From Nodularia sp. NIES-3585 (GTDB lineage Bacteria > Cyanobacteriota > Cyanobacteriia > Cyanobacteriales > Nostocaceae): a stretch of 64,000 nucleotides of DNA. Below the pieces are notes generated by a model, which saw nothing but the letters and a program-made list of their open reading frames with translations, was not told the origin of the DNA and did not search any database. The stretch covers positions 3,133,270 through 3,197,269 of the forward strand of contig NZ_BDUB01000001.1 of the NCBI RefSeq assembly GCF_002218065.1. The letters run 5' to 3'. Shown piece after piece: positions 1 through 64,000 of this stretch. A program made the translations under genes and the position numbers. How positions within the stretch are numbered: the first letter of the stretch is position 1; each line of letters starts with the position of its first letter.

Positions 1-239
1 GAACTTGTTTTCCCAGAATTAGCATCAGAATTAATCACTGTTAAACTACCTGAAGGACAATCTTGTTGTTTCTGGCTATTGTGTAAACCCAAGACGACCA
101 CAGGCGTAAAATCTACACTTAACCACTGTTCTATTTGATAGGTTAATAGCGTTTTTCCCTCACTCCAAGGTAGGGATGTTTTACAACTACCCATGCGAGT
201 AGATTTACCAGCAGCGAGAATAATAGCAAAGTTTGCCAA
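1..239 (-). CDS. MobA-like NTP transferase, cut by left edge
   Basis: This is the N-terminal part of a nucleotidyltransferase of the MobA/MocA group, which attach a nucleotide to molybdopterin. About 79 residues are visible before the window ends. The N terminus carries the signature loop LAAGKSTRMG followed by a nearby lysine, which in this family binds the nucleotide phosphates. The start is uncertain: a TTG at 239 gives a sensible N terminus (LANFAIILAAG), but the frame stays open upstream into the end of the xdhC-like gene. It lies directly downstream of that gene on the same strand, so the two are probably co-transcribed and serve the maturation of a molybdenum hydroxylase. Family assignment is firm; the exact substrate (GTP or CTP) is not visible. 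Confidence 0.8.
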   Translation of the reverse strand, partial: MANFAIILAAGKSTRMGSCKTSLPWSEGKTLLTYQIEQWLSVDFTPVVVLGLHNSQKQQDCPSGSLTVINSDANSGKTS

Positions 240-261
240 TTTTAGTTTATATCTAATCTTT

Positions 262-1239
262 CTACATTTTCGCAGATAAGGATGTTCCGGTTCCACCACG
301 GCGGACTTTAATTAATTCTGCACAGATACTCACAGCGATTTCTTCTGGTGTTAATGCGCCAATATCTAAACCAATAGGTGCATATATTTGTTGTATAAAT
401 TCCGGATTTAGTTGCAAGTTTTTGTATACTGTCCGAACTCGTTTCTCACTACCCACCATCCCAATATATTGTAGCTGTAAATTACTGAGCATTTGTAAGG
501 CTTCTAAATCTTGCACATAACCTCTAGTGACTAAAGCGACGTATAAATTAGGAATTTTTTCTAGGATCTCTGTAATTAAATTAATGGCTTGCGTTAGTAC
601 CAGTGATGCGTCGGGAAATCTTTCTGGGGTAGCAAAGTCTGAGCGCTCATCGTGTACAATAATTTCAAATCCGGCTATTTTGGCAACTTGTGCTAAGTAA
701 AAGCCTATATGTCCCGCACCCATAATTAAGAGTGTGGGTGGTGGTAGCAAGGTTTCGATTAAAGCATGATTTTTTAACTGTGGTAAGCTGGACGTGTTTG
801 TTGTTTCTAAGTAAGGTTTGGCATCTGTATTAAATGGGGTGACAATTGCAAGCGATCGCCTCTGGCACTGCGCTCCGCGCAATCGCCCGGATGTTAAAAT
901 ATCTATAATTTGGTTGACTAAGTTTAAATTTTCACTTTCTGTCCATAGTTCTAGCCATACCAACATTGTGCCACCACAAACGCCTTGAGTGGCTGGTGTG
1001 CCTGTTAAATCAATTTCTACAAATTTTTTCTCGCCTGTTTGGAGTATTTCTAAGGCTTGCTGATAAACTTTGGCTTCTCCAGCACCACCGCCAATTGTTC
1101 CGTAGGTTTTTCCGTCAGCGCTGATCAACATTTTTGCGCCTACTTCTCTGGGTACTGAACCTTTGGTACTTGTGACTGTGGCTAGGACTACGGGGTTTTG
1201 TTTTAAGCTTTTTGCTAGTTTTTGGTAAAAGTTGAGCAT
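262..1239 (-). CDS. XdhC/CoxI family molybdoenzyme maturation factor
   Basis: A 325-residue XdhC/CoxI family protein. Such proteins bind molybdenum cofactor and help insert the sulfurated form into xanthine dehydrogenase-type enzymes in the cytoplasm. The N-terminal XdhC domain shows GSVPREVGAKML and a CGGTMLVWLE segment. The C-terminal half is a Rossmann-like domain with LLIMGAGHIG, an acidic residue after the second strand (VHDE), MVGSEKRV and a closing RRGGTG segment. The ATG start at 1239 fits the family length. A MobA-like gene follows 22 bp downstream, the usual pairing. An apparent fragment of a purine-catabolism-type deacetylase upstream fits a former purine degradation locus, but no molybdenum hydroxylase subunit is in the window. 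Confidence 0.9.
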   Translation of the reverse strand: MLNFYQKLAKSLKQNPVVLATVTSTKGSVPREVGAKMLISADGKTYGTIGGGAGEAKVYQQALEILQTGEKKFVEIDLTGTPATQGVCGGTMLVWLELWTESENLNLVNQIIDILTSGRLRGAQCQRRSLAIVTPFNTDAKPYLETTNTSSLPQLKNHALIETLLPPPTLLIMGAGHIGFYLAQVAKIAGFEIIVHDERSDFATPERFPDASLVLTQAINLITEILEKIPNLYVALVTRGYVQDLEALQMLSNLQLQYIGMVGSEKRVRTVYKNLQLNPEFIQQIYAPIGLDIGALTPEEIAVSICAELIKVRRGGTGTSLSAKM

Positions 1240-1453
1240 TTATGAGGAACGTTCGCGTAGCGTGCGCGTAGCGCATACCGCAAAGGACGCAAAGTACACG
1301 AAGAAGAAAGTATAGCGGTATGCACTTGAATCAAGTACATCATAGCCCCCTCCTCGCTCGCGGGGAGGGGGTTGGGGGTGGGGTTCTTGTATCTCACTTA
1401 ACTGATAACCGCTATAGAAAGAAATGATCTGGTTTTTTCTAATTATCTGTCGT
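1240..1453. repeat. Dispersed repeats, no gene
   Basis: This spacer holds fragments of repeats common in Nostoc genomes: a gcgtagcgtgcgcgtagcg run, a cgcaaaggacgcaaag stretch, and a G/C palindrome of the form ccccctcctcgc...gcggggaggggg near 1348-1374. The short reading frames across it are low-complexity and have no recognisable product. Confidence 0.5.
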
Positions 1454-1614
1454 CAGATACCCATAGGTTTACTGTAGTTTCGGCAAGAAGTATACTTAGC
1501 AATTTCTGGATGACTATTTAAATTGAGTTGAATCACTACCCAAACGGCAACTTTGGCATGATTAGGTAACTTTAAAACCGCACGTTGAGTAATTGGTTGA
1601 TATGATCGGGGCAA
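1454..1614 (-). pseudogene. Remnant of polysaccharide deacetylase/allantoinase-like gene
   Basis: Reading the minus strand gives about 50 residues including the stretch QPITQRAVLKLPNHAKVAVW, then an unrelated tail and a stop. The stretch resembles the N terminus of polysaccharide-deacetylase-type enzymes of the PuuE/allantoinase group, which usually have a bases-of-P-LKLPN-ARVAVW pattern just after the start. The catalytic deacetylase domain is absent, so this is a 5' gene fragment. Its position upstream of the XdhC gene would make sense in a purine/ureide degradation cluster. The assignment rests on remembered family resemblance only. Confidence 0.4.
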
Positions 1615-1766
1615 TATTGATTTTAAACTTTGGTTTATGCAATATAAAATATAACTTCTATGGTTGTGGTCAGGTATTATTTAAATTTTATATCTTAGAC
1701 GTAAGCCGTAATTGCACAGGAAAAATCTGAAAAATATGCAAGGGTGTATACTCGAATTTCTCAAAA

Positions 1767-2096
1767 TTAAGATGGGAATGAGCAGAATATATCGTTATAG
1801 CAAAAACCACGCTCATACAGATAAGTCAAATAGTATGAAAGACTAAAAGCAAATATGGCAAAAATTACAGGAATCATCGTTCTAAATTCTAGTTTCCGTT
1901 TATTGAAGATTTCCGATAATGACATTAAAATAGTTAAAGGCCAAAAAATAGTTGTAATGAGAAACATCACAAAAGATAAAAATTTCTCTTCTATATTGGC
2001 AGTAGGATGACGTAGGGAAAATTTGAGCCAATTGGTGAAAAAATAGCAGGTCATTAGAAAATAGCTAATCAGTAAAGTTAATTGCAGCTGATTCAT
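1767..2096 (-). CDS. Small membrane protein of unknown function
   Basis: A protein of 109 residues that I do not recognise. It has three likely membrane segments: near the N terminus (LTLLISYFLMTCYFF), in the middle (FLSFVMFLITTIFWPLTILM) and near the C terminus (MIPVIFAIFAFSLSYYL), ending in a short Cys-containing tail. The ATG at 2096 is preferred over an upstream GTG because an AAGGAG Shine-Dalgarno sequence lies about 8 bases before it and would overlap the GTG. It stands alone, with about 300 bases of AT-rich sequence upstream. No function can be assigned. Confidence 0.6.
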   Translation of the reverse strand: MNQLQLTLLISYFLMTCYFFTNWLKFSLRHPTANIEEKFLSFVMFLITTIFWPLTILMSLSEIFNKRKLEFRTMIPVIFAIFAFSLSYYLTYLYERGFCYNDIFCSFPS

Positions 2097-2406
2097 TTTT
2101 AACACTCCTTATGGTTAAACCCACAAAACTGAATACCGTTATTATATGATTTGATTGCCAAAAATCCAGCTATATGTAACTGGGATTTTCTGCTTCCTGA
2201 TGTCACCCTAATCATCTTTGAATAATAAATATAATCCGAAGCTAGCAAACACATAAATCAGTGCTGACGCTTAATTTCAGCTAAAAATTAGCTGAAGGGC
2301 AATTATGACGCATTTTTAGTCAATTAACTTACACTAATTCATGATGATAGTAACTGTCGTAGGGGTTAAACCCCTGGTAACCATCTATACAAAATAGCTA
2401 ATTTGC
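2097..2406. other. AT-rich intergenic stretch, nothing recognised
   Basis: About 310 bases with only short reading frames. A small imperfect hairpin (gtaggggttaaacccctgg, near 2358-2376) is the only visible structure. No gene or RNA recognised. Confidence 0.5.
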
Positions 2407-2508
2407 TTAGTCTGGGGAATGATTTTGGGGGAATAAATAGGCGATCGCAGCCCCACCAGATATAGTCAATAAACTTACCAAAAATGTCGCCAAAACAAAA
2501 GTAGACAT
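2407..2508 (-). CDS. Candidate 33-residue single-span membrane peptide
   Basis: A short reading frame starting with ATG at 2508 encodes 33 residues: a hydrophobic span (FVLATFLVSLLTISGGAAIA) followed by the polar tail YLFPQNHSPD. The size and layout resemble the small one-helix subunits of cyanobacterial membrane complexes, but the sequence matches none that I know (PetG/L/M/N, PsaM/I, PsbM/T/X/Y). There is no strong Shine-Dalgarno sequence. It lies about 110 bases downstream of the histidine kinase on the same strand and could be read from the same transcript. It could also be chance. Confidence 0.35.
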   Translation of the reverse strand: MSTFVLATFLVSLLTISGGAAIAYLFPQNHSPD

Positions 2509-2615
2509 TGGGAAAATGGGAAATAGGGAGAATAATTGTCCTCTATACTTTTCAAGTTACCAATTTGATATGACGCAAATGCCACCAGCTTGTGTCAATT
2601 TTTTGTCTTCACAAC

Positions 2616-3722
2616 TCAAGCCAAAGGTAAGCAAAAACGAAAGGTGCTGCCCATTCCCAATTCGCTGGTTACGTAAATCCGACCGCCTTGCAGTTCCACT
2701 AGACGGCGAGTTATAGTTAAACCAATACCAGTACCACCAGAATCGCGATCGCGTGATTGGTCAGCCCGCCAAAAGCGTTCAAACACATGGGGCAAATCCT
2801 CAGGAGTAATCCCAATACCTGTATCGATAACAGCAATCCAGAGTTGAGACGCTTCAATAGAAACACGGATAGTAATTGCACCTTTGACAGTATGACGGAT
2901 AGCATTACCCAGTAAATTGACTAACACCTGTTCTGTGCGGTCAATATCTGCCAATACCAGCGGTAATTGGTCGGGACATTCCCAGCCTAAAACAGGGCCA
3001 TCTTCTAGCAGTTGGTCGCTAAATTTTTCCACTAATGACTCTAATAAAGGCCGCAAAGTCACAGGTTGGATATTAATTGGTAGATAACCAGCTTCTGCCT
3101 TAGATAATTCCTGTAAATCGTTAACTAATCTCTCTAACCGCTTCGTTTCCTTCGCCAATCGCCGATAAATCTCCGGAGATGGTTCCATTTCTCCATCAGC
3201 GAGTTCCTCTAAATAACCCCGCACAACCGTTAATGGTGTCCGCAGTTCATGGGTCATATCCCCAATTAATTCTCGCCGCCGTGCTTCCACCCCTTCTAAA
3301 CTAGCCGCCATCCGATTAAAACTAGTCCCCAACCGTTGTAATTCGGGAATATCAGATAAAGGTAATCGCGCTTCTAGCTGACCTGATGCAAACTTTTGGG
3401 TAATTTGTTCCATCTCTGTCAACCGCAGCATAATTCGTTTAGATACCCAATAACTCAATCCTCCCGCCGCAGTGCTACCGACGACAACAGACCAAATAGT
3501 GCTACGCCGCCAAGCAGTTTCAAATCCTTGCACCAATTCAGTCCGAATATTAATTAATCTCATCCCTCGACTTTCTAATCTTTGCAAGTGCAGGAAAAAA
3601 ATGCGTGGAGAAGAGATTCCACTAATAATTACAAGACTAACTAACCCCACTATCATCACTACGAGGTGGGATAAAAACAGACGCGATGCCAGAGGCAAAG
3701 ACTTTGCCCAACGCCAGCCCAT
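2616..3722 (-). CDS. Membrane sensor histidine kinase (HAMP-HisKA-HATPase)
   Basis: A 368-residue sensor kinase. Two membrane helices (about 17-36 and 76-93) flank a short extracytoplasmic loop of roughly 40 residues. A HAMP linker follows (to about 145), then a HisKA domain with the H-box DMTHELRTPL, the phosphorylated histidine being residue 158. The HATPase domain has the N-box NLLGNAIRHT, the G1 box DTGIGI and the G2 box GTGIGL. All catalytic motifs are intact. It lies 15 bp downstream of the response regulator on the same strand, a standard two-component operon. The small sensing loop suggests detection of a membrane or envelope signal; the stimulus cannot be told from sequence. Confidence 0.95.
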   Translation of the reverse strand: MGWRWAKSLPLASRLFLSHLVVMIVGLVSLVIISGISSPRIFFLHLQRLESRGMRLINIRTELVQGFETAWRRSTIWSVVVGSTAAGGLSYWVSKRIMLRLTEMEQITQKFASGQLEARLPLSDIPELQRLGTSFNRMAASLEGVEARRRELIGDMTHELRTPLTVVRGYLEELADGEMEPSPEIYRRLAKETKRLERLVNDLQELSKAEAGYLPINIQPVTLRPLLESLVEKFSDQLLEDGPVLGWECPDQLPLVLADIDRTEQVLVNLLGNAIRHTVKGAITIRVSIEASQLWIAVIDTGIGITPEDLPHVFERFWRADQSRDRDSGGTGIGLTITRRLVELQGGRIYVTSELGMGSTFRFCLPLA

Positions 3723-3737
3723 GCAATTATCCTTACG

Positions 3738-4442
3738 CTACAGGGAATCTTCAAACTTATAGCCTACCCCAACCACAGTTTTAATAAAAGTAGGACTAGC
3801 CGGATCTGGTTCAACTTTTTTCCGCAATCGTGCTACATGAGTATCTACAACCCGTTCATCACCAAAAAAATCATCACCCCAAAGTTTATCAATTAGTTGA
3901 GTCCGGTTCCAAACTCGACCAGGATTACTAACAAAGGTATTTAATAAATTAAATTCTAAAGTAGTTAAGTCTAAAGTTTCAGCAGGTTGGGAATTAATTT
4001 GCCGAATCGCAGTGTGCTGATCTAAATCAATCACAAAGTGTCGAGTCCGATTCACCTGATGCTGTCCTCCTTGGCGGAGACTACGCCGCAATAATGCCCG
4101 AACCCTAGCAACTAACTCTCTAGGGCTAAAGGGTTTAACCATATAGTCATCAGCACCAGTAGATAAGCCAATCACCCGATCAATTTCCTCACCTCTAGCT
4201 GTCAGCATCAAAATATAGGGATCTTTTGCACCGGGTTGCTGACGAATCCTCGCACACACTTCCAGTCCATCCAACCCCGGAATCATTAAGTCAAGGATGA
4301 TTAAATCTGGTGGTTGTTCCTGAAACATCTGCAAAGCGTTGATACCATCGCGGCTAATACGACAGTCAAATCCCTCTTTGTTTAAAGAATGTTGGATTAA
4401 CTGAGAAATTTCCAGTTCATCCTCAACAATTAAAATATCCAT
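3738..4442 (-). CDS. OmpR/PhoB-family response regulator
   Basis: A 234-residue response regulator. The receiver domain (1-120) has the acidic pocket VEDE, the phospho-acceptor Asp51 (LIILDLMIPG), a conserved Thr in MLTARGEE and Lys in MVKPFSP. The C-terminal winged-helix domain (about 135-232) has LTTLEFNLL, the recognition region DERVVDTHVARLRKKVE and the closing VGVGYKF typical of OmpR/PhoB regulators. It is the first gene of an operon with the histidine kinase 15 bp downstream. It begins with ATG at 4442, 124 bp from the neighbouring NYN gene. Target genes are not evident. Confidence 0.95.
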   Translation of the reverse strand: MDILIVEDELEISQLIQHSLNKEGFDCRISRDGINALQMFQEQPPDLIILDLMIPGLDGLEVCARIRQQPGAKDPYILMLTARGEEIDRVIGLSTGADDYMVKPFSPRELVARVRALLRRSLRQGGQHQVNRTRHFVIDLDQHTAIRQINSQPAETLDLTTLEFNLLNTFVSNPGRVWNRTQLIDKLWGDDFFGDERVVDTHVARLRKKVEPDPASPTFIKTVVGVGYKFEDSL

Positions 4443-4566
4443 CTCAATCAGGATTTAATAAAAAAATACGCAGAGTAATTCCCTAGTTTGCCATTGTACT
4501 CTATTAATCTCATATCAGTAGTTAGGCAGTATTCAATCTCAAATTTGCTCAATTGGCAATGGAGAT

Positions 4567-5277
4567 TTACAGCTTGGAATTGGAAAGCACTCGATAACTA
4601 TAACCAAGATGGGAATCTTTCTGAATGTATTGTTTAATCCTGTCGAGGTCAATGAACTCATCAGCAACATCAATCAAACTGTCGCTAGTGATTGCCCGCA
4701 AACTCACAACTTCAACGCGAGAACCTGTGGCGCTGACAGCATTCACAGCATAAGCTAAATCTCTATCTCCACTCACTAAAATTGCGGTATCATAGTAAGG
4801 AGCTAAGGTAATCATATCCACAGCAATTTCTACATTCAAATTGTGTTTTTTGGTATGGTCTGCCAGTTGAACTTCTTTGGTAACTACACGATAACCATTG
4901 CGACGCATCCAAAACAGAAAACCTTGTTGCTTTTCATTAGGGCGTGGACGTGCAGCACTTGGTCGAGAAGTATCGACAGCAGTATAAAAGAAAGCACGCA
5001 ACAACCGCGAACCTCCAGTTAAATGGCAAAGCAATTTGAGATAGTCGATTTCAATACCGAGTTGTAAAGCTGTATGAAATAGACTTACGCCATCAATGAA
5101 AATAGCTACTCGACCCCGATTTTCAAGTTTTAACGAGGAACTATGAGATAAAGGCTGCCGTTTTTGTATATTTTCATGTTTTGTACCATTTTTTATCAAG
5201 TTTTTTCTTGGTAAATTAGGTTCTCCCTCTGGGAATTGATGGGAATTTTCTGCTTTGGTAAAATTAGTGGTACTCAT
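4567..5277 (-). CDS. NYN (PIN-like) domain protein, LabA/DUF88 family
   Basis: A 236-residue NYN-domain protein, a PIN-like nuclease fold that includes cyanobacterial LabA-type proteins. After a polar N-terminal tail of about 55 residues, the domain begins with VAIFIDGVSLF, whose Asp is the first metal ligand. It continues with EIAVDMITLAP and LVSGDRDLAYAV, which supply the other conserved acidic residues; a basic insert (SAARPRPNEKQQG) lies between. The likely role is RNA binding or cleavage, and some relatives affect clock output. The ATG at 5277 follows a GAGGAG Shine-Dalgarno sequence by a few bases. It stands alone. Confidence 0.85.
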   Translation of the reverse strand: MSTTNFTKAENSHQFPEGEPNLPRKNLIKNGTKHENIQKRQPLSHSSSLKLENRGRVAIFIDGVSLFHTALQLGIEIDYLKLLCHLTGGSRLLRAFFYTAVDTSRPSAARPRPNEKQQGFLFWMRRNGYRVVTKEVQLADHTKKHNLNVEIAVDMITLAPYYDTAILVSGDRDLAYAVNAVSATGSRVEVVSLRAITSDSLIDVADEFIDLDRIKQYIQKDSHLGYSYRVLSNSKL

Positions 5278-6140
5278 GGACTCCTCTAGATTTTAAATCT
5301 GGAAACGCTTTGGGGTAAATTGTCAATAGGTCGTTTTTCACGGCGTAAATATAGATCCTAAAATCACAGCCTTTTGACTGACGATTAGGGGTCATAGCCG
5401 CAAATAAACTCAAATTGTGGTAATTGTAGAGATTCCCAAATATAACGCCCCAAGGAGCTGATAAACTCTTGTTTAGGCAGGTTTTACGCAATCTTTCCTT
5501 TGCCTAAAGGTATGCTGTTGATTACCTACTTCTAATGCATATAGGTTGATCGCAGCAAGCAACAAATTGGGTGAAAGTGGCTTGGCTGTGATGCTAGAAG
5601 TAAAGGTGAACCTTTGGCAGTTAGTTTTATTGTACATCGCTATTGAAAAATCCTTCATTAAGGCAATCTTTGTATATTTATCTAGTGATATTTACCACTA
5701 AATTTTGAGTAAAAGTTATCAAATAAAAATATTATTTATTGTTTAATTTTTCATGAATCTAGAATAGAATATTTCCATTGCCAGGTATATAACCAACATT
5801 ATTTATCCTGGTTTTGACGTGATCAGACATGGGCTATTAGCGGTAATCGCTGATCAAACAGAAACTTGATCAGGACATAAATGTTTTAGTTTTTACATAA
5901 AGAATTGTATCTAACAATTAGAATAGGGTAAATCATCGCAGGTTTGTGGTGATAGCTTGAGTGGTCAGAAAATTTACACTCAAGATTTAATTATTTTTAG
6001 TGACATAAATGATTTCTTTATATCTTCTATAGAGCTTTCGTTAACTAGATAACTAACTTTACTTGCTTCTATAATCTAAAGAATTCGACCATCACTATGT
6101 TCAGTGGTGGAGTTGAAATCCAATAGAGAGGAAAGTCAAA
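5278..6140. promoter_or_regulatory. Long upstream region of the peptide locus
   Basis: About 860 bases without a convincing gene; two reading frames of 60-75 codons here have no domain and poor composition. A perfect 8-bp inverted repeat with 8 bases between arms (ctgatcaa at 5850-5857, ttgatcag at 5866-5873), plus another gatcag at 5821-5826, is a candidate operator ahead of the precursor gene at 6141. The precursor is preceded by a good ribosome binding site (gagagga near 6125-6131). Confidence 0.4.
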
Positions 6141-6392
6141 ATGGCAAAGAATCAAAATGAGCGTCGCACTCAATTTGAAATTAATGATTTGATTGATGAT
6201 GCTGTAAACAATGCAGTAGAAAGAAGAAATCAAGCATTAGATGCTGATTCAGATTTGTCAGGCTTGTCTGAAGAAGAAGCTGCAAATATTTCCGGCGGTC
6301 AGGTGACGACAAAAATTGCGATCGCAGGTTACCGCCCTATTTGTCCTCCAATTACACTGGGCATTATTTACATCCCACCAACAATTAAGTAA
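6141..6392 (+). CDS. Double-glycine leader precursor peptide, Pro-rich core
   Basis: An 83-residue probable precursor of an exported peptide. Residues 1-53 form an acidic, helical leader (FEINDLIDDAVNNAVERR, then LSEEEAANISGG) ending at Gly52-Gly53, the cut site used by C39-peptidase ABC transporters. The 30-residue core starts at Gln54 and has six prolines, one cysteine (YRPICPP) and a hydrophobic end (IIYIPPTIK). The same leader style occurs in cyanobacterial bacteriocin-like peptides. The ATG is preceded by a GAGAGGA ribosome binding site. It heads a plus-strand run with a Cys-rich protein, a Nif11 precursor and a radical-SAM gene. The export genes lie about 4 kb away on the other strand. 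Activity is unknown. Confidence 0.75.
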   Translation: MAKNQNERRTQFEINDLIDDAVNNAVERRNQALDADSDLSGLSEEEAANISGGQVTTKIAIAGYRPICPPITLGIIYIPPTIK

Positions 6393-6437
6393 TTTGAGCC
6401 TGAAGTAAAAACAGTTTCTTTGCTAGAGGCTTGATTA

Positions 6438-6875
6438 ATGGAAAATTTGCCTACTGAAAATACCACACTCTGTCCCAGTTCTAGACCAGAAGCTGTAAAT
6501 AGTGTTGTCTTTGGAGTTATCGGTGGAACTGTAGCAGAACCTCGTGTAGCTTATCTCAAGCAGCCACAGCCTGTCACAAGTGAACTATTAGCCAAGGCTA
6601 GTCCCATTACACCTGCCGAAATATTCCGTACAGCTTCACCTTGCGCGACTAAAAATTGTCAGCATTTTGATGGACAAGATTGCCGTCTCGCAATGCAAAT
6701 TGTAGAGAAATTACCTGCGGTAGCTAAGGAACTTCCTCCCTGTTCTATACGCAGAGATTGTCGTTGGTGGCAACAAGAAGGCAAAGCAGCTTGTAGGCGT
6801 TGCCCGCAAGTGATTACAGATAACTACAATGCATCTGAACTAGTAATGAATGTGGCAAATTCTAGTGCTAGATAA
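6438..6875 (+). CDS. Cys-rich accessory protein of the peptide locus
   Basis: A 145-residue protein I cannot name. The first 60 residues are low in Cys (GVIGGTVAEPRVAYL and a Pro/Gln-rich segment). The second half has eight cysteines in pairs (CATKNC, then DC, LPPC, RRDC, CRRC), a spacing that would suit a metal or Fe-S site. It lies between two precursor peptide genes and has its own AGAGG ribosome binding site. That context suggests a role in modification, or as a partner of the radical-SAM enzyme, but this is inference. Confidence 0.6.
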   Translation: MENLPTENTTLCPSSRPEAVNSVVFGVIGGTVAEPRVAYLKQPQPVTSELLAKASPITPAEIFRTASPCATKNCQHFDGQDCRLAMQIVEKLPAVAKELPPCSIRRDCRWWQQEGKAACRRCPQVITDNYNASELVMNVANSSAR

Positions 6876-6907
6876 GCCAATTTGCAACTATATTTTAGGA
6901 GGAAATA

Positions 6908-7243
6908 ATGTCTCTCGAACACGTCAAGACTTTCTACGAAAAAATAGCAAAAGATGAGAGTTTTCGCGCTCAAGTTCAAGGTGCGACAAGTAAAGATGAA
7001 TGTAGCCAAATAGTTAAAAGTGCTGGTTACGATTTCACCCAAGAAGAGTTTGAAGAATATACTCTTCAATTGTTGGAATCCACTGCTAATGAAGGTGAAC
7101 TCCAAGATTTGAGTGAGGAAGAATTAGCAGCAGTTGTTGGTGGTGCAACAACAGGAATTGTGGGATCTATATTACCTTATATGGTCTTACTGTATGGGTT
7201 GCCACCAATGGATCTTTGGCCACAAAATAAATTTTTGAAGTGA
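6908..7243 (+). CDS. Nif11-type leader precursor peptide with LYG core motif
   Basis: A 111-residue precursor. Residues 1-65 are a Nif11-like leader (MSLEHVKTFYEKIAKDESFR start, YDFTQEEFEE helix), followed by LSEEELAAVVGG with the double glycine at 78-79. The core of 32 residues contains LPYMVLLYGLPPMDLWP. The Leu95-Tyr96-Gly97 unit matches the X-Y-G motif on which cyanobacterial radical-SAM spliceases act: they excise a tyramine unit and leave an alpha-keto-beta-amino acid, as described for the Pleurocapsa Plp system. A strong AGGAGG ribosome binding site lies 6 bases before the ATG. The intact leader and core suggest it is still a substrate, although the adjacent maturase is truncated. Confidence 0.8.
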   Translation: MSLEHVKTFYEKIAKDESFRAQVQGATSKDECSQIVKSAGYDFTQEEFEEYTLQLLESTANEGELQDLSEEELAAVVGGATTGIVGSILPYMVLLYGLPPMDLWPQNKFLK

Positions 7244-7261
7244 CCTTTTGAGGATAAAACT

Positions 7262-7372
7262 ATGTCTCTAGAACACGTCAAAGGTTTCTACGCACAGTTA
7301 GCAAATGATGAAACTTTTCGCACTCAAATACAAGGTGTGCAAAGTAAGGATGAATGTAGCCAAGTAGGGTAA
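7262..7372 (+). pseudogene. Truncated second Nif11 precursor
   Basis: An ATG at 7262 with a GAGG ribosome binding site opens a 36-codon frame that closely copies the leader of the precursor at 6908 (MSLEHVKGFYAQLANDETFR, then QSKDECSQ). Similarity to that paralogue stops abruptly at about 7366, after which the frame reads two foreign codons and a stop. The rest of the leader, the double glycine and the core are missing. The next bases belong to the radical-SAM gene, so one deletion appears to have removed the 3' part of this precursor and the 5' part of the maturase. Confidence 0.8.
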
Positions 7373-7377
7373 ATGAG

Positions 7378-8535
7378 TTGACCACAGCAGAAGCCCTGGA
7401 TATGGTTAAACAAATGGCAGATGTTGGCATCACCGAAGTAACTATTATTGGTGGTGAAGCGTTTCTGCGTCCAGATTGGTTAGAAATTGCCCAAGCCATT
7501 ACCCAAGCGGGAATGCTCTGTGGTATGACTACTGGGGGTTATGGAATTACTTTAGATACAGCCCACCGGATGAAAGCGGCTGGGATTGGTGTAGTTTCTG
7601 TATCTGTAGATGGCTTAGAAGCAACTCACGATCGCATCCGTGGTAAAGAAGGTGCTTGGCAATGGGCTTTCAAAACCATGGGTAATCTCAGAGAAGCAGG
7701 TATTCCTTTTGGTTGCAATACTCAAATCAATCGCCTTTCTGCACCAGAATTCCCCAGTATATATGAACATCTCCGGGATGCGGGTATTTTTGCCTGGCAG
7801 ATTCAGTTAACTGTACCAATGGGCAATGCGGCGGATAATAATGAAATTCTGCTGCAACCTTACGAATTATTAGATGTCTATCCGATGATTGCTCGTGTTG
7901 CTAGACGTGCGAAGCAAGAAGGGGTAAGACTGCAAGCAGGGAATAATATCGGTTACTACGGCCCCTATGAGCGATTGTTAAGAGGTGATGGGGATGCTTG
8001 GACTTTTTGGCAGGGATGCAGTGCTGGACTCTCTGCGTTGGGAATTGAAGCCGATGGCGCTATTAAAGGTTGTCCTTCATTACCAACTTCAGCTTACACT
8101 GGTGGTAATATCCGCGATCGCTCTTTGCGAAGCATCATTGAAGACACGGAAGAACTCCGGTTTAATTTAGGTGCTGGTACTCCCCAAGGTACAGATCATC
8201 TCTGGGGTTTCTGCAAAACTTGCGAGTTTGCCGAATTGTGTCGAGGTGGTTGCAGTTGGACTGCACACGTATTTTTCGACAAGCGCGGGAATAATCCTTA
8301 CTGTCATCATCGCGCCTTGACTCATGAAAAAAATGGCATGAGAGAACGAGTATTTCTCCAACGTCGAGCCGATGGCAATCCCTTTGATAATGGGGAGTTT
8401 GCTTTGATTGAAGAACCGATTCATGCCCCTTGGCCAGAAAACGATCCACTACATTTTACAAGCGATCGCGTTCACTGGTCAGAAAGTTGGCAGGAAGAAC
8501 CTGATTTAGCACTATCATTAGTTGCTGTTAGTTAA
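7378..8535 (+). pseudogene. Radical-SAM/SPASM peptide maturase lacking its N terminus
   Basis: About 385 residues of a radical-SAM/SPASM peptide-modifying enzyme. The first codons (TTAEALDMVKQMADVGITEV) correspond to the region after the first helix of the barrel. GGEAFLRPDWL (the GGE loop), VSVDGLEATHD and QLTVPMG follow. The SPASM domain is intact, with QGCSAG, KGCPSLPT, WGFCKTCEFAELCRGGCSW and NPYCHHRAL. The CxxxCxxC motif that binds the catalytic [4Fe-4S] cluster is absent. The upstream frame is closed by a stop at 7357-7359, and 7262-7366 is precursor sequence. The only start available is a TTG at 7378. The protein is therefore probably inactive, or needs a cluster domain supplied in trans. 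The remaining frame has no internal stops, so the loss looks recent. Confidence 0.8.
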
Positions 8536-8560
8536 AAGCCAGTTTATCAATCCAATTAAT

Positions 8561-8746
8561 ATGAATAATCTAGCAACAAAAGAGATAAACCTTACTAGTG
8601 AAGTGGCAGGTAGTTTAGATGCTCAAGAACCACTTTTACCCCGTTCAGCTTGGAATAGTCAGTTAGTTTATTTACGGCTGGTTTTTAGAGCTAAGAAAGC
8701 TTTAGATAAAATAGAGCAAGAAGCAGGTGTGTTTAAAAATGAATAA
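8561..8746 (+). CDS. Small protein downstream of radical-SAM gene
   Basis: A 61-residue soluble protein starting with ATG at 8561, 25 bases after the radical-SAM stop and followed by a terminator. It has a polar N-terminal half (EINLTSEVAGSLDAQEP) and a basic helical C-terminal half (RLVFRAKKALDKIEQEAG). I do not recognise it. Its place at the end of the operon would fit a small maturase partner, as PlpY is for the PlpX splicease, but I see no sequence basis for homology. Confidence 0.5.
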   Translation: MNNLATKEINLTSEVAGSLDAQEPLLPRSAWNSQLVYLRLVFRAKKALDKIEQEAGVFKNE

Positions 8747-9294
8747 TTAAATTTTGCCACCAGCAAGTAGATCATTTTGATTTGCAAAAGTTAGAAATTT
8801 AATAACCCCGGTTTTTTAAACAAACCGGGGTTTTTGGCTTATATAAATTTACTGCTTATATGATAATACCATTCAGTTAAGGCTAAAGATTACAACTAGC
8901 TATAGGCTGGGTTAATCTTAGGAAACCCAAATTTGCATTTGTTTCATTGTTTTTGAATTGGCATCAGGCAATGCCTATATATCAGCTGTTTTGTCAAACT
9001 ACTACAGTTATGTTTAAATAAAGCTTATTTAGGTAGATATGATATTAAAAACTGTGTATACTTTGCCAGCCTAAAAAATTTATTTAAATTAAATTATCAG
9101 AATTAAGACAAAAATATTTCATTTAATCGATTAAAATAAAAATTTTTTGTTGTGGAACATACAATTTGGGCAATTATTGTTTTAATCATAAACCTTTTCT
9201 GTTACTATTTTGTCCTCTAAAATAAATCTAAAACTATTGCTTTTAAAAATAGAAGTAATAGAATTATTAATGTAAAGCAATTGAGGACAAACTC
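8747..9294. other. Intergenic region with terminator, AT-rich
   Basis: About 550 bases. Apart from the terminator at 8804-8835 it contains only AT-rich sequence leading to the next precursor gene. No reading frame is credible. Confidence 0.5.
8804..8835 (+). terminator. Rho-independent terminator of the radical-SAM operon
   Basis: An 11-bp perfect stem (aaccccggttt at 8804-8814 pairing with aaaccggggtt at 8822-8832) with a short AT loop is followed by a run of T (tttttgg). It closes the plus-strand precursor/maturase operon. Confidence 0.85.
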
Positions 9295-9468
9295 ATGAAA
9301 AAAGCACAAATTCAAATTACAGACCTACATTTTGAAAACTGCACTGAATTGACTGGTGAAGACTTACTTCTAATCCAAGGTGGTTGGGTATGGATACCTA
9401 TTGCAATTTACGTTGCAGCTAATTGGCCTGAAATTAAAAAAGGTGTTTCTGATGGCTGGAATCACTAG
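9295..9468 (+). CDS. Small double-glycine bacteriocin-like peptide (57 aa)
   Basis: A 57-residue peptide with a short leader (MKKAQIQITDLHF, then LTGEDLLLIQGG) ending at Gly29-Gly30. The core begins WVWIPIAIYVAANWP and ends KKGVSDGWNH. This is a class II bacteriocin pattern: the leader has the LxxEDLxxIxGG-type motif read by C39 peptidases, and the core is Trp-rich and amphipathic. The start ATG at 9295 follows a GAGGA ribosome binding site by 7 bases. It is not related to the Nif11 peptide upstream. The peptidase-containing exporter encoded at 12364-15084 is the obvious candidate for processing it. Confidence 0.7.
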   Translation: MKKAQIQITDLHFENCTELTGEDLLLIQGGWVWIPIAIYVAANWPEIKKGVSDGWNH

Positions 9469-9520
9469 AAATTACTATCTAATTTGTTAATTAATCAATA
9501 ATGTGGAGTTAATTGGAATC

Positions 9521-9697
9521 ATGGAAGCTACAATCATAATTCAAGACATCAACTCAGGTTACTTACAAGACTTGACAGAAGATAGTTTAATTAATTCAAT
9601 TTTTGGTGGTAGTGAACCTACTAAAGATACCAGCTTTCTTTATGATGTAGGTTGGGCAATCGGTAAAGGCGCTAGATGGGTATATGATTTATTTTAA
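9521..9697 (+). CDS. Second double-glycine bacteriocin-like peptide (58 aa)
   Basis: A 58-residue peptide. The leader (MEATIIIQDINS, then LQDLTEDSLINSIFGG) ends at Gly29-Gly30. The core begins SEPTKDTSFLYDVGWAIGKG and ends ARWVYDLF. The ATG at 9521 is chosen over an in-frame ATG-less extension because GTGGAG lies at 9503-9508 upstream. It sits 52 bases after the 57-residue peptide, so the two form a pair and could act as a two-peptide system. GxxxG-like spacing in the core (GWAIGKGARW) is typical of two-peptide class II bacteriocins. Function is inferred from layout only. Confidence 0.65.
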   Translation: MEATIIIQDINSGYLQDLTEDSLINSIFGGSEPTKDTSFLYDVGWAIGKGARWVYDLF

Positions 9698-9717
9698 TTT
9701 CAGCATTTAAATTAAAG

Positions 9718-9741
9718 TAGCCGTGCAAATTCGCACGGCTA
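9718..9741. terminator. Palindrome after the bacteriocin-like pair
   Basis: A perfect inverted repeat (tagccgtgc ... gcacggcta) with a short AT loop lies 21 bases after the stop of the 58-residue peptide. There is no clear T tract, so it could be a weak or bidirectional terminator, or a transcript-stabilising hairpin. Confidence 0.5.
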
Positions 9742-9874
9742 TGATAAATAAAAGCTGGAAGTTACAGATAAAAATGGCGTAAAGGTTAGAAAATTTCCAT
9801 TTTTTATCATTATCTACCCAATTCGATTTTTTATCATTTAAGTAACGTAGGTTGAGGTAGATAAATTATCTTAT

Positions 9875-10618
9875 TCAGTTCTCAGAATTGAACCCGATAA
9901 TAACTTCAGTCTGATCAATCTGCTGTTTAATCCATGAATTAAACAAATCTGCTAAAATTTTAGGGCGCAACTTTTCTAATTCTGGTTGAATAATTTCTTC
10001 TACTAAAATTAAATAGGCTCCTCGCGAAGTCATGATTGGCTTAATTAGCTGGGGGGGTTTAGCAGCAAAAACGGCAGCAGAAATTTCTGGCTTTAAATCT
10101 TTGCGATATACTATCCCTCGATAACCACCTTGGCGTCGTAATTCTTTATCCTGGATATATTGGCAAGCAACATCATGAAAACTCACTTCACCTTCATGAA
10201 TTGCATAAAAAAGTTCCATTGCTAATTCTTCATCATCTAGTACAATTTCATAAATAACAGCACTAAAATAATTTAGCTGGTTTTGAAAAAAATAAGGTTC
10301 AACTTGGTCAGCAACAATATGTTTTGCTAATTTTGAAGAAATAATTGTGTGGTAAATTATATCTTCAAATTCTTTGATAGATAAACTATGTTTTTGTAGC
10401 CACTTCCAAGTCTCATCAGCATTTTCCAGTTTAGCAACTACTCGTAATTGATCTGCTGCTTTCTGAAGTTCCTCAACCTCTACTTTAATATCAGCTTCTT
10501 CAGCAGTTGATGTAATGATTTTGCGGATAACAATTTGCTCCACTATTTCTGGAATTTTACAGGCTAGCTTGATTTGCTCAAGAATATCTTCGCTAGTAAT
10601 AGTGATTGGTTGTGACAT
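9875..10618 (-). CDS. SurA/parvulin-like peptidyl-prolyl isomerase
   Basis: A 247-residue protein with the layout of SurA/PrsA-type foldases but no visible signal peptide. An N-terminal helical part (to about 125) is followed by a parvulin-like domain with ELAMELFYAIHEGEVSFHDV, a QGGYRGIVYRKDL segment and ISAAVFAAKPPQLIKPIMTS. GYLI-type residues appear in RGAYLILVEEI. It is the third gene of the minus-strand export operon, 113 bp after the HlyD-like gene. Parvulin-like proteins often accompany cyanobacterial peptidase-ABC exporters and may act as chaperones for the exported peptide. Here the 83-residue precursor has a Pro-rich core that could be a client; that link is inference. Confidence 0.8.
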   Translation of the reverse strand: MSQPITITSEDILEQIKLACKIPEIVEQIVIRKIITSTAEEADIKVEVEELQKAADQLRVVAKLENADETWKWLQKHSLSIKEFEDIIYHTIISSKLAKHIVADQVEPYFFQNQLNYFSAVIYEIVLDDEELAMELFYAIHEGEVSFHDVACQYIQDKELRRQGGYRGIVYRKDLKPEISAAVFAAKPPQLIKPIMTSRGAYLILVEEIIQPELEKLRPKILADLFNSWIKQQIDQTEVIIGFNSEN

Positions 10619-10731
10619 GATATTGTTTTTGGTAATGTGGACAAAATTTCAGCTATAAGAGCGACTAAAAACAGATGATAAAACAGAAGTCAGAATTTAT
10701 TCCCTTTTATCTCATAATTATTGTCAAGCTT

Positions 10732-12312
10732 TTACAATTTCACTCCTCCTTGTTGCAGTTTCTTGAATGGATCAAGGAGAAAATCAATAATCCGACGCTG
10801 ACGCACAATCACTTCAGCAGTTGCAGTATCCCCAGGATTTAAGGGAATACATTGATCAGGACTAGGAATACAATGTTGATTCATCGCAATTTCTAAGTTA
10901 TAAGCCGCTACTCTTCCCCCAGGTGTATCTATTTCTGTTGTCGTTGGAGAAATTTCTAATAATTCGCCGGCAATAACTCCATAATCTTGGAAAGGATAAG
11001 CATCAAATTTAAGCTTAACTGGTAATCCCTTTGCTAAAGAACCGCTCTCAGTTGTAACCATTTGCGCTCTAATAATTAAAGGCGAATCTATTGGGGCGAT
11101 TTCGGCAATCATTGTGCCTGGCTGAACTACAGAACCAGCTTTTTCAATTGGTAACTGAAATACAGTCCCATTTACGTTTGCCTTTAAAATTCGTTGACTT
11201 ATTTGAAACTCCAAAGACTGAATTTGGCTTTTAGTTTGAGCTATTTCTGCATTGAGTGTGGAAATTTCTGTATCTATATTTTTTAATTGCTCCTGAGTTT
11301 TGAGTACCGCAAGTTTACCCACATGAGTTACTGTCTGATAACCATTTTCTTGTTCATTGAGCCGTAATTTAGCCTGTTCAATATCTGCATTAAATTGACT
11401 AAGAGTCCGTTCATAACTACTCTGCTGTTCTGCTAACCTTAACTTAGCTTGTCGAATATCTGACTTACTCTGTTCATATAATCTTTGCTGTTCTTTAGCG
11501 ATGTCTTGTTTTTCTATAACTGTAATTTCTGGGATAACCTCTTTTTCCCAAAGCTGACGGTAGCGGTTAACTTCTCGTTGAGTACTGGCTAAACTACTTT
11601 CTATTAAGTTATTAGCAGTTTGACTATACTCAACCGTCTGCCGGGCTTGATTGACCTGAGATAATTTTTCTTCTTTTTGTAAATTAGATGAACTTATAAT
11701 AGCATTCAAATTTTGTCTGGCTTGGTCTATTTGAGATTGTTTTTCTAATTCTTGAGATTGATTTTGTTGTTCTTGAGTGGCTAAAGCTACAACTAGTTGA
11801 CTCTGTAATAAATTTAATTGCGATCGCCTATTCAATTGCCCTTCTAACCTGTCTTTTACCTGTCGTAATTCGGCTTGGACTAATTCAGATTCCATGACTA
11901 ACAAAATCTGTCCATTCTTAACTACATCACCCTCTTTAACTTGAATTTCAGCAACGGTTCCAGCAACAGGAGCATCCAGCCTAACTGTCTTACCTTGGGG
12001 TTCTAATCTGCCTCTAGCTACACCTGTTTCATCTACCCGCGAAAACATTGCCCAAGGTAAAATAATCGCTACAAAAATAATTAAAAAGTATAGTAATCCT
12101 CTTGTCCAAACTTGTGGCAAGCTATCAAGCAAATCTTTGGTAACATGAGACCAATCATCAGTTGAGATGGCTATGCTTGATGTTTGAGATGTTTTCGCTG
12201 CCTGATTTTTATCTGAGTTGGCAATATCTGGATTCTGAGGTGTTAAAACTTCCTGATAGATTCCATCCTCATGAAGTTGGTTTTTTACTTGTCCATTTAA
12301 TGTATCTGTCAT
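10732..12312 (-). CDS. HlyD-family membrane fusion protein of the peptide exporter
   Basis: A 526-residue periplasmic adaptor. One membrane helix near residues 73-93 (GLLYFLIIFVAIILPWAMF) is followed by a lipoyl-like half motif (VRLDAPVAGTVAEIQVKEGD), a very long Gln-rich coiled coil (about 150-370), the second lipoyl half (ILKANVNGTVFQLPIEKAG) and a beta-barrel domain. Such proteins link an inner-membrane ABC transporter to a TolC channel. It lies 51 bp downstream of the peptidase-ABC gene on the same strand and is certainly its partner. The 70-residue cytoplasmic N terminus is polar and unremarkable. Confidence 0.93.
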   Translation of the reverse strand: MTDTLNGQVKNQLHEDGIYQEVLTPQNPDIANSDKNQAAKTSQTSSIAISTDDWSHVTKDLLDSLPQVWTRGLLYFLIIFVAIILPWAMFSRVDETGVARGRLEPQGKTVRLDAPVAGTVAEIQVKEGDVVKNGQILLVMESELVQAELRQVKDRLEGQLNRRSQLNLLQSQLVVALATQEQQNQSQELEKQSQIDQARQNLNAIISSSNLQKEEKLSQVNQARQTVEYSQTANNLIESSLASTQREVNRYRQLWEKEVIPEITVIEKQDIAKEQQRLYEQSKSDIRQAKLRLAEQQSSYERTLSQFNADIEQAKLRLNEQENGYQTVTHVGKLAVLKTQEQLKNIDTEISTLNAEIAQTKSQIQSLEFQISQRILKANVNGTVFQLPIEKAGSVVQPGTMIAEIAPIDSPLIIRAQMVTTESGSLAKGLPVKLKFDAYPFQDYGVIAGELLEISPTTTEIDTPGGRVAAYNLEIAMNQHCIPSPDQCIPLNPGDTATAEVIVRQRRIIDFLLDPFKKLQQGGVKL

Positions 12313-12363
12313 AACTTCTCTGAAGATTAATGATGGATTTGGAAAAATGAAAATTAGCTTGGG

Positions 12364-15084
12364 TTAGGCTGCGTTATCTAATTGCTGGTGATTCAGATAA
12401 AAATAATGTCCCCGTTTAGCCATTAACTCTTCGTGAGTACCACTCTCGATTAACACACCCCGATCCAGCACCAAGATTAAATCTGCATTACGTACAGTTG
12501 AGAGACGATGAGCAATTACTAATGTGGTTCTTCCCTTGAGAATGATATTTAAATTACTCTGAATAATTCGCTCTGATTCAGCGTCTAAATGGGAAGTGGC
12601 TTCGTCTAAAATTAACAATTGGGGATTACCTAATAATGCTCTGGCGATCGCAATCCTTTGTCGTTGTCCACCAGATAACATTCCCCCACCTTCACCAATT
12701 TGGCTTTCATAGCCCATAGGCATTTTTTTGATAAACTCATCAGCACCCGCTAATTGTGCTGCTTCAATAATTTCTTCTAATTTTGCCCCAGGATATCCTA
12801 AGCTAATATTCTCTCGAATTGTGCCGCCAAATAGAAAAGTATCTTGGTCAACTACCCCTACTTGTTCCCGTAAGGAACGTAAAGAAAGGCTAGTAATATC
12901 TTGTCCATCAATTAAGACTTTGCCATCTGTAGGCGGATACAACCCTAAAGCTAACTTAGAAATAGTTGTCTTTCCTGAACCACTCCGACCAACTAAAGCC
13001 ACCATCTGCCCTGGTTTAACCCTAAAACTGAGGTTTTCTAAAACGTTAATATCACTTTCTTGATGATAGCGGAATGTCACATTATCAAAGTGAATATGTC
13101 CTTGAATTGGTGGTAAAGATTGCCTAGCTTGATGCTGTAAATCCTCTTCTGGTTCCGCATCTAATACATCATTAATTCTTTCTACTGCAATGGTAACTTC
13201 TTGTAATTCACTCCACAAAACTGTTAATCTCTGAAATGGTGCAATCACATTTCCTAACAGCATATTAAATGCTACTAGCTGACCAATAGTTAACTGATTT
13301 TGAATTACTTGATATGCTCCAAACCACAATAAAGTAGTAGTCACAATTGCGTGAATAGAATTACTAAATATTTGCAGGCGATTACCAATGATTTGCCCAG
13401 AAAACCCAGTTTTAATTTCCTTATGCAATAACTCTTCCCAATGCCAACGCACTGTCTGTTCCACTGCGGTAGACTTCACTGTTCTGACACCAGAAAGAGC
13501 TTCAATTAGATAACTACTTTCAGTAGCATAAGCATTAAAAATCTCTCTGGAAATTTTGCGTAAAAAAGGTGTGGCAACCAAAGCCAATAGCACAAAAGGT
13601 GGCACAATTACTAAAGATAGAAGTGCCATTCTCCAGCTATACCAAAACATCAATCCTAGATAGATAAAAACAGTTAGTAAATCTAGCAGGATAGATAATG
13701 CCTCACCAGAAAGAAAGCGTTGAATTTTGCGGTTTTCTTGGACGCGAGAGGTAATATCCCCCACATAACGGGACTCAAAGTAACTCAGGGGTAGGCGCAG
13801 AGTATGGCGAATAAATGCCACGATTAATGCCACATCTATTTTATTAGCCGTGTGGTCTAATAAATATTGCCGCAAACCCATCATTGCCACACGGAATAAA
13901 CTAAAAATTAGTAATCCTAAACCGACGGCAAATAAGGTGAGTTCAGAACGCTGTACTACTACCCTGTCTAAAATTAACTGAGTGAATAAAGGGGTAATCA
14001 GTCCAAATATCTGAATAAACACAGATGCGGCAAATACTTCCAACATGACCAAGCTGTGAGGCTTGAGTAGTTCAAAGAATTGCCAGAAGGGAGTTATCGT
14101 GTCTTTGGTATCTTTTAAAAAGGCTGTGGGTTGCAGCAGTAGTGTATAGCCAGTCCAATTTTTTTTAAATTCAGCATGACTCAGAGTCCGTTGACCAATT
14201 GCTGGGTCGGCGACAATCACAGATTTCTGGGTAATTTCATAAACCACAATGTAATGTTTGCCTTCCCAGTGAACGATCGCAGGTAATGTTTGCTTGGCTA
14301 ACTGATCTAGGCTGGCTTTTACTGGTCGTGTGCTAAACCCAATACTTTCTGCTGCTGTGGATAAACCACGCAAAGATGCACCATTACGGTCAACATTAGC
14401 GATATCCCGTAAGCGATTCACACTAAAGCGTTTACCCCAATAACGAGACACCATTACTAAACAAGCTGCACCACAATCTGATGCACTTTGTTGGTTAAAA
14501 AATGGGTAACGGCGAATTGTTCGTTGCAATAAATGTCCAACTCGCTGGTTAGGAGTGGGAAAGTAAGCTTTGCTAAGTTTTTTGTCTAGCTTAGGTTCTG
14601 TAACTGGTGTTACTGGTGCTGAGGGAATTTCGGTTTGATTGTGTTGAGGTGATTGATCGGAACCCACCAGCAGCGAATTATGGGCATTTGCCTTAGCTAG
14701 TAAATGCTCTTTAATTGCGGGATATTTAATCATTAAGGCCGTTAAAACTGCGGCGGGAATAAAGCATAGTTGTAAATTAACACTTGCTCTAGCCCCATAG
14801 GGTTGGAAGTTAGCCTCTGGGAATAAGGTAAATTCCCCAAAAGACTCTCCAGATCCCAAAGTGGCAATTAACTCTCCCTGATCATTTAACAACCTGACTT
14901 TACCTGCGATCGCAATATATACTCCAGCTTCTGCATCTTCTCCTTGCCAAAACTTTCCAACTTTCGGGTTGAGAAATTTAAATTGTTGGTAGTAGCGCTG
15001 AAATTCCGCTTCGTCCAGGGAATGACCTAATGCATGGTTCAACTGTTGTAAAAAAACCACAGGATCGGATAGATTTTGCACCAT
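12364..15084 (-). CDS. Peptidase-containing ABC transporter with N-terminal cNMP-binding domain
   Basis: A 906-residue exporter of the PCAT class. Residues 25-135 form a CRP-like cyclic-nucleotide-binding domain (LGSGESFGEFTLFPE). Residues 193-315 are a C39 peptidase with catalytic Cys204 (SDCGAACL), His277 (EGKHYIVV) and Asp293 (VADPAIG), all present. The transmembrane domain spans about 345-640. The nucleotide-binding domain has Walker A GRSGSGKTT, signature LSGGQRQR and Walker B LLILDEAT. It should remove double-glycine leaders and export the cores; four such precursors lie 5-9 kb away. The same domain order is found in HetC of Anabaena. The ATG at 15084 overlaps the end of the HTH gene by 107 bp. 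Confidence 0.95.
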   Translation of the reverse strand: MVQNLSDPVVFLQQLNHALGHSLDEAEFQRYYQQFKFLNPKVGKFWQGEDAEAGVYIAIAGKVRLLNDQGELIATLGSGESFGEFTLFPEANFQPYGARASVNLQLCFIPAAVLTALMIKYPAIKEHLLAKANAHNSLLVGSDQSPQHNQTEIPSAPVTPVTEPKLDKKLSKAYFPTPNQRVGHLLQRTIRRYPFFNQQSASDCGAACLVMVSRYWGKRFSVNRLRDIANVDRNGASLRGLSTAAESIGFSTRPVKASLDQLAKQTLPAIVHWEGKHYIVVYEITQKSVIVADPAIGQRTLSHAEFKKNWTGYTLLLQPTAFLKDTKDTITPFWQFFELLKPHSLVMLEVFAASVFIQIFGLITPLFTQLILDRVVVQRSELTLFAVGLGLLIFSLFRVAMMGLRQYLLDHTANKIDVALIVAFIRHTLRLPLSYFESRYVGDITSRVQENRKIQRFLSGEALSILLDLLTVFIYLGLMFWYSWRMALLSLVIVPPFVLLALVATPFLRKISREIFNAYATESSYLIEALSGVRTVKSTAVEQTVRWHWEELLHKEIKTGFSGQIIGNRLQIFSNSIHAIVTTTLLWFGAYQVIQNQLTIGQLVAFNMLLGNVIAPFQRLTVLWSELQEVTIAVERINDVLDAEPEEDLQHQARQSLPPIQGHIHFDNVTFRYHQESDINVLENLSFRVKPGQMVALVGRSGSGKTTISKLALGLYPPTDGKVLIDGQDITSLSLRSLREQVGVVDQDTFLFGGTIRENISLGYPGAKLEEIIEAAQLAGADEFIKKMPMGYESQIGEGGGMLSGGQRQRIAIARALLGNPQLLILDEATSHLDAESERIIQSNLNIILKGRTTLVIAHRLSTVRNADLILVLDRGVLIESGTHEELMAKRGHYFYLNHQQLDNAA

Positions 15085-15703
15085 AAGTTTCTGACTCCAT
15101 ACCTAATTTTGCGAATTGAATTGGCATAAATCCGTTATTTTCGGGGATGTTGTCGGATTTCAGGTCGTGAATCAATATGCTGGAACTTTTCGTATTTTCA
15201 GATCCTGCTTCCGGCTCGTTTTTGGTTTTTGGGCGCGTAGATAATCCCATTTGTTTGAGCAGTCGCTTGATATGGCGATCGCTCACTTCAATGCCAAATT
15301 CTTTAGCCAAATGTTTTTGAAGCCAGTTGGCTGTCCAGCGGCGAAAAGCATAGCCGTAATCGCGGGGACTATTTAAAACTAGTTCTTTTAACCGTTCCAA
15401 GTATTCGTCATTGACTGCTTTCGGGCGACCAATGGGACAATCTTGCCATTGATGCGCCATACCAGTACGGGCTATATGCGTCCAATGTCTGACTGTTGCT
15501 GGACAACAACCTAAAATTTTACAAATTGCTGTTTGAGATTTCCCCTGGTCTGCTAGCAGCATAATTTCAATGCGCTGACGGTATGAATTTGGTAAATCTT
15601 CTTGTAAACTTTTTTGCAAAAGCTTCAATTGAAAAGACGTTAAAAATTTACCTGTGTAACTGTTTGCAACTGTCGATTTGGTGTTGGCTTGATAATCAGA
15701 CAT
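14978..15703 (-). CDS. HTH protein of IS630 N-terminal type, no catalytic domain
   Basis: A DNA-binding protein resembling the N-terminal half of IS630-type transposases. It has a first helix-turn-helix (IEIMLLADQGKSQTAICKIL), then GRPKAVNDEYLERLKELVL, a DYGYAFRRWTANWLQKHL segment and a second winged HTH (VSDRHIKRLLKQMGLSTR). The DDE catalytic domain is missing, so it is not a transposase on its own. I placed the start at the ATG at 15703; an ATG at 15757 and a TTG at 15775 are further upstream and also possible. The last 107 bases overlap the exporter gene, implying co-transcription. A regulatory role for the export operon is inferred. Confidence 0.7.
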   Translation of the reverse strand: MSDYQANTKSTVANSYTGKFLTSFQLKLLQKSLQEDLPNSYRQRIEIMLLADQGKSQTAICKILGCCPATVRHWTHIARTGMAHQWQDCPIGRPKAVNDEYLERLKELVLNSPRDYGYAFRRWTANWLQKHLAKEFGIEVSDRHIKRLLKQMGLSTRPKTKNEPEAGSENTKSSSILIHDLKSDNIPENNGFMPIQFAKLGMESETYGAKSIRSCGFFTTVEPCIRSFPGRSGISALLPTI

Positions 15704-15775
15704 AAACAGAAAATTAGTGAAAACATTTTTCCTGAGATAAACATACACATCTTTCATATTTTCTGATGTGTTCAA

Positions 15776-17026
15776 TAAAGGGATTTCTAAACTTCTCTAG
15801 CATCAAAAAGCTTTTTTAGACATGGAAATTTAGAAAAAATCTCCTACCTTAAAATCTACTTGACTGAAGATTAATGCTCATACACATAATCTTGCACCAG
15901 GCGACTGGAAGTCACGGCTACACAGGCGAAACCCGCCTACGCGGGTTGAAAACCTTAATTTTCTGTTAGTCCGAGCAGGCGGACTTCCCTCCGGGAAGAC
16001 GCTCCGCGTCATGTTTGTATAGCCGCGTTCGCCCTTGGCGTTGCGTTAGCAATATTCTAATCGCCAGGGCTAGGTGCAAGATGTGAGCATACCAATTCTG
16101 TGTGAATCTGCGCTTGATTCACCCACAGTAAGCAATGCCAATAGCTCACAAACAGAGTCTGCCTACACAGACTAATTACCTGCATTTTTATAAAAAATGC
16201 ATTTAAACCATGATTCAGTAAACTAAAATCTCCCAAAATATTGTTATGATTTCACCCCCGATATCACTTATACCTTGTATGTTATATTTTATTTACGATC
16301 TAACATAGAGAATTATGCTGTTTGAACACCTGTTTTTGATATATCTTTATATTTAATTTATAAGTGAACGGCTAAGATAAAAATTATCAGTATATTCACA
16401 TAGGTCTAAGAAAGACTATTATTTAAAATTCGTTAGTTTAAATCAGAATAGACATATGAGACAACCCGCCTCTGCGGTCTTTGTCTGGGTGTTTCCGCAA
16501 TTATAAATCGTCAGGGCTGAATCTTTATTGCTGATGTCTAATCTACGTATTATTACTATAGCTTCTAGTCATTAGCAATGAGGGTACATCGTTCTCTATT
16601 ACTGTGACAAACACTTAGTTTTACTGCAAATCAGTGTAACATAGGTTTGGTGAAAACAAAAGACTTGACTCGTCTGAGTAAATGGATACGATCAAAAAAA
16701 AGACCCCCAGTAGCTAGCCAGCTAACCGAGGGATTCTGCAAGTCGGTATTGTCGCACAAAGATATTCGCGAACCTCACAATACCAACTTAGCAATCAGAA
16801 AATGTGCCAAATTGCCAAATTCTTTATTGTAACCAATAATCTTCAGCCAAATGGTAAATTACCGAATTCGTTGTGGGGAATGGGTCAAACAATTTTGGAT
16901 TTTAGATTTTAGATTTTAGATTGACTCCACTGATAAATATCAGGGCTTGTACCATTAAGGAACTATTGGTCATTACAGCGAAACTACCTTTAAGATCATA
17001 GAGGGATCTTTCGTCGTAGCTTAGGC
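15776..17026. other. Long intergenic region with palindromic repeat element
   Basis: About 1.25 kb between the export operon and the chlH-like gene. It holds the palindromic element at 15874-16089 and a partial copy near 16458-16530 (acccgcctctgcggtctttgt ... cgtcagggc). A short tandem repeat (ttttaga units, about 16895-16921) also lies here. A 61-codon frame at 16647-16832 has no domain and is probably not real. Confidence 0.5.
15874..16089. repeat. Palindromic dispersed repeat (MITE-like)
   Basis: A GC-rich element of about 215 bases whose ends are inverted copies: tgctcata(cac)ataatcttgcacc at the left and ggtgcaagatgtgagca at the right. Inside are ggcgactggaagtcacggct, paired cgcctacgcggg hairpins and an aatcgcc end. 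A related but diverged copy lies at about 27424-27625. It would fold into a long hairpin if transcribed. No coding potential. Confidence 0.7.
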
Positions 17027-20000
17027 ATGAAACGCATTGTCTTGATTGCTGGATTTGAATCGTTTAACGCTGACTTGTACAGGAAAGCGGCTGAGGTGGC
17101 TAAATCGCGCTGTCCTGATTTGGATATTCGGGTGTTTAGCGATGCCTGGGGCGAGGAAAGCGATCGCAATATTACCACTCAGCGCAGCGAAGTAGAAGCA
17201 GCACTAGATGGCGCTGATGTGTTTTTCGGGAGTCTGCTATTTGATTATGACCAGGTTTTGTGGTTGCGCGATCGCATTGCCCAAATTCCCATCCGTCTGA
17301 TATTCGAGTCAGCGTTAGAACTGATGAGTTTAACCAAGTTGGGTGTTTTTGCCATTGGCGACCAACCCAAAGGAATGCCCAAACCAGTTAAATTCATCCT
17401 GGATAAATTCAGCAACGGACGGGAAGAAGACAAACTCGCAGGTTATATTAGTTTCTTAAAAATCGGTCCTAAACTTCTAAAATTCGTCCCAGTGCAAAAA
17501 GTCCAAGACTTACGCAACTGGTTAATTATCTATGGATACTGGAACGCTGGCGGTGCAGAAAACGTAGCCGCATTATTCTGGATATTAGCAGAAAAATACT
17601 TAGATTTAAAAGTCGGCGATATTCCCCCACCCATTGAAACCCCCGACATGGGTTTACTTCATCCCGACTATCAGGGCTTTTTTACATCACCCCGTGAATA
17701 TTTAGCATGGTATAAAAATCAGAGAATCAGCAAAATTTCCCACTCCCCAGTCATCGGGATTTTACTCTACCGTAAGCACGTCATTACCAAACAACCATAC
17801 ATTCCCCAACTGATTCGCCGTTTTGAATCAGCCGGGTTAATTCCCTTACCCATTTTTATCAACGGTGTAGAAGGACACGTAGCAGTCAGAGATTGGATGA
17901 CCACCGACTACGAAACCCAGCAAAGACAAAAAGGTAATACTGAAACTCTCTCACTTTCTGCTCAAGCTGTCCAGGTAGATGCAATTGTTTCTACCATTGG
18001 CTTTCCTCTGGTAGGTGGTCCCGCAGGTTCAATGGAAGCAGGGCGACAAGTGGAAGTAGCTAAACGCATCCTCGCTGCCAAGAATGTACCCTATATAGTA
18101 GCCGCACCCCTGCTAATTCAAGACATTCACTCATGGACACGTCAAGGTGTGGGTGGATTGCAAAGTGTTGTATTGTATGCTTTACCTGAACTTGATGGGG
18201 CGATTGATACCATTCCCCTGGGCGGTTTGGTGGGTGAACAAATTTATCTAGTTCCCGAACGAGTCCAGCGCTTAATTGGTAGAGTCAAAAATTGGATTGC
18301 TTTACGGCAAAAGTCGGCATCAGAACGCAAGATAGCGATTATTTTATATGGATTTCCCCCAGGATATGGGGCTGTGGGGACTGCGGCTTTATTGAATGTT
18401 CCCCGGAGTTTAATTAAGTTTCTCCACGCCCTCAAAGACCAAGGTTATCACGTTGGTGATATTCCTGAAGATGGGGAAGAGTTGATTCGTCAGGTGAAAG
18501 CAGCCGATGAAGAAATGGAAACATGGGAAAAAAATAAACCTTTTCCCGCATCTGCGAATACTGTACATTTCCGGAAGTTAGAAAAATGGTTGGGATATCT
18601 GCTAACTTCCCGCATTGAAAAACAATGGAAGTCTCTCACCGGAACTGGAATTAAAACTTATGGGGAGGAATTACATATTGGCGGTGTGCAGTTAGGTAAT
18701 ATCTGGATTGGTGTGCAACCACCTTTGGGTATACAAGGCGACCCGATGCGGTTAATGTTTGAACGGGATTTAACTCCTCATCCCCAGTATGCGGCTTTTT
18801 ATAAATGGCTACAAAATGATTTTGCGGCTGATGCTGTGGTTCATTTCGGGATGCACGGGACTGTAGAATGGTTGCCGGGTTCACCGTTGGGTAATACTGG
18901 TTATTCTTGGTCGGATATTCTGCTGGGGGATTTGCCTAATCTATATATATATGCGGCGAATAATCCTTCTGAGTCGATTTTGGCGAAGCGTCGTGGTTAT
19001 GGGGTGTTGATTTCTCACAATGTCCCGCCTTATGGTCGGGCTGGTTTGTATAAGGAGTTGCTGTCTTTGCGGGATTTGATTTCGGAGTATCGTGAGGACC
19101 CACAGAAGAATTATCTGTTGAAGGAGGTTATTTGTAAGAAGATTGTTGATTCTGGTTTGGATGCTGATTGTCCTTTTGATGATGCTAAACGTTTGGGGAT
19201 TGCTTTTAGTCCTGAGAATGTGAGAATGTTTAGCGATCGCGCTTTTGATGATTATTTGGTGAAGTTGTACGAATATTTGCAGGTGTTGGAGAATCGGTTG
19301 TTTTCTTCGGGTTTGCATATTTTGGGGGAACCGCCGAATCAGGAGGGGTTGGCTGGGTATTTGGATGCTTATTTTGGGGAAGAGAACGAACCGCCAAGTC
19401 GCCAAGGTCGCCAAGAGGAGGAGGAGTTGGTTACTGGTTTGTTGATGCAGTGTACTGATGAGTTGGGGAGTTTGTTGCGGGGGTTGAATGGTGAGTATAT
19501 TTTACCTGCGCCTGGTGGTGATTTGTTACGGGATGGGGCTGGGGTGTTACCTACGGGGAGGAATATTCACGCTTTAGATCCTTATAGAATGCCTTCTCCG
19601 GCGGCTTTTGCACGGGGGCGGGAAGTTGGTCAGAAAATTATCGCCCAGCATTTGGCTGAACATGGGAGTTATCCGGAAACGGTGGCGGTGATGTTATGGG
19701 GTTTGGATGCGATTAAGACTAAGGGTGAGTCTCTGGGGATTCTTTTGGAGTTGGTGGGGGCTGAACCTGTGAAGGAGGGGACTGGGCGAATTGTGCGTTA
19801 TGAGTTGCAGCCTTTGGCGCAGGTGGGACATCCCCGCATTGATATTTTGGGGAATTTGTCGGGAATTTTCCGCGATAGTTTTGTAAATATTATTGAATTA
19901 TTGGATGATTTGTTTCAACGGGCGGCTGATGCTGATGAATCGGAAGAGGAAAATTTTATCAGGAAGCACGCTTTGGCTTTACAGGCGCAAGGTGTAGAAA

Positions 20001-20728
20001 ATAGTTCTGCAAGGTTGTTTTCTAATCCGGCTGGTGATTTCGGTTCTTTGGTAAATGATCAGGTGGTTGATGGTAATTGGGAATCTGGGGAAGAATTAGG
20101 TAATACTTGGCAAGGTCGTAATGTGTTTAGCTATGGTAGGGAAGATAAGGGTCAAGCTAGACCAGAGATTTTAAATACTTTATTAAAAACAAGCGATCGC
20201 ATTGTCCAAGAAATCGATTCTGTAGAATATGGTTTAACTGATATTCAAGAATATTACGCTAATACTGGCGGTTTAAAAAAGGCGGCAGAAAAGCAACGCG
20301 GTAAAAAGGTGACGACTAGCTTTGTGGAAAGTTTCTCGAAGGATACCACACCCCGTAATTTAGATGATTTACTCAGAATGGAGTACCGCAGTAAGTTAGT
20401 CAATCCCAAATGGGCGCAAGCTATGGCGAATCAAGGTTCTGGTGGCGCGTTTGAAATTTCTCAACGGATGACGGCGTTGATTGGTTGGGGTGGTACTGCT
20501 GATTTTCACGATGATTGGGTTTATGACCAAGCGGCTGATACTTATGCTTTGGATGCAGAGATGGCGGATAAGTTACGCAAGGCGAATCCTGAAGCTTTTC
20601 GGAATATTTTGAGCCGAATGATTGAGGCGCATGGGCGGGGTATTTGGCAAGCTGATGCAGATAAGTTGGATAAGTTGCGTCGGTTATATGAGTTGAGTGA
20701 TGAACAGTTGGAAGGTGTGACGGTTTAA
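17027..20728 (+). CDS. chlH: Magnesium-chelatase subunit H (short-form paralogue)
   Basis: A 1233-residue ChlH/BchH/CobN-family protein. The large subunit binds protoporphyrin IX and, with ChlI and ChlD, inserts magnesium at the first step of chlorophyll synthesis. Visible marks are the N-terminal MKRIVLIAGFESFNADLYRK domain, YWNAGGAENV, FHFGMHGTVEWLPGSPLG (the conserved chelatase motif), GRDLLRDG-type sequence (PGGDLLRDGAGVLPTGRNIH) and the C-terminal LIGWGGTADFHDDWVYDQ. Cyanobacterial ChlH usually has about 1330 residues and a different N terminus, so this is a second, shorter type rather than the housekeeping copy. The gene stands alone. Base composition shifts to G-rich, GAT/TTG-heavy codons in the second half (about 18.9-19.9 kb) compared with the first. 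Confidence 0.92.
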   Translation: MKRIVLIAGFESFNADLYRKAAEVAKSRCPDLDIRVFSDAWGEESDRNITTQRSEVEAALDGADVFFGSLLFDYDQVLWLRDRIAQIPIRLIFESALELMSLTKLGVFAIGDQPKGMPKPVKFILDKFSNGREEDKLAGYISFLKIGPKLLKFVPVQKVQDLRNWLIIYGYWNAGGAENVAALFWILAEKYLDLKVGDIPPPIETPDMGLLHPDYQGFFTSPREYLAWYKNQRISKISHSPVIGILLYRKHVITKQPYIPQLIRRFESAGLIPLPIFINGVEGHVAVRDWMTTDYETQQRQKGNTETLSLSAQAVQVDAIVSTIGFPLVGGPAGSMEAGRQVEVAKRILAAKNVPYIVAAPLLIQDIHSWTRQGVGGLQSVVLYALPELDGAIDTIPLGGLVGEQIYLVPERVQRLIGRVKNWIALRQKSASERKIAIILYGFPPGYGAVGTAALLNVPRSLIKFLHALKDQGYHVGDIPEDGEELIRQVKAADEEMETWEKNKPFPASANTVHFRKLEKWLGYLLTSRIEKQWKSLTGTGIKTYGEELHIGGVQLGNIWIGVQPPLGIQGDPMRLMFERDLTPHPQYAAFYKWLQNDFAADAVVHFGMHGTVEWLPGSPLGNTGYSWSDILLGDLPNLYIYAANNPSESILAKRRGYGVLISHNVPPYGRAGLYKELLSLRDLISEYREDPQKNYLLKEVICKKIVDSGLDADCPFDDAKRLGIAFSPENVRMFSDRAFDDYLVKLYEYLQVLENRLFSSGLHILGEPPNQEGLAGYLDAYFGEENEPPSRQGRQEEEELVTGLLMQCTDELGSLLRGLNGEYILPAPGGDLLRDGAGVLPTGRNIHALDPYRMPSPAAFARGREVGQKIIAQHLAEHGSYPETVAVMLWGLDAIKTKGESLGILLELVGAEPVKEGTGRIVRYELQPLAQVGHPRIDILGNLSGIFRDSFVNIIELLDDLFQRAADADESEEENFIRKHALALQAQGVENSSARLFSNPAGDFGSLVNDQVVDGNWESGEELGNTWQGRNVFSYGREDKGQARPEILNTLLKTSDRIVQEIDSVEYGLTDIQEYYANTGGLKKAAEKQRGKKVTTSFVESFSKDTTPRNLDDLLRMEYRSKLVNPKWAQAMANQGSGGAFEISQRMTALIGWGGTADFHDDWVYDQAADTYALDAEMADKLRKANPEAFRNILSRMIEAHGRGIWQADADKLDKLRRLYELSDEQLEGVTV

Positions 20729-20791
20729 ATATGGATTGGTGTCACGCAGAGGCGCAGAGGCGCAGAGAGGAGGAGGAAATGAGGAATGTTT

Positions 20792-21205
20792 TTAGAGGAG
20801 TTCTATGATGGAAGTTTTCAGGATTTCAATTAACTTTTCTTTATCCACTTTGTTATCGGCAACCTGTATTGTTAATTCATAAGCCTGTGTAGTCGTCATA
20901 TTCAGGTCGTAATCATTCAAGTTTAAGAATGTCACCATCACATCAAAAGCAGTTCGCTTATTACCATCTACAAAAGCATGGTTATTCGTGATGTGAAATA
21001 AATATGCTGCTGCTTGTTCAACAATTGTCGTATGTAAAAGTTCACCCCCAAAACTGGCTTGAGGTTGGTAAATAGCAGAATCCAGCAAGCCTTCATCGCG
21101 GATACCAAATGAGCCACCATATAGCTTAATCTGCTTAGTATGTATATTTAAAATATCTGGTTTTTCAATAAATTTATGACTATGCAAGATTCTTGTACAC
21201 CTCAT
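20792..21205 (-). CDS. Doc/Fic-family death-on-curing toxin
   Basis: A 137-residue Doc-type protein of the Fic fold. The active-site loop is intact: NHAFVDGNKRTAF, matching HxFx(D/E)GNKR. Upstream residues LDSAIYQPQASFGGE are also typical of Doc. Doc proteins phosphorylate EF-Tu; other Fic proteins add AMP. Its ATG at 21205 overlaps the end of the upstream 202-residue gene by 26 bp, the usual arrangement with an antitoxin first. The start could also be slightly downstream. The family call is firm; chromosomal Doc systems of this type are common in cyanobacteria. Confidence 0.88.
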   Translation of the reverse strand: MRCTRILHSHKFIEKPDILNIHTKQIKLYGGSFGIRDEGLLDSAIYQPQASFGGELLHTTIVEQAAAYLFHITNNHAFVDGNKRTAFDVMVTFLNLNDYDLNMTTTQAYELTIQVADNKVDKEKLIEILKTSIIELL

Positions 21206-21788
21206 CCCATTTTTTTGTAGATGCCAAAGAAATCAGCATTGTTTCCGATTCTTGGGGTGTGATGTCTCCTAGCTCTAGTGCATTAATTTCTTCTTCAGAT
21301 ATTGCGTTTATTCTTACACTAGCCTGGATTAGTGATGGTATTAGATGTTTTAGGGATTCTATTAAAAGATATAAATCCTCATATTGATTCCACACATAGC
21401 CAGCTTCAATTATTGATTCTTGGTACATATCGATATATTTTAAAGTTTTTATTTTAAACGCTTCTTTCCCATTTTGAAGCGACAGAAAATACCAGTATTT
21501 ATCTGCAATTTCTTTGGTCAAGAGATTGCTTTTAATACCAAGTAAAACTGCTAATTCACCTTCCTTTAAACCCTTCCCCCATTTAATAAGCTTCTTAACT
21601 TTGTCTCGAAACTGTCTAAATTCTTCTCTGAGTTGAATCAGAGAGATTTGCCTAATGTTTGCCAATTCAAGTATTTCTGCTGTTACTTCATCTTGCAGGT
21701 TGGCATCATTCAGACATCTCTCAAGTATTGCTAATTGTTCTTGAAAGATAGAAATTGTTTCTTGTGGCAGTATGAATCTATTTACCAT
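21180..21788 (-). CDS. Probable antitoxin partner of the Doc toxin
   Basis: A 202-residue, mainly helical acidic protein with no domain I can name. It has an N-terminal coiled-coil-like segment (ISIFQEQLAILERCLNDANL), a central KVKKLIKWGKGLKEGELAVL region and a C-terminal motif (ELGDITPQESETMLISLAST). It overlaps the Doc gene by 26 bp and lies upstream of it, so it is probably the cognate antitoxin. At 202 residues it is much larger than the classical Phd antitoxin (about 75), which is unusual. Function is inferred from context only. Confidence 0.65.
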   Translation of the reverse strand: MVNRFILPQETISIFQEQLAILERCLNDANLQDEVTAEILELANIRQISLIQLREEFRQFRDKVKKLIKWGKGLKEGELAVLLGIKSNLLTKEIADKYWYFLSLQNGKEAFKIKTLKYIDMYQESIIEAGYVWNQYEDLYLLIESLKHLIPSLIQASVRINAISEEEINALELGDITPQESETMLISLASTKKWDEVYKNLA

Positions 21789-21912
21789 GATTTATGTACC
21801 TGTTTGGTGAAGTTATATACTTCCCTAAAATTAGTTTACAGCAGTTTTCATCTATATTAATTCCTTCTTCCTTTGCGACTTTGCGCCTTTGCGCGAAACA
21901 AAAAAATGTAAA

Positions 21913-24900
21913 TTACGAATTATTAACTAATTGCACAACTGCGGCGGCTAAAGTATCTGGTTCCACTGGCTTAGGGATGTGCATTTGAAAACCTGCGGCG
22001 ATCGCCTGTTGTTGATCAAACTCAGCCGCAAATGCTGTGAGCGCGATCGCGGGAACTTTTCCACCTGTTTCTGGCGGCAAAACCCTCAGTTTACGTAACA
22101 ATTCATAGCCATCCATTTGAGGCATCCCAATATCGCTGACTAAAATATCTGGGTGGAACTGTACTATCATTTGCAATGCTTCCCACGCTGATCCTACTTT
22201 GGTCACTTCTGCACCATACATTTTCAGCACAAAGGCGATAAAATCCCGCGAATCTGCATCATCATCGACAACTAAAATTTTCATGTTACTTAAATTTAAA
22301 GTTGCTGTCTGCGATGCATTATCTCTGACTATCTTTGGCTCAAGCGATGACTGGCGACAAGCCGCGACGCGTCTACGCAAAGGTAGTTGAACGGTAAAAG
22401 TTGCGCCTTGCCCTTCACCTAAACTATTCGCCTCAACAGTGCCACCATGTAACTCTACTAACTGCCGGACAATTGCTAGTCCTAAGCCTAGTCCCCCAAA
22501 TTTTCTGGTAATTGAACCATCTTCTTGACGAAAGTAATCAAATATGTGAGGCAAAAATTCACGGCTAACACCTTTACCTGTATCACTGACTTGGATTTGA
22601 GCCATAGAACCAGATTCCTCTAGGCGTACTTCCACTTTCCCACCAGCAGAAGTAAACTTAACAGCATTAGACAAAAGATTCCAGACAATTTGTTGTAAGC
22701 GAGCCGGGTCACCTGTAACTTCACCTATATTCTCCTCCAACATAGTATGAATGGTAATTTCTTTGGCCGCCGCCGCTAAACTCACAGTTTCTAAGGCTGC
22801 GGAAATTGTCTTTGCTAGATTCACAGGGGAAACATTTAAAGTGAGTTTACCCTGGAGGATACGGGATACATCCAGTAAATCTTCAATTAGGTCAACCTGC
22901 AATTTGGCATTGCGTTCAATAGTTTCTATCGCTTGAGCCGTCTTAGCTTTGTCAAGTTTGCCAGTTTTCAACAGCTGCGCCCAACCCATAATCGGGTTAA
23001 GCGGTGTCCGCAGTTCATGAGAAAGGACTGCGAGAAACTCATCTTTAATCCGATTCGCCTTTTCGGCTTCTGCACGGGCTGCTTGTTGCTGTTGCAAGGC
23101 ACTCCACAGAGCTGCTTCTGCCCGTTTATAATCATCAATATCGGTAGACGACCCAAACCACTTAATAATCTCTCCTTTGTGATTACGTAAAGGAAAAGCT
23201 CGACTTAGATGCCAACGATACTGCCCATCACTAGCACGTCGGAAGCGGCATTCTACGTCATAATTTTTACCTGTACGAAGGCATTCACTCCAAGTATCTA
23301 CTGTCATTCGGACATCTTCGGGGTGGAGTACAGCTTCCCAGCCCCAACCTTGAGTTTGCTCCCAAGTCATGCCAGTATAGTCAAACCAGCGTTGGTTATA
23401 GTAGTCTAACCAGCCATCCGGCCGACCAGTCCAAACAATTTGTGGCATGGTATCTGCCAAAGTCCGGAAATTTAATTCGCTGGCTTTGAAAGCTTCCCTG
23501 GCTTGGATATGATCTGTAATGTCAGTATTAGTACCGTACCATTTAACTATCTTTCCTTCTTGGTCACATAAAGGCAGAGCCTGTCCTAAAATCCAACGAT
23601 ATTCCCCACTGCGAGACAGCAAGCGAGCCTCTGACTCGTATTCGCTGCCAGTTTGCACAGAATGATTCCACAGTTTTTCCACTCGTGCTAAATCTTCTGG
23701 ATGCACAATATCAGACCACCCATTAGCTTGTAGTTGTTCGAGTGTCTTACCTGTAAAATCGCGCCATCTCTGGTTATAGTAATCCACTTCACCATTAGGT
23801 AATGCTGTCCATACCTGTTGCGGAATAGTTTCGGTCATCAACCGTAATAGATATTCGCTTTGTTGCAACGCTTGTTCTGAGCGATATTTCTCAATGGACA
23901 CACCTGCGAGGTGAGATGCACTCTCAATCAGTTGTTGCTCTGATTTTTGCGGAATCCGTGGTGTAGAATAGTACAGAGCAAAGGTTCCTAAGACATCGCC
24001 TTGGCTATCTAAAATCGGCGCAGACCAACAAGCTTTGAGATTATGAGGCAGTGCGGAATCACGGTATTTTACCCATTTTGCATCGTTAGCAATATCTGAG
24101 ACAATTACCGTTTGTTTGGTATAAGCAGCTGTGCCGCAACTGCCCATTTCTGCACCCACAGGCACACCATCTACTAATGCTTGAGTATATTTCTCTGGTA
24201 GGCTAGAACCGACAGTCAGATGTAATTTTGTTTTCGATTCATCTAGTAACATAATCGAGCAGAAAACTTGATTTAACCTCGTCTCAATTGCGTGGGTCAA
24301 AGTTACCAATACTTCCTGGAGAGGTACACCCGTGGCAATCAATTCTAAAATATCTTTTTGCAAAGACAAGAGAGCTTCGTTTTGCTTACAACTAGTCACA
24401 TTCTGCTGTAGCATCATGCCCGCAAAAATTTCTCCTTGTTGGTTGCGAACAGGAACAGTATAAGTATCATAAATTTGATTTTTATAAGTAATTTCTTGAA
24501 CAGTAGTTTTACCTGATAAAGCTGCACTATATAAAGGTTTGATTATTTCGCAGGTTTCCCCAGAAAATACTTCCTCAACTGTTTTACCAACCATGGAATT
24601 GGCTTCCAGTCCCACCACGGCTAACTCGACACCTTCACACACCAAGTAGCGCAAATTATGGTCAAATACATAAACAGCACTATTGGGAATATGCTGCATC
24701 AGGGTGCGATAAAGTATTTCTCGTTCAGCTAAGATGGCATTGGTTGGTTGAAGTTTGATTTGGGTAATATCGATAAATGTAGTTATAACAGCATAGGGAG
24801 CAGCTTGATTACCTTGAAATAACAACTGGCAATTTAACAATAACCAACATAATTTACCAGTTGGTTGATAAAATCCCATAACAATATTTTTACATGGCTG

Positions 24901-25239
24901 CCTTGTTTGGAGAGCAACTATAGCCGGATGAGTTGCTGGTGTGACAACTGAACCGTCTTCATGAATTATTTGCCAGGGCGGTTCAAAAAAAGTTTTGCCG
25001 AGTATTTGGTGCATTGGATACCCTAAAATGTTCTCAGCAGCGGAATTACAGGCTTGTATCGTTGTATCAGCTAGCTGAAAAATCATCCCCTCTTCTTGAG
25101 TAGAACTAATTACCAAGTCTTGTTTTTGAGTTTCTTTGAGTAATTTTATTTCTTTTGACTGTAAAGGATTGATGGGTATATTTCGTAGAGATGATAACTC
25201 GGATATATTTGGGTGCTGGTAACTTTCTTGATTTGGCAT
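21913..25239 (-). CDS. Hybrid histidine kinase, PAS-PAS-GAF-PAS-PAS-HisKA-HATPase-REC
   Basis: About 1108 residues, soluble (no membrane helices). Two PAS domains (to about 285) and a GAF domain (about 300-450) precede two PAS-PAC repeats with the paired motifs WRDFTGKTLEQLQ and WFDYTGMTWEQTQ. The kinase core has the H-box AVLSHELRTPLNPIMGW, the N-box QIVWNLLSNAVKFT and the G2 box GLGLGLAIVRQL. A C-terminal receiver begins MKILVVDDDADSRDF and has its phospho-Asp in ILVSDIGMPQMDG. The GAF domain lacks an obvious bilin-binding Cys-His pair, so light sensing is unlikely. The ATG at 25239 is preferred over an upstream TTG at 25254. No partner gene is adjacent; a role in cytoplasmic signal integration is inferred. 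Confidence 0.93.
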   Translation of the reverse strand: MPNQESYQHPNISELSSLRNIPINPLQSKEIKLLKETQKQDLVISSTQEEGMIFQLADTTIQACNSAAENILGYPMHQILGKTFFEPPWQIIHEDGSVVTPATHPAIVALQTRQPCKNIVMGFYQPTGKLCWLLLNCQLLFQGNQAAPYAVITTFIDITQIKLQPTNAILAEREILYRTLMQHIPNSAVYVFDHNLRYLVCEGVELAVVGLEANSMVGKTVEEVFSGETCEIIKPLYSAALSGKTTVQEITYKNQIYDTYTVPVRNQQGEIFAGMMLQQNVTSCKQNEALLSLQKDILELIATGVPLQEVLVTLTHAIETRLNQVFCSIMLLDESKTKLHLTVGSSLPEKYTQALVDGVPVGAEMGSCGTAAYTKQTVIVSDIANDAKWVKYRDSALPHNLKACWSAPILDSQGDVLGTFALYYSTPRIPQKSEQQLIESASHLAGVSIEKYRSEQALQQSEYLLRLMTETIPQQVWTALPNGEVDYYNQRWRDFTGKTLEQLQANGWSDIVHPEDLARVEKLWNHSVQTGSEYESEARLLSRSGEYRWILGQALPLCDQEGKIVKWYGTNTDITDHIQAREAFKASELNFRTLADTMPQIVWTGRPDGWLDYYNQRWFDYTGMTWEQTQGWGWEAVLHPEDVRMTVDTWSECLRTGKNYDVECRFRRASDGQYRWHLSRAFPLRNHKGEIIKWFGSSTDIDDYKRAEAALWSALQQQQAARAEAEKANRIKDEFLAVLSHELRTPLNPIMGWAQLLKTGKLDKAKTAQAIETIERNAKLQVDLIEDLLDVSRILQGKLTLNVSPVNLAKTISAALETVSLAAAAKEITIHTMLEENIGEVTGDPARLQQIVWNLLSNAVKFTSAGGKVEVRLEESGSMAQIQVSDTGKGVSREFLPHIFDYFRQEDGSITRKFGGLGLGLAIVRQLVELHGGTVEANSLGEGQGATFTVQLPLRRRVAACRQSSLEPKIVRDNASQTATLNLSNMKILVVDDDADSRDFIAFVLKMYGAEVTKVGSAWEALQMIVQFHPDILVSDIGMPQMDGYELLRKLRVLPPETGGKVPAIALTAFAAEFDQQQAIAAGFQMHIPKPVEPDTLAAAVVQLVNNS

Positions 25240-25254
25240 TATGTTAAATTCCAA

Positions 25255-25796
25255 AATTTAAACGTAATTTTTGCGAAATCTACAATCTATTTGTGTAAAA
25301 TAAAGTTCTTGGCAGCAATTTAATATAATGTCATGTAATGTAATTTAATATAATTTTATTTATTTCAGTGGTTACAATGCCATTACTATCTAAAATAGTG
25401 CCATGGTTTATAATCATATTTTAGCCTACACTCTAGCCTGAATTTATTGGAGTTTCCTTTATTTGCGTAAACTCTATATTATAGCATTATTATTAACGTT
25501 TTGATGGAATTTTTAAGGATTATATTCTGCAAAATGAGGAATGGATTACAGAACAACGACTAGTTAAAGACTTTAAGCTACAGACGACTCGACATATCAC
25601 ACAAGGCAAATGCAGCGAAGAGAATTACAAATTAAATAATGATTTGGGTATTGTTTTTGGATCTGACTCTTAAATTGTTGCCGGTGCGTTGCGCTGTGCG
25701 ACAACACACCCTACACCTCAATTGTCTAGGACGATTGCATTGATAAGGGTTCAAGCTCCGTCCAATGCTGGATTCACTAGTTTCTACCTGGCGGTA
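25255..25796. other. Intergenic region, possible gene remnant
   Basis: About 540 bases. The first half is AT-rich with repeated taatataa blocks. On the plus strand near 25505-25672 a 55-codon frame without a start (including ILQNEEWITEQRLVKDFKLQ) ends in a stop and may be a gene fragment of unknown origin. Near 25680-25720 is a copy of the dispersed repeat gtgcgttgcgctgtgcgac. Confidence 0.4.
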
Positions 25797-27074
25797 CTAG
25801 TCTACTAATAAATTGCGAGCTAAGGCGATCGCTTGTTCAGGAGTCGAAATTTTACCCTCAGCTTGAGCGACGGCAATTTCTGTCAATAATTCGCCTAATT
25901 TTGGTGAAGGTTTAATATTTAATGCTATAATTAAGTCGTCACCACTGACGAGTTTAGTGGGATGAGCAACCAGATCATCAGGGTTCAGGTAGCGGCTGAT
26001 TAATGGTGCGTAGACGCGTAGCGACTGGTCGCCAAGGATCACCGATACCAAATTATCATCTACTAAGGCTAACACTATTGTAGCCGCAAATAAATTTCCT
26101 ACTTCTTGGAAGAACAAATACTGTTCTCGCACAGACATACTAGCTGATTTTAGCTGCGGCAACAGTTTCAGAGCAGTGGTAACAGCTTTAATTTCTGCAT
26201 GGCTGTAAGTTAGTGCTTGCAGTTCTATTTTCGCAACTTCTGGCTCAGGGTGAACAAGACAAGCCAGTTTGACTATACCTAACCAAGTAGTTTTTACGGT
26301 TTCGCGCAGGTATTGTTGCAGATATACACTCAGTTGCGGCCAATTTTGGGCAATTAAAGCGGCTACTGTCTCAACTTTTGCTAATTTCTCAAAGCTTTGG
26401 GGGGTAGCATTTTGGAATAAAGGTGCAATTAAACCGTTTTCGGCGGCATTTATGAGCCAGTGTGTACCGGAAGAATTTCCTAATAAATAATTAATTTCTA
26501 CCCGCACTCGTTCGGCTGCGACTTCTGTTATATATGATGCCAAAGTCTGAATGGTTGCCTGGGTTTTTGGTTCAATAGTAAAATCGAGTTGGGCAGCTTG
26601 ACGATATGCCCGCATTAATCGCAGAGGGTCATCTTTGAGGTTAGTTGGTGATACCATTCGCAAAATACCCTGTTTTAAGTCAGCACGGCCTTGTAAGGGG
26701 TCAATGATTTCTTGGGTATGGGGATTATAAGCGATCGCATTAATTGTAAAATCTCTTCTATGCAAATCAGTCTCTAAACTCTCGCCTTCCTGTTGGGCAA
26801 AATCGGCTGTAGCTTGGGGAAATACCACACGGGCGATTTGCCTTTGGGCATCGAGTAGCACAAAACCAGCATGATAATGACGAGCGATCGCTTGAGCTAC
26901 TTCCACCGCACCAGAGGGTATAATAAAATCCAGATCCAAGTATTCACGAGTTCTACCCAGAAGGGCATCCCGGACTGCACCACCGACAATATAAGCAGGT
27001 TTGGGCAACCATTCCAAGCTAAAAGGCCAATTTTCGGGAACTAGAGTCGGATATATCAAACCGTGGATTGTCAT
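25797..27074 (-). CDS. tRNA nucleotidyltransferase (CCA/CC-adding or poly(A) polymerase family)
   Basis: A 425-residue class II nucleotidyltransferase. The head domain has GGAVRDALLGR followed by DLDFI (two catalytic Asp), then RRDFTINAIAYN and the DDPLRLMRAYRQAAQ motif, with ER(V)R in AAERVRVE. These enzymes build or repair the 3' CCA end of tRNA. In cyanobacteria the task is sometimes divided between a CC-adding and an A-adding enzyme, and sequence alone does not tell me which this is. The start is taken at the ATG at 27074; an in-frame TTG at 27083 is less likely. It stands alone, divergent from ycf34. Confidence 0.9.
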   Translation of the reverse strand: MTIHGLIYPTLVPENWPFSLEWLPKPAYIVGGAVRDALLGRTREYLDLDFIIPSGAVEVAQAIARHYHAGFVLLDAQRQIARVVFPQATADFAQQEGESLETDLHRRDFTINAIAYNPHTQEIIDPLQGRADLKQGILRMVSPTNLKDDPLRLMRAYRQAAQLDFTIEPKTQATIQTLASYITEVAAERVRVEINYLLGNSSGTHWLINAAENGLIAPLFQNATPQSFEKLAKVETVAALIAQNWPQLSVYLQQYLRETVKTTWLGIVKLACLVHPEPEVAKIELQALTYSHAEIKAVTTALKLLPQLKSASMSVREQYLFFQEVGNLFAATIVLALVDDNLVSVILGDQSLRVYAPLISRYLNPDDLVAHPTKLVSGDDLIIALNIKPSPKLGELLTEIAVAQAEGKISTPEQAIALARNLLVD

Positions 27075-27158
27075 AAAAATCAACCCAACAACTAATGAAT
27101 AAAACTTAGGCTTAAGTTACATTAGCAATAAAGAAAGGTTTTTGGAGACAGTTCTATT

Positions 27159-27407
27159 ATGTGTATTTGTGTAAACTGCCACTACGTAGACAGTTGTGAA
27201 ACCTACCACGCCGTAGAAGCACAGCACCAACAGCCCCACTTAACCGAAAATCCCACTTTTGACCCGAATGAACCCTCTATTAATGTCAACATCCGCACCA
27301 GCGAAGATGTGATTGAAATGGAATGGGATGTGGTCGGTTGTCTCAGCTTTAAGCGGGAAATGGGTAAGTGGTCGAAATTGCGTCCTGGTGAACTAGTACC
27401 GACGTGA
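27159..27407 (+). CDS. ycf34: Ycf34 family protein
   Basis: An 82-residue protein of the Ycf34 family, conserved in cyanobacteria and encoded in red-lineage plastids. The N terminus MCICVNCHYVDSCETYHAVE contains the four conserved cysteines (Cys2, Cys4, Cys7, Cys13) that can hold an iron-sulfur cluster. A conserved acidic/Trp segment follows (VIEMEWDVVGCLSF). The family has been linked to photosynthetic electron flow. Start and length fit the family. It stands alone next to a dispersed repeat. Confidence 0.92.
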   Translation: MCICVNCHYVDSCETYHAVEAQHQQPHLTENPTFDPNEPSINVNIRTSEDVIEMEWDVVGCLSFKREMGKWSKLRPGELVPT

Positions 27408-27423
27408 GCAAAAACAATTACTG

Positions 27424-27625
27424 CCTTGGCGACTGTAAGTCGCGGAACCACACAAACAAAACCCAGCTACCTGGGTTAAAAACCTTAATTTTGCGTTAGT
27501 CCGCCTCCGCGGACTTCCCTACGGTCAGCCGCTGCGCGTCATGCTTGTGTAGTAGCGTACAGGCTGCGGCATCAGATGCTCTATTATATTCGCCCATAGC
27601 GTAGCGTGGCGTTAGCCATAAACTT
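27424..27625. repeat. Palindromic dispersed repeat, second copy
   Basis: A diverged copy of the element at 15874-16089: ggcgactgtaagtcgcgg, paired cagctacctgggt and ccgcctccgcggactt hairpins, cgcgtcatgcttgtgtag, and a cgttagcc end. It sits between ycf34 and the CRISPR array. No coding potential. Confidence 0.6.
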
Positions 27626-27680
27626 TTCAAACATCCTCTTAGCGGCCTTGTTGCCAGTAACGGCTTTTTCTAGTTATAGA

Positions 27681-28838
27681 GTTTCAGTCCCCTTGCGGGG
27701 ATTTAGTTAGCGGAAAGTTAAAACAGGGGTATAAATTCCTGGGCGAGTATCTTGTGTTTCAGTCCCCTTGCGGGGATTAAGTTAGCGGAAAGATTTTTGG
27801 ACTATTACCTAGGGCGTGACGCGCCGAGTTTCAGTCCCCTTGCGGGGATTAAGTTAGCGGAAAGCGCATCTGTTCTTGCAAAACTTGCCGTCATTCAAGG
27901 TTTCAGTCCCCTTGCGGGGATTAAGTTAGCGGAAAGACTAGCAGAAATTCTCACGGATGAACGGTTCAGCCGTGTTTCAGTCCCCTTGCGGGGATTAAGT
28001 TAGCGGAAAGCACAGCTAACGGCTCAACCCGTAGGATGCCATATGGTTCAGCCGTGTTTCAGTCCCCTTGCGGGGATTAAGTTAGCGGAAAGGAAAAACC
28101 CCAATTCGCCAGCAACGAAGCCTATTTATTGTTTCAGTCCCCTTGCGGGGATTAAGTTAGCGGAAAGATGTTTAGGCAAGCAAGTGCAAATGAATTACCT
28201 AAGTGTTTCAGTCCCCTTGCGGGGATTAAGTTAGCGGAAAGAAAGCCGTAGAAAATCATCATGTGGATCAGTCTGACATGAGTTTCAGTCCCCTTGCGGG
28301 GATTAAGTTAGCGGAAAGTGCGGCGTACACGTTTCTGTAGTGGTGGATTGATGTTTTGTTTCAGTCCCCTTGCGGGGATTAAGTTAGCGGAAAGTATGTT
28401 GTTTATGTTATATATGTAAATATGGTTAAAATGTTTCAGTCCCCTTGCGGGGATTAAGTTAGCGGAAAGGCAACATAAAAAATAACCCTATGGAAGTCAT
28501 AACAAAGTTTCAGTCCCCTTGCGGGGATTAAGTTAGCGGAAAGAGAGCTAATACCTAATTCTGCACATAAACCAGGGGGTTTCAGTCCCCTTGCGGGGAT
28601 TAAGTTAGCGGAAAGTTGAAATAATAATCTTTTGGCAAGTCGCATTTCTGTTTCAGTCCCCTTGCGGGGATTAAGTTAGCGGAAAGTGGGGCCGCTTCAG
28701 ATGCATCAATATAAAAAGGATCAAGGTTTCAGTCCCCTTGCGGGGATTAAGTTAGCGGAAAGCGGCCAGAAATCGCAATCCTTGAACCGACCGGAATAAA
28801 CGTTTCAGTCCCCTTGCGGGGATTAAGTTAGCGGAAAG
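27681..28838 (-). CRISPR. CRISPR array, 16 repeats and 15 spacers, no cas genes nearby
   Basis: Sixteen 37-bp repeats, beginning gtttcagtccccttgcgggg and ending ttagcggaaag on the plus strand, are spaced by 34-45 bp unique spacers. The inner stem is ccccttgcgggg. All repeats I checked are identical except the first (27681-27717), which has one change (atttag for attaag). The changed terminal repeat marks the old end, so the leader is on the right and crRNAs are read from the minus strand, where the repeat ends ACTGAAAC. That ending is like the type I-D array repeat of Synechocystis PCC 6803. Repeat starts include 27756, 27828, 27900, 27974, 28056, 28131, 28205, 28282, 28358, 28433, 28507, 28579, 28650, 28726 and 28802. 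No cas gene is in the window. Confidence 0.97.
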
Positions 28839-29082
28839 TCCGCCATCTGAAACATAGTCTACGAGTGGATTCTGGAGGCGATTTTGGCAAACCTGATCTA
28901 AAAACCCTATTTCAGGCTTCGCGAAACTCGCAACTGAAACTTATGAAACGCTGTAATTATTGATTTGTCAAGGTTCTGGCGATTTGGCAAACCCCCCAGG
29001 GTTTTTGACCTCACTATAGGTCTGCCAAAATTTAAGCTGATGACATCATCATAAGCTGATTGTTTGTTCTTGTCGAGATATA
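28839..29082 (-). promoter_or_regulatory. Probable CRISPR leader
   Basis: The 240 bases right of the last repeat contain no gene. They contain repeated elements typical of cyanobacterial CRISPR leaders: ttttggcaaac and gatttggcaaac, a ccccccagggtttttgacc block, and ctataggtctgccaaaattt. Read on the minus strand this precedes the array in the expected orientation. The array promoter is expected here but I cannot place it precisely. Confidence 0.6.
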
Positions 29083-29280
29083 TTACTTGGGACTTGACTG
29101 GTTTAGCGATCGCCTAGCCAATTTTGTGTAAGTGTTAACTGTAGCAACGGGCATTTCTAAATCATCGGCGATCGCCTTGAGAGATTCTTCCATTTCTAGC
29201 CGTGCTAGGATTTTAGCCCAAATTGCCGCTATTTTATCAGAGCGATCGCCTCTCTCGAAGCAATTTTATGGGAATCCAAT
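29083..29280 (-). pseudogene. Remnant of an HTH (sigma region 4-like) gene
   Basis: A start-less frame of about 58 codons ending at 29083 encodes IWAKILARLEMEESLKAIADD followed by LEMPVATVNTYTKLARRSL. This is a clear helix-turn-helix of the sigma-70 region 4 type at the C terminus of a lost protein. The upstream part is closed by a stop and there is no ribosome binding site. The parent family cannot be named with certainty. Confidence 0.45.
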
Positions 29281-29313
29281 CTGCACCCCAAGTATGTTGA
29301 ACTATGAACCAAG

Positions 29314-29339
29314 AATCTCCGCATTTTAGGGCGGAGATT
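29314..29339. terminator. Hairpin after histidine phosphatase gene
   Basis: A perfect 9-bp stem (aatctccgc / gcggagatt) with an 8-base loop lies 25 bases downstream of the phosphatase stop on the minus strand. There is no strong T tract, so termination is possible rather than certain. Confidence 0.4.
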
Positions 29340-29363
29340 GTCAAAAACTACGAGTAGGGACTA

Positions 29364-30002
29364 TTATGTTCCTGGACGAGAGCTAAGATCAGCAGGTATA
29401 TGATGGCGATCGCCTAATATTTCTAACAAAGGACCATGAACGTCAAACTTAACCATACTTACCGACGCAACCAAGATATTCACCCGATAGCGATAGCGCC
29501 CCAAATCAATTCCCAGTAAACTGCAAAGCATAATCCGAATCGTGGCTTTATGGGAAACCACTAAAACATTACCTTGAGGATGTTTTTCTTGAATTTCAGC
29601 AATTACAGGCATAGAACGGTTAGAAATATCTACCGCAGTTTCTCCACCTATTGGTGCATTCCAAGCTGGTTCTGTCAACCATTTTACATAGTTTTCTGCG
29701 TAATTCTCTTGAGCAAACGATTTACTCTTAGCTTCCCATTCGCCGTAACTACCTTCTCTAAGTCCGTCACGCAACTGCATATCCATACCGATAGCATCAC
29801 AAAATGGCTTGGCAGTTGCAATCGTGCGCTTCATTGGGCTAACATAAACCCCATCCCACTTCAATTTTTGATAAACATTAGCAAAACTCTCTGCCATCTG
29901 CACCCCCTCAGAGGTCAACTCCGCATCAGTTTTACCGCAGAAATTACCACTTTGACTAAAAGTAGTTTCTCCATGTCGCAGTAAATATAAATTCAGTGTC
30001 AT
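29364..30002 (-). CDS. Histidine phosphatase (phosphoglycerate-mutase-like)
   Basis: A 212-residue histidine phosphatase superfamily protein. The RHG signature YLLRHGET (His as phospho-acceptor), SPMKRTIATA, the acidic loop LREGSYGEWE and the second His in VVSHKATIRIML are present. The ATG at 30002 is chosen over an upstream start at 30053 because the family motif normally begins within 10 residues of the N terminus. Members act on sugar phosphates or phosphoesters; the substrate cannot be told. Neighbouring genes give no pathway clue. Confidence 0.88.
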   Translation of the reverse strand: MTLNLYLLRHGETTFSQSGNFCGKTDAELTSEGVQMAESFANVYQKLKWDGVYVSPMKRTIATAKPFCDAIGMDMQLRDGLREGSYGEWEAKSKSFAQENYAENYVKWLTEPAWNAPIGGETAVDISNRSMPVIAEIQEKHPQGNVLVVSHKATIRIMLCSLLGIDLGRYRYRVNILVASVSMVKFDVHGPLLEILGDRHHIPADLSSRPGT

Positions 30003-30092
30003 AGCTTGTATCGCGATGGGGATAAAGGAGTTTGTGTAAAAATAAACTACCATTAATCCTGCAATCGAGTATGTTACACCACGACAAAGTAA

Positions 30093-30263
30093 TCAACCAA
30101 AAAAGTCAATCAACCACAAACTTTTGACATCGAAGACAAAAGTAGCGGTTTCACCTATTACTAGGTATTGAGTCAGGATGCGGATACCGTCGGCAAATTC
30201 CACAGCTAAGTGAATATATTGCTCGTCAAGATAAAGCCATGATTGTGTGGTTGAATAAATAAA
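30093..30263 (-). pseudogene. Unidentified gene fragment
   Basis: A start-less frame of 56 codons reads YLDEQYIHLAVEFADGIRIL followed by TQYLVIGETATFVFDVKSLW and a stop. The composition is protein-like but no family is recognised and there is no start codon or ribosome binding site. It is probably the 3' end of a lost gene. Confidence 0.3.
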
Positions 30264-30295
30264 TCACCCTCTAATCATCAACATTTAAATTAACC

Positions 30296-30955
30296 TTGAC
30301 CCCAGAACTACAAAACCTTGCAGCCACAAAATACGCCATATCGCTACACACCACAACTCCCGAACTGGGGTTGGCTATCAGTAATTTTGCTAGTGAAACT
30401 CGCGCTGATACTTGGGATTTGGGGCGTGATTTATCTAGTTACGTACATCAATACTTAATAGAATTTATCAAACCCCACACTTGGGCAGATGTCGCATTTG
30501 TTGCAGTAGGTAGAGGCCCTGGTGGTTTTACAGGCACTCGGATTGGTGTAGTAATTGCCCGCACTTTAGGACAACAGTTAAATATACCTGTATTTGCCAT
30601 TTCCACCTTAGCAGCAGTAGCTTGGGCGCAAAAAGGTGAAAATCAATCAAAACCAGCAGTTATGGCTGTAGAAATGGCAGCACAACGGGGAAAAATCTTC
30701 GGTGCTATTTACCAAATATCTGCGGATAACTTAAGCATCACAACCTTATTACCAGACACCGTATTTACACCCGAAGCATGGCAAGAAACCTTAGCGAATT
30801 GGCATAGCGAATATCAACTCATTAAAGCCACATCTGGTTTAGCTGCAACAGTCAGCAGTATTTTGGAACTAGCTTATTTAGAATGGCAACAAGGTAAATA
30901 TCCTCATTGGTTCGAGGCAATACCATATTATGGACAGCATCCTGTAGACATTTGA
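30296..30955 (+). CDS. tsaB: tRNA threonylcarbamoyladenosine biosynthesis protein TsaB
   Basis: A 219-residue TsaB (YeaZ) protein. It is the non-catalytic partner of TsaD in making the t6A modification at position 37 of ANN-decoding tRNAs. The actin-like ATPase fold is shown by YAISLHTTTPELGLAI near the N terminus and the VAVGRGPGGFTGTRIGV motif that is hallmark for the family. The start is a TTG at 30296, the only initiation codon that leaves the first strand intact. It is a single gene transcribed away from the phosphatase. Confidence 0.92.
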   Translation: MTPELQNLAATKYAISLHTTTPELGLAISNFASETRADTWDLGRDLSSYVHQYLIEFIKPHTWADVAFVAVGRGPGGFTGTRIGVVIARTLGQQLNIPVFAISTLAAVAWAQKGENQSKPAVMAVEMAAQRGKIFGAIYQISADNLSITTLLPDTVFTPEAWQETLANWHSEYQLIKATSGLAATVSSILELAYLEWQQGKYPHWFEAIPYYGQHPVDI

Positions 30956-31103
30956 TCAGACTGGCAGCAATGCGATTTTGTGAAGTAAAAAAAATTTGTC
31001 ATCTAAATTACCTGTATTTGTAGCAACCTGACAAGTTAGTGCTGGGTCTATAGCTGCCTAGAAGTTGATATGCTCGATTCTCTGGAAGCATAAACAATTT
31101 TTT

Positions 31104-31120
31104 TTTACCAATATGGTAAA
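31104..31120. promoter_or_regulatory. Palindromic operator 1 of the HigB/HigA locus
   Basis: A 17-bp near-perfect palindrome tttaccaatatggtaaa. A second copy with the same half-sites lies at 31207-31223, 103 bp nearer the toxin gene. Two matching palindromes upstream of a toxin-antitoxin operon strongly suggest autoregulation. Confidence 0.7.
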
Positions 31121-31206
31121 GTATGATTTGATATAAGTTTCTTTTGGCACATAACAAATTTATTACATACATTGACATGATATCTCCTCTGGAATATAGC
31201 AATTTG

Positions 31207-31223
31207 TTTACCAAAATGGTAAA
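31207..31223. promoter_or_regulatory. Palindromic operator 2 of the HigB/HigA locus
   Basis: A 17-bp palindrome tttaccaaaatggtaaa, 21 bases before the toxin ATG at 31245 and so within the likely promoter. It shares its half-sites with the copy at 31104-31120. Confidence 0.75.
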
Positions 31224-31244
31224 CTTGTATTAGTCTACTAAGAC

Positions 31245-31574
31245 ATGGAAATCGCCTTCGCTGACAGCAAACTGCAAAAATTATGCGAGCAAGAAAAACT
31301 AGCACAAAGAAAATTGGGTGCAAACTGTGCCAAAAAATTGAGAACCCAGCTGACTATACTTGGTGTTGCTAGTTGTGTCGCGGAATTAGTTATAGGTCGT
31401 CCCCATCCTTTAAAAGGAGATAGGGCTGGTGAATTTGCAGTAGACCTAGAAGGTGGTAAACGACTTGTATTTAAACCAGATAACGACCCCATCCCCTTGA
31501 ATGAGGATGAAAGCATTGATTGGTCAAGAGTTACTGCTGTTTGTATTGTTTTCATTGGAGATTACCATGACTAA
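31245..31574 (+). CDS. HigB/RelE-like toxin
   Basis: A 109-residue toxin of the HigB/killer-protein (RelE-fold) group, which cleave mRNA on the ribosome. Typical segments are MEIAFADSKLQKLCEQEKLA, RPHPLKGDRAGEFAVDLEGG and RLVFKPDNDP. The C terminus ends in VCIVFIGDYHD, matching the beta-strand plus YH ending of the family. It overlaps the following antitoxin gene by 8 bp (ATGACTAA). Toxin-first order is characteristic of higBA. Two palindromic operators lie upstream. Confidence 0.88.
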   Translation: MEIAFADSKLQKLCEQEKLAQRKLGANCAKKLRTQLTILGVASCVAELVIGRPHPLKGDRAGEFAVDLEGGKRLVFKPDNDPIPLNEDESIDWSRVTAVCIVFIGDYHD

Positions 31575-32673
31575 GACCACCCGACCCTTTACTCCCGATT
31601 GGGTATCTTCCCCTGGTGATGCGATCGCGGATTTCTTAGAAGAGCGTGATTGGACACAAGCACAGTTAGCAGAGCGTTTAGGCTATAGCATCAAACATAT
31701 CAGTTTGCTGATTAACGGCAAAGCACCTCTTAATGAAGAAACAGCCCTGAAGCTAGAAAGGGTTGTGGGGAGTACAGCAGCATTCTGGCTCAGATATGAA
31801 GCTCAATATCGCGCTGCTTTAGCCAAGAAGGAAGAAGAAAACCGCTTACAGGGGTGGACCTCTTGGTTAGATCAGTTACCAGTTAAAGAATTGATGAACC
31901 AAGGCGTAATTCCCAAGTGCCGTTTAATCGCTAAAAATAAGCCAGATTTGGTAAAAAAGTTACTGCAATTTTTCGGTGTAGCCTCACCGGAAGATTGGCA
32001 GAATTACTATGTAGGTATGGAAGCTGCTTTTCGTCGTACCCGCGAAGAACAAAGTGATGTGGGTGCTATTTCTGCTTGGTTGCGGTTGGGTGAAATAGAA
32101 GCCGAAAAACAGGACTGTCCTAAGTACAGTAAACCCAAGTTTGAAAAAGCAGTGCGGGAAATTCGCACTCTGACAGTGTTACCACCAGAAGAATTTGAAC
32201 CACAAATGCAACGGTTGTGCCGGGAAGCCGGTGTTGTGCTGGTTTTAGTACCATCAATCAAGCGATCGCACGTTAGTGGTGTAGCCCGGTGGTTAAATCC
32301 CCATAAGGCATTGATTCAACTTTCACTTTACGGTAAAACAAATGACCGCTTCTGGTTTAATTTCTTCCATGAAGCTGCACATATCCTACTACATAATCAA
32401 AAAAAGATTTTTCTAGATGAATGGGATAGTGGGGAAAATTTATCATCGGAACAAGAACGCGAAGCAAATCAATGGTCGCGGGAATTTTTGATCCCACCTA
32501 AGTATGAAGAAGAATTAGCACAAATTAGATTTGAAACGGATGTTGTTGATTTTGCAGAACGTATCGGTATTCATCCAGCTATTGTAGTAGGTCGGCTGCA
32601 ACATGATGATCTCATAGACTATTCTTCTATGAATGGTTTAAAGGAGAGTTTGCGTTTTCCAGAGGTAAAATAA
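31567..32673 (+). CDS. HigA-like antitoxin fused to ImmA/IrrE peptidase domain
   Basis: A 368-residue protein. Residues 10-85 are an XRE-type HTH with the HigA signature (DWTQAQLAERLGYSIKHISL, then INGKAPLNEETALKLERVVG). The C-terminal half is an ImmA/IrrE (COG2856) domain with an intact zinc motif FFHEAAHILLH and a downstream glutamate region (EQEREANQWSREFLIP). The ATG at 31567 within the toxin stop is chosen rather than a longer upstream frame. As antitoxin it should neutralise the HigB-like toxin and bind the palindromes upstream. The peptidase could couple antitoxin turnover to a signal, as ImmA does for ImmR; that is inference. Confidence 0.9.
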   Translation: MTKTTRPFTPDWVSSPGDAIADFLEERDWTQAQLAERLGYSIKHISLLINGKAPLNEETALKLERVVGSTAAFWLRYEAQYRAALAKKEEENRLQGWTSWLDQLPVKELMNQGVIPKCRLIAKNKPDLVKKLLQFFGVASPEDWQNYYVGMEAAFRRTREEQSDVGAISAWLRLGEIEAEKQDCPKYSKPKFEKAVREIRTLTVLPPEEFEPQMQRLCREAGVVLVLVPSIKRSHVSGVARWLNPHKALIQLSLYGKTNDRFWFNFFHEAAHILLHNQKKIFLDEWDSGENLSSEQEREANQWSREFLIPPKYEEELAQIRFETDVVDFAERIGIHPAIVVGRLQHDDLIDYSSMNGLKESLRFPEVK

Positions 32674-32782
32674 GTACGAGATCATACAAGTTGAAAACTT
32701 TGTGGTGGCTATATCGCTACAATTTCTCCGGAAGTGAAGCAGCGAGAGACAGGCGTAAACACCCATCCTCGCTGGTTACTGC

Positions 32783-34066
32783 TTAAGCTGTCAGAGAAGC
32801 GATCGCCTCTTCAACAGCTTGCAAAGCCAAATTGACTTCCGCCTCAGTCACAATCAACGGCGGGACAAACCGGACAACTTTCGCACCAGCTGGTACTAGC
32901 AAAACACCCTTGTCCATAGCAGCCTTAACAACATCAGCTGCGGTGAGTGGAATGTCTGCTTGTAACTCCATACCATTAATTAAACCCCAGCCTCTGACTT
33001 CAGAAATATGGTGAGGATACTTAGCTGCGATCGCGTTTAATCCATTTCGCAACTGCATACCCCGTTCTTCCACATTCTGCAAAATATTCTCTTTTTCCAA
33101 AGTCTGGCAAACAGCCAGCGCCACACCACAAACAAAGGGATTTCCGCCAAAAGTGCTAGCGTGTTCTCCAGGTTGAAAAACATCGCAGAAGTTCTTACTC
33201 ATCATCGCCCCAATGGGGATACCGCCACCCAAGCCTTTAGCACTGGTAAAGATATCTGGTTCCACACCAAGATGTTCATAACCCCATAACTTACCACTGC
33301 GTCCCATACCAACTTGCACTTCGTCGAACATCAACAAAACGCCAGTTTCATCACAAATTTGCCGCAGTTTTTGGAAGTAAGCCACATCACCAGGACGCAC
33401 ACCGCCTTCTCCTTGCAACGGTTCAATCAGAATTGCCGCTACACGATAATCTCCTTCATCTAATTCACTAATTGCTACCTCTATGGCGTTAATATCGTTA
33501 TAAGGGACATATTCAAAACCTGGGACTAAAGGATTAAAGTATTTTTGATACTTCGGTTGTCCGGTAGCAGTAACTGTCGCCAAAGTCCGACCGTGGAAAC
33601 TAGCATTGGCTGTTAAAATAATCGGTTTGTCAATGTCTAGAACTGTGTGGGCATATTTCCGCGCCAGTTTAATGGCGGCTTCGTTAGCCTCAGCCCCAGA
33701 ATTGCAGAAAAATACGCGATCAGCACAGGAATGTTCAACTATCCATTTGGCTAATTCACCTTGTTCGGGAATATAGTACAGATTAGAAACATGATGCAGC
33801 TTCTGGATTTGGCGTGTTACCGCTTCTACCATAGCTGGGTGGGCGTGTCCGAGGGTGCAAGTGGCTATTCCGGCTACAAAGTCCAGATATTCACGTCCCT
33901 GGGTATCCCAAACGCGACAGCCAGCACCCCGGTCTAAAGCTAGGGGAAACCGGCCATAGGTTGACATGACGGCTTGATCGAAGCTATCAGCGTCGAAAGG
34001 GCTGGATGACATAGAACCTGATTTTGGGGGGATGGTAGCTTGCTCAATGAGAGTTTCTATGCTCAC
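32783..34066 (-). CDS. argD: Acetylornithine aminotransferase
   Basis: A 427-residue class III PLP-dependent aminotransferase that converts N-acetylglutamate semialdehyde to N-acetylornithine in arginine synthesis. It shows GRFPLALDRGAGCRVWDTQG at the N terminus, FCNSGAEANEAAIKLAR (cofactor loop), MFDEVQVGMGRSG and the Schiff-base lysine in TSAKGLGGGIPIG. I take the start at the GTG at 34066 because a perfect AGGAGG lies 7 bases before it; the frame can be extended to a TTG at 34105 but that has no ribosome site. It is transcribed alone, divergent from the channel gene. Confidence 0.95.
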   Translation of the reverse strand: MSIETLIEQATIPPKSGSMSSSPFDADSFDQAVMSTYGRFPLALDRGAGCRVWDTQGREYLDFVAGIATCTLGHAHPAMVEAVTRQIQKLHHVSNLYYIPEQGELAKWIVEHSCADRVFFCNSGAEANEAAIKLARKYAHTVLDIDKPIILTANASFHGRTLATVTATGQPKYQKYFNPLVPGFEYVPYNDINAIEVAISELDEGDYRVAAILIEPLQGEGGVRPGDVAYFQKLRQICDETGVLLMFDEVQVGMGRSGKLWGYEHLGVEPDIFTSAKGLGGGIPIGAMMSKNFCDVFQPGEHASTFGGNPFVCGVALAVCQTLEKENILQNVEERGMQLRNGLNAIAAKYPHHISEVRGWGLINGMELQADIPLTAADVVKAAMDKGVLLVPAGAKVVRFVPPLIVTEAEVNLALQAVEEAIASLTA

Positions 34067-34217
34067 GACCGCGCCTCCTGATAAGTCTTTAATTTTAATA
34101 CTCAATTACTAGTTTGCTAGAAATTCTTAAAAATTACATTTTATTTAACAAATCTGATACTTTTTTGTAGGCTAACGCTGAAATGTCCTCTCAAAAAATG
34201 GTAGCGGTGAATAAACT

Positions 34218-35282
34218 TTGTATTCCGTACTTGAGAAAAAATACCGACGACTGCAAAAAGAACTAACAGTAGGGGGGATTTCCCTGGGTGGGGTTTTCCT
34301 CAGTGGCACTTTGTGGTACAAGTTCATGGAAGGTTGGTCATGGGAAGAAGCGGCTTACATGACAGTCATCACGTTAACTACCGTGGGCTTTGGCGAAACC
34401 AACCCGTTGAGTAGCCGAGGACGGTTGTTTACAATTGCCTTAATTATGTTGGGTGTAATCACTATTGGTTACATGGTGAACAGATTTACAGAAGCCGTAA
34501 TTCAAGGCTACTTTCAAGAAGGAATGAGACTACGGCAGCAGAGAAATTTAATGGAATCCCTGACAAAACATTACATCATCTGTGGATTTAGTCGCACTGG
34601 TCGTCAAATTGCCAAAGAATTTCAGGCAGAGGGCGTACCTTTTGTGGTGGTTGATGCCAATCTAGAATCTGTAGAACAGATACAAGCACAGAACTACATA
34701 GCATACCAAGGTGATGTAACTCTGGATGAAACGCTCTTGAAAGTTGGTGTAGAACGAGCGATTTGTATTGTGGCTGCTTTGCCTTCAGATGCCGAAAATT
34801 TATATACAGTGTTAACAGCAAAAACACTGAATCCAGGAATTCGTGCGATCGCACGGGCAAGTACAGAAGAATCTGTAAAAAAATTACAACGTGGTGGGGC
34901 TGATACCGTGGTTTCACCCTATATCACTGGTGGTAAGCGCATGGCTGCGGCCGCCCTCAGACCCCAAGTCTTGGATTTTGTCGATGGTTTCATTTCCGGT
35001 CTAGACGGACAGTTTTATATGGAAGAATTTTTACTTGACCCTGCGGTGTATCCTTATGTAGGACACACTTTAAGACAAGCAAGGTTGCGATCGCAATCCG
35101 GCGCTTTAGTGATTGCAATTCGTCGCGCTGATGGACACCTAATTGGTGGTCCCACTGGTGAAACTGTTTTATTACCAGGAGATACCCTGATTTGCATGGG
35201 GACATCGGAACAATTGCGTAGTCTGAACCAAATTCTCATCCCGATTGCTTCTCAAAGAAGACGACGACCGAGAAATAATTAA
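34218..35282 (+). CDS. Two-helix potassium channel with RCK (TrkA) domains
   Basis: A 354-residue potassium channel. Two membrane helices (about 17-35 and 68-90) enclose a pore loop with the selectivity filter TVGFGE, a variant of TVGYGD. An RCK/TrkA-N Rossmann domain follows (YIICGFSRTGRQIAKEF, then VVDAN), with GDVTLDETL and a TrkA-C domain to the end (LLPGDTLICMG). The layout is that of MthK/KvAP-type ligand-gated channels. The start is a TTG at 34218; the next candidates would cut the first helix. It ends overlapping the convergent DUF3445 gene by 4 bp. Filter residue E in place of D is unusual but seen in some channels. Confidence 0.93.
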   Translation: MYSVLEKKYRRLQKELTVGGISLGGVFLSGTLWYKFMEGWSWEEAAYMTVITLTTVGFGETNPLSSRGRLFTIALIMLGVITIGYMVNRFTEAVIQGYFQEGMRLRQQRNLMESLTKHYIICGFSRTGRQIAKEFQAEGVPFVVVDANLESVEQIQAQNYIAYQGDVTLDETLLKVGVERAICIVAALPSDAENLYTVLTAKTLNPGIRAIARASTEESVKKLQRGGADTVVSPYITGGKRMAAAALRPQVLDFVDGFISGLDGQFYMEEFLLDPAVYPYVGHTLRQARLRSQSGALVIAIRRADGHLIGGPTGETVLLPGDTLICMGTSEQLRSLNQILIPIASQRRRRPRNN

Positions 35283-36265
35283 CCAAAATGTTTTAGCCAG
35301 TGTAAGATACTAGCTTTGCTTTCTAATAAACCTTTATATACAAGTGATTCCGAAGTCATCGACTCAATTGCTGCACACAATTTAGATCGTAGCACTGAGT
35401 CTTGTTTGAGCGCCCGACAATCTTGAAAATAAGTCCGAATTGTAAACAGTGCCGCTTCATACTTCGGTAGTCCCCAAATTACTTGTCTCTCAATTCGCAG
35501 GTAAAGTTGGGGATACTGCGGGTCAAAACTTCTACCTTGCCATTGATTGACTGATATACCAAGGGGCGGTTGAGGATGATGATTCAGACGGGTATCGGTA
35601 CTCAAACCCCAAGCAAAACGCACCGTTGGTTTTTGGTCAATCATTGTATTCACAATAGCATCTCCCCGCAGATTGATTTTTTCCATACCTGCTACAGGTG
35701 CATGAATCGCTGCAAAATTTTTCCCAATTTTTGACTCGGCTGACCAATGATTGGGATAGCACAGATGCACAGCACTTAACCAATTACTACCATCCGCAGC
35801 ACGGCAAACAACTGTGATATCTTCTTGGATTTGTGCGGCTAAAGCATCAAGAGTAGAGGCGTAAGGAGGAACAATTGGACTACCTTGGACTTGCTGTAAT
35901 TGCCAATCTGCATTTAAATACAGAGTTTCTTGAGTTAGTCGGCTATGGAATTTGAGCGTCTTGGCTGTTTTTGGACAATCAAAATATTGCGGGTGTTCTT
36001 GAGTGAGGCGTTCAATTATTAAACAAGCGATCGCACCAGCTACAGTCTGAGAATAGTTGCAAGTCTGATAATATTTACTCAAACTTTCCCCACGAGCTAA
36101 GATTTTATGCTGGCGGTAATGGCTAAAATGATCATCAATTTGAAACACCTGTTGATCAGCTTCACCATTACCCAAGCAGCAACCAAAAGGCATCATTCCC
36201 GGCTTGACTTCATAGCGTCCATTGCTCAAGGGGAAATAACAAGCTGGATGATTATCAGGTTTCAC
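35279..36265 (-). CDS. DUF3445 / heme-dependent oxidative N-demethylase-like protein
   Basis: A 328-residue protein of the DUF3445 family, related to the alpha subunit of heme-dependent oxidative N-demethylases. Family marks include the LSNGRYEVKPGMMPFG N-terminal segment (usually with Pro-Gly), VCRAADGSNWLSAVHLCYPNHW, KIGKNFAAIHAPVAG and the late LYLRIERQVIWGLPKYEAALFTIRTYF. The conserved His and Arg residues of those motifs are present. The substrate is unknown. It is followed by no partner gene; the CblD-like gene lies 30 bp upstream on the same strand, so the two may be co-transcribed. Both could act on one-carbon or cofactor chemistry, but that is speculation. Confidence 0.82.
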   Translation of the reverse strand: MKPDNHPACYFPLSNGRYEVKPGMMPFGCCLGNGEADQQVFQIDDHFSHYRQHKILARGESLSKYYQTCNYSQTVAGAIACLIIERLTQEHPQYFDCPKTAKTLKFHSRLTQETLYLNADWQLQQVQGSPIVPPYASTLDALAAQIQEDITVVCRAADGSNWLSAVHLCYPNHWSAESKIGKNFAAIHAPVAGMEKINLRGDAIVNTMIDQKPTVRFAWGLSTDTRLNHHPQPPLGISVNQWQGRSFDPQYPQLYLRIERQVIWGLPKYEAALFTIRTYFQDCRALKQDSVLRSKLCAAIESMTSESLVYKGLLESKASILHWLKHFG

Positions 36266-36295
36266 TGTTAACTGTTAACTGTTGACTATTGACTG

Positions 36296-36844
36296 TTAAT
36301 GCCATCCGTGTAAAGGTGCAATATCTTTGGTGAAAGTTTCGATAATTATAGGTGGTGCTGCTGATATTAAAACACTGGGATAAACTGCTGCACCCCAGAG
36401 AGGATGAATCAGCACCCGACATTTGTTTTTCATCACTGGATAGTTGAGTAAGGCTTTGACAACTGCGGTGTCATTGTGGGGAATTTCCCCCGGATGAGAA
36501 AGTAAAGGATAGCCAGTGCGAGGATCAATCAGGTCGGTTAAATAGCCAATATCGCGCAATTGAAATGCAAGATCACAGCCAAACCGCATAAATTTTTCCC
36601 GCAGGCGTTCTTTCTCTGTTTCGATTTCTGGCGTACTTTTTACGAGTGGATAACGTGACTGCTGTAAAACAATGACAACCCAGAAACCAGATTGATTTTT
36701 CCAATCTGGTAATATCCGTTCGCAGTTGGCACAGATATACTGACTGGGTGAATGAATGGAAATTTGCACCGCTTGTCCTGTTTCGCCAACCAAATTAATA
36801 GGACAGCCTTGCTCCGAAGTGTAAACTGGGGAATAGTTCACCAT
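36296..36844 (-). CDS. CblD/MMADHC-like cobalamin trafficking protein
   Basis: A 182-residue homologue of the human MMADHC (CblD) protein, which directs cobalamin between cytosolic and mitochondrial enzymes. Matches to the human protein from memory are the segment EIETEKERLREKFMRFGCDL with LRDIGYLTDLIDPRTG, and CRVLIHPLWGAAV (HSLWG in human) near the C terminus. A CANCE pair (Cys37-Cys40 region) is also visible and could bind a metal. Bacterial members are known in cyanobacteria, where the role is unproven. It lies 30 bp upstream of the DUF3445 gene on the same strand. Confidence 0.78.
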   Translation of the reverse strand: MVNYSPVYTSEQGCPINLVGETGQAVQISIHSPSQYICANCERILPDWKNQSGFWVVIVLQQSRYPLVKSTPEIETEKERLREKFMRFGCDLAFQLRDIGYLTDLIDPRTGYPLLSHPGEIPHNDTAVVKALLNYPVMKNKCRVLIHPLWGAAVYPSVLISAAPPIIIETFTKDIAPLHGWH

Positions 36845-37148
36845 ATTAATTCGGCTTTTGCAAGTTTTACATTGAACTCTTGGTATGATAATAACCCTTA
36901 AAAGTTCCTAAATATCATCAAGTTTCTGTAAAAGGTGGGGTTTCTTGAAAGCTATTGTGCAGAAATAGTGGTTTTTTTCATCTAAATTTTCTGGTTTATT
37001 AACCTATACTTAGGCGACTGGCTACTATAACTACTTAGGGATGGCTGAATCAACAGCTAAAAATTTCAACCCTCGGTAAGAAAAATATAGGTCAAAACCT
37101 CAAGGGAATGACCTATATAAATGAAAGTATATTTTGATGGGGAGGCGA
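36845..37148. other. Intergenic region
   Basis: About 300 bases between the CblD-like gene and a small gene. It contains the terminator hairpin at 37081-37119 and no reading frame of interest. Confidence 0.5.
37081..37119 (-). terminator. Rho-independent terminator of the 68-residue gene
   Basis: On the minus strand a stem of tataggtca / tgacctata (37109-37117 with 37086-37094) is followed by a run of five T. It lies about 30 bases downstream of the stop codon of the gene at 37149-37355. Confidence 0.8.
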
Positions 37149-37355
37149 TTAATCCAGTTTCAGAGCATTAACTGGCACTTCATCCCAAGAATTAACAATC
37201 CGCAATTGTGCTATCCAGCCGGCTGATTTTTGGCTAGCGGTCAAGTTTCCTTGAAAGGACTCATGGCAATCTTGGGCTTGCGATTCATCACAACAAGCAA
37301 TACAGGCATAAATCATCCCAGAAGGATCAATCTGCTCATTTACCCAAATTTTCAT
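37149..37355 (-). CDS. Conserved small protein, unknown function
   Basis: A 68-residue protein preceded by a strong ribosome binding site (AGAGGAGAT, 5-10 bases before the ATG at 37355) and followed by a terminator, so it is a real single-gene transcription unit. It carries a CIACCDESQAQDC cluster of cysteines and a Trp-rich end (GWIAQLRIVNSWDEVPVNAL). I recognise no domain; the Cys cluster could bind a metal. Confidence 0.65.
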   Translation of the reverse strand: MKIWVNEQIDPSGMIYACIACCDESQAQDCHESFQGNLTASQKSAGWIAQLRIVNSWDEVPVNALKLD

Positions 37356-37448
37356 AGATATCTCCTCTAAAATTAAATATTGAAAAACTCATTTGTGATT
37401 TTAGGATACTACTAACAATGGGGATTGAATATAGAACCTCACCCCTAT

Positions 37449-37629
37449 CCCCTCTCCTTACTAAGGCTACGGTGTACACACAAGTGATCTGATCCCCCTA
37501 AATCCCCCTTCTCAAGGGGGACTTTCAGCAATTTTCCCCCCTTCTCAAGGGGGGTTAGGGGGGATCGAAACGCTGTTAGGCAACTTGATAAGACTTGTGT
37601 GTACACGATAGCCTTACTAAGGAGAGGGG
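37449..37629. repeat. Inverted-repeat element left of the DevBCA cassette
   Basis: A 181-bp element with 37-bp terminal inverted repeats that match at 34 of 37 positions (left arm 37449-37485, right arm 37593-37629; core ggctacggtgtacacacaagt). Its interior is a copy of another common repeat (gatccccctaaatccccctt and its inverse). It ends 16 bases from the devA-like stop codon. A related element lies upstream of the tetR gene. Confidence 0.75.
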
Positions 37630-37644
37630 AGAAATGTCTGAATT

Positions 37645-38433
37645 TTAATGCATTGTTGTCGCCACATCCAGATCATTAGTTTTTAGCTGACCATCTTCCA
37701 TATAAATAATTCGATCAGCAATATCAAGAATCCGGTTGTCATGGGTAACCAGCAAGATTGTACAACCTTGTTCTTTAGCTAACTTTTGCATTAATTCCAC
37801 CACATCACGCCCAGATTTTTTGTCTAATGCAGCTGTGGGTTCATCGGCTAAAACAATTTTAGGGTGACTGACTAAAGCACGAGCGATCGCAACTCTTTGT
37901 TTTTGTCCCCCTGACAGATTCTCTGGATAGTAATTAACATGATTTCCTAAACCGACAGTTTCCAGCATCGCGATCGCTTTGGCGTTGATATCCTGTTGGA
38001 AAAACTCGTCATGCAATTCTATAGACATCCGCACATTGTCTTTAGCTGTTAAAAAAGTCATCAGGTTATGTGCTTGAAAAATATAACCAATCTGGCGGCG
38101 AAGCCTAGTTAATTGTCCTTTCTTGGCTCCACAAATTTCTTGTCCTAAAATTTTCAGACTACCTTCTTGGGCAGAGCGTAATCCACCCATGAGGGTCAAG
38201 AGAGTGGTTTTTCCTGAGCCTGAGGGGCCAGTCATAATCACAATTTCACCCGCGTTAATCTCTAAATTAATCTCAGATAAGACTTGTTTACGCAGGTTCC
38301 CGCCGCCAAAGTAATGATTCAGGTTGTGGACAGCTATTACAGGTTCGACAACAGAGATATTTGAGGGGGAATTTGCTGATCCAGTGTTTTGTAACATGGG
38401 ATTTTTATCGTAATGTTTGTGCCGGGTGGTCAT
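37645..38433 (-). CDS. DevA-family ABC transporter ATPase
   Basis: A 262-residue ATPase of the DevA/LolD-MacB type. Walker A is GPSGSGKTTLL, Q-loop YIFQAHNL, signature LSGGQKQRVAIARA and Walker B IVLADEPTAALD. It overlaps the upstream permease gene by one base (TAATG), so the two are translationally coupled. DevA-type ATPases drive DevBC exporters that move glycolipids or related substrates with TolC. It is the only DevA-type ATPase in the window and could also serve the HgdBC pair downstream, which lacks its own. Confidence 0.93.
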   Translation of the reverse strand: MTTRHKHYDKNPMLQNTGSANSPSNISVVEPVIAVHNLNHYFGGGNLRKQVLSEINLEINAGEIVIMTGPSGSGKTTLLTLMGGLRSAQEGSLKILGQEICGAKKGQLTRLRRQIGYIFQAHNLMTFLTAKDNVRMSIELHDEFFQQDINAKAIAMLETVGLGNHVNYYPENLSGGQKQRVAIARALVSHPKIVLADEPTAALDKKSGRDVVELMQKLAKEQGCTILLVTHDNRILDIADRIIYMEDGQLKTNDLDVATTMH

Positions 38434-39599
38434 TAGAAAACATCGGCGGGGTCGGCTGTGCGTAACTTTCGCATGGCGATCGCACCCGAAAAACTACACA
38501 TGATTACTGTCAGAATAAACACAGTTATGGCTCGTTCTAGCTTCATGGTTATAGGCAACATTGTGGCAGCGTATGTCATCTGATATAAGCCAAAGGAAAG
38601 AAAAAATGCCGGCATATAACCCAAGACAGCTAAGAATAAAGCCTCTTGCAGCAAGACTCGCAACAGATAGTAATCGCTATAACCCATTGCTTTGAGGGTG
38701 GCGTATTCTGGCATATGTTCGGAGACATCAGAGTAAAGAATTTGATAAACAATTACAATACCGACAATAAACCCTACTACTGTCCCTAAACCGAAAATAA
38801 AACCAATACCAGTACCCTCAGCCCAATATTGTTTTTCTATTTGAGCAAAACCCTCTGGAGTCAAAACCTTCACATCATTGGGTAACTCTGCGGCTAGTTG
38901 CGATCGCACTTGTTCAGCATTAGCACCAGCTTCGAGAGTGATTAAACCCACTTCTATACGGTCTCTTTGACGTTCTGGAAACAGTTGTAAAAAGGTAGAA
39001 TCACTGGTAATTACATTACCATCAGCAGCAAAAGAAGCACCATTACTAAATACGCCTCTAACACGGATCGCTTTATTATTCAGTTCTGTGTCAAAGTTGC
39101 CCGTTTTTTCAAAGATATCACCCACAGCCCCATATTCTGGACGACCGGCTTGATCAAACAGAACTTGATGCAACTGTTTAAGATGAGCTTGATTTTCTTG
39201 AACTTCGGGAAATTTGAATGCAGATTGTGCTGGATCGATACCCCAAACTAAGATAGCCCGATCAATCCGCGTTTGGGGATTGCGCCATTGTCCAGTGCCA
39301 ATGTAAACATAATTTATTGATTTTACACCCTCATAACCCAATGTTTGATATAGTCGCTCTCTAGAAAAGCTTTTGACGGAAAATAGCGTTTGAAATTGGG
39401 GATTAATTAACACCAAATCTGCTGCTAAATTGCGGTGAGGTTGAATGGCTGCATCAAATAGCGCACTCTCAAAACCTAGCTGAATAAACATCAGCATATC
39501 AGCAAAAGTAATCCCGGCAACTGCAACTAACAGACGGGTTTTTTCTTTCATTAACTGCCGCCATGCTAGCGGAGTTTTGCGTGATTGTTTGAAAAACAT
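38433..39599 (-). CDS. DevC-family ABC transporter permease
   Basis: A 388-residue permease with one N-terminal membrane helix (about 25-45), a large periplasmic domain (about 50-270) and three C-terminal helices (GIGFIFGLGTVVGFIVGIVI, LLQEALFLAVLGYMPAFFLS and VFILTVIMCSFSGAIAMRKL), ending DPADVF. This is the MacB/DevC layout. It is related at about family level to the HgdC-like protein at 55763-56941, sharing FIQLGFE, SFSRERLYQTLG and DPADVF/DPADIF. It overlaps devA by one base and lies 92 bp after the DevB-like gene, a gap filled by a tandem ggggagt repeat. Confidence 0.92.
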   Translation of the reverse strand: MFFKQSRKTPLAWRQLMKEKTRLLVAVAGITFADMLMFIQLGFESALFDAAIQPHRNLAADLVLINPQFQTLFSVKSFSRERLYQTLGYEGVKSINYVYIGTGQWRNPQTRIDRAILVWGIDPAQSAFKFPEVQENQAHLKQLHQVLFDQAGRPEYGAVGDIFEKTGNFDTELNNKAIRVRGVFSNGASFAADGNVITSDSTFLQLFPERQRDRIEVGLITLEAGANAEQVRSQLAAELPNDVKVLTPEGFAQIEKQYWAEGTGIGFIFGLGTVVGFIVGIVIVYQILYSDVSEHMPEYATLKAMGYSDYYLLRVLLQEALFLAVLGYMPAFFLSFGLYQMTYAATMLPITMKLERAITVFILTVIMCSFSGAIAMRKLRTADPADVF

Positions 39600-39660
39600 A
39601 ATTGGGGAGTGGGGAGTGGGGAGTGGGGAGTGGGGAGTGGGGAGTGGGGAATGGGGAGTG
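39600..39660. repeat. Tandem heptamer repeat between devB- and devC-like genes
   Basis: About eight copies of the heptamer ggggagt, one with a change (ggggaat), fill the space between the devB-like stop and the devC-like start. These are the short tandemly repeated sequences known from heterocystous cyanobacteria. Smaller runs occur at 47384-47424 and near 60402-60420. Confidence 0.85.
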
Positions 39661-39691
39661 GAAAATTACTGATATTTTTAACTTGGGTGTT

Positions 39692-40981
39692 CTACAATTC
39701 AATTGCTGTTTGGACTTGCAAGTTAGTTAAACCGGCTACTTGTTTGCTATCTTCAGGATGCAGACGAATTTTGACATCAATCACCCGGCTATCGAGGTTT
39801 TCTCCTGGTTGGTTGCTAAAAACATTTTGTCTATTTACCTGCAAACCAATCTGAGAAACTGTACCTCGCAATTCACCAGTAAATACTTGACTGGTAACTA
39901 CTGCTGACTGTCCTACTTGAATTTTACTAATATCGCTTTGATATACTTCTGCTACTGCAATCATTTGCTCAGTTTGTGCCAATTCGGCAATCCCAGCCTC
40001 ACGAATTTTTTCTCCAACTCGTGTGTGAATTTTGAGAATTTGACCCGCCATTGGTGCTTTAATATAAGTCGAGTCTAAGTTAGTTTGCATTTGTTTGAGC
40101 GTCGCGATCGCACTCTCAACTTCACTCTTGGCTGCTTCTACATCTACCGGACGAATTTCGGCAATACTGTTAAGTGTGGCTTTGGCTTCACTAATTTGTT
40201 TATTACTGGTAGAATTAATTCGGGTGAGTGTAACTTGGGCTTCGGCTAATTGTCTACTAGCAGTAGAGTTAATTCGATTCACAACTGCTTCACCTTCTGA
40301 TAGTTGCTGTTGTGCAGTTTCTAAACTCAAGCGCTTACTATCAAATAAAGAATTAGAAATTGCTCCTTCAGAGGATAGTTGCTGATAACGTTCATATTCT
40401 GCTTGAGCATTATTAAGTTCTGCTTCGAGCTTTTTAATTGTCGCTTCTTGTGCTATTCTGTCCCCTAACCATTGTGCTTCTATGCGAGCGATCGCTTCTT
40501 GTTGAGCTATTTTATCGCCTTGTAACTGGGCTTGTAACCGTTCAATAGTTGCTTGCTGTGCCTGAATTTCTCCAGTTTTTGCCCCAGCTTGAACTTGAGC
40601 CAGTTTAGCTTTAGCCACTCTCACCTGTTGTTCTGCTTGGAGTACAGCAGTTTGTAAGCGAGTGCGTGAGTCTAAAATTGCCACCACCTGACCAGATTTG
40701 ACTCGATCGCCCTCCTGGACTAATATTTGAGCAATGCGATCGCCATCTAATTCCAAGGGTGCAGACAGGCTAATCACCTCTGTTTCTGGTTCTAGTCTGC
40801 CTAAAGCCGAGATTTTTGGTGTAGTTGGCGCAGTTTCACCCAGTTCAGATGAGGTAGTTTGACCAACTAAACCAGACTGGAAAATCCCATAAAAAGCAAT
40901 TCCACCTGTAATCACCGTAGCAGCTACTACTAATAAAATTAACCTTTGATTGGGAACTTTTAAAAAACCATTTTGAACCAT
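39692..40981 (-). CDS. DevB-family membrane fusion protein
   Basis: A 429-residue periplasmic adaptor. One N-terminal membrane helix (LILLVVAATVITGGIAFYGI) is followed by a lipoyl half motif (ISLSAPLELDGDRIAQILVQ), a coiled coil of repeated Gln/Ala/Glu units (about 105-290), a second lipoyl half (YIKAPMAGQILKIHTRVGE) and a beta-barrel domain ending in TNLQVQTAIEL. The ATG at 40981 is preferred (GAGGT upstream) over an upstream GTG at 40999. First structural gene of the tetR-devB-devC-devA run. DevBCA systems export the heterocyst glycolipid; this copy is a paralogue under TetR control, so its substrate may differ. Confidence 0.92.
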   Translation of the reverse strand: MVQNGFLKVPNQRLILLVVAATVITGGIAFYGIFQSGLVGQTTSSELGETAPTTPKISALGRLEPETEVISLSAPLELDGDRIAQILVQEGDRVKSGQVVAILDSRTRLQTAVLQAEQQVRVAKAKLAQVQAGAKTGEIQAQQATIERLQAQLQGDKIAQQEAIARIEAQWLGDRIAQEATIKKLEAELNNAQAEYERYQQLSSEGAISNSLFDSKRLSLETAQQQLSEGEAVVNRINSTASRQLAEAQVTLTRINSTSNKQISEAKATLNSIAEIRPVDVEAAKSEVESAIATLKQMQTNLDSTYIKAPMAGQILKIHTRVGEKIREAGIAELAQTEQMIAVAEVYQSDISKIQVGQSAVVTSQVFTGELRGTVSQIGLQVNRQNVFSNQPGENLDSRVIDVKIRLHPEDSKQVAGLTNLQVQTAIEL

Positions 40982-41045
40982 TTTTACCTCACTACACACA
41001 TGATTTTTTGTAGATATTTAAACACCAAGAATTAAATTAGCTATG

Positions 41046-41618
41046 TTATGGCTTTTCTTCTAAATATTTGGTCAGCATTGTACCTAGCAAGGCACATTGT
41101 TCAGCCAAATCAATTGTTTCGCCACCCCAGAGTTTCGCTAAAATCAAACCATCGATAAAGCTCAAAATAAACGAAGCTAATACTGGATCTTGAATTCCCA
41201 AAAAATCACAAACTGCTCGCTGATACCTTTGTTTTACACGTTGAAATACCGGACTACTGGCTATTGTTTCTTTGCCTTGATACTGAGAAAAATCAACTAA
41301 AATATAAGTCTGATTAATAAAGTAATCTTCATTTTTGAGTAAATATTTCCCCATTGCAGCCATTGTTTCTGAAACCGTTTGGGTTCCTTGCATCTCCGCC
41401 AAAGCTGAACTTATATCTTTATGACTTATCTCCTCAATTAATTGCTCAAACAAAACCTGTTTGCTCGGAAAATAATGATATAGCGTACCAGTAGAAACAT
41501 TTAAACTCTCAGCAATTTGTCTCATGGTGAGCGCACCGTAACCTTTTTTAGCAAATAAATCAAAGCACTTGCCCAGTAATTCTTTACGGTATTGATCATG
41601 GTCAACTATTTTAGGCAT
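41046..41618 (-). CDS. TetR/AcrR-family repressor of the DevBCA operon
   Basis: A 190-residue TetR-family regulator. The N-terminal HTH (residues 10-55) reads KGYGALTMRQIAESLNVSTG with TLYHYFPSKQVLFEQL. The variable C-terminal domain would bind the inducer. It lies 64 bp upstream of the devB-like gene on the same strand. A perfect 7-bp palindrome (atatcga / tcgatat) lies immediately before its start, consistent with autoregulation. The substrate of the exporter or a related compound is the likely inducer; that is inference. Confidence 0.92.
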   Translation of the reverse strand: MPKIVDHDQYRKELLGKCFDLFAKKGYGALTMRQIAESLNVSTGTLYHYFPSKQVLFEQLIEEISHKDISSALAEMQGTQTVSETMAAMGKYLLKNEDYFINQTYILVDFSQYQGKETIASSPVFQRVKQRYQRAVCDFLGIQDPVLASFILSFIDGLILAKLWGGETIDLAEQCALLGTMLTKYLEEKP

Positions 41619-41623
41619 TTGTT

Positions 41624-41641
41624 ATATCGAACGCTCGATAT
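41624..41641. promoter_or_regulatory. Candidate TetR operator
   Basis: The sequence atatcgaacgctcgatat is a perfect 7-bp palindrome around a 4-base centre, 5 bases upstream of the tetR-like start codon. The position and symmetry suit the site where the repressor controls the operon. Confidence 0.65.
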
Positions 41642-41720
41642 TTTTAAATATATCAGAGATATAGCTGGAATACCAGATAATTTCAGAAATTAAATATACC
41701 GATTTCTCCCTAACCCTCTC

Positions 41721-41940
41721 CTACAAGGCTACGGTGTACACACAAATAATTAAATTACTCCAAAATTTTTTGTAGGGTGTGTTGTCGCGTAGCGCAACGC
41801 ACCATCAACTTCCGTAAAACACCCTACCCAAATAAAGGTTTTTAGACTTGTGTGTACACGGGACCGCAAGGGATGAGGGGGACTGGTTCATCCGGGAAAC
41901 TTCATCTCGATAAGGATTTGTGTACACCGTAGCCTACAAA
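41721..41940. repeat. Inverted-repeat element right of the DevBCA cassette
   Basis: A 220-bp element whose ends are inverted copies of the same terminal motif as the element at 37449-37629 (left arm 41721-41745, right arm 41918-41940; shared ggctacggtgtacac). Its interior differs: a gtagggtgtgttgtcgcgtag repeat and an extra internal acttgtgtgtacac. It lies between the tetR operator and the desaturase-like gene. Confidence 0.7.
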
Positions 41941-41985
41941 AAGGAAAAATTAGCTGTCAGCGACTTTTCAAACAACCTCTAAAGC

Positions 41986-43200
41986 CTAATCTTTAGCTGT
42001 TTTGCTAAAAACTCGGTAATACAGCCATGTACTAGCTTCCTTTATGGGAAAAAAGACGTATGTGAGAGGATTTACCGTCACAATAATATTGCGGTAATCG
42101 CGTCGGGCTAAAAACAAGATACCACGAGCGACTTGCTGGGCGGACATCACCCCGTAAGGATTGAGTTGACTTTTAAAAGGCCCCAGAATTAACTTACGAA
42201 TTACACAATTTCCATCCAACCGCTTCAGGGTGACAATATTTCCTAATGTGCGTTTACTCAGTTCATAAAGGGGACTTAAAGCGGGGGAAACCTCAGCCTC
42301 AGAAGTATTCACCCAGATTTCTTTGGTGGCTTTGGCTTGTGGTCCGGTGACAGTAGTTAAAAATATATCCATCAACCGTAAGGCTGAGAAAGTATTCACC
42401 TCATAGGAAGATGCGATCGCTTGTGGTGTGCGGCTACTGTAAACATTGACACCGTGGTTGATAATCAAAATATCGATTTTTTCTAAACTGTCTTTGAGTT
42501 CAGCCTCATTACCTAACTCCCAGGAAAGCACTTTAAAATTAGTCTGCGGTGCTAATTTTTCGGGATTAGTGGTTAAAGCCACCACTTTGGCATTATGCTT
42601 GAGCAGTTCCGCCGCCAATGCTTGACCGAGAGAACCTGAAGCGCCAGTTAAAGCGACAGTTTTACCTTTGAGAGATAAACCCGTACCAAGTATTTTATCC
42701 ACGAGAGGAAAGACACCACTATAGTAAGCATTCACATCATCAAAATGATGTCGCCAATGGTAAGTACGATTTACCCACCAAACAGAGGGAATTATCTGTA
42801 AAGGGCCGGGTAAGTGATTGTAATCTGTATCGATTTTACCTGAGAAATATCTTACAGAAGCACCATACAAAAAAGTACAGCCATAGAATACTCCCAGCCA
42901 TAACCCCATTTGCTGAACAACTAAAGCCATGATGGTTAAAGCCGCAACCAGTAAACTGGACTCCAGAACATCATGATAAAGCTGAGAATCTTGGTAAGCT
43001 TGCACAGAGACAATGGATAAATCGCGACGATATACCTGATGATGCTTATTGTGCCATTTAGCCAGCCATTTGACCTCGTGACACAAAACATGATAACTGT
43101 CTCTTAAGACTTCAGCCAGCAACAACGAAAAGACTCCCCAGCCAGCAAACGGCAAAGCAGTACTTACCAACACCCCATTAATCTGACTGAACATTGTCAT
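41986..43200 (-). CDS. Bifunctional sterol desaturase/hydroxylase - short-chain dehydrogenase
   Basis: About 404 residues with two parts. The N-terminal half is a fatty acid hydroxylase/sterol desaturase-type membrane domain with histidine clusters HVLCHEVKW, KWHNKHH and YHWRHHF, which bind the di-iron centre. The C-terminal half is a short-chain dehydrogenase with TGASGSLGQALAAEL, INHGVNVY and a Tyr-x3-Lys in PLYELSKRTL. Fused proteins of this kind are found in cyanobacteria. The ATG at 43200 is chosen over an upstream GTG at 43212. Near an envelope lipid exporter and the glycolipid island, it may act on a lipid alcohol or ketone, but no pathway is proven. Confidence 0.88.
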   Translation of the reverse strand: MTMFSQINGVLVSTALPFAGWGVFSLLLAEVLRDSYHVLCHEVKWLAKWHNKHHQVYRRDLSIVSVQAYQDSQLYHDVLESSLLVAALTIMALVVQQMGLWLGVFYGCTFLYGASVRYFSGKIDTDYNHLPGPLQIIPSVWWVNRTYHWRHHFDDVNAYYSGVFPLVDKILGTGLSLKGKTVALTGASGSLGQALAAELLKHNAKVVALTTNPEKLAPQTNFKVLSWELGNEAELKDSLEKIDILIINHGVNVYSSRTPQAIASSYEVNTFSALRLMDIFLTTVTGPQAKATKEIWVNTSEAEVSPALSPLYELSKRTLGNIVTLKRLDGNCVIRKLILGPFKSQLNPYGVMSAQQVARGILFLARRDYRNIIVTVNPLTYVFFPIKEASTWLYYRVFSKTAKD

Positions 43201-43469
43201 ATTTTCCTGCACACCACTTGACTTAATCTTTCTTCATATTGTGACAGAATAGAATAACGTAACGTTACACAGCAAACTAAAAATTCAAAGCTTGTAGTGA
43301 GGACTTCAGTCCTCTGTTTGAGACGCGACACAACGCACACAAGATATTCTCGGCGATTCCCATAGCGCATAGAGCAAGGCAAAGCTAGATAATGGCTAGG
43401 TAACACGATAAATCATTAATATTGGAAATATGGATTTGTTTCGCGCAAAGGCGCAAAGGCGCAAAGGTT

Positions 43470-43762
43470 ATGAATATCGCTGTCAAGCCAGAAATAGAGC
43501 AATTTATTCAAGCACAGCTTGCAAGTGGGAGATTCGCTCGTGCATAAAGAACAGCGAATTGAAGAATTACGCCAAAAAATTGCTGTAGGAACTGAACAAA
43601 TTGCTAAAGGTCAAGTAACTGACGGCGAAGTTGTTTTTGCGAGATTTCAAGAAAAAATTCGTAAAATTGCTGAGGAGTCGGAAGAATGAGTAGTTATTCA
43701 TTTTCAGATGAAGCAATTCAAGATTTAGATTAAATTTGTGAATACATTGCTCGTAGTAATTG
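43470..43762 (+). pseudogene. Decayed ParD/ParE toxin-antitoxin pair
   Basis: A ParD-like antitoxin begins at 43470 (NIAVKPEIEQFIQAQLASGR) but stops after 26 codons. The remaining ParD part continues in another frame to 43689 (EQRIEELRQKI, ending EKIRKIAEESEE). A ParE-like start follows with the usual overlap (ATG at 43686; SSYSFSDEAIQDLD) and stops after 15 codons, with a few more residues (ICEYIARSN) readable beyond. Both genes are therefore inactive, and most of the toxin is missing. Confidence 0.75.
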
Positions 43763-43834
43763 CTCTCAGCCCTTAATTCAGGACTAAAGTCCTTACTACA
43801 AACCTTCAATTATTTACGATGACTTACTTACGCT

Positions 43835-44065
43835 ATGAAACCACTAACGCGAATCACATTTAACCCAGAAATTATGGGTGGCAAACCCTGCATTCGAGGT
43901 ATGCGTGTTACTGTAGGTACTATTGTTGGCTTAATGGCAGCAGAACATACCCCAGAAGATATTCTCAAAGCCTACCCATACTTAGAATCTGAAGATATTT
44001 ATGAAGCCCTAGCTTATGCTGCATGGCGGGTAGAAGAAATTGAAGTCCCCCTTGCTTCCGCATGA
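43835..44065 (+). CDS. DUF433 family antitoxin
   Basis: A 76-residue DUF433 protein. The family signature PEIMGGKPCIRGMRVTVGTI near the N terminus and the EDILKAYPYLESEDIYEALAYA helix are intact. DUF433 proteins are the antitoxin-like partners of DUF5615 PIN-like proteins. Its stop overlaps the start of that gene by 4 bp (ATGA), the classical arrangement. Confidence 0.9.
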   Translation: MKPLTRITFNPEIMGGKPCIRGMRVTVGTIVGLMAAEHTPEDILKAYPYLESEDIYEALAYAAWRVEEIEVPLASA

Positions 44066-44436
44066 AAATTTTAGTTGATATGAATCTTTCGCCTGACTGG
44101 GTGAAAGTCTTGAAAAATGAGGGTTTTGAAGCTGTCCACTGGTCAACAATTGGTAATCCCAGTGCTACAGACAAAGTAATCATGGCATGGGCGCTGACAA
44201 ACGACTACATTGTTTTCACCCATGACTTAGATTTTGGGACACTGCTAGCAATGACTCAAGCTGATGCACCCAGCGTAATTCAAGTTAGATCACAAGATAT
44301 CCTACCAGCGCACTTAGGTAATTTAGTGATAAATGCCTTGCGCCAATTTCAGCAAGAACTAGAAATGGGCGCTTTAGTAACAGTTGATGAAGTAAAGGCA
44401 AAAGTAAAAATCTTACCAATTCAGCGAAATACTTAA
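44062..44436 (+). CDS. DUF5615 PIN-like toxin
   Basis: A 124-residue DUF5615 protein of the PIN-like nuclease fold. The N terminus MKILVDMNLSPDWVKVLKNE supplies the first acidic residue, WALTNDYIVFTHDLDFGTLL the second cluster, and the C-terminal region (IQVRSQDILPAHLGNL) matches the family. It forms a toxin-antitoxin pair with the upstream DUF433 gene. RNase activity is inferred from the fold. Confidence 0.88.
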   Translation: MKILVDMNLSPDWVKVLKNEGFEAVHWSTIGNPSATDKVIMAWALTNDYIVFTHDLDFGTLLAMTQADAPSVIQVRSQDILPAHLGNLVINALRQFQQELEMGALVTVDEVKAKVKILPIQRNT

Positions 44437-44493
44437 ACACAGAATTTTTAGGTAAAAATGGAGTAAATATATACTCTATGTTTATAATTTTAT

Positions 44494-44994
44494 TTAAAAT
44501 GCTTTCAATGTTTCTACGTCTATTCTCCAACATTCTTCTTGTTGATCATTGTTTTTATTGTACATTCTACCAACATATACTGCATTCTCTTTTGATTTAA
44601 AAAAGCTTTCGATTAAGCTGCCAAGATTATTATCTTTATACTGTATAAACCCCTCTTCATTTGTGAAATATTCTCTTTCAGGTTCAACAAAACCCATAGC
44701 TTTTAGTATTTTACCTAAATCGTTATAACTTGTATATTGAGAGGATACAGGCATCAAAACAGCTCTTTGACTTCCTTCAAGTTGACCCATTACAGCAAAT
44801 ATTATTATTGTTATTTCCTTACTAATAAGCCCCATCTTTTCTGTTAATTCATCAGTAACTAAAGCTATATCTTCACTACTTAAAGATACATTTTCTTCAC
44901 TTAAAGTTATATCTTTAGTCTTTAAAAATGTGAGACGACTTAAACCTGCTTTATTGATTGCCGGTAAAAATAATGGGTTTTGAGATGTAGTCAT
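44494..44994 (-). CDS. Hypothetical protein, unknown
   Basis: A 166-residue soluble protein I do not recognise. It has an N-terminal region rich in Ser/Glu (ITLSEENVSLSSEDIAL), a middle segment that may be a strand-helix fold (ITIIIFAVMGQLEGSQRAVL) and a C-terminal region with VYVGRMYNKNNDQQEE. It stands alone between the toxin-antitoxin pair and tRNA-Cys. The reading frame is long for this AT-rich region and has a plausible composition, so it is probably real. Confidence 0.55.
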   Translation of the reverse strand: MTTSQNPLFLPAINKAGLSRLTFLKTKDITLSEENVSLSSEDIALVTDELTEKMGLISKEITIIIFAVMGQLEGSQRAVLMPVSSQYTSYNDLGKILKAMGFVEPEREYFTNEEGFIQYKDNNLGSLIESFFKSKENAVYVGRMYNKNNDQQEECWRIDVETLKAF

Positions 44995-45149
44995 AGTATT
45001 ATTCTTGGGATTTTATTGTTTGCATTTGCCCCATGTATATGATATGCCCTAAGTATATTCTCATGCCAAGGCTGAAAACCGAACTAGAGCAAATCAGCGC
45101 ATATCGAAGCTAAAGTCCTTATAGGCGGTTCAAAGGAACTTCTGATTTG

Positions 45150-45424
45150 AACAACTATCTTAAAGCTATGGAGTAATAATACACCTATGTACATAGGTGG
45201 TTAGGTTGCGGTAATCCCGTCTTTTGATCAACACATAACCTCTGATGGTCACGAACAGTTCCCATGCAGCAGATAAAAGCCTGGATGGAATAAATACAGC
45301 TACCAACTGAAGACAGTCGGGAAATCTGGATTATTAAGTAATCAAATCAGATGTGCCAAGTCAGATGAACTGGACAGAATAAAGAATCCCCATGCAGCAA
45401 ATAACAGAGTGGGGATTCTTTTTG
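45150..45424 (+). ncRNA. Candidate non-coding RNA ending in a strong terminator
   Basis: A stretch of about 270 bases with no open reading frame ends in a perfect 10-bp terminator (45382-45420) with a T run. A small palindrome (acctatgtacataggt, 45183-45198) lies near the start, and cccatgcagca occurs twice (45261-45271 and 45389-45399). The 5' end is unknown. No known RNA family is recognised. The terminator could instead serve the tRNA on the other strand. Confidence 0.3.
45382..45424 (+). terminator. Strong hairpin terminator
   Basis: A perfect 10-bp stem (aagaatcccc at 45382-45391 with ggggattctt at 45411-45420) and a 19-base loop are followed by ttttt on the plus strand. On the minus strand it lies 72 bases downstream of tRNA-Cys, so it may act in both directions. 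Confidence 0.75.
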
Positions 45425-45495
45425 AGTCCTGTATTGAGTCCTGGATCTTTGGTTTCTAGATAATCTATGGAACTAGAATCGCTGGAACCCTTAAA

Positions 45496-45566
<71 letters not shown>

Positions 45567-45926
45567 GCGATTGCTCTCACGATTCCTTATGATAACATCT
45601 TTTATCTAAATTTACACCCTACGTCTGTTGAAAATTTTGTCGTACCTCAGCAAATTTAGTGGTTAATGGCATTTTTACATTCCAGGAGCTAGCAACATGG
45701 AATCCAGTTTTGTAGAGATAGTGTGAGGATTTGATGAATTTTTGCCCAAGATGCGTGACGTAAAACACAAAAAAAAATACAATTTCACTCTTAAGATAGA
45801 TGAAAATTCAGATATTTTCGGAAATTAGATGTTTATTTATGGTTTTTAGCTTTATGATGACATCAAAATCAGTATGACCTGGGTCAGCTACTTTACCACA
45901 AAAAAATCAGATGTTAAGTTGCACAC

Positions 45927-46739
45927 ATGGCAAACAGTGAAATGAAACAACTATCTCCCATCTCAATTGCTCAGATTACAGATACACATCTGTTTGCTTC
46001 GGAAAATCACGAAATGCTGGGAATGCTGACTACACACTCTTTTCAGGCAGTTGTAGAAAGATTAAACGAGCTTAGGACTGAAGTTGATTTACTACTGCTA
46101 ACGGGTGATTTATCTGGTGATGGTAAACCTGATTCCTATGACAATCTGCAAAATCTCGTGAATCCCCTGCAAATACCTGCTTACTGGTTACCGGGGAATC
46201 ATGACTGCGCGATCGCAATGGATGACATCCTAAATATGGGGATGGTTTCCCGGCGCAAGTCTTTTGAGCGTGGTGGCTGGAATTTTATCTTACTCGATTC
46301 TTCAGTTCCTGGTTGTTTGCATGGTTATCTCTCCGGTAAAAGTCTCGATTGGCTAGACTCTGAGTTAACTATACTGGGTGACAATCCCACTTTAGTAGCT
46401 CTACATCATCCGCCTTTTTCAGTAAATTCTGCATGGTTAGATAGCAGTACTCTGAAAAATCCTCAAGAATTTTTTGCTGTTCTCGACCGTCATCCCCAAG
46501 TCAGGTTAGTTTTGTTTGGTCACATCCATCAGGAATTTCAACGCCAGCGTCGCCAAGTTCACTACCTCAGCACGCCGTCAACTGGACTTCAGTTTCGCTC
46601 AAAAAGTCCCACTTTGATGATTGACCAACAATACCCCGGCTTTCGTTTATTAAAGCTATACCCCAATGGAATGTGGGAAACTTCTGTGGAACGAGTTCCT
46701 TATTTCAATCCATTGGAGTTAGCCGCTAAAGTATCCTAA
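45927..46739 (+). CDS. CpdA-like metallophosphoesterase
   Basis: A 270-residue calcineurin-type metallophosphoesterase of the CpdA (3',5'-cyclic-AMP phosphodiesterase) group. The metal motifs are all present in order: QITDTHLF (D-x-H), LLLTGDLSGDG (GD), WLPGNHDCAI (GNHD), LHHPPF and LFGHIHQEF (GHxH). CpdA enzymes hydrolyse cAMP, an important second messenger in filamentous cyanobacteria, but relatives cleave other phosphodiesters. The ATG at 45927 fits the family. It converges with cpcT, with 5 bases between the stops. Confidence 0.87.
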   Translation: MANSEMKQLSPISIAQITDTHLFASENHEMLGMLTTHSFQAVVERLNELRTEVDLLLLTGDLSGDGKPDSYDNLQNLVNPLQIPAYWLPGNHDCAIAMDDILNMGMVSRRKSFERGGWNFILLDSSVPGCLHGYLSGKSLDWLDSELTILGDNPTLVALHHPPFSVNSAWLDSSTLKNPQEFFAVLDRHPQVRLVLFGHIHQEFQRQRRQVHYLSTPSTGLQFRSKSPTLMIDQQYPGFRLLKLYPNGMWETSVERVPYFNPLELAAKVS

Positions 46740-46744
46740 ATTAG

Positions 46745-47335
46745 CTATACTTCGGTTAAAGATACCACCTCATCCGCAAAACTGTTCCGACGCAGAAAGT
46801 GAAATGGCCCAGCGACAGACCCCCAAATATGTTCATTCGTTTCTAAATCACGTCCTCTGTCAAGGCTGATAAATCTCTCTTCACTAATCTCAAATTCACT
46901 ATCTAAATAGGTATTTTGCCCTTTACGAAAGACGATGCAACTTTTACCGGGTTCGACTTTGCCTTTGAAGCAGTTACCAACCCACTCTACACTCATGTTA
47001 CATCCTGGTAACTTTTCTAAGCGATCGCTCGTTAAAGTTTTCAGGCGTTGGAGGTCACGGGATGCACCATAAAAACTTTCTTCTTCTTTCACAGTATAGT
47101 TTTCAATTGCGATGCAATCGCCTGCATTGAGTAATTTCAAAACCCGCACACGATAAGGGTCATTCAACATATAGTCATAAGCTTGTTCCACAAACAAACT
47201 GATTCCTGATAGCACCTCTAGGGGTAGCGGACGCATACAGACGCGAATATGAGCAAAAAAAGGTGGGTTTTCAAAAGCTTGTGCTTGATTACTAAAATCA
47301 GCCGCCATCCAGCGAGCTAAGGTTGTAATATCCAT
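46745..47335 (-). CDS. cpcT: CpcT/CpeT phycobiliprotein lyase
   Basis: A 196-residue chromophore lyase of the CpcT/CpeT family. It attaches phycocyanobilin to Cys155 of the beta subunits of phycocyanin and phycoerythrocyanin. Family marks are the ARWMAADFSNQAQAFENPPF start, IRVCMRPLP, EQAYDYMLNDPYRVRVLKL and GPFHFLRRNSF near the C terminus. The Anabaena PCC 7120 orthologue is, as I recall, All5339, and the gene order here is consistent. It has no other phycobiliprotein genes beside it. Confidence 0.92.
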   Translation of the reverse strand: MDITTLARWMAADFSNQAQAFENPPFFAHIRVCMRPLPLEVLSGISLFVEQAYDYMLNDPYRVRVLKLLNAGDCIAIENYTVKEEESFYGASRDLQRLKTLTSDRLEKLPGCNMSVEWVGNCFKGKVEPGKSCIVFRKGQNTYLDSEFEISEERFISLDRGRDLETNEHIWGSVAGPFHFLRRNSFADEVVSLTEV

Positions 47336-47383
47336 AGAATTAGTGATTACATTTAAAATTCTCTGGATTCATTGTAGAGGGAA

Positions 47384-47424
47384 TGGGGAGTGGGGAGTAG
47401 GGAGTAGGGAGTGGGGAGTGGGGA
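47384..47424. repeat. Tandem heptamer repeat
   Basis: Several copies of ggggagt with variants (agggagt) in the gap between cpcT and the TPR gene, of the same short tandem repeat type as at 39600-39660. Confidence 0.8.
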
Positions 47425-47532
47425 GAATTATGGATTTTTGATGCGTCAAACAAGTTGGAAGTTAAAATCTTTGGGTATGGTGGTCATAGTTCCAATACCC
47501 TATCCTCTATTCCCATCTTAGGTAAAGTACCC

Positions 47533-48756
47533 ATGCTCAGGCGCTTATGTATTATTATTAGTGTCGCTATTCTTTGTCAGCTTAACAGTTCGTTAACCTT
47601 AGCAGAGAGTAAAAAGCCGCAACAGCCAACTGAATTTCCTCCTAATCCCCTAGAAATTACCACACCCGATCCACTGTTACCGCCTTTGATTGATAAACAG
47701 CAGTTAACTCTCTCGGAACTGCAAAGCTTGGAGACGGCGTTGGATGAGTTGAATCAGGAAGCTGCGGCTAAATTGCAAGCGGGAGATGAGGAAGCCGCAT
47801 TTGCGATTTGGAACCGGGAAGTACGCTTGCGGCGCTATTTGGGTTCATTGGCAGAATTGCAAGCATTATCGCGCTTTGGTGCGATCGCCTGGAATCAAAA
47901 TGCGAGCGAGCAGGTAAGATATATTACGCAGCGATTGCAAACTATCCAAAAGCAAGCACAAAAACAAAAAACTGTTGATTTAGATTTAATGCGATCGCTT
48001 GGGGAAGCATACCAAAGAGTGCGATCGCCTCAACTAGCTTTAGAAGTTTATGAGCAAATTTTAATCACAGTGCAACAGCAACAAGATGCAGTCGCCGTAT
48101 TGCAAACCCTGACAACAATGGGCGAACTGCATTTGAGTTGGTTTAACTATCCTCAAGCAGCCGCCACCTATGAAAAATTATTAAATTTAACTGCTACCCA
48201 GAGCGATAGAACTAATGAGTTAGCATACCTGCAACAGTTACGTTATGTATACCAGCAGACAAAACAATCCCAGCCAGCCGTAGATGTGCTTCAGAGGCTA
48301 GCAGAAATTTACGAACAGAAAAATGATCTGACTAAAATCCCAGAATTGAAACTAGCCATTGCTGCAAATTATGAATCTTTAGCAGAGGAAAATCCTAGCT
48401 TACTTAGAGAAGCATTTAATAACTATCAAGAAGCTTATCTCATCGCCACGCGATCGCGCCAGTATGTTCGGGCTGGTGAGGCTTTGGAAAAGTTAATTTC
48501 CCTATATCTTGCTCAAGAACAAATAGATGAAGCTTTGCAAACTAGCCAAATTTTAATTGAGACACAAGAGCAAGCCGTCAACTATTATGGCATGATGCAA
48601 GCTTACGACAAAATTGGGCAATTGTATCTAGAACGTCAAGAATATCCCCAAGCCCTCACAGCTTTTCAAAAAGGATTAGAACTTGCTCAACAACTCAAAC
48701 ATGAAGAAACATACTTTAATCAGCAGATTGAGAAAGCATCTTCACCTAAACTTTAG
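47533..48756 (+). CDS. Secreted TPR-repeat protein
   Basis: A 407-residue protein starting at ATG 47533; a longer frame from 47455 exists but would put 26 residues before the signal peptide. The N terminus has a signal sequence (MLRRLCIIISVAILCQLNSS) ending in an Ala-Glu cleavage site. The rest is helical tetratricopeptide repeats, visible in ALEVYEQILITVQQQ, AAATYEKLLNL and the last copy YPQALTAFQKGLELAQQL. It probably acts as a periplasmic or outer-membrane scaffold. It lies between cpcT and the glycolipid island. Confidence 0.82.
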   Translation: MLRRLCIIISVAILCQLNSSLTLAESKKPQQPTEFPPNPLEITTPDPLLPPLIDKQQLTLSELQSLETALDELNQEAAAKLQAGDEEAAFAIWNREVRLRRYLGSLAELQALSRFGAIAWNQNASEQVRYITQRLQTIQKQAQKQKTVDLDLMRSLGEAYQRVRSPQLALEVYEQILITVQQQQDAVAVLQTLTTMGELHLSWFNYPQAAATYEKLLNLTATQSDRTNELAYLQQLRYVYQQTKQSQPAVDVLQRLAEIYEQKNDLTKIPELKLAIAANYESLAEENPSLLREAFNNYQEAYLIATRSRQYVRAGEALEKLISLYLAQEQIDEALQTSQILIETQEQAVNYYGMMQAYDKIGQLYLERQEYPQALTAFQKGLELAQQLKHEETYFNQQIEKASSPKL

Positions 48757-48909
48757 TCCTTCCCAGCTTGTCATTATTTCAGATGATCGCAAATTTCAGA
48801 TAATCAACCACAGATAAATACAAATAAGTCTGTAATTCATCCCATTAAATCCCTCCTCGCTTGCGGGGAGGGAAGACAAAGCACAGCTTTGGCAGGGTGG
48901 GGTTCCGAA

Positions 48910-50175
48910 TTAAACAGTTGTTGGTTCTAGTTTCTTAACATCTTCAACTAGCTCATAAAGCTTATCTTCAAACTTTTGTGTACACGCCGACCAATCATAT
49001 TTGAGTATAGAAGGACGAGCCTGTTCAGCCATTTCTGCTTTAAGTTGAGAATTTGCCAAAATTGCCACCACCTGATCGGCAAAATCTTGAGGATTATTGG
49101 CTTCAGCCAAAAAGCCATTGTAACCAGCAATAACTTGTTCAGCCGTGGAAGGTGCAACCACAGCAACCAAAGGAGTACCAGAAGCCAGCGCTTCGTTATT
49201 TGTCGTGCAGAAATTTTCAGTTGCAGAGGGGTTAACAAATACATCTGCACGAGCGAACCAACCTAAAAGTTCTGTACCGTGAGACTCACCCCAAATGGTA
49301 ATACCAGATTCAAATTGTTTAGACCGCCGACGCAGTTCTTCATCTAGGGGACCACTACCGATAATCACCAAATGAACATCAGGAATTTTGGCAGCAATTA
49401 GCGGAAACATATCTATCAGTTGGGTGACATTTTTTTCCGCAGTAATGCGTCCCACAAATAAGATAGTTGGTCTGTTGTCATCAGGAATTGGGTTATGGAT
49501 AATATTGCGGGGATGAAATTTTTCACAATCAATTCCTTGATAAGGAACGTATTCACCCCGTTGACAATTTAGTTCATTATACTTCTGAAGTTGTGCTTGA
49601 GAAGGAAATAAATTCAGATCATAGACTTCGGTAGATTGCTTGACTAAAAAGGGAATAATCGGACGCATCAAGTTGAAAAATTGATTACCCAAGTAGTATT
49701 GGATATAAGCAACAATATCAGTATGGAAAATCGAAATAATTGGAGTCCCTGTTTTCTTCGCGTATTCAACTCCAATCGGGCGACCATAACCTTGCAAAAA
49801 CATTGAGTAGAAACCTCGCATTTGTGGTGCTTCCTCTACTACCACAATATCCGGTTGAAACTTTTCTAATAACTTGGTATCACTCCAATGGCGATAGTGT
49901 AATGGTTGAGGTAAAGACTTGTAAAAGATTAGTGGCTTGGTGGGGAAAGCATAAGCTGAAAAGTTAGGGAAACACTTTAACTCTTCCAATCCCGGCATAG
50001 GACGACTGCCAATATTTTTAGGATACTGATCGTTAATTTCTGGATGGATCAGAAAAACTTCATGACCTTGTTCGAGTAACCAGCGAACCCTTTGGTGGAC
50101 TGCAATTGAAACCCCTGTTAAAAAAGGAGCATACAATCCTGTAAACAGAGCAATACGAAGCGGTTGCTTGTTCAT
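48910..50175 (-). CDS. hglT: Heterocyst glycolipid glycosyltransferase HglT
   Basis: A 421-residue GT4-family glycosyltransferase. The N-terminal domain has GLYAPFLTGVSIAVHQRVRW and the C-terminal Rossmann domain shows LFVGRITAEKNVTQLIDMFP, VIIGSGPLDEELR and an E-x7-E motif (ENFCTTNNEALASGTPLVAV) that contacts the sugar donor. HglT (All5341 in Anabaena PCC 7120) adds glucose to the long-chain diol or keto-ol aglycone to make the principal heterocyst glycolipid. Position in the island and family agree. The next gene upstream lies 72 bp away. Confidence 0.85.
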   Translation of the reverse strand: MNKQPLRIALFTGLYAPFLTGVSIAVHQRVRWLLEQGHEVFLIHPEINDQYPKNIGSRPMPGLEELKCFPNFSAYAFPTKPLIFYKSLPQPLHYRHWSDTKLLEKFQPDIVVVEEAPQMRGFYSMFLQGYGRPIGVEYAKKTGTPIISIFHTDIVAYIQYYLGNQFFNLMRPIIPFLVKQSTEVYDLNLFPSQAQLQKYNELNCQRGEYVPYQGIDCEKFHPRNIIHNPIPDDNRPTILFVGRITAEKNVTQLIDMFPLIAAKIPDVHLVIIGSGPLDEELRRRSKQFESGITIWGESHGTELLGWFARADVFVNPSATENFCTTNNEALASGTPLVAVVAPSTAEQVIAGYNGFLAEANNPQDFADQVVAILANSQLKAEMAEQARPSILKYDWSACTQKFEDKLYELVEDVKKLEPTTV

Positions 50176-50247
50176 AATTTTAGTGCTTTTGTGTATTTTA
50201 GAACAGAAACAAATGGTGTCTTTATGCTTTTGGAGCGCATTGCATGA

Positions 50248-51510
50248 TCAATTCAAAGAAATATTTGGCAAAACAGGTTTGTCTCCCGACCGATAAGGAC
50301 GATATTCAACTAACCGAATCTTCCAGGGACTTTTGAATTTATAGGTGATACCGCGCCATTTAACTTTTGACATCCACAGAGAAGAGAAGAATACTAACCC
50401 ATAAACCCATTGTGTTAAGGGAATTCCCATTAACATCTTTAAAATTGCCGCAACGGATAATTTTGAACTTGGTTGATGATGAGCGCGAATAACTAGCTGT
50501 ACTGCTTGTTCTAAGAAAAGTACAATCAATAGTAATGCCACTACATAGCTGCTATAGTAGCTCAGAGATAATGATGCAGCATACCATTGTCCAGTTAGCA
50601 AAGCTGCTACAAACAATACACTCAAAAGAGTAGGACATAGTATTGTTAAAATGGCGTTACCTACTACTGCAAACCAGTGGGGGTGATAAAGTCGGCAAAA
50701 CAAAAGTTGGCGCTGCATCCAAGATTTTAAATCAGTTAAATCACACTCTTCTTGATTCAACATCATTAAAGAAGGTACAAATTTAATCTGTATTTTATGT
50801 TTACCTAAAATATGACGCATCATTGTATCTTCACAGAAGGCTTTTCCCCACTTATCCAGCAATCTTGTTTGATGAATGACTTCTGTTTTCACCGCCATAC
50901 TCCCGCCCCAAGGAATACCATATAAATACATCTGCACCACCGCAGATACATTCCACATATACCGGACTATAGAACCCCAATGGCTACCTGTCGGCACATA
51001 CCAACGGTTCCCGGTTGTCGCGCCAATATGGGGATGAGCTAAGGGAGTGACTAATTCACGCAGCCAATGATCATGAACAATTGTATCAGCATCTACTAAG
51101 GCGATCGCTTGATAAGAATTGTCCAACTCTGTCACAGCTTGGATTAAAGCACTACATTTGAGACTGCAATTTCTCCGGATAATTCGCAAAGGGCTAATTT
51201 GAACATTAGTCGCTCCATGTTCCTGGACAGTCTCTTTAACAATTGCCCATGCTGGATCTTCCATCCGATCAACGACTATTTTTAAATCATACTGGGCGTA
51301 ATTCTGATTCAACAACGCCTGCAAACAATCACTCAAAAACGGGTCAGCGCCACGTAGGCAAAGAATCACTGCCGTTTTGGGTAACTCTTCATCTGCTAAG
51401 AAATTTTTTTTGTCTGAGCATAGATGCCACAAAAACACTAACATAAAACATACTTGAACAGCCAAGCCAACTGTTAAACACCTACATAGGAATATTACCA
51501 AATCGTTCAT
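50248..51510 (-). CDS. Membrane GT2 glycosyltransferase (copy 1)
   Basis: A 420-residue GT2 glycosyltransferase of the ceramide-glucosyltransferase type. An N-terminal membrane helix (CLTVGLAVQVCFMLVFLWHL) is followed by the catalytic domain with TAVILCLRGADPFL, VDRMEDPAW, ALVDADTIVHDHWL (DxD) and CEDTMMRHIL (general-base acidic residue). Three or four C-terminal helices follow. It is a tandem duplicate of the next gene upstream (51605-52864), with near-identical motifs. The products probably glycosylate a lipid in the envelope; a link to heterocyst glycolipid is suggested by position. Confidence 0.85.
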   Translation of the reverse strand: MNDLVIFLCRCLTVGLAVQVCFMLVFLWHLCSDKKNFLADEELPKTAVILCLRGADPFLSDCLQALLNQNYAQYDLKIVVDRMEDPAWAIVKETVQEHGATNVQISPLRIIRRNCSLKCSALIQAVTELDNSYQAIALVDADTIVHDHWLRELVTPLAHPHIGATTGNRWYVPTGSHWGSIVRYMWNVSAVVQMYLYGIPWGGSMAVKTEVIHQTRLLDKWGKAFCEDTMMRHILGKHKIQIKFVPSLMMLNQEECDLTDLKSWMQRQLLFCRLYHPHWFAVVGNAILTILCPTLLSVLFVAALLTGQWYAASLSLSYYSSYVVALLLIVLFLEQAVQLVIRAHHQPSSKLSVAAILKMLMGIPLTQWVYGLVFFSSLWMSKVKWRGITYKFKSPWKIRLVEYRPYRSGDKPVLPNISLN

Positions 51511-51604
51511 CTTTAATTCCTGCTGTATGATTGATTTGAGAGATGAACTAGAGCCAGTGGCGTGGCAATCTTTTTACTTATTCAGGAAACAGTTATAATT
51601 TACC

Positions 51605-52864
51605 TCAAAGAGAAATTTTGCTGTCAATAGGTTGATCCAACAAATCATAAGGATGGTATTCAACTAATCGGATATTCCAGGGATTTTGTACACGGTAAAC
51701 AATACCGCGCCATTTAACTGTTGACATCCAGAGCGAAGAGAGCAAAGCTAACCCATATACCCACTGTGTCAGGGGAATAGCAATGAATATTTTAGCTATT
51801 GTCTTCACTGATAACTTTGTAGTTGGCTGACCATGAGAGTGAATCACTTGGCTAACCCCTAACTCTAAAATCAGTGTTACCAAGAGTAATCCCACCGTGT
51901 AAATGCAATAAGTGGAAAACAATAAAACTGCTAAATCCCATTGTGCATCTAACAAGGATAATACAAACAGAATTATTGCTACAAAAGGAAACAGAATACT
52001 AGAAACCGCATCACCAACTATGGCTAACCAACTGGGATGATAAAGTCGAGAATACAAGATGAGACGCTTGAGTGCGTCTATTAAGCCCAGTAAATCGCAC
52101 TCTTCCCGATTGAGCATTATCAAGGAAGGTACAAGCTTAACCCGCATCCCATGTTGTTTGAGGATTTTGTGCATCATAAAATCTTCGCCGAAAGCCTGTC
52201 TCCACTTTTCTAGGAGACCTGTTTCGCGCAGCACGTCTGTTTTAATCGCCAAACTCCCACCCCAAGGAACTTGGAAAAGATACATTTGGACAACAGTAGA
52301 AACATTTCCGATGTAGCGTACCAAAGACCCCCAATAGTTACCTGTGGGTACAAACCAACGGTTCCCCGTGGTCGCGCCTACTTTGGGGTCAGCTAGAGGA
52401 CTAACTAATTCACGTAGCCAATTAGCATGAACAATTGTATCACCATCAACTAAAGCGATCGCCTGATAGGAATCATCCAACTCAGAAACAGCTTGCAACA
52501 GCGAACTACATTTGAGACTACAGTTATGTCGTATAGTTCTCAGAGGGCTGACTTGAACATTACTAGCTCCTTGTGCGTTGATAGTGTCATTGACAATTTG
52601 CCAAGCCGGATCTTCTTGACTATCAACAATCAGCTTCAAATCGTACTCTGGATAATTCTGATTTAACAGCGCCTCTACACAGTTAGGCAAATACGGATCG
52701 GCTCCGCGTAAGCAAAGAATCACAGCCGTTTTAGGTAACTGGTCATCGGCTAATATATTTTCTTGGTGCGATCGCAGGTATAACAGAAAAACCAGCGCTA
52801 AACACATTTGAATAGCTAGCCAACTCAGCAAAGACTGATTAATGAATATCGTCAACTCTTTCAT
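51605..52864 (-). CDS. Membrane GT2 glycosyltransferase (copy 2)
   Basis: A 419-residue paralogue of the preceding gene with the same layout: N-terminal helix (SLLSWLAIQMCLALVFLLYL), TAVILCLRGADPYL, VDSQEDPAW, ALVDGDTIVHANWL (here D-G-D in place of D-A-D) and GEDFMMHKIL, then C-terminal helices and a shared ending (WRGIVYRVQNPWNIRLVEYH). The 94-bp gap and high similarity point to tandem duplication. Divergence at the metal-binding DxD neighbourhood may indicate a changed specificity. Confidence 0.85.
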   Translation of the reverse strand: MKELTIFINQSLLSWLAIQMCLALVFLLYLRSHQENILADDQLPKTAVILCLRGADPYLPNCVEALLNQNYPEYDLKLIVDSQEDPAWQIVNDTINAQGASNVQVSPLRTIRHNCSLKCSSLLQAVSELDDSYQAIALVDGDTIVHANWLRELVSPLADPKVGATTGNRWFVPTGNYWGSLVRYIGNVSTVVQMYLFQVPWGGSLAIKTDVLRETGLLEKWRQAFGEDFMMHKILKQHGMRVKLVPSLIMLNREECDLLGLIDALKRLILYSRLYHPSWLAIVGDAVSSILFPFVAIILFVLSLLDAQWDLAVLLFSTYCIYTVGLLLVTLILELGVSQVIHSHGQPTTKLSVKTIAKIFIAIPLTQWVYGLALLSSLWMSTVKWRGIVYRVQNPWNIRLVEYHPYDLLDQPIDSKISL

Positions 52865-52982
52865 ATAGATTCTGTGGCAAATTTTGCCTAGTGTAATGGC
52901 GAGTCGCGATTAAAGGTGAGGGGAATGAGGGAGAGAATTGTTCAGAAGTTTTTCCTACTCCCTCACTCCCTACTCTCTACTG

Positions 52983-53456
52983 TTATGAATCAAGAGAGTA
53001 TTTCATCAAAATATTGATTTTGGTATTTTGATTTTTCATCAACATAAAACTGGCATCATAAAAGCTTGGTGTACCAGTTGCTATTGAGACAGTCGGATTT
53101 CGTGACATACCAAAACCTTCTGTAGGAATGCCGAGAAAGTCTTTATTCAGTTTGCGATCGCCATTCTGATCATCTACTATCGCCACCGCATAACTGCCAG
53201 GTTTTAAACCAGAGAAATCATGAGTTAAAGTATTCCCTTTAGGCTGCACACAAGCACTTTTTACGACATCCTCAGTACTCATAGGAAATCCCTTAGCACG
53301 GGAGTAAATCCCCATGCAAATCTGCCCTTTCTGGTTACTGATGCCATTAACTACAACTGTCAGTGTTGCAGTTGGCTCGGCACTGACTGTTTTCACAGAA
53401 CTAATGCTCAATAAAGTAGATATCAGTACACGAGTGAACAAATTATATTTCCACAT
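52983..53456 (-). CDS. DUF2141 secreted protein
   Basis: A 157-residue protein with a signal peptide (MWKYNLFTRVLISTLLSISS, cleavage after SAEP or VSA) and a DUF2141 domain (GQICMGIYSRAKGFP, KPGSYAVAIVDDQNGDRKLN). The start is taken at the ATG at 53456; a longer frame from 53549 would bury the signal peptide. The DxNxDxxLD-like segment DDQNGDRKLNKDFLG is family-typical and may bind calcium. Function is unknown; exported to the periplasm or beyond. Confidence 0.82.
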   Translation of the reverse strand: MWKYNLFTRVLISTLLSISSVKTVSAEPTATLTVVVNGISNQKGQICMGIYSRAKGFPMSTEDVVKSACVQPKGNTLTHDFSGLKPGSYAVAIVDDQNGDRKLNKDFLGIPTEGFGMSRNPTVSIATGTPSFYDASFMLMKNQNTKINILMKYSLDS

Positions 53457-53514
53457 AAATTTGGTTACTTCAAAACGTGATTTTACCTTGAAATAATTTG
53501 TCTCGGCAATACCT

Positions 53515-54498
53515 TTAAGGGATGATTTGCTGTTTTTGAGTAGAGCCAACTTGCCAACGTTGCCAGATTATTTGCGTTGCTTTGAGCAAATCTTTAAGCA
53601 ACAGATATTCTGTACCGTGCAACTGCTGGTAAATACTGATATGGCAACGGATACGCTGATAAAAGCTCAATGGAAATAGCCATACAGAAAGCATATATTC
53701 CCAAACTATTCTCCAATGTGGAAATAATATCTTGCCTTTTTTGGCTGAATCGAACCAAACTGTATAAGCATAAAAATCCGGTAAAAGACTAGAAGTAGAT
53801 TGAGCTTGATTGTTCGTCAACAAATGATGGTTCGGAAAGAACATACTCAATGATTGCTGTGCATGGCTTCTAGCAAAGAATAGGTATTCGGGAATTTCAT
53901 AAAATTGACCAAGTAAACCAATTCTTAGCAATAGAATTCCATCCGCAGTCCCATAACTACCCATAAGTGGGATTTTTTTCAGGGTGCTAGCACGAATTAT
54001 GCCATAAGTCTGATAGCAGAGATGCTTAGTCAGCAACTCGTGAAAACGCTTGTGGGGTTTTTCTGAATCGGTGTTAAGTTTAATATTGTAGTTTTGCACA
54101 AAATCACCGTTTTCATCAATGAAAGATACTTGAGAATGGCACAATACCACTTCTGGATTATTGTCAAGTATCTCCACACATTTCATCAGAAAGTCTGGCG
54201 CGTGTAAATCATCATGGGCTGCCCATTTAAAGTATTCGCCCACAGACAATTCAAAAACACGATTGAAGTTACACGAACAACCAAGATTAGTATGATTTCT
54301 GTAGTAACGAATCCGTTTATCTTGAGCAGCATATGCTCGACAGATTTCTTCAGTATTATCTGTAGAAGCATTATCTGAGATGATTAACTCAAAATCTTCA
54401 AAGGTCTGATTCAAAAGTGAATCCAGGGCTGCTTTGATAAAGTTTGCACCATTATATACAGGCAATCCAATGCTTACTTTCGGCAGATTTTGGCTCAT
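53515..54498 (-). CDS. GT2 family glycosyltransferase
   Basis: A 327-residue soluble GT2 enzyme. The N terminus VSIGLPVYNGANFIKAALDS and FELIISDNASTDNTEE carry the nucleotide-binding residues, and KWAAHDDLHAPDFLMKCVEI holds the DD(x) metal motif. The C-terminal part is variable and basic. It lies 45 bp downstream of hgdA on the same strand and may glycosylate an envelope component. The specific acceptor is unknown. Confidence 0.87.
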   Translation of the reverse strand: MSQNLPKVSIGLPVYNGANFIKAALDSLLNQTFEDFELIISDNASTDNTEEICRAYAAQDKRIRYYRNHTNLGCSCNFNRVFELSVGEYFKWAAHDDLHAPDFLMKCVEILDNNPEVVLCHSQVSFIDENGDFVQNYNIKLNTDSEKPHKRFHELLTKHLCYQTYGIIRASTLKKIPLMGSYGTADGILLLRIGLLGQFYEIPEYLFFARSHAQQSLSMFFPNHHLLTNNQAQSTSSLLPDFYAYTVWFDSAKKGKILFPHWRIVWEYMLSVWLFPLSFYQRIRCHISIYQQLHGTEYLLLKDLLKATQIIWQRWQVGSTQKQQIIP

Positions 54499-54543
54499 AT
54501 CAAACCATTTTTTGGTAAAATTTAAAACCTACTTGACTACCTT

Positions 54544-55533
54544 TTAGATATCAGTTTTTTTGAGCCATTCTTGTGTGATTTTTAAACCATCTTCTAAGTC
54601 AATTTTTGGTTTATAATCTAACAAGTTTTGTGCCTTAGCAATGGAATAAGCATAAGGACGACTCATAAAATCTACAGACTCTGGTAAGATATCAGCTTTT
54701 TTCCGAAAAAGTTTTTGTCCTTGGGCGCGCAGCTTGAGAAATAACTTCATTTCATCTTTGGGTAAAGACATTGGTGCAGCTAAACCTTCCATTGCTGCTA
54801 AACGTAGAAAATATTCTTTCCAGGAGGTTTCTTGACCATCGGTGATGTTAAAAGTTTCACCGTAGCTTTCTTTTTGAATTGCTAGAAAAACGGCATCAAT
54901 CAAGTTATCTACATATACATGATTCATGACTCCTTTACCATCATTTGCATAAGCAAATAATTTTTGGCGCATCATTGAAATTGGTCGGACTACCCAAGAA
55001 GTACTCCCTGGGCCGTAAACATCTCCAGCCCGAATAATAATCACACCAAAATCAGGGGGAGAGTTGAGGGGTAAAAGTTCAGTTTCGGCTTCTATCTTTG
55101 TCTGACAGTAGGGATTATTCTCACTGGAGAGATTTCCAGTTTCTGTAATACCATCGGCATAATTAAAGCCGTAAACCATCACACTAGAAAGATGGACAAA
55201 AGTTTTGACACCTGCATTTTTAGCAGCTTTAGCTATATTAACTGTACCCTCAACATTTACTGCGCGAAATTCTTTAATTGCGCCAGCTTCTTGAGCCATT
55301 TGAGCAGTATGTAAAACAATATCTACTCCTTGACAAGCTTTTTGGGCAATAGTAGCATCGGTAATGCTGCCAACAATTATTTCAATACCCAAATTTTGCG
55401 CTGTTTTATTGACATCGGCAGAACTTTGTAATCCCCGAACTTTCATTCCTTGCGCTATTGCTAATTCGGCTGCACGCAAACCGACGAAATCATCAACACC
55501 GGTTATCAAGAGAGTTTTGTTTTGCAGGTTCAT
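54544..55533 (-). CDS. hgdA: NAD-dependent epimerase HgdA
   Basis: A 329-residue extended short-chain dehydrogenase/epimerase. The Rossmann start is KTLLITGVDDFVGLRAAELA, a variant of GxxGxxG with DD at the second position; LHTAQMAQ, LSSVMVYG and the Tyr-x3-Lys pair in NPYCQTKIEAE follow. HgdA (All5345) of Anabaena PCC 7120 is a UDP-galactose 4-epimerase-like protein needed for proper heterocyst glycolipid composition. Order and strand match that island. It is 229 bp from hgdC. Confidence 0.85.
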   Translation of the reverse strand: MNLQNKTLLITGVDDFVGLRAAELAIAQGMKVRGLQSSADVNKTAQNLGIEIIVGSITDATIAQKACQGVDIVLHTAQMAQEAGAIKEFRAVNVEGTVNIAKAAKNAGVKTFVHLSSVMVYGFNYADGITETGNLSSENNPYCQTKIEAETELLPLNSPPDFGVIIIRAGDVYGPGSTSWVVRPISMMRQKLFAYANDGKGVMNHVYVDNLIDAVFLAIQKESYGETFNITDGQETSWKEYFLRLAAMEGLAAPMSLPKDEMKLFLKLRAQGQKLFRKKADILPESVDFMSRPYAYSIAKAQNLLDYKPKIDLEDGLKITQEWLKKTDI

Positions 55534-55762
55534 AATCTTACGAGTGATGGGTAAACTAGGTAATTTGAGTGGAAGAAAAAGTATTAGCTGTTAATGCTTT
55601 CATTAAGTGAAGGCAATTTTTATTAACTAAAACTTTTGTAACCTTGGCATTATAGGCTTTTGGAGCTATAGCCTATGGGAACGCCCAAGGCGAACTAGCA
55701 TATTCTTCAAGAAGACGGTTTCTTCTTTCAGATAAGTGCATTTTCATGGATAATTGGTATAG

Positions 55763-56941
55763 CTAGAAAATATCAGCCGGGTCTGCGGAGCGGAGTTTAT
55801 TGATAGCAAGTGATCCTGAAGTGATGCACATTAAAACTGCTGAGACTAAAACAATTATGGCATTATTTGCAGTCATCATAATTGGTAATTTAGTCACTTC
55901 CATAGCAAAACTATATAAGCCTATGGAAAAGATAAAGCCTGGGATATAACCTAACAAAGCCAGGATGAATGCTTGTTGAAAAACCACATTTAGTAGATAT
56001 CCATTGGCATATCCAATAGCTTTTAAAGTGGCATAGGCAACTAATTGATTAGCAATGTTGCTGTAAAGAATTTGATAGACAATGACCACACCTACCACGG
56101 AAGCCATAGTCAGCATGAGATTAAGTATAAACCCGATGGGTGTTCTCACAGACCAATACTGTTTCTCAAAATCGATAAAGCCTTGACGACTAAAAATTTG
56201 GATATCATTCGGTAAATTTGTGGCCAGTTGTTGCAAAACTTTATCTGGATCTGCACCAGCATTTAGGGTGATGACACCAATATCGATCATGTCTGCTGGA
56301 CGAGTATTAGGATTTATCCTCAGAAAGGTGGAATCGCTGACAATTAAATTACCATCTACACCAAAGGAAGGCCCTAAGCTGAATAATCCTCCGACTCTGA
56401 TTCGGTAACCAATGGGAGCATCAAAGGGAAATAGTTCAATTGTCTGCTCAGTGTTTCCAGCATCAAAATTGCTGGCGATAGGGCCAAACTCTGGGCGCGA
56501 AATTCGATCAAAAAGAACAATATCAGGAATTTTGAGTTTGTCTAAATTTTCTGCAACTTCGGGTATATTGAATACAGATTTTCCGGGGTCAAATCCAATC
56601 ACATATATTGAATATTTCTCTCCAGTCGCTGGATTTTTTAATTTTGCGAATTGCAAATATATGGGACTAACTGACTCTACACCATCAAAACCCAAGGTTT
56701 GGTATAAACGACTCCGGGAAAAACTTTGAGTTGCGGTTAAGGATTTATATTGTGAACTAACTAAAAATAAATCACCTCGGAGATTTTGATGCAGTGCAGT
56801 CGCACTAGAATAAAGTGCATCTTGAAAGCCTAGTTGGATGAAGGTCAGCAGTACAATAAATGCAATTCCAGCTACAGCCACTAGAAACCTAACTTTTTGT
56901 TGGGCTAGCTGTAGCCATGCTAAAGGAATTTTAAAATTCAT
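55763..56941 (-). CDS. hgdC: HgdC-type ABC permease (DevC paralogue)
   Basis: A 392-residue DevC-family permease: one N-terminal helix (VRFLVAVAGIAFIVLLTFIQ), a large periplasmic domain with SFSRSRLYQTLGFDGVESVS, and three C-terminal helices including MASVVGVVIVYQILYSNIAN, ending DPADIF. With HgdB it forms part of the exporter that, through TolC (HgdD), shapes the heterocyst glycolipid layer. No ATPase gene is next to it. It is separated from hgdB by 348 bp containing repeats, so the two may not be strictly co-transcribed. Confidence 0.87.
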   Translation of the reverse strand: MNFKIPLAWLQLAQQKVRFLVAVAGIAFIVLLTFIQLGFQDALYSSATALHQNLRGDLFLVSSQYKSLTATQSFSRSRLYQTLGFDGVESVSPIYLQFAKLKNPATGEKYSIYVIGFDPGKSVFNIPEVAENLDKLKIPDIVLFDRISRPEFGPIASNFDAGNTEQTIELFPFDAPIGYRIRVGGLFSLGPSFGVDGNLIVSDSTFLRINPNTRPADMIDIGVITLNAGADPDKVLQQLATNLPNDIQIFSRQGFIDFEKQYWSVRTPIGFILNLMLTMASVVGVVIVYQILYSNIANQLVAYATLKAIGYANGYLLNVVFQQAFILALLGYIPGFIFSIGLYSFAMEVTKLPIMMTANNAIIVLVSAVLMCITSGSLAINKLRSADPADIF

Positions 56942-57289
56942 GGTTTAATACCATTGAGGTTTTTATTTTATGGAGACGCGATTTATCGCGTCTTGACTTA
57001 CTTTTCGGTGTTATCAGGTACAAGAACCCCACCCCCAACCCCCTCCCATATCAAAGGTTTATCCTTTTCTTCCCTCCGTTGCGGGGGGATTGAGGGGGGT
57101 GCGATGAGGGGGCTAAGATGTACCTTATATAATTAGAAATCGTTGTAATATGAGGAACTAACTAACCGCATTCGCGAAGCGTCTCCCCTTGGGAGAAGGA
57201 CGCAAAGTACACAAAGGAAGAAGGAAGAGGGAAGAGGGAAAGATGTTTAGCGCAACTATGGCTACTATAGCTATTACAAAAAAATGGTA
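56942..57289. repeat. Repeat-rich spacer between hgdC and hgdB
   Basis: The spacer holds a hairpin (gagacgcgatttatcgcgtct, 56972-56992), a ccccacccccaaccccctccc block and the cttcccctt... type dispersed repeat around 57170-57200. A 60-codon frame here has no domain. Confidence 0.55.
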
Positions 57290-58504
57290 TTAGAGTTCAA
57301 TGGCGACATCTACTTGTAAGTTTGTTAAACGCGCTACCCGTTGACTATCTGCGGGGTCATTGATGCTGATTTTTACTTCCACTATTCTGCGGTCTGTATC
57401 TGCTGCGGGGTTAAGACTGAAGATGCTTTGTCTGTCAATTTGCCAACCAATTTCGCTGACGGTTCCCTGTATTTTACCTGGAAAGGCATTACTAGTAATG
57501 GTAGCTTTTTGACCTAAATTTACTTTTTGAATATCAGTTTGATAAACTTCTGCGACTACATACATTTGAGATATTTTACCTATATCCGCAAATCCATTGT
57601 TGCTAATGACTTCTCCTGTTTTGGCGTGGAGTTTTAAAATTTGACCATTTATGGGAGATTTGAGGTACGTTAGTTCTTGGTCTGCTTGTGCTTGTTTGAT
57701 GGCGGTTACAGCACTATTAACTTCAGTTTGTGCTAATTCCACGTCAACAGTACGTACTTCGCTAATACTGTTGAGTCTGGCTTTACCTTCTTTGAGTTGG
57801 TCTTGGAGTGTGTTCTGAGTTCGGTTGAGGCTGGCTTTGGCTTCTGTAAGCTGCTGTTGTACAGTTTTGAGTTGCAAGGCTTTGCTATCTGCTACTGAGG
57901 CGGAAACAGCACCGTCTTTGTATAACTGCTGATATCGATTGTTTTCGCTTTGGGCGTTATCTACTTCAGCCTGGATACGGTTGATTGTCGCCTGTTGAGC
58001 AGCAACGTCTCCTTTTAATTGTGACTCTAAACGTGCGATCGCGGCCTTTTGGGCGGCAATATCTCCGGGTTTAGCCCCAGATTGGACTTGTACTAGTTTA
58101 GCTTTAGCAACTTCGAGTTGATCTAAAGATTGTTGCAGGGCGGCTGTGGCACGAGCATAATTTTCTAGATATGCTAATACTTGTCCAGCTTTAACTTCTT
58201 CTCCTTCTTTGACTAAGCTTTTTTCTACTCGCACACCATTGACTGAATTGGGAGCAGATAATTTAGTTACTTCACCCTGAGGTTGCAAACGTCCTAAAGC
58301 TGTCACCGCCAATTTAACCGGGGTAGGAGTAGCGGTAGCCTTGGGCAAATTTTTAGCGGGCGTTTGAACTTGAGGACTCAATCGATTTTGTGAAAAGCTG
58401 TAAAATGATCCTAATCCAGTCGCTAAAGTTATAGAAGCTGCCAAAACTATCCGCCACCGACTTAGTGGTTTTGTGAGTAACTGGCGTTCTTTGTTTGCTG
58501 CCAT
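57290..58504 (-). CDS. hgdB: HgdB-type membrane fusion protein (DevB paralogue)
   Basis: A 404-residue adaptor with one N-terminal helix (IVLAASITLATGLGSFYSFS), a lipoyl half motif (VTKLSAPNSVNGVRVEKSLV), a coiled coil of QLEVAKAKLVQVQSGAKPGD-type repeats, and a second lipoyl half (YLKSPINGQILKLHAKTGE), ending TNLQVDVAIEL. Closely parallels the DevB-like protein at 39692. HgdB and HgdC (All5347/All5346) were reported as important for glycolipid layer composition in Anabaena. A GTA-N8-TAC site lies about 260 bp upstream. Confidence 0.87.
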   Translation of the reverse strand: MAANKERQLLTKPLSRWRIVLAASITLATGLGSFYSFSQNRLSPQVQTPAKNLPKATATPTPVKLAVTALGRLQPQGEVTKLSAPNSVNGVRVEKSLVKEGEEVKAGQVLAYLENYARATAALQQSLDQLEVAKAKLVQVQSGAKPGDIAAQKAAIARLESQLKGDVAAQQATINRIQAEVDNAQSENNRYQQLYKDGAVSASVADSKALQLKTVQQQLTEAKASLNRTQNTLQDQLKEGKARLNSISEVRTVDVELAQTEVNSAVTAIKQAQADQELTYLKSPINGQILKLHAKTGEVISNNGFADIGKISQMYVVAEVYQTDIQKVNLGQKATITSNAFPGKIQGTVSEIGWQIDRQSIFSLNPAADTDRRIVEVKISINDPADSQRVARLTNLQVDVAIEL

Positions 58505-59063
58505 ATTCTTATTCCAATTGTGCTATGCCAGGGGACAACCTAAATGGCTATATCATTTGAATGCAATAGACTTATCTGCAAATTAACCAAAAGTAGTTTT
58601 TTCTCTGGGTTTTACTTTCAGTAAATTGAGAGGTCTAAATTAGTTCTATATAAATCTTTGTACGCCTGTACAGCCGCCTTGAATTACTAGATTTACCGCA
58701 AACTTAATGGTGGTGTGACTCCAAATCTTTCTTAGTTTTATCCTAGTTTGATACTGAATCAAGTAACGTAAAATACAATATGGCTAGAATGAAAAGCTAA
58801 ATCTTAAAATGGTCGAAGCGGAGAGAAAAATAGCTGGGAAAACTGGGATTAGTTCGTCTTTAAGTATTGCAAAGATTGCTGGTCTTGTCAATCGGGTGTT
58901 GCTGGGTGTAAATATCTCACGCAGAGGCGCAGAGGCGCAGAGAAGAGACAGGGGAGCGGGAGCAGTTGGAAATTACTTTTCCTCTTCTTTGACTCGCCAT
59001 TGAGTATACTGATGCAATATATTTAGATATGCCTTTGACTCACTGCACTTAAAAGTAGTAATT
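58505..59063. promoter_or_regulatory. Divergent regulatory region between hgdB and the ParB-like gene
   Basis: About 560 bases. It carries the candidate NtcA site (58763-58776), a cgcagaggcgcagaggcgcagag repeat (58919-58941, also at 20745-20767), and no convincing gene. A 64-codon frame at 58809-59003 crosses the repeat and is doubtful. Confidence 0.5.
58763..58776. promoter_or_regulatory. Candidate NtcA binding site
   Basis: The sequence gtaacgtaaaatac is an exact match to the NtcA consensus GTA-N8-TAC. It is in the divergent region between hgdB and the ParB-like gene. A TAN3T box (taggat on the minus strand) follows about 17 bases downstream towards hgdB, slightly closer than the usual 20-24. 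Confidence 0.4.
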
Positions 59064-60407
59064 ATGCCTATAGTGTCTATAGATCAAATTCGGATTGGTC
59101 TGAATCGCCGTCCGGTTAAGGGCGAAAAGGTGAATGAGTTGAAGGAGTCGATTCGGGCTAATGGTTTGTTAAATCCGATTACGGTGGATCAAAATCTGAA
59201 TTTGATTGCGGGGTTACATCGTTTGACGGCTTGTAAGCTTTTGGGGCTAGAGGCGGTTGAGTGTCATATTGTTAACTATGAAAATTCTGATCAATCCCGG
59301 TTGGCGGAAATTGATGAAAATTTGATTCGTAATGAGTTGGAACCCCTGGAGCGTTCGGAATTGTGGTTTGAGCGGGATGAGATTTTGGCGCGGATGGGAT
59401 TAAGGGCAAAGGTTGGCGATAATCAATATACAGCCAAAGGTGGTGCAACGGTTTCACCACCTTTAAAACGGACTGTGGAGTTAGCCAGAGAAGTTGGCTA
59501 CTCTGAACGCACGTTTCAGCACGGTAAGCAAATTGCTAAAAGTATTCACTCAGAGGTGAAACAGATTATTAAGGGTTCGCCCATTGCTGATAGTCCTACA
59601 GCACTGCTGAAGGTGGCTAGGGCTGGGAGTAAGGAACGGATTTTGGCCCAAGAGTCTCACAAGGCTTGGGAGTTAGCCGAGGCGAGGGGAGATGCCGCAG
59701 AATCGGCAAAGCTAGCGCAATTGATGCTGGAAGCTAGCGCGAAGCAAAAAGATTTACAGATTTTGGCGTACAAAAGTGCTATGGCGCAACGGGAAGCGAA
59801 GTTAGCGCAGAAAAAAGGTCAACGTCAGCCAGAAGTAGCTGCTAGTCATGAACCTAGTGTGAAGGTTGGTGAAGAATGGATGCTGGGCAGGCATTTAGTG
59901 TATTGTGATCGTACTGCTAGTTCAGAATTTAGAAACCTGTTACCGTCAAATGCTGCTTTAGCGATCGCTACCCTTTCTCAGACTTGGGAGCATAATTATT
60001 TGATAGATGAAGCGCGGGTTGTGGCGGTGTTGCGTTCTGAGGGTCATATTTATAATTTCTATCGCCATAGCCAAATGCCCTTTCAATATGAATTAGTTTT
60101 AGGTAATCTTTATGTAGGCATTTTTGCTCACCAATCAATATCTCAGCCACAGACACCAATTAATATTGACGGAGTGGAAGGTATTGTCAACTACTTAATT
60201 AATTTGTATACCAATCAGAATAATTTTGTAATTGCACCATTTATGGGAAACGGCGAAATTCTGATTGCTTGTGAAAGAATGGGGCGGATTTGTTTTGTTG
60301 GCGATGAAAATCCCCAATTGGTGAATCGGGGTATCATGCGGTGGCAGAAATGGACTGGTAAACTACCTCAGAAAATTGGTTTGGCATCTTCTATAGCTGG
60401 GGAGTAG
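59064..60407 (+). CDS. ParB-like protein fused to degenerate methyltransferase domain
   Basis: A 447-residue protein. The N-terminal ParB/Srx nuclease-like domain (1-105) has RRPVKGEKVNELKESIRANG with LLNPITVDQN and LIAGLHRLTACKLLG. A central HTH-like region (GYSERTFQHGKQIAKSI) and a Lys/Ala-rich coiled coil follow. The C-terminal 120 residues resemble the end of ParB-linked DNA methyltransferases: FVIAPFMGNGEILIACERMG corresponds to the SAM-binding DPFxGxG segment, followed by VNRGIMRWQKWTGKLP. The catalytic (N/D/S)PP(Y/F) motif is missing; the position reads ATLSQTWEHNY, and Asp of DPF is Ala. It probably binds DNA without methylating. It lies within the glycolipid island. Confidence 0.85.
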   Translation: MPIVSIDQIRIGLNRRPVKGEKVNELKESIRANGLLNPITVDQNLNLIAGLHRLTACKLLGLEAVECHIVNYENSDQSRLAEIDENLIRNELEPLERSELWFERDEILARMGLRAKVGDNQYTAKGGATVSPPLKRTVELAREVGYSERTFQHGKQIAKSIHSEVKQIIKGSPIADSPTALLKVARAGSKERILAQESHKAWELAEARGDAAESAKLAQLMLEASAKQKDLQILAYKSAMAQREAKLAQKKGQRQPEVAASHEPSVKVGEEWMLGRHLVYCDRTASSEFRNLLPSNAALAIATLSQTWEHNYLIDEARVVAVLRSEGHIYNFYRHSQMPFQYELVLGNLYVGIFAHQSISQPQTPINIDGVEGIVNYLINLYTNQNNFVIAPFMGNGEILIACERMGRICFVGDENPQLVNRGIMRWQKWTGKLPQKIGLASSIAGE

Positions 60408-61315
60408 GGAGTGGGGAGTGGGTTAAAACCCGAGTGGTGTCTAAGTTTGATTATCCATTTATGTCTTAACCTCCTTGGCGGTTGCTATACATAAGCTGCC
60501 GTGTTTTTTACTCAGGACTTACGCAAAATCATGAATCCTTATATAATTCAGCGCATCTATGGCTACGCCATGCAAGCTATCAGACAACATTGATATAAGA
60601 CACAAAGAATAATTAATTGTGAGTTAACTCACAAACTTATTTTTAAATCTGTAACTGCTTTGTCAGATATTACTAGCTGTTGTCACAGTTTAGGGGATTC
60701 ATCACAAATGAGTTTTGTTTATTATGCACCATCTTCTAAATTAATATTTGCTTTATAAATTCTTATTTCTTTGTATAGGTACTTTTATCATTAAACATTA
60801 TCGTATTTTTGGCTTTAATTATGATGTTCTGCTGAAAAATAAATCTAGATACTTGGGGATTTTGTGGATGTATTGATTAAATCTTAGCTGGATTATTAAA
60901 ATATGCGTGCTGAACTCAAAATCAATACTATGCAAAAGATTAAGCCAAATCATCACCATAGTAATTTAGTTGTTAAAGATACTTGTGCATAGGGCATTTA
61001 TCGAAATTGCTACCAGCCAAAATCTAGTTTTATTATAAAATTACTTTAAACAAATGATTTAGTTTCTGTGAATCATGCTATTGTTTTTATTAATTCAAAC
61101 ATTTCAAAGTGGCAAGGAAAATTAGTTATTTTGTTGAATTTTGAAAAAGCAAAACTAAACCTAACCGCATTGGCATCACCCTATAAGTGTGTGAGTATTT
61201 ATTCAGAAAAGTGCATGAATTCAGAATTTAGGGGAATGTTTGTTCTGTAACGAAGTTGTCAACTTTTCTGGGTCAAATTGCTTAAAATAAATTATCCTGG
61301 ACGCTGAAACTGGCT
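60408..61315. promoter_or_regulatory. Long non-coding region upstream of the hglE transcription unit
   Basis: About 900 bases. A short ggggagt run (60402-60420) and a ctcaggacttacgcaaaatca repeat (60511-60531) occur early. The rest is AT-rich. A GTG-initiated 60-codon frame at 61068-61250 (including SKWQGKLVILLNFEKAKLNL) has no ribosome site or domain and is doubtful. The promoter region of the downstream gene and hglE is expected here. Confidence 0.5.
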
Positions 61316-61594
61316 ATGGCATTTATCAAGATACAGAACGTTGTCATTAACACCAGCTACGTGGCTGCGGTTAGGCTAGATACTCAAACTAGTTTGGGAG
61401 AAAAAAGCGTTTCTGTCCTAGTAGCTACTCCTCAGTTTCCCTTAATCCAGTGGGATACAATTGCTGAACATCTCTACCATTACGAATGGATGGAATTCAC
61501 TGGTCAAGCAGCTAACGTCCTCCAAGACTATTTTTCTAGCTTCAACAACGTTATTGACCTATTACCTCAATATCAAGAATCGAGTGTTGTTTAA
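61316..61594 (+). CDS. Small conserved protein upstream of hglE
   Basis: A 92-residue protein with FIKIQNVVINTSYVAAVRLD at the N terminus, a beta-rich first half and a helical second half (IAEHLYHYEWMEFTGQAANV). As I recall, a small gene (asr5350) occupies this position before hglE in Anabaena PCC 7120. Function unknown. It is separated from hglE by 249 bp and transcribed in the same direction. Confidence 0.7.
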   Translation: MAFIKIQNVVINTSYVAAVRLDTQTSLGEKSVSVLVATPQFPLIQWDTIAEHLYHYEWMEFTGQAANVLQDYFSSFNNVIDLLPQYQESSVV

Positions 61595-61843
61595 GATTAT
61601 TTCACGAGTGCTGTATTCCGAAATTGCCTAAAAATGCTGAAAGCATCCATTTATTAAGGCGGAAATGCAGTATGTATCGTGTGGTGTTGGTTGACTAATA
61701 AGCAGTTAGCTGTTTGGGATTAGCTAGCTGTTTGTGAGCAGAAATAGCCCATTTTCAGTGGAAACAAAAATTACTGTAGCTATGGATGGCTATCACTACG
61801 CCAGCTATCACAATCCACAGAACTTAAGAACAGTATATGCCCT

Positions 61844-64000
61844 ATGTCTGCTTATTCAATTGATACGGCTTTGGCAGAGTTAGAGAGCCTTATCAAAAGT
61901 GTTGAGAAAACTTTGATTAGGTCAATAGAGGAAAAGAAGTTGAGCAAGGAAAAACCAATGTCAGTTAACAAAATTAATAGAAAACTAGAACAAAATCCTA
62001 TAGCTATTGTAGGGATGGCTTCTCTGTTACCTCAAGCGAGAAATTTACGGGAATACTGGCAAAATATCGTTAATAAAATTGATTGTATTACCGATGTCCC
62101 AGCTACACATTGGAGCATTGAAGATTATTACGACCCCAACCCCAGAACCTCTGAAGACAAAACCTATTGTAAAAGAGGCGGGTTTATTCCAGAGGTTGAT
62201 TTTAACCCCATGGAGTTTGGTATTCCTCCCAGCATCTTGGAAGTTACAGATATTTCCCAGTTATTAAGTTTAGTCATTGCTAAGGAAGCAATGGAAGATG
62301 CTGGCTATGGTGATTCGCGTGAGTTTAGCCGTGAAAAGATTGGGGTAATTTTAGGTGTGGCTATGGCCAAGCAATTGGGAATGCCACTTTCGGCTCGGTT
62401 AGAGTATCCTGTTTGGGAAAAGGCACTTAAAAGCAGTGGGATTTCTGATGAAGATACCCAAAAAATTATCGAGAAAATTAAAAGCGCTTATATCAAATGG
62501 GATGAAAATGCTTTCCCTGGGATGTTGGCGAATGTGGTTGCGGGAAGAATTGCCAACCGCTTGAATTTTGGCGGGACAAATTGTGTCGTGGATGCAGCTT
62601 GTGCTAGTTCCTTTGGCGCTTTGAAAATGGCTATCAGCGAACTGGTAGAACATCGGGCTGATATGATGCTGACTGGTGGTGTTGATACTGACAACACAAT
62701 CATGGCTTACATCTCTTTCAGCAAAACCCCAGCCGTTTCTCCCAGTCAAAACGCTAAACCTTTCGATGCTAAATCTGATGGGATGTTGCTGGGTGAAGGT
62801 GTTTGTATGTATGTCCTCAAACGCTTGGAAGATGCGGAACGGGACAATGATAAAATTTATGCCGTGATTAAAGGGATTGGGACTTCTAGCGATGGTCGCT
62901 ACAAGAGTATTTATGCTCCCCGCAAGGAAGGCCAAGTTAAAGCTTTGGAACGTGCTTATGATGATGCTGGTTTTTCTCCCGCAACTGTGGGGTTAATGGA
63001 AGCCCACGGGACTGGGACAATGGCTGGTGACCCCATTGAGTTCGGTTCTTTAAGAGACTACTTTAGCAAACATGATTCCCAAAGACAGCATATCGCTTTG
63101 GGGAGTGTGAAGTCTCAAATTGGACATACGAAAGCGGCTGCTGGGGCTGCAAGTTTGATTAAAACTGCTTTGGCTTTGCATCACAAAGTTTTACCCGCGA
63201 CTATCAATATTACTGAACCAAATCCTAAGCTGGATATCAAGAATTCATCATTTTATTTGAATACCCAAACCAGACCTTGGATAAGGGCGGAAGGTGAAGC
63301 GCCAAGACGGGCGGGGGTGAGTTCTTTCGGCTTTGGTGGGACAAATTATCACGTGGTTTTAGAAGAATACGAAACTGAAGAAAATCTTCCTTACCGTTTA
63401 CACAGTACCGCCGGTGAGGTGCTGCTGTTTGCAAATAATCCGGCTCAACTTTTGAGTAAATGTGCAGAAACTCTCGGTAAGTTGCAGTCAGATGGTGGTG
63501 AAAGACATTTTGCCGCATTAATGAAAGAATGCCAATCAGTGGAGATTCCCCAGGTTGCAGCTAGAGTTGGATTTGTGGCTGAGAATCTGCAAGAAGCTTG
63601 TAAGTTGATGCAAGTGAGTATTGACTGGTTGAAAAACAAAGCTGACGCAGCGTCTTGGGAACATCCCCAGGGTATTTATTACCGTTCCTCTGGAATGGCT
63701 TTGGGCGGAAAGGTTGTTTCTCTGTTTTCTGGACAAGGTTCGCAATACCTGGAAATGGGGCGGGAATTGGTGATGAACTTTCCGACTATGCGCCGTTTAC
63801 ATGGCTGTATGGATAGTTTGTTACTTAAAGATAATTTGCAGCCAGTTTCGGAAATTGTTTTCCCTCATCCGGTGTTTGATGAGGCAGAAAAAAATGCCCA
63901 AATTGCTACACTGCAACGCACAGAATACGCTCAACCTGCTATTGGGCTGTTTAGCGCTGGTCTGTATTCGATATTGCAACAAGCTGGATTTAAATCCGAT
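61844..64000 (+). CDS. hglE: Heterocyst glycolipid/polyketide synthase HglE, cut by right edge
   Basis: The first 719 residues of a large type I polyketide/PUFA-like synthase. After a 50-residue helical N terminus comes a ketosynthase domain (about 51-480) with NPIAIVGMASLLPQ, active-site Cys253 (VDAACASSFGAL), the two His motifs EAHGTGTMAGDP and KSQIGHTKAAAGAA, and SSFGFGGTNYHVV. A linker leads to an acyltransferase domain beginning VVSLFSGQGSQYLEMGREL, which continues past the window. HglE makes the long alkyl chain of heterocyst glycolipids together with HglD/C/F/G, expected to the right. The start ATG at 61844 is preceded by no strong ribosome site; an out-of-frame ATG at 61838 is rejected. 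Confidence 0.93.
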   Translation, partial: MSAYSIDTALAELESLIKSVEKTLIRSIEEKKLSKEKPMSVNKINRKLEQNPIAIVGMASLLPQARNLREYWQNIVNKIDCITDVPATHWSIEDYYDPNPRTSEDKTYCKRGGFIPEVDFNPMEFGIPPSILEVTDISQLLSLVIAKEAMEDAGYGDSREFSREKIGVILGVAMAKQLGMPLSARLEYPVWEKALKSSGISDEDTQKIIEKIKSAYIKWDENAFPGMLANVVAGRIANRLNFGGTNCVVDAACASSFGALKMAISELVEHRADMMLTGGVDTDNTIMAYISFSKTPAVSPSQNAKPFDAKSDGMLLGEGVCMYVLKRLEDAERDNDKIYAVIKGIGTSSDGRYKSIYAPRKEGQVKALERAYDDAGFSPATVGLMEAHGTGTMAGDPIEFGSLRDYFSKHDSQRQHIALGSVKSQIGHTKAAAGAASLIKTALALHHKVLPATINITEPNPKLDIKNSSFYLNTQTRPWIRAEGEAPRRAGVSSFGFGGTNYHVVLEEYETEENLPYRLHSTAGEVLLFANNPAQLLSKCAETLGKLQSDGGERHFAALMKECQSVEIPQVAARVGFVAENLQEACKLMQVSIDWLKNKADAASWEHPQGIYYRSSGMALGGKVVSLFSGQGSQYLEMGRELVMNFPTMRRLHGCMDSLLLKDNLQPVSEIVFPHPVFDEAEKNAQIATLQRTEYAQPAIGLFSAGLYSILQQAGFKSD

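What the first reader, a model, noticed from the sequence alone, without database searches (positions are those of the whole stretch)
6141..9697. Peptide locus with four precursors of three leader types beside one PCAT exporter
Seen: four plus-strand double-glycine peptides (83, 111, 57 and 58 residues) plus a truncated Nif11 copy. One leader is acidic and not Nif11, one is Nif11, two are short class II type. One minus-strand PCAT/HlyD/parvulin operon faces them. Known: C39 peptidases read the double glycine. Inference: one exporter with relaxed specificity could serve several unrelated cores.
Basis: partly seen in the sequence, partly recalled or inferred. Interest (0 to 1): 0.75.

Follow-up and report, generated by a model that had tools for sequence, protein, structure and literature searches.

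The report
Broken spliceotide locus beside unnamed peptide module
In this cyanobacterium the enzyme expected to splice one small peptide has lost its catalytic motif through a short deletion, while a neighbouring peptide-plus-cysteine-rich-protein pair that has no family name is intact and recurs in many relatives, often without any splicing enzyme.

Summary
A terminator-like hairpin splits the interval into two units. Unit 1: p83 precursor, 145-aa eight-cysteine protein (Y145), Nif11 precursor with LYG, truncated Nif11, radical-SAM enzyme of the PlpX splicease type (TIGR04103), small PlpY-like protein. Against the two same-genus genomes that keep the enzyme, about 405 bp are missing here: the second Nif11 core and the first 31 splicease codons with CxxxCxxC. 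The genome holds no other copy, so splicing is very probably dead. The new part is p83-Y145, a separable pair: 90 of 101 full-length Y145 matches in 217 genomes have p83 directly upstream, 23 of 45 splicease-distant ones lie in genomes without a near-full-length splicease, and p83 cores share an x-Gly-hydrophobic motif resembling splice sites without tyrosine. No NCBIfam or Pfam model matches Y145. It is a candidate undescribed RiPP-like family; Y145's chemistry is unknown. Several precursor types beside one C39 exporter is already published (PMC3140520).

The parts
6046..6075 (+). promoter-like site upstream of p83
   Evidence: consensus match 10 of 12; 20 sites found against 12.6 +/- 3.8 in shuffles, so weak evidence
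6141..6392 (+). p83: double-glycine precursor with its own leader class; core QVTTKIAIAGYRPICPPITLGIIYIPPTIK
   Evidence: no family above cut-off
6438..6875 (+). Y145: 145-aa protein with eight cysteines invariant in 34 sequences; usual neighbour of p83
   Evidence: no NCBIfam or Pfam match, none in PADLOC; PHROGs only an 18-residue weak match of unknown function
6908..7243 (+). Nif11 precursor 1
   Evidence: TIGR03798 58.6 bits, PF07862 61.9 bits
7190..7198 (+). LYG motif (splice-site type) in the Nif11-1 core
   Evidence: sequence; 120 of 120 parsed Nif11 precursors of the relative loci carry XYG, 4 ORFs unparsed
7262..7372 (+). Nif11 precursor 2, cut to 36 aa; GG and core lost
   Evidence: PF07862 positions 1-34; full version with two YG sites in L003
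7362..7367 (.). deletion junction: AAGTAG here; AAGTAG on the left and AACTAG on the right flank in L003
7360..8535 (+). splicease-family radical SAM/SPASM gene without its 5' end: model positions 29-410 of 412, CxxxCxxC absent
   Evidence: TIGR04103 771.8 bits; full N-terminus in G001 and G002
8561..8746 (+). 61-aa protein, PlpY-like by size and position
   Evidence: matched in 79 of 79 relative loci
8804..8832 (+). terminator-like hairpin, 11 pairs, after unit 1
   Evidence: 9 terminator-like sites found, 2.8 +/- 1.9 expected
9295..9468 (+). 57-aa double-glycine peptide (unit 2)
   Evidence: related ORFs in 2 of 79 loci
9521..9697 (+). 58-aa double-glycine peptide (unit 2)
   Evidence: related ORF in 1 of 79 loci
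9718..9741 (-). terminator-like hairpin between the convergent units
9875..10618 (-). PpiC/parvulin-type rotamase
   Evidence: PF00639 33.8 bits, cut-off 21.7
10732..12312 (-). HlyD-type membrane fusion protein
   Evidence: PF13437 72.5 bits, cut-off 22.2
12364..15084 (-). PCAT: cNMP-binding domain + Peptidase_C39 + ABC exporter

Best explanation
The interval is a composite RiPP island. (1) Shown: a spliceotide-type cluster (Nif11 precursor with LYG, PlpX-type radical SAM, small PlpY-like protein) whose splicease lacks its first 31 codons, including CxxxCxxC, and whose second precursor lacks its core, as one missing stretch of about 405 bp relative to its relatives. Inferred: without the [4Fe-4S]/SAM motif no tyramine excision can occur, so Nif11-1 is at best exported unspliced and this half is decaying. 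(2) Shown: p83 and Y145 are an intact, separable pair that recurs in the same bacterial family with or without the splicease. Inferred: p83 is a secreted RiPP-like precursor; Y145 (eight invariant Cys, perhaps metal- or Fe-S-binding) is its dedicated maturation or carrier partner, acting on cores with the motif hydrophobic-[I/T]-x-Gly-hydrophobic-[I/V]; and the facing PCAT cuts at GG and exports it. (3) Inferred: the 57- and 58-aa peptides form a second, unmodified class-II-like unit using the same exporter.
For: Splicease family and truncation: TIGR04103 positions 29-410 of 412; CNLACxHC is present in 79 of 79 relative loci, and both same-genus genomes that keep the gene match from model position 1 (G001, G002). 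L003 equals G001 over the 3 kb compared, so these are two comparators, not three. Junction and size. The missing stretch has no second copy in the genome; the best match is the Nif11-1 paralogue. The two other radical-SAM matches are far below cut-off, 47.4 and 25.5 bits. XYG in 120 of 120 parsed Nif11 precursors, 4 ORFs unparsed. Changes specific to the window: 12 replacement to 18 silent, against 5 to 34 on the two relatives together, Fisher p 0.012. p83-Y145: 90 of 101 Y145 matches of at least 330 bases have p83 within 1.5 kb upstream on the same strand, median gap 65 bp, and 110 of 117 p83 places lie within 2 kb of a Y145 match. Separability: 45 such Y145 places have no above-cut-off TIGR04103 gene within 12 kb, 23 of them in genomes where none was found at E 1e-100. 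Core motif in 64 of 75 distinct cores, against 10.1 +/- 2.8 in shuffled cores, maximum 19. In 3 of 5 loci with a longer Y145 homologue, a precursor with another leader type and a similar core lies beside it.
Against: No expression or product data. The deletion could be an assembly fault; reads are not available. Polarised with outgroups the rate evidence thins: 5 derived replacement and 6 derived silent changes in the window lineage against 3 and 11 in the other two. dN/dS of the remnant is still about 0.09. The motif expression was written after looking at the cores, so its enrichment is descriptive. Y145 could be immunity or regulation; its AlphaFold model is unusable (mean pLDDT 41.1) and no solved structure matches. 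11 of 101 full-length Y145 lack an upstream p83 match and 7 of 117 p83 lie away from Y145; 60 of 113 Y145 places do lie within 12 kb of a splicease. One of the 45 'distant' places, G187:C10, is near a below-cut-off TIGR04103 match that was left out, and some lie near contig ends, where a splicease could be out of sight.
Confidence: 0.72

Rival explanations
1. One reading: an exporter-centred cluster in which one relaxed PCAT matures four unrelated, unmodified cores.
For: All four precursors have GG and lie beside a C39 exporter; C39 exporters serving several precursors are described (PMC3140520, PMC4997328; passages).
Against: Precursors 1 and 2 have partner genes and form their own unit; the genome has 7 C39 domains. 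Specificity could not be tested.
Confidence: 0.15
2. p83 is a second substrate of the splicease, and Y145 is an accessory of the splicease rather than of p83.
For: 60 of 113 Y145 places lie within 12 kb of a TIGR04103 gene; splice-site and p83 motif surroundings are alike; a distant Y145 homologue sits near a TIGR03913-like radical SAM.
Against: 45 full-length Y145 places have no above-cut-off splicease within 12 kb, 23 of them in genomes with none near full length; p83 cores mostly lack Tyr before the Gly.
Confidence: 0.12
3. Y145 is an immunity or regulatory protein for p83, not a maturation factor.
For: Close pairing also fits immunity; no fold or named family.
Against: Eight invariant Cys with invariant H76, F77 and G79 fit a metal-binding protein better than a membrane immunity protein; this is inference.
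Confidence: 0.3
4. The 405-bp deletion is an assembly or isolate artefact and the strain makes a spliceotide normally.
For: Reads not available; one relative, L029, has a frameshift in the same gene that could be a sequencing error.
Against: The genome is in 4 contigs with completeness given as 100; the junction joins two different genes at a short similarity, not the two Nif11 paralogues that an assembler would confuse; two other genomes hold splicease fragments.
Confidence: 0.1

Closest known systems
Spliceotides (plp cluster of Pleurocapsa sp. PCC 7319: PlpA, PlpX, PlpY)
   Same: Nif11 precursor with an LYG site, TIGR04103 radical SAM/SPASM, small protein directly after it; [quoted passage not shown]
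   Different: The enzyme lacks model positions 1-28 with CxxxCxxC, and the second precursor has no core.
Cyanobacterial C39-exporter bacteriocin clusters (Wang, Fewer and Sivonen 2011, PMC3140520)
   Same: C39 ABC exporters with several GG precursors of mixed leader types around them; a rotamase domain among the associated domains (passages read).
   Different: The passages seen do not mention a p83-like precursor with an eight-Cys partner; precursors there are grouped as NHLP, N11P, HetP, DUF37 and other. The supplementary precursor list was not seen.
EbfG1-4/PteB of Synechococcus elongatus (PMC4997328)
   Same: Four GG small proteins depend on one C39 exporter (passages read).
   Different: The passages describe a biofilm role and no modifying enzyme; the peptides were not compared by sequence here.
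TIGR03913 'GDL motif peptide' radical-SAM maturase
   Same: A distant Y145 homologue (E 1.3e-21 with the Y145 profile) lies about 2.7 kb upstream of a TIGR03913-like enzyme in L163.
   Different: That enzyme scores 569.9, below the 591.75 cut-off; an S8 protease lies between, and no p83 match was found in L163.

Membership tests
Spliceotide cluster | PlpX-type radical SAM (TIGR04103) | tested here: met
   771.8 bits, cut-off 725, but positions 1-28 missing. That PlpX belongs to TIGR04103 is recalled; a review passage gives IPR026482
Spliceotide cluster | CxxxCxxC cluster-binding motif of the enzyme | tested here: not met
   absent here; present in 79 of 79 relatives
Spliceotide cluster | XYG motif in the precursor core | tested here: met
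   LYG at 7190-7198; 120 of 120 parsed relatives
Spliceotide cluster | PlpY partner | tested here: inconclusive
   matching small protein in 79 of 79 loci; not compared with WP_019503879.1, which was not at hand
Spliceotide cluster | tyramine excision from the precursor | not testable with these tools
   needs mass spectrometry
Nif11 leader RiPP precursor | TIGR03798 above cut-off | tested here: met
   6908-7243: 58.6 bits against 32.3; the 36-aa copy fails with 23.4
Class II double-glycine bacteriocin | a curated model above cut-off | tested here: not met
   p83, 57-aa and 58-aa peptides: best 13.5 bits, all below cut-offs
C39 peptidase exporter (PCAT) | C39 + ABC membrane + ABC ATPase in one chain | tested here: met
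   PF03412, PF00664, PF00005
p83-Y145 module (proposed here) | GG precursor directly upstream of the eight-Cys protein, core with hydrophobic-x-Gly-hydrophobic motif | tested here: met
   the definition was drawn from the same sequences
p83-Y145 module (proposed here) | core is modified by Y145 | not testable with these tools
   no product data; structure model unusable

The most novel reading that the evidence does not exclude
p83-Y145 is a RiPP family of its own, without radical SAM, in which an eight-cysteine metal or Fe-S protein modifies the residue before a Gly that is framed much as in spliceotides (Pro, hydrophobics, x-Gly, hydrophobic-[I/V], then Pro-Pro). The same partner is used by precursors with two unrelated leaders (p83 type and nitrile-hydratase type), so the core, not the leader, would be what Y145 reads; spliceotides and p83 products would be two chemical routes to a similar bioactive shape, and the p83 route survives where the splicease is lost.
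Probability: 0.3. Interest if true: 0.78.

Novelty: new variant of a known kind. Interest (0 to 1): 0.52.

Why it matters
It turns a multi-precursor export reading into a concrete and testable one: a natural splicease knock-out, and a precursor-partner pair without a family name found together in 84 of the 217 genomes searched in the family. If Y145 proves to be a maturation protein, it would be a small cysteine-rich RiPP enzyme of a kind with no curated model; if not, it is still a marker for mining many such precursors.

Tried and rejected
AlphaFold of Y145 with 34 sequences gave mean pLDDT 41.1 and was not used for a fold search. Solved-structure search with the Y145 profile: three matches at E 1.3 or worse, taken as chance. 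PHROGs: an 18-residue match of Y145 to a family of unknown function, E 0.00029. PADLOC: nothing for p83, Y145 and the 61-aa protein. A second place for the missing DNA, such as a programmed rearrangement, was looked for and not found. Tandem repeats: none. Splicease loss shared by the genus was considered; of the four other genomes of the genus held, two have an intact gene and two have no such gene. L029 and L036, which first looked N-terminally cut, keep the motif: L029 is frameshifted, L036 lacks only an early start in that frame. A first branch count was spoiled, apparently by an unaligned indel in L096, and was replaced. Literature searches; no paper in the library holds both 'spliceotide' and 'Nodularia'. 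I made no literature search for p83 or Y145 themselves, which have no names; that they are undescribed rests only on family libraries (the longer and distant homologues). PMC11414181 was not held, nor did I see the 2018 and 2022 spliceotide papers that the review cites.
Full report
Observation. The four double-glycine peptides, the short Nif11 copy and the facing PpiC/HlyD/PCAT operon exist as described. The Nif11, rotamase, HlyD and C39 assignments hold by curated models. The window is C1:3133270-3197269 of a 5.77-Mb genome in 4 contigs; the nearest relative in the named genome collection is a Nodularia MAG, L003, with 97% identity of the splicease remnant (that tool may leave out the genome itself).

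Between the peptides lie a 145-aa cysteine-rich protein (Y145), a radical-SAM/SPASM gene and a 61-aa protein. The radical-SAM gene matches TIGR04103 at 771.8 bits but only from position 29. PlpX, the tyramine-excising splicease, works with PlpY on XYG sites, naturally MYG and LYG (PMC10533398 and PMC11002830, passages read). A review passage gives PlpX's family as IPR026482; that this equals TIGR04103 is recalled, not tested. The remaining Nif11 core has LYG, and 120 of 120 parsed Nif11 precursors near the relative enzymes carry XYG (4 further ORFs could not be parsed, 3 of which show YG in the printed tail and one of which is a chance match). Nif11 matches were found in 75 of the 79 loci. A match to the 61-aa protein is present in 79 of 79 loci; it fits PlpY by place and small size, PlpY being described as too small for the full RRE fold (PMC12710340, passages read).

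The deletion. L003 (identical to G001 over the 3 kb compared) and G002 carry two full Nif11 genes and a full enzyme. Against L003 the window lacks positions 7601-8005, about 405 bp, joined at AAGTAG (left flank AAGTAG, right flank AACTAG). Lost are the second precursor's leader end and its core, which has two YG sites in both relatives, and the first 31 codons of the enzyme with its CNLACQHC motif. That motif is present in 79 of 79 relative loci (the scan kept the best 80 of 111 candidates). The lost stretch was not found elsewhere in the genome, and there is no other TIGR04103 gene above cut-off. The remnant has no internal stop. It shows more replacement changes than its two relatives, 12:18 against 5:34 (p 0.012), but outgroup polarisation leaves only 5:6 against 3:11. 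Overall dN/dS is still low, about 0.09, so the loss is probably recent.

The break is not unique in kind. I fetched 20 of the 45 full-length Y145 places that had no above-cut-off TIGR04103 gene within 12 kb; two of the 20 hold splicease fragments: L143 (residues 1-43 and 331-414, middle missing) and L145 (residues 320-400). In the same genus, G003 has neither the enzyme nor Y145 nor p83, and G004 has only a 5'-cut Y145.

The p83-Y145 pair. Y145 matches in 98 of 217 genomes of the family, p83 in 87 of 217; in a sample of 386 genomes of the phylum Y145 matches in 22, all within the same order. Of 101 Y145 matches of at least 330 bases, 90 have p83 within 1.5 kb upstream on the same strand (median gap 65 bp) and 16 have a p83-like gene downstream; 110 of 117 p83 places lie within 2 kb of a Y145 match; 84 genomes have both. 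Y145 lies within 12 kb of a TIGR04103 gene in 60 of 113 places; 45 full-length places do not, 23 of them (in 22 genomes) where no TIGR04103 match at E 1e-100 was found. One of the 45, G187:C10, is near a below-cut-off match that I left out, and some are near contig ends. L046 has five p83 copies before Y145. Among the 79 splicease loci, 34 have both p83 and Y145, 2 p83 only and 7 Y145 only; the rest have neither within the DNA held. Y145 has eight cysteines invariant in 34 sequences.

Cores. A motif hydrophobic-[I/T]-x-Gly-hydrophobic-[I/V] (in fact a looser expression, written after seeing the cores) occurs in 64 of 75 distinct p83 cores against 10.1 +/- 2.8 in shuffled cores. One core Gly is invariant in 25 aligned precursors. 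Around 158 p83 core glycines the profile is Pro at -4 (54%), I/L/V at +1 (60%) and +2 (69%), Pro at +5 (43%) and +6 (38%); around 203 spliceotide YG sites it is Pro at -3 (62%), I/L/V at +1 (84%) and +2 (79%), Pro at +5 (37%) and +6 (26%). The p83 sites thus look like splice sites without tyrosine, with the upstream Pro one residue further off. Among the 11 full-length Y145 without upstream p83, five belong to a longer Y145 form (236-285 aa frames). In three of those five loci (L158, L160, L162) the precursor beside it has another leader, scored as NHLP for L160 and alike by eye for the other two, with cores such as ...VLGFVAL...HPIGLFEA and ...HTIGLVINDIL; in L159 and L161 none was listed, but the profiles used were not made for such leaders. 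This suggests that Y145 goes with the core type, not the leader type; it is inference from three loci.

Exporter. PCAT homologues at 70-87% identity lie in 11 of the 20 Y145 stretches; some stretches were cut by contig ends. The genome has 7 C39 domains. Terminator-like hairpins at 8804-8832 and 9718-9741 split the peptides into two units; the second (57 and 58 aa) has relatives in only 2 and 1 of 79 loci.

Mechanism. Shown: gene content, missing stretch, pairing, shared core pattern. Inferred: the splicease is dead; Nif11-1 may still be cut and exported unspliced; p83 is matured or carried by Y145 and exported by the PCAT; the short peptides leave unmodified. Y145's biochemical role is open: maturation or carrier is preferred, with immunity or regulation as the main rival.

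Known and new. Multi-precursor C39 clusters are known (PMC3140520, passages read). The splicease part is a broken member of a known kind. Y145 has no match in NCBIfam, Pfam or PADLOC and p83 none above cut-off, so the pair may be an undescribed family; no literature search could be made by name, and the main spliceotide papers were not available here.

Noticed in passing
L143 6793-7168 and L145 9044-9286: Two further broken splicease genes in other genomes, one with its middle missing and one with only residues 320-400 left, both beside a p83-Y145 pair.
   Followed up: partly
L147 8886-9254: Same-genus genome G004 keeps only a 5'-cut Y145 beside the PCAT operon; no p83 match.
   Followed up: partly
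window 8561-8746: The PlpY-like gene is far more diverged from the two same-genus genomes (63 and 71% aa identity, dS about 1) than its neighbours; cause unknown.
   Followed up: no
L188 4271-4744: A Y145 homologue whose C-terminus ends in ...GKPLYGF, a splice-site-like tail on the partner protein.
   Followed up: no
L149 8761-9141: A p83-type core with HGVV/QGVV repeats, much like spliceotide YGVV repeats with Tyr replaced by His or Gln.
   Followed up: no
L163 3657-8011: Distant Y145 homologue with an S8 protease, a 116-aa protein that contains LYGVM and a TIGR03913-like radical SAM: possibly a protein-splicing relative.
   Followed up: partly
G000:C1:4373618-4373791 and 4379426-4379812: Another Nif11 match about 6 kb from another C39 domain in the same genome.
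   Followed up: no
window 14978-15775: 265-aa minus-strand ORF overlapping the PCAT start, with helix-turn-helix domains (PF13565 44.6 bits, PF13518 36.6 bits), as in insertion-sequence proteins by recollection.
   Followed up: partly
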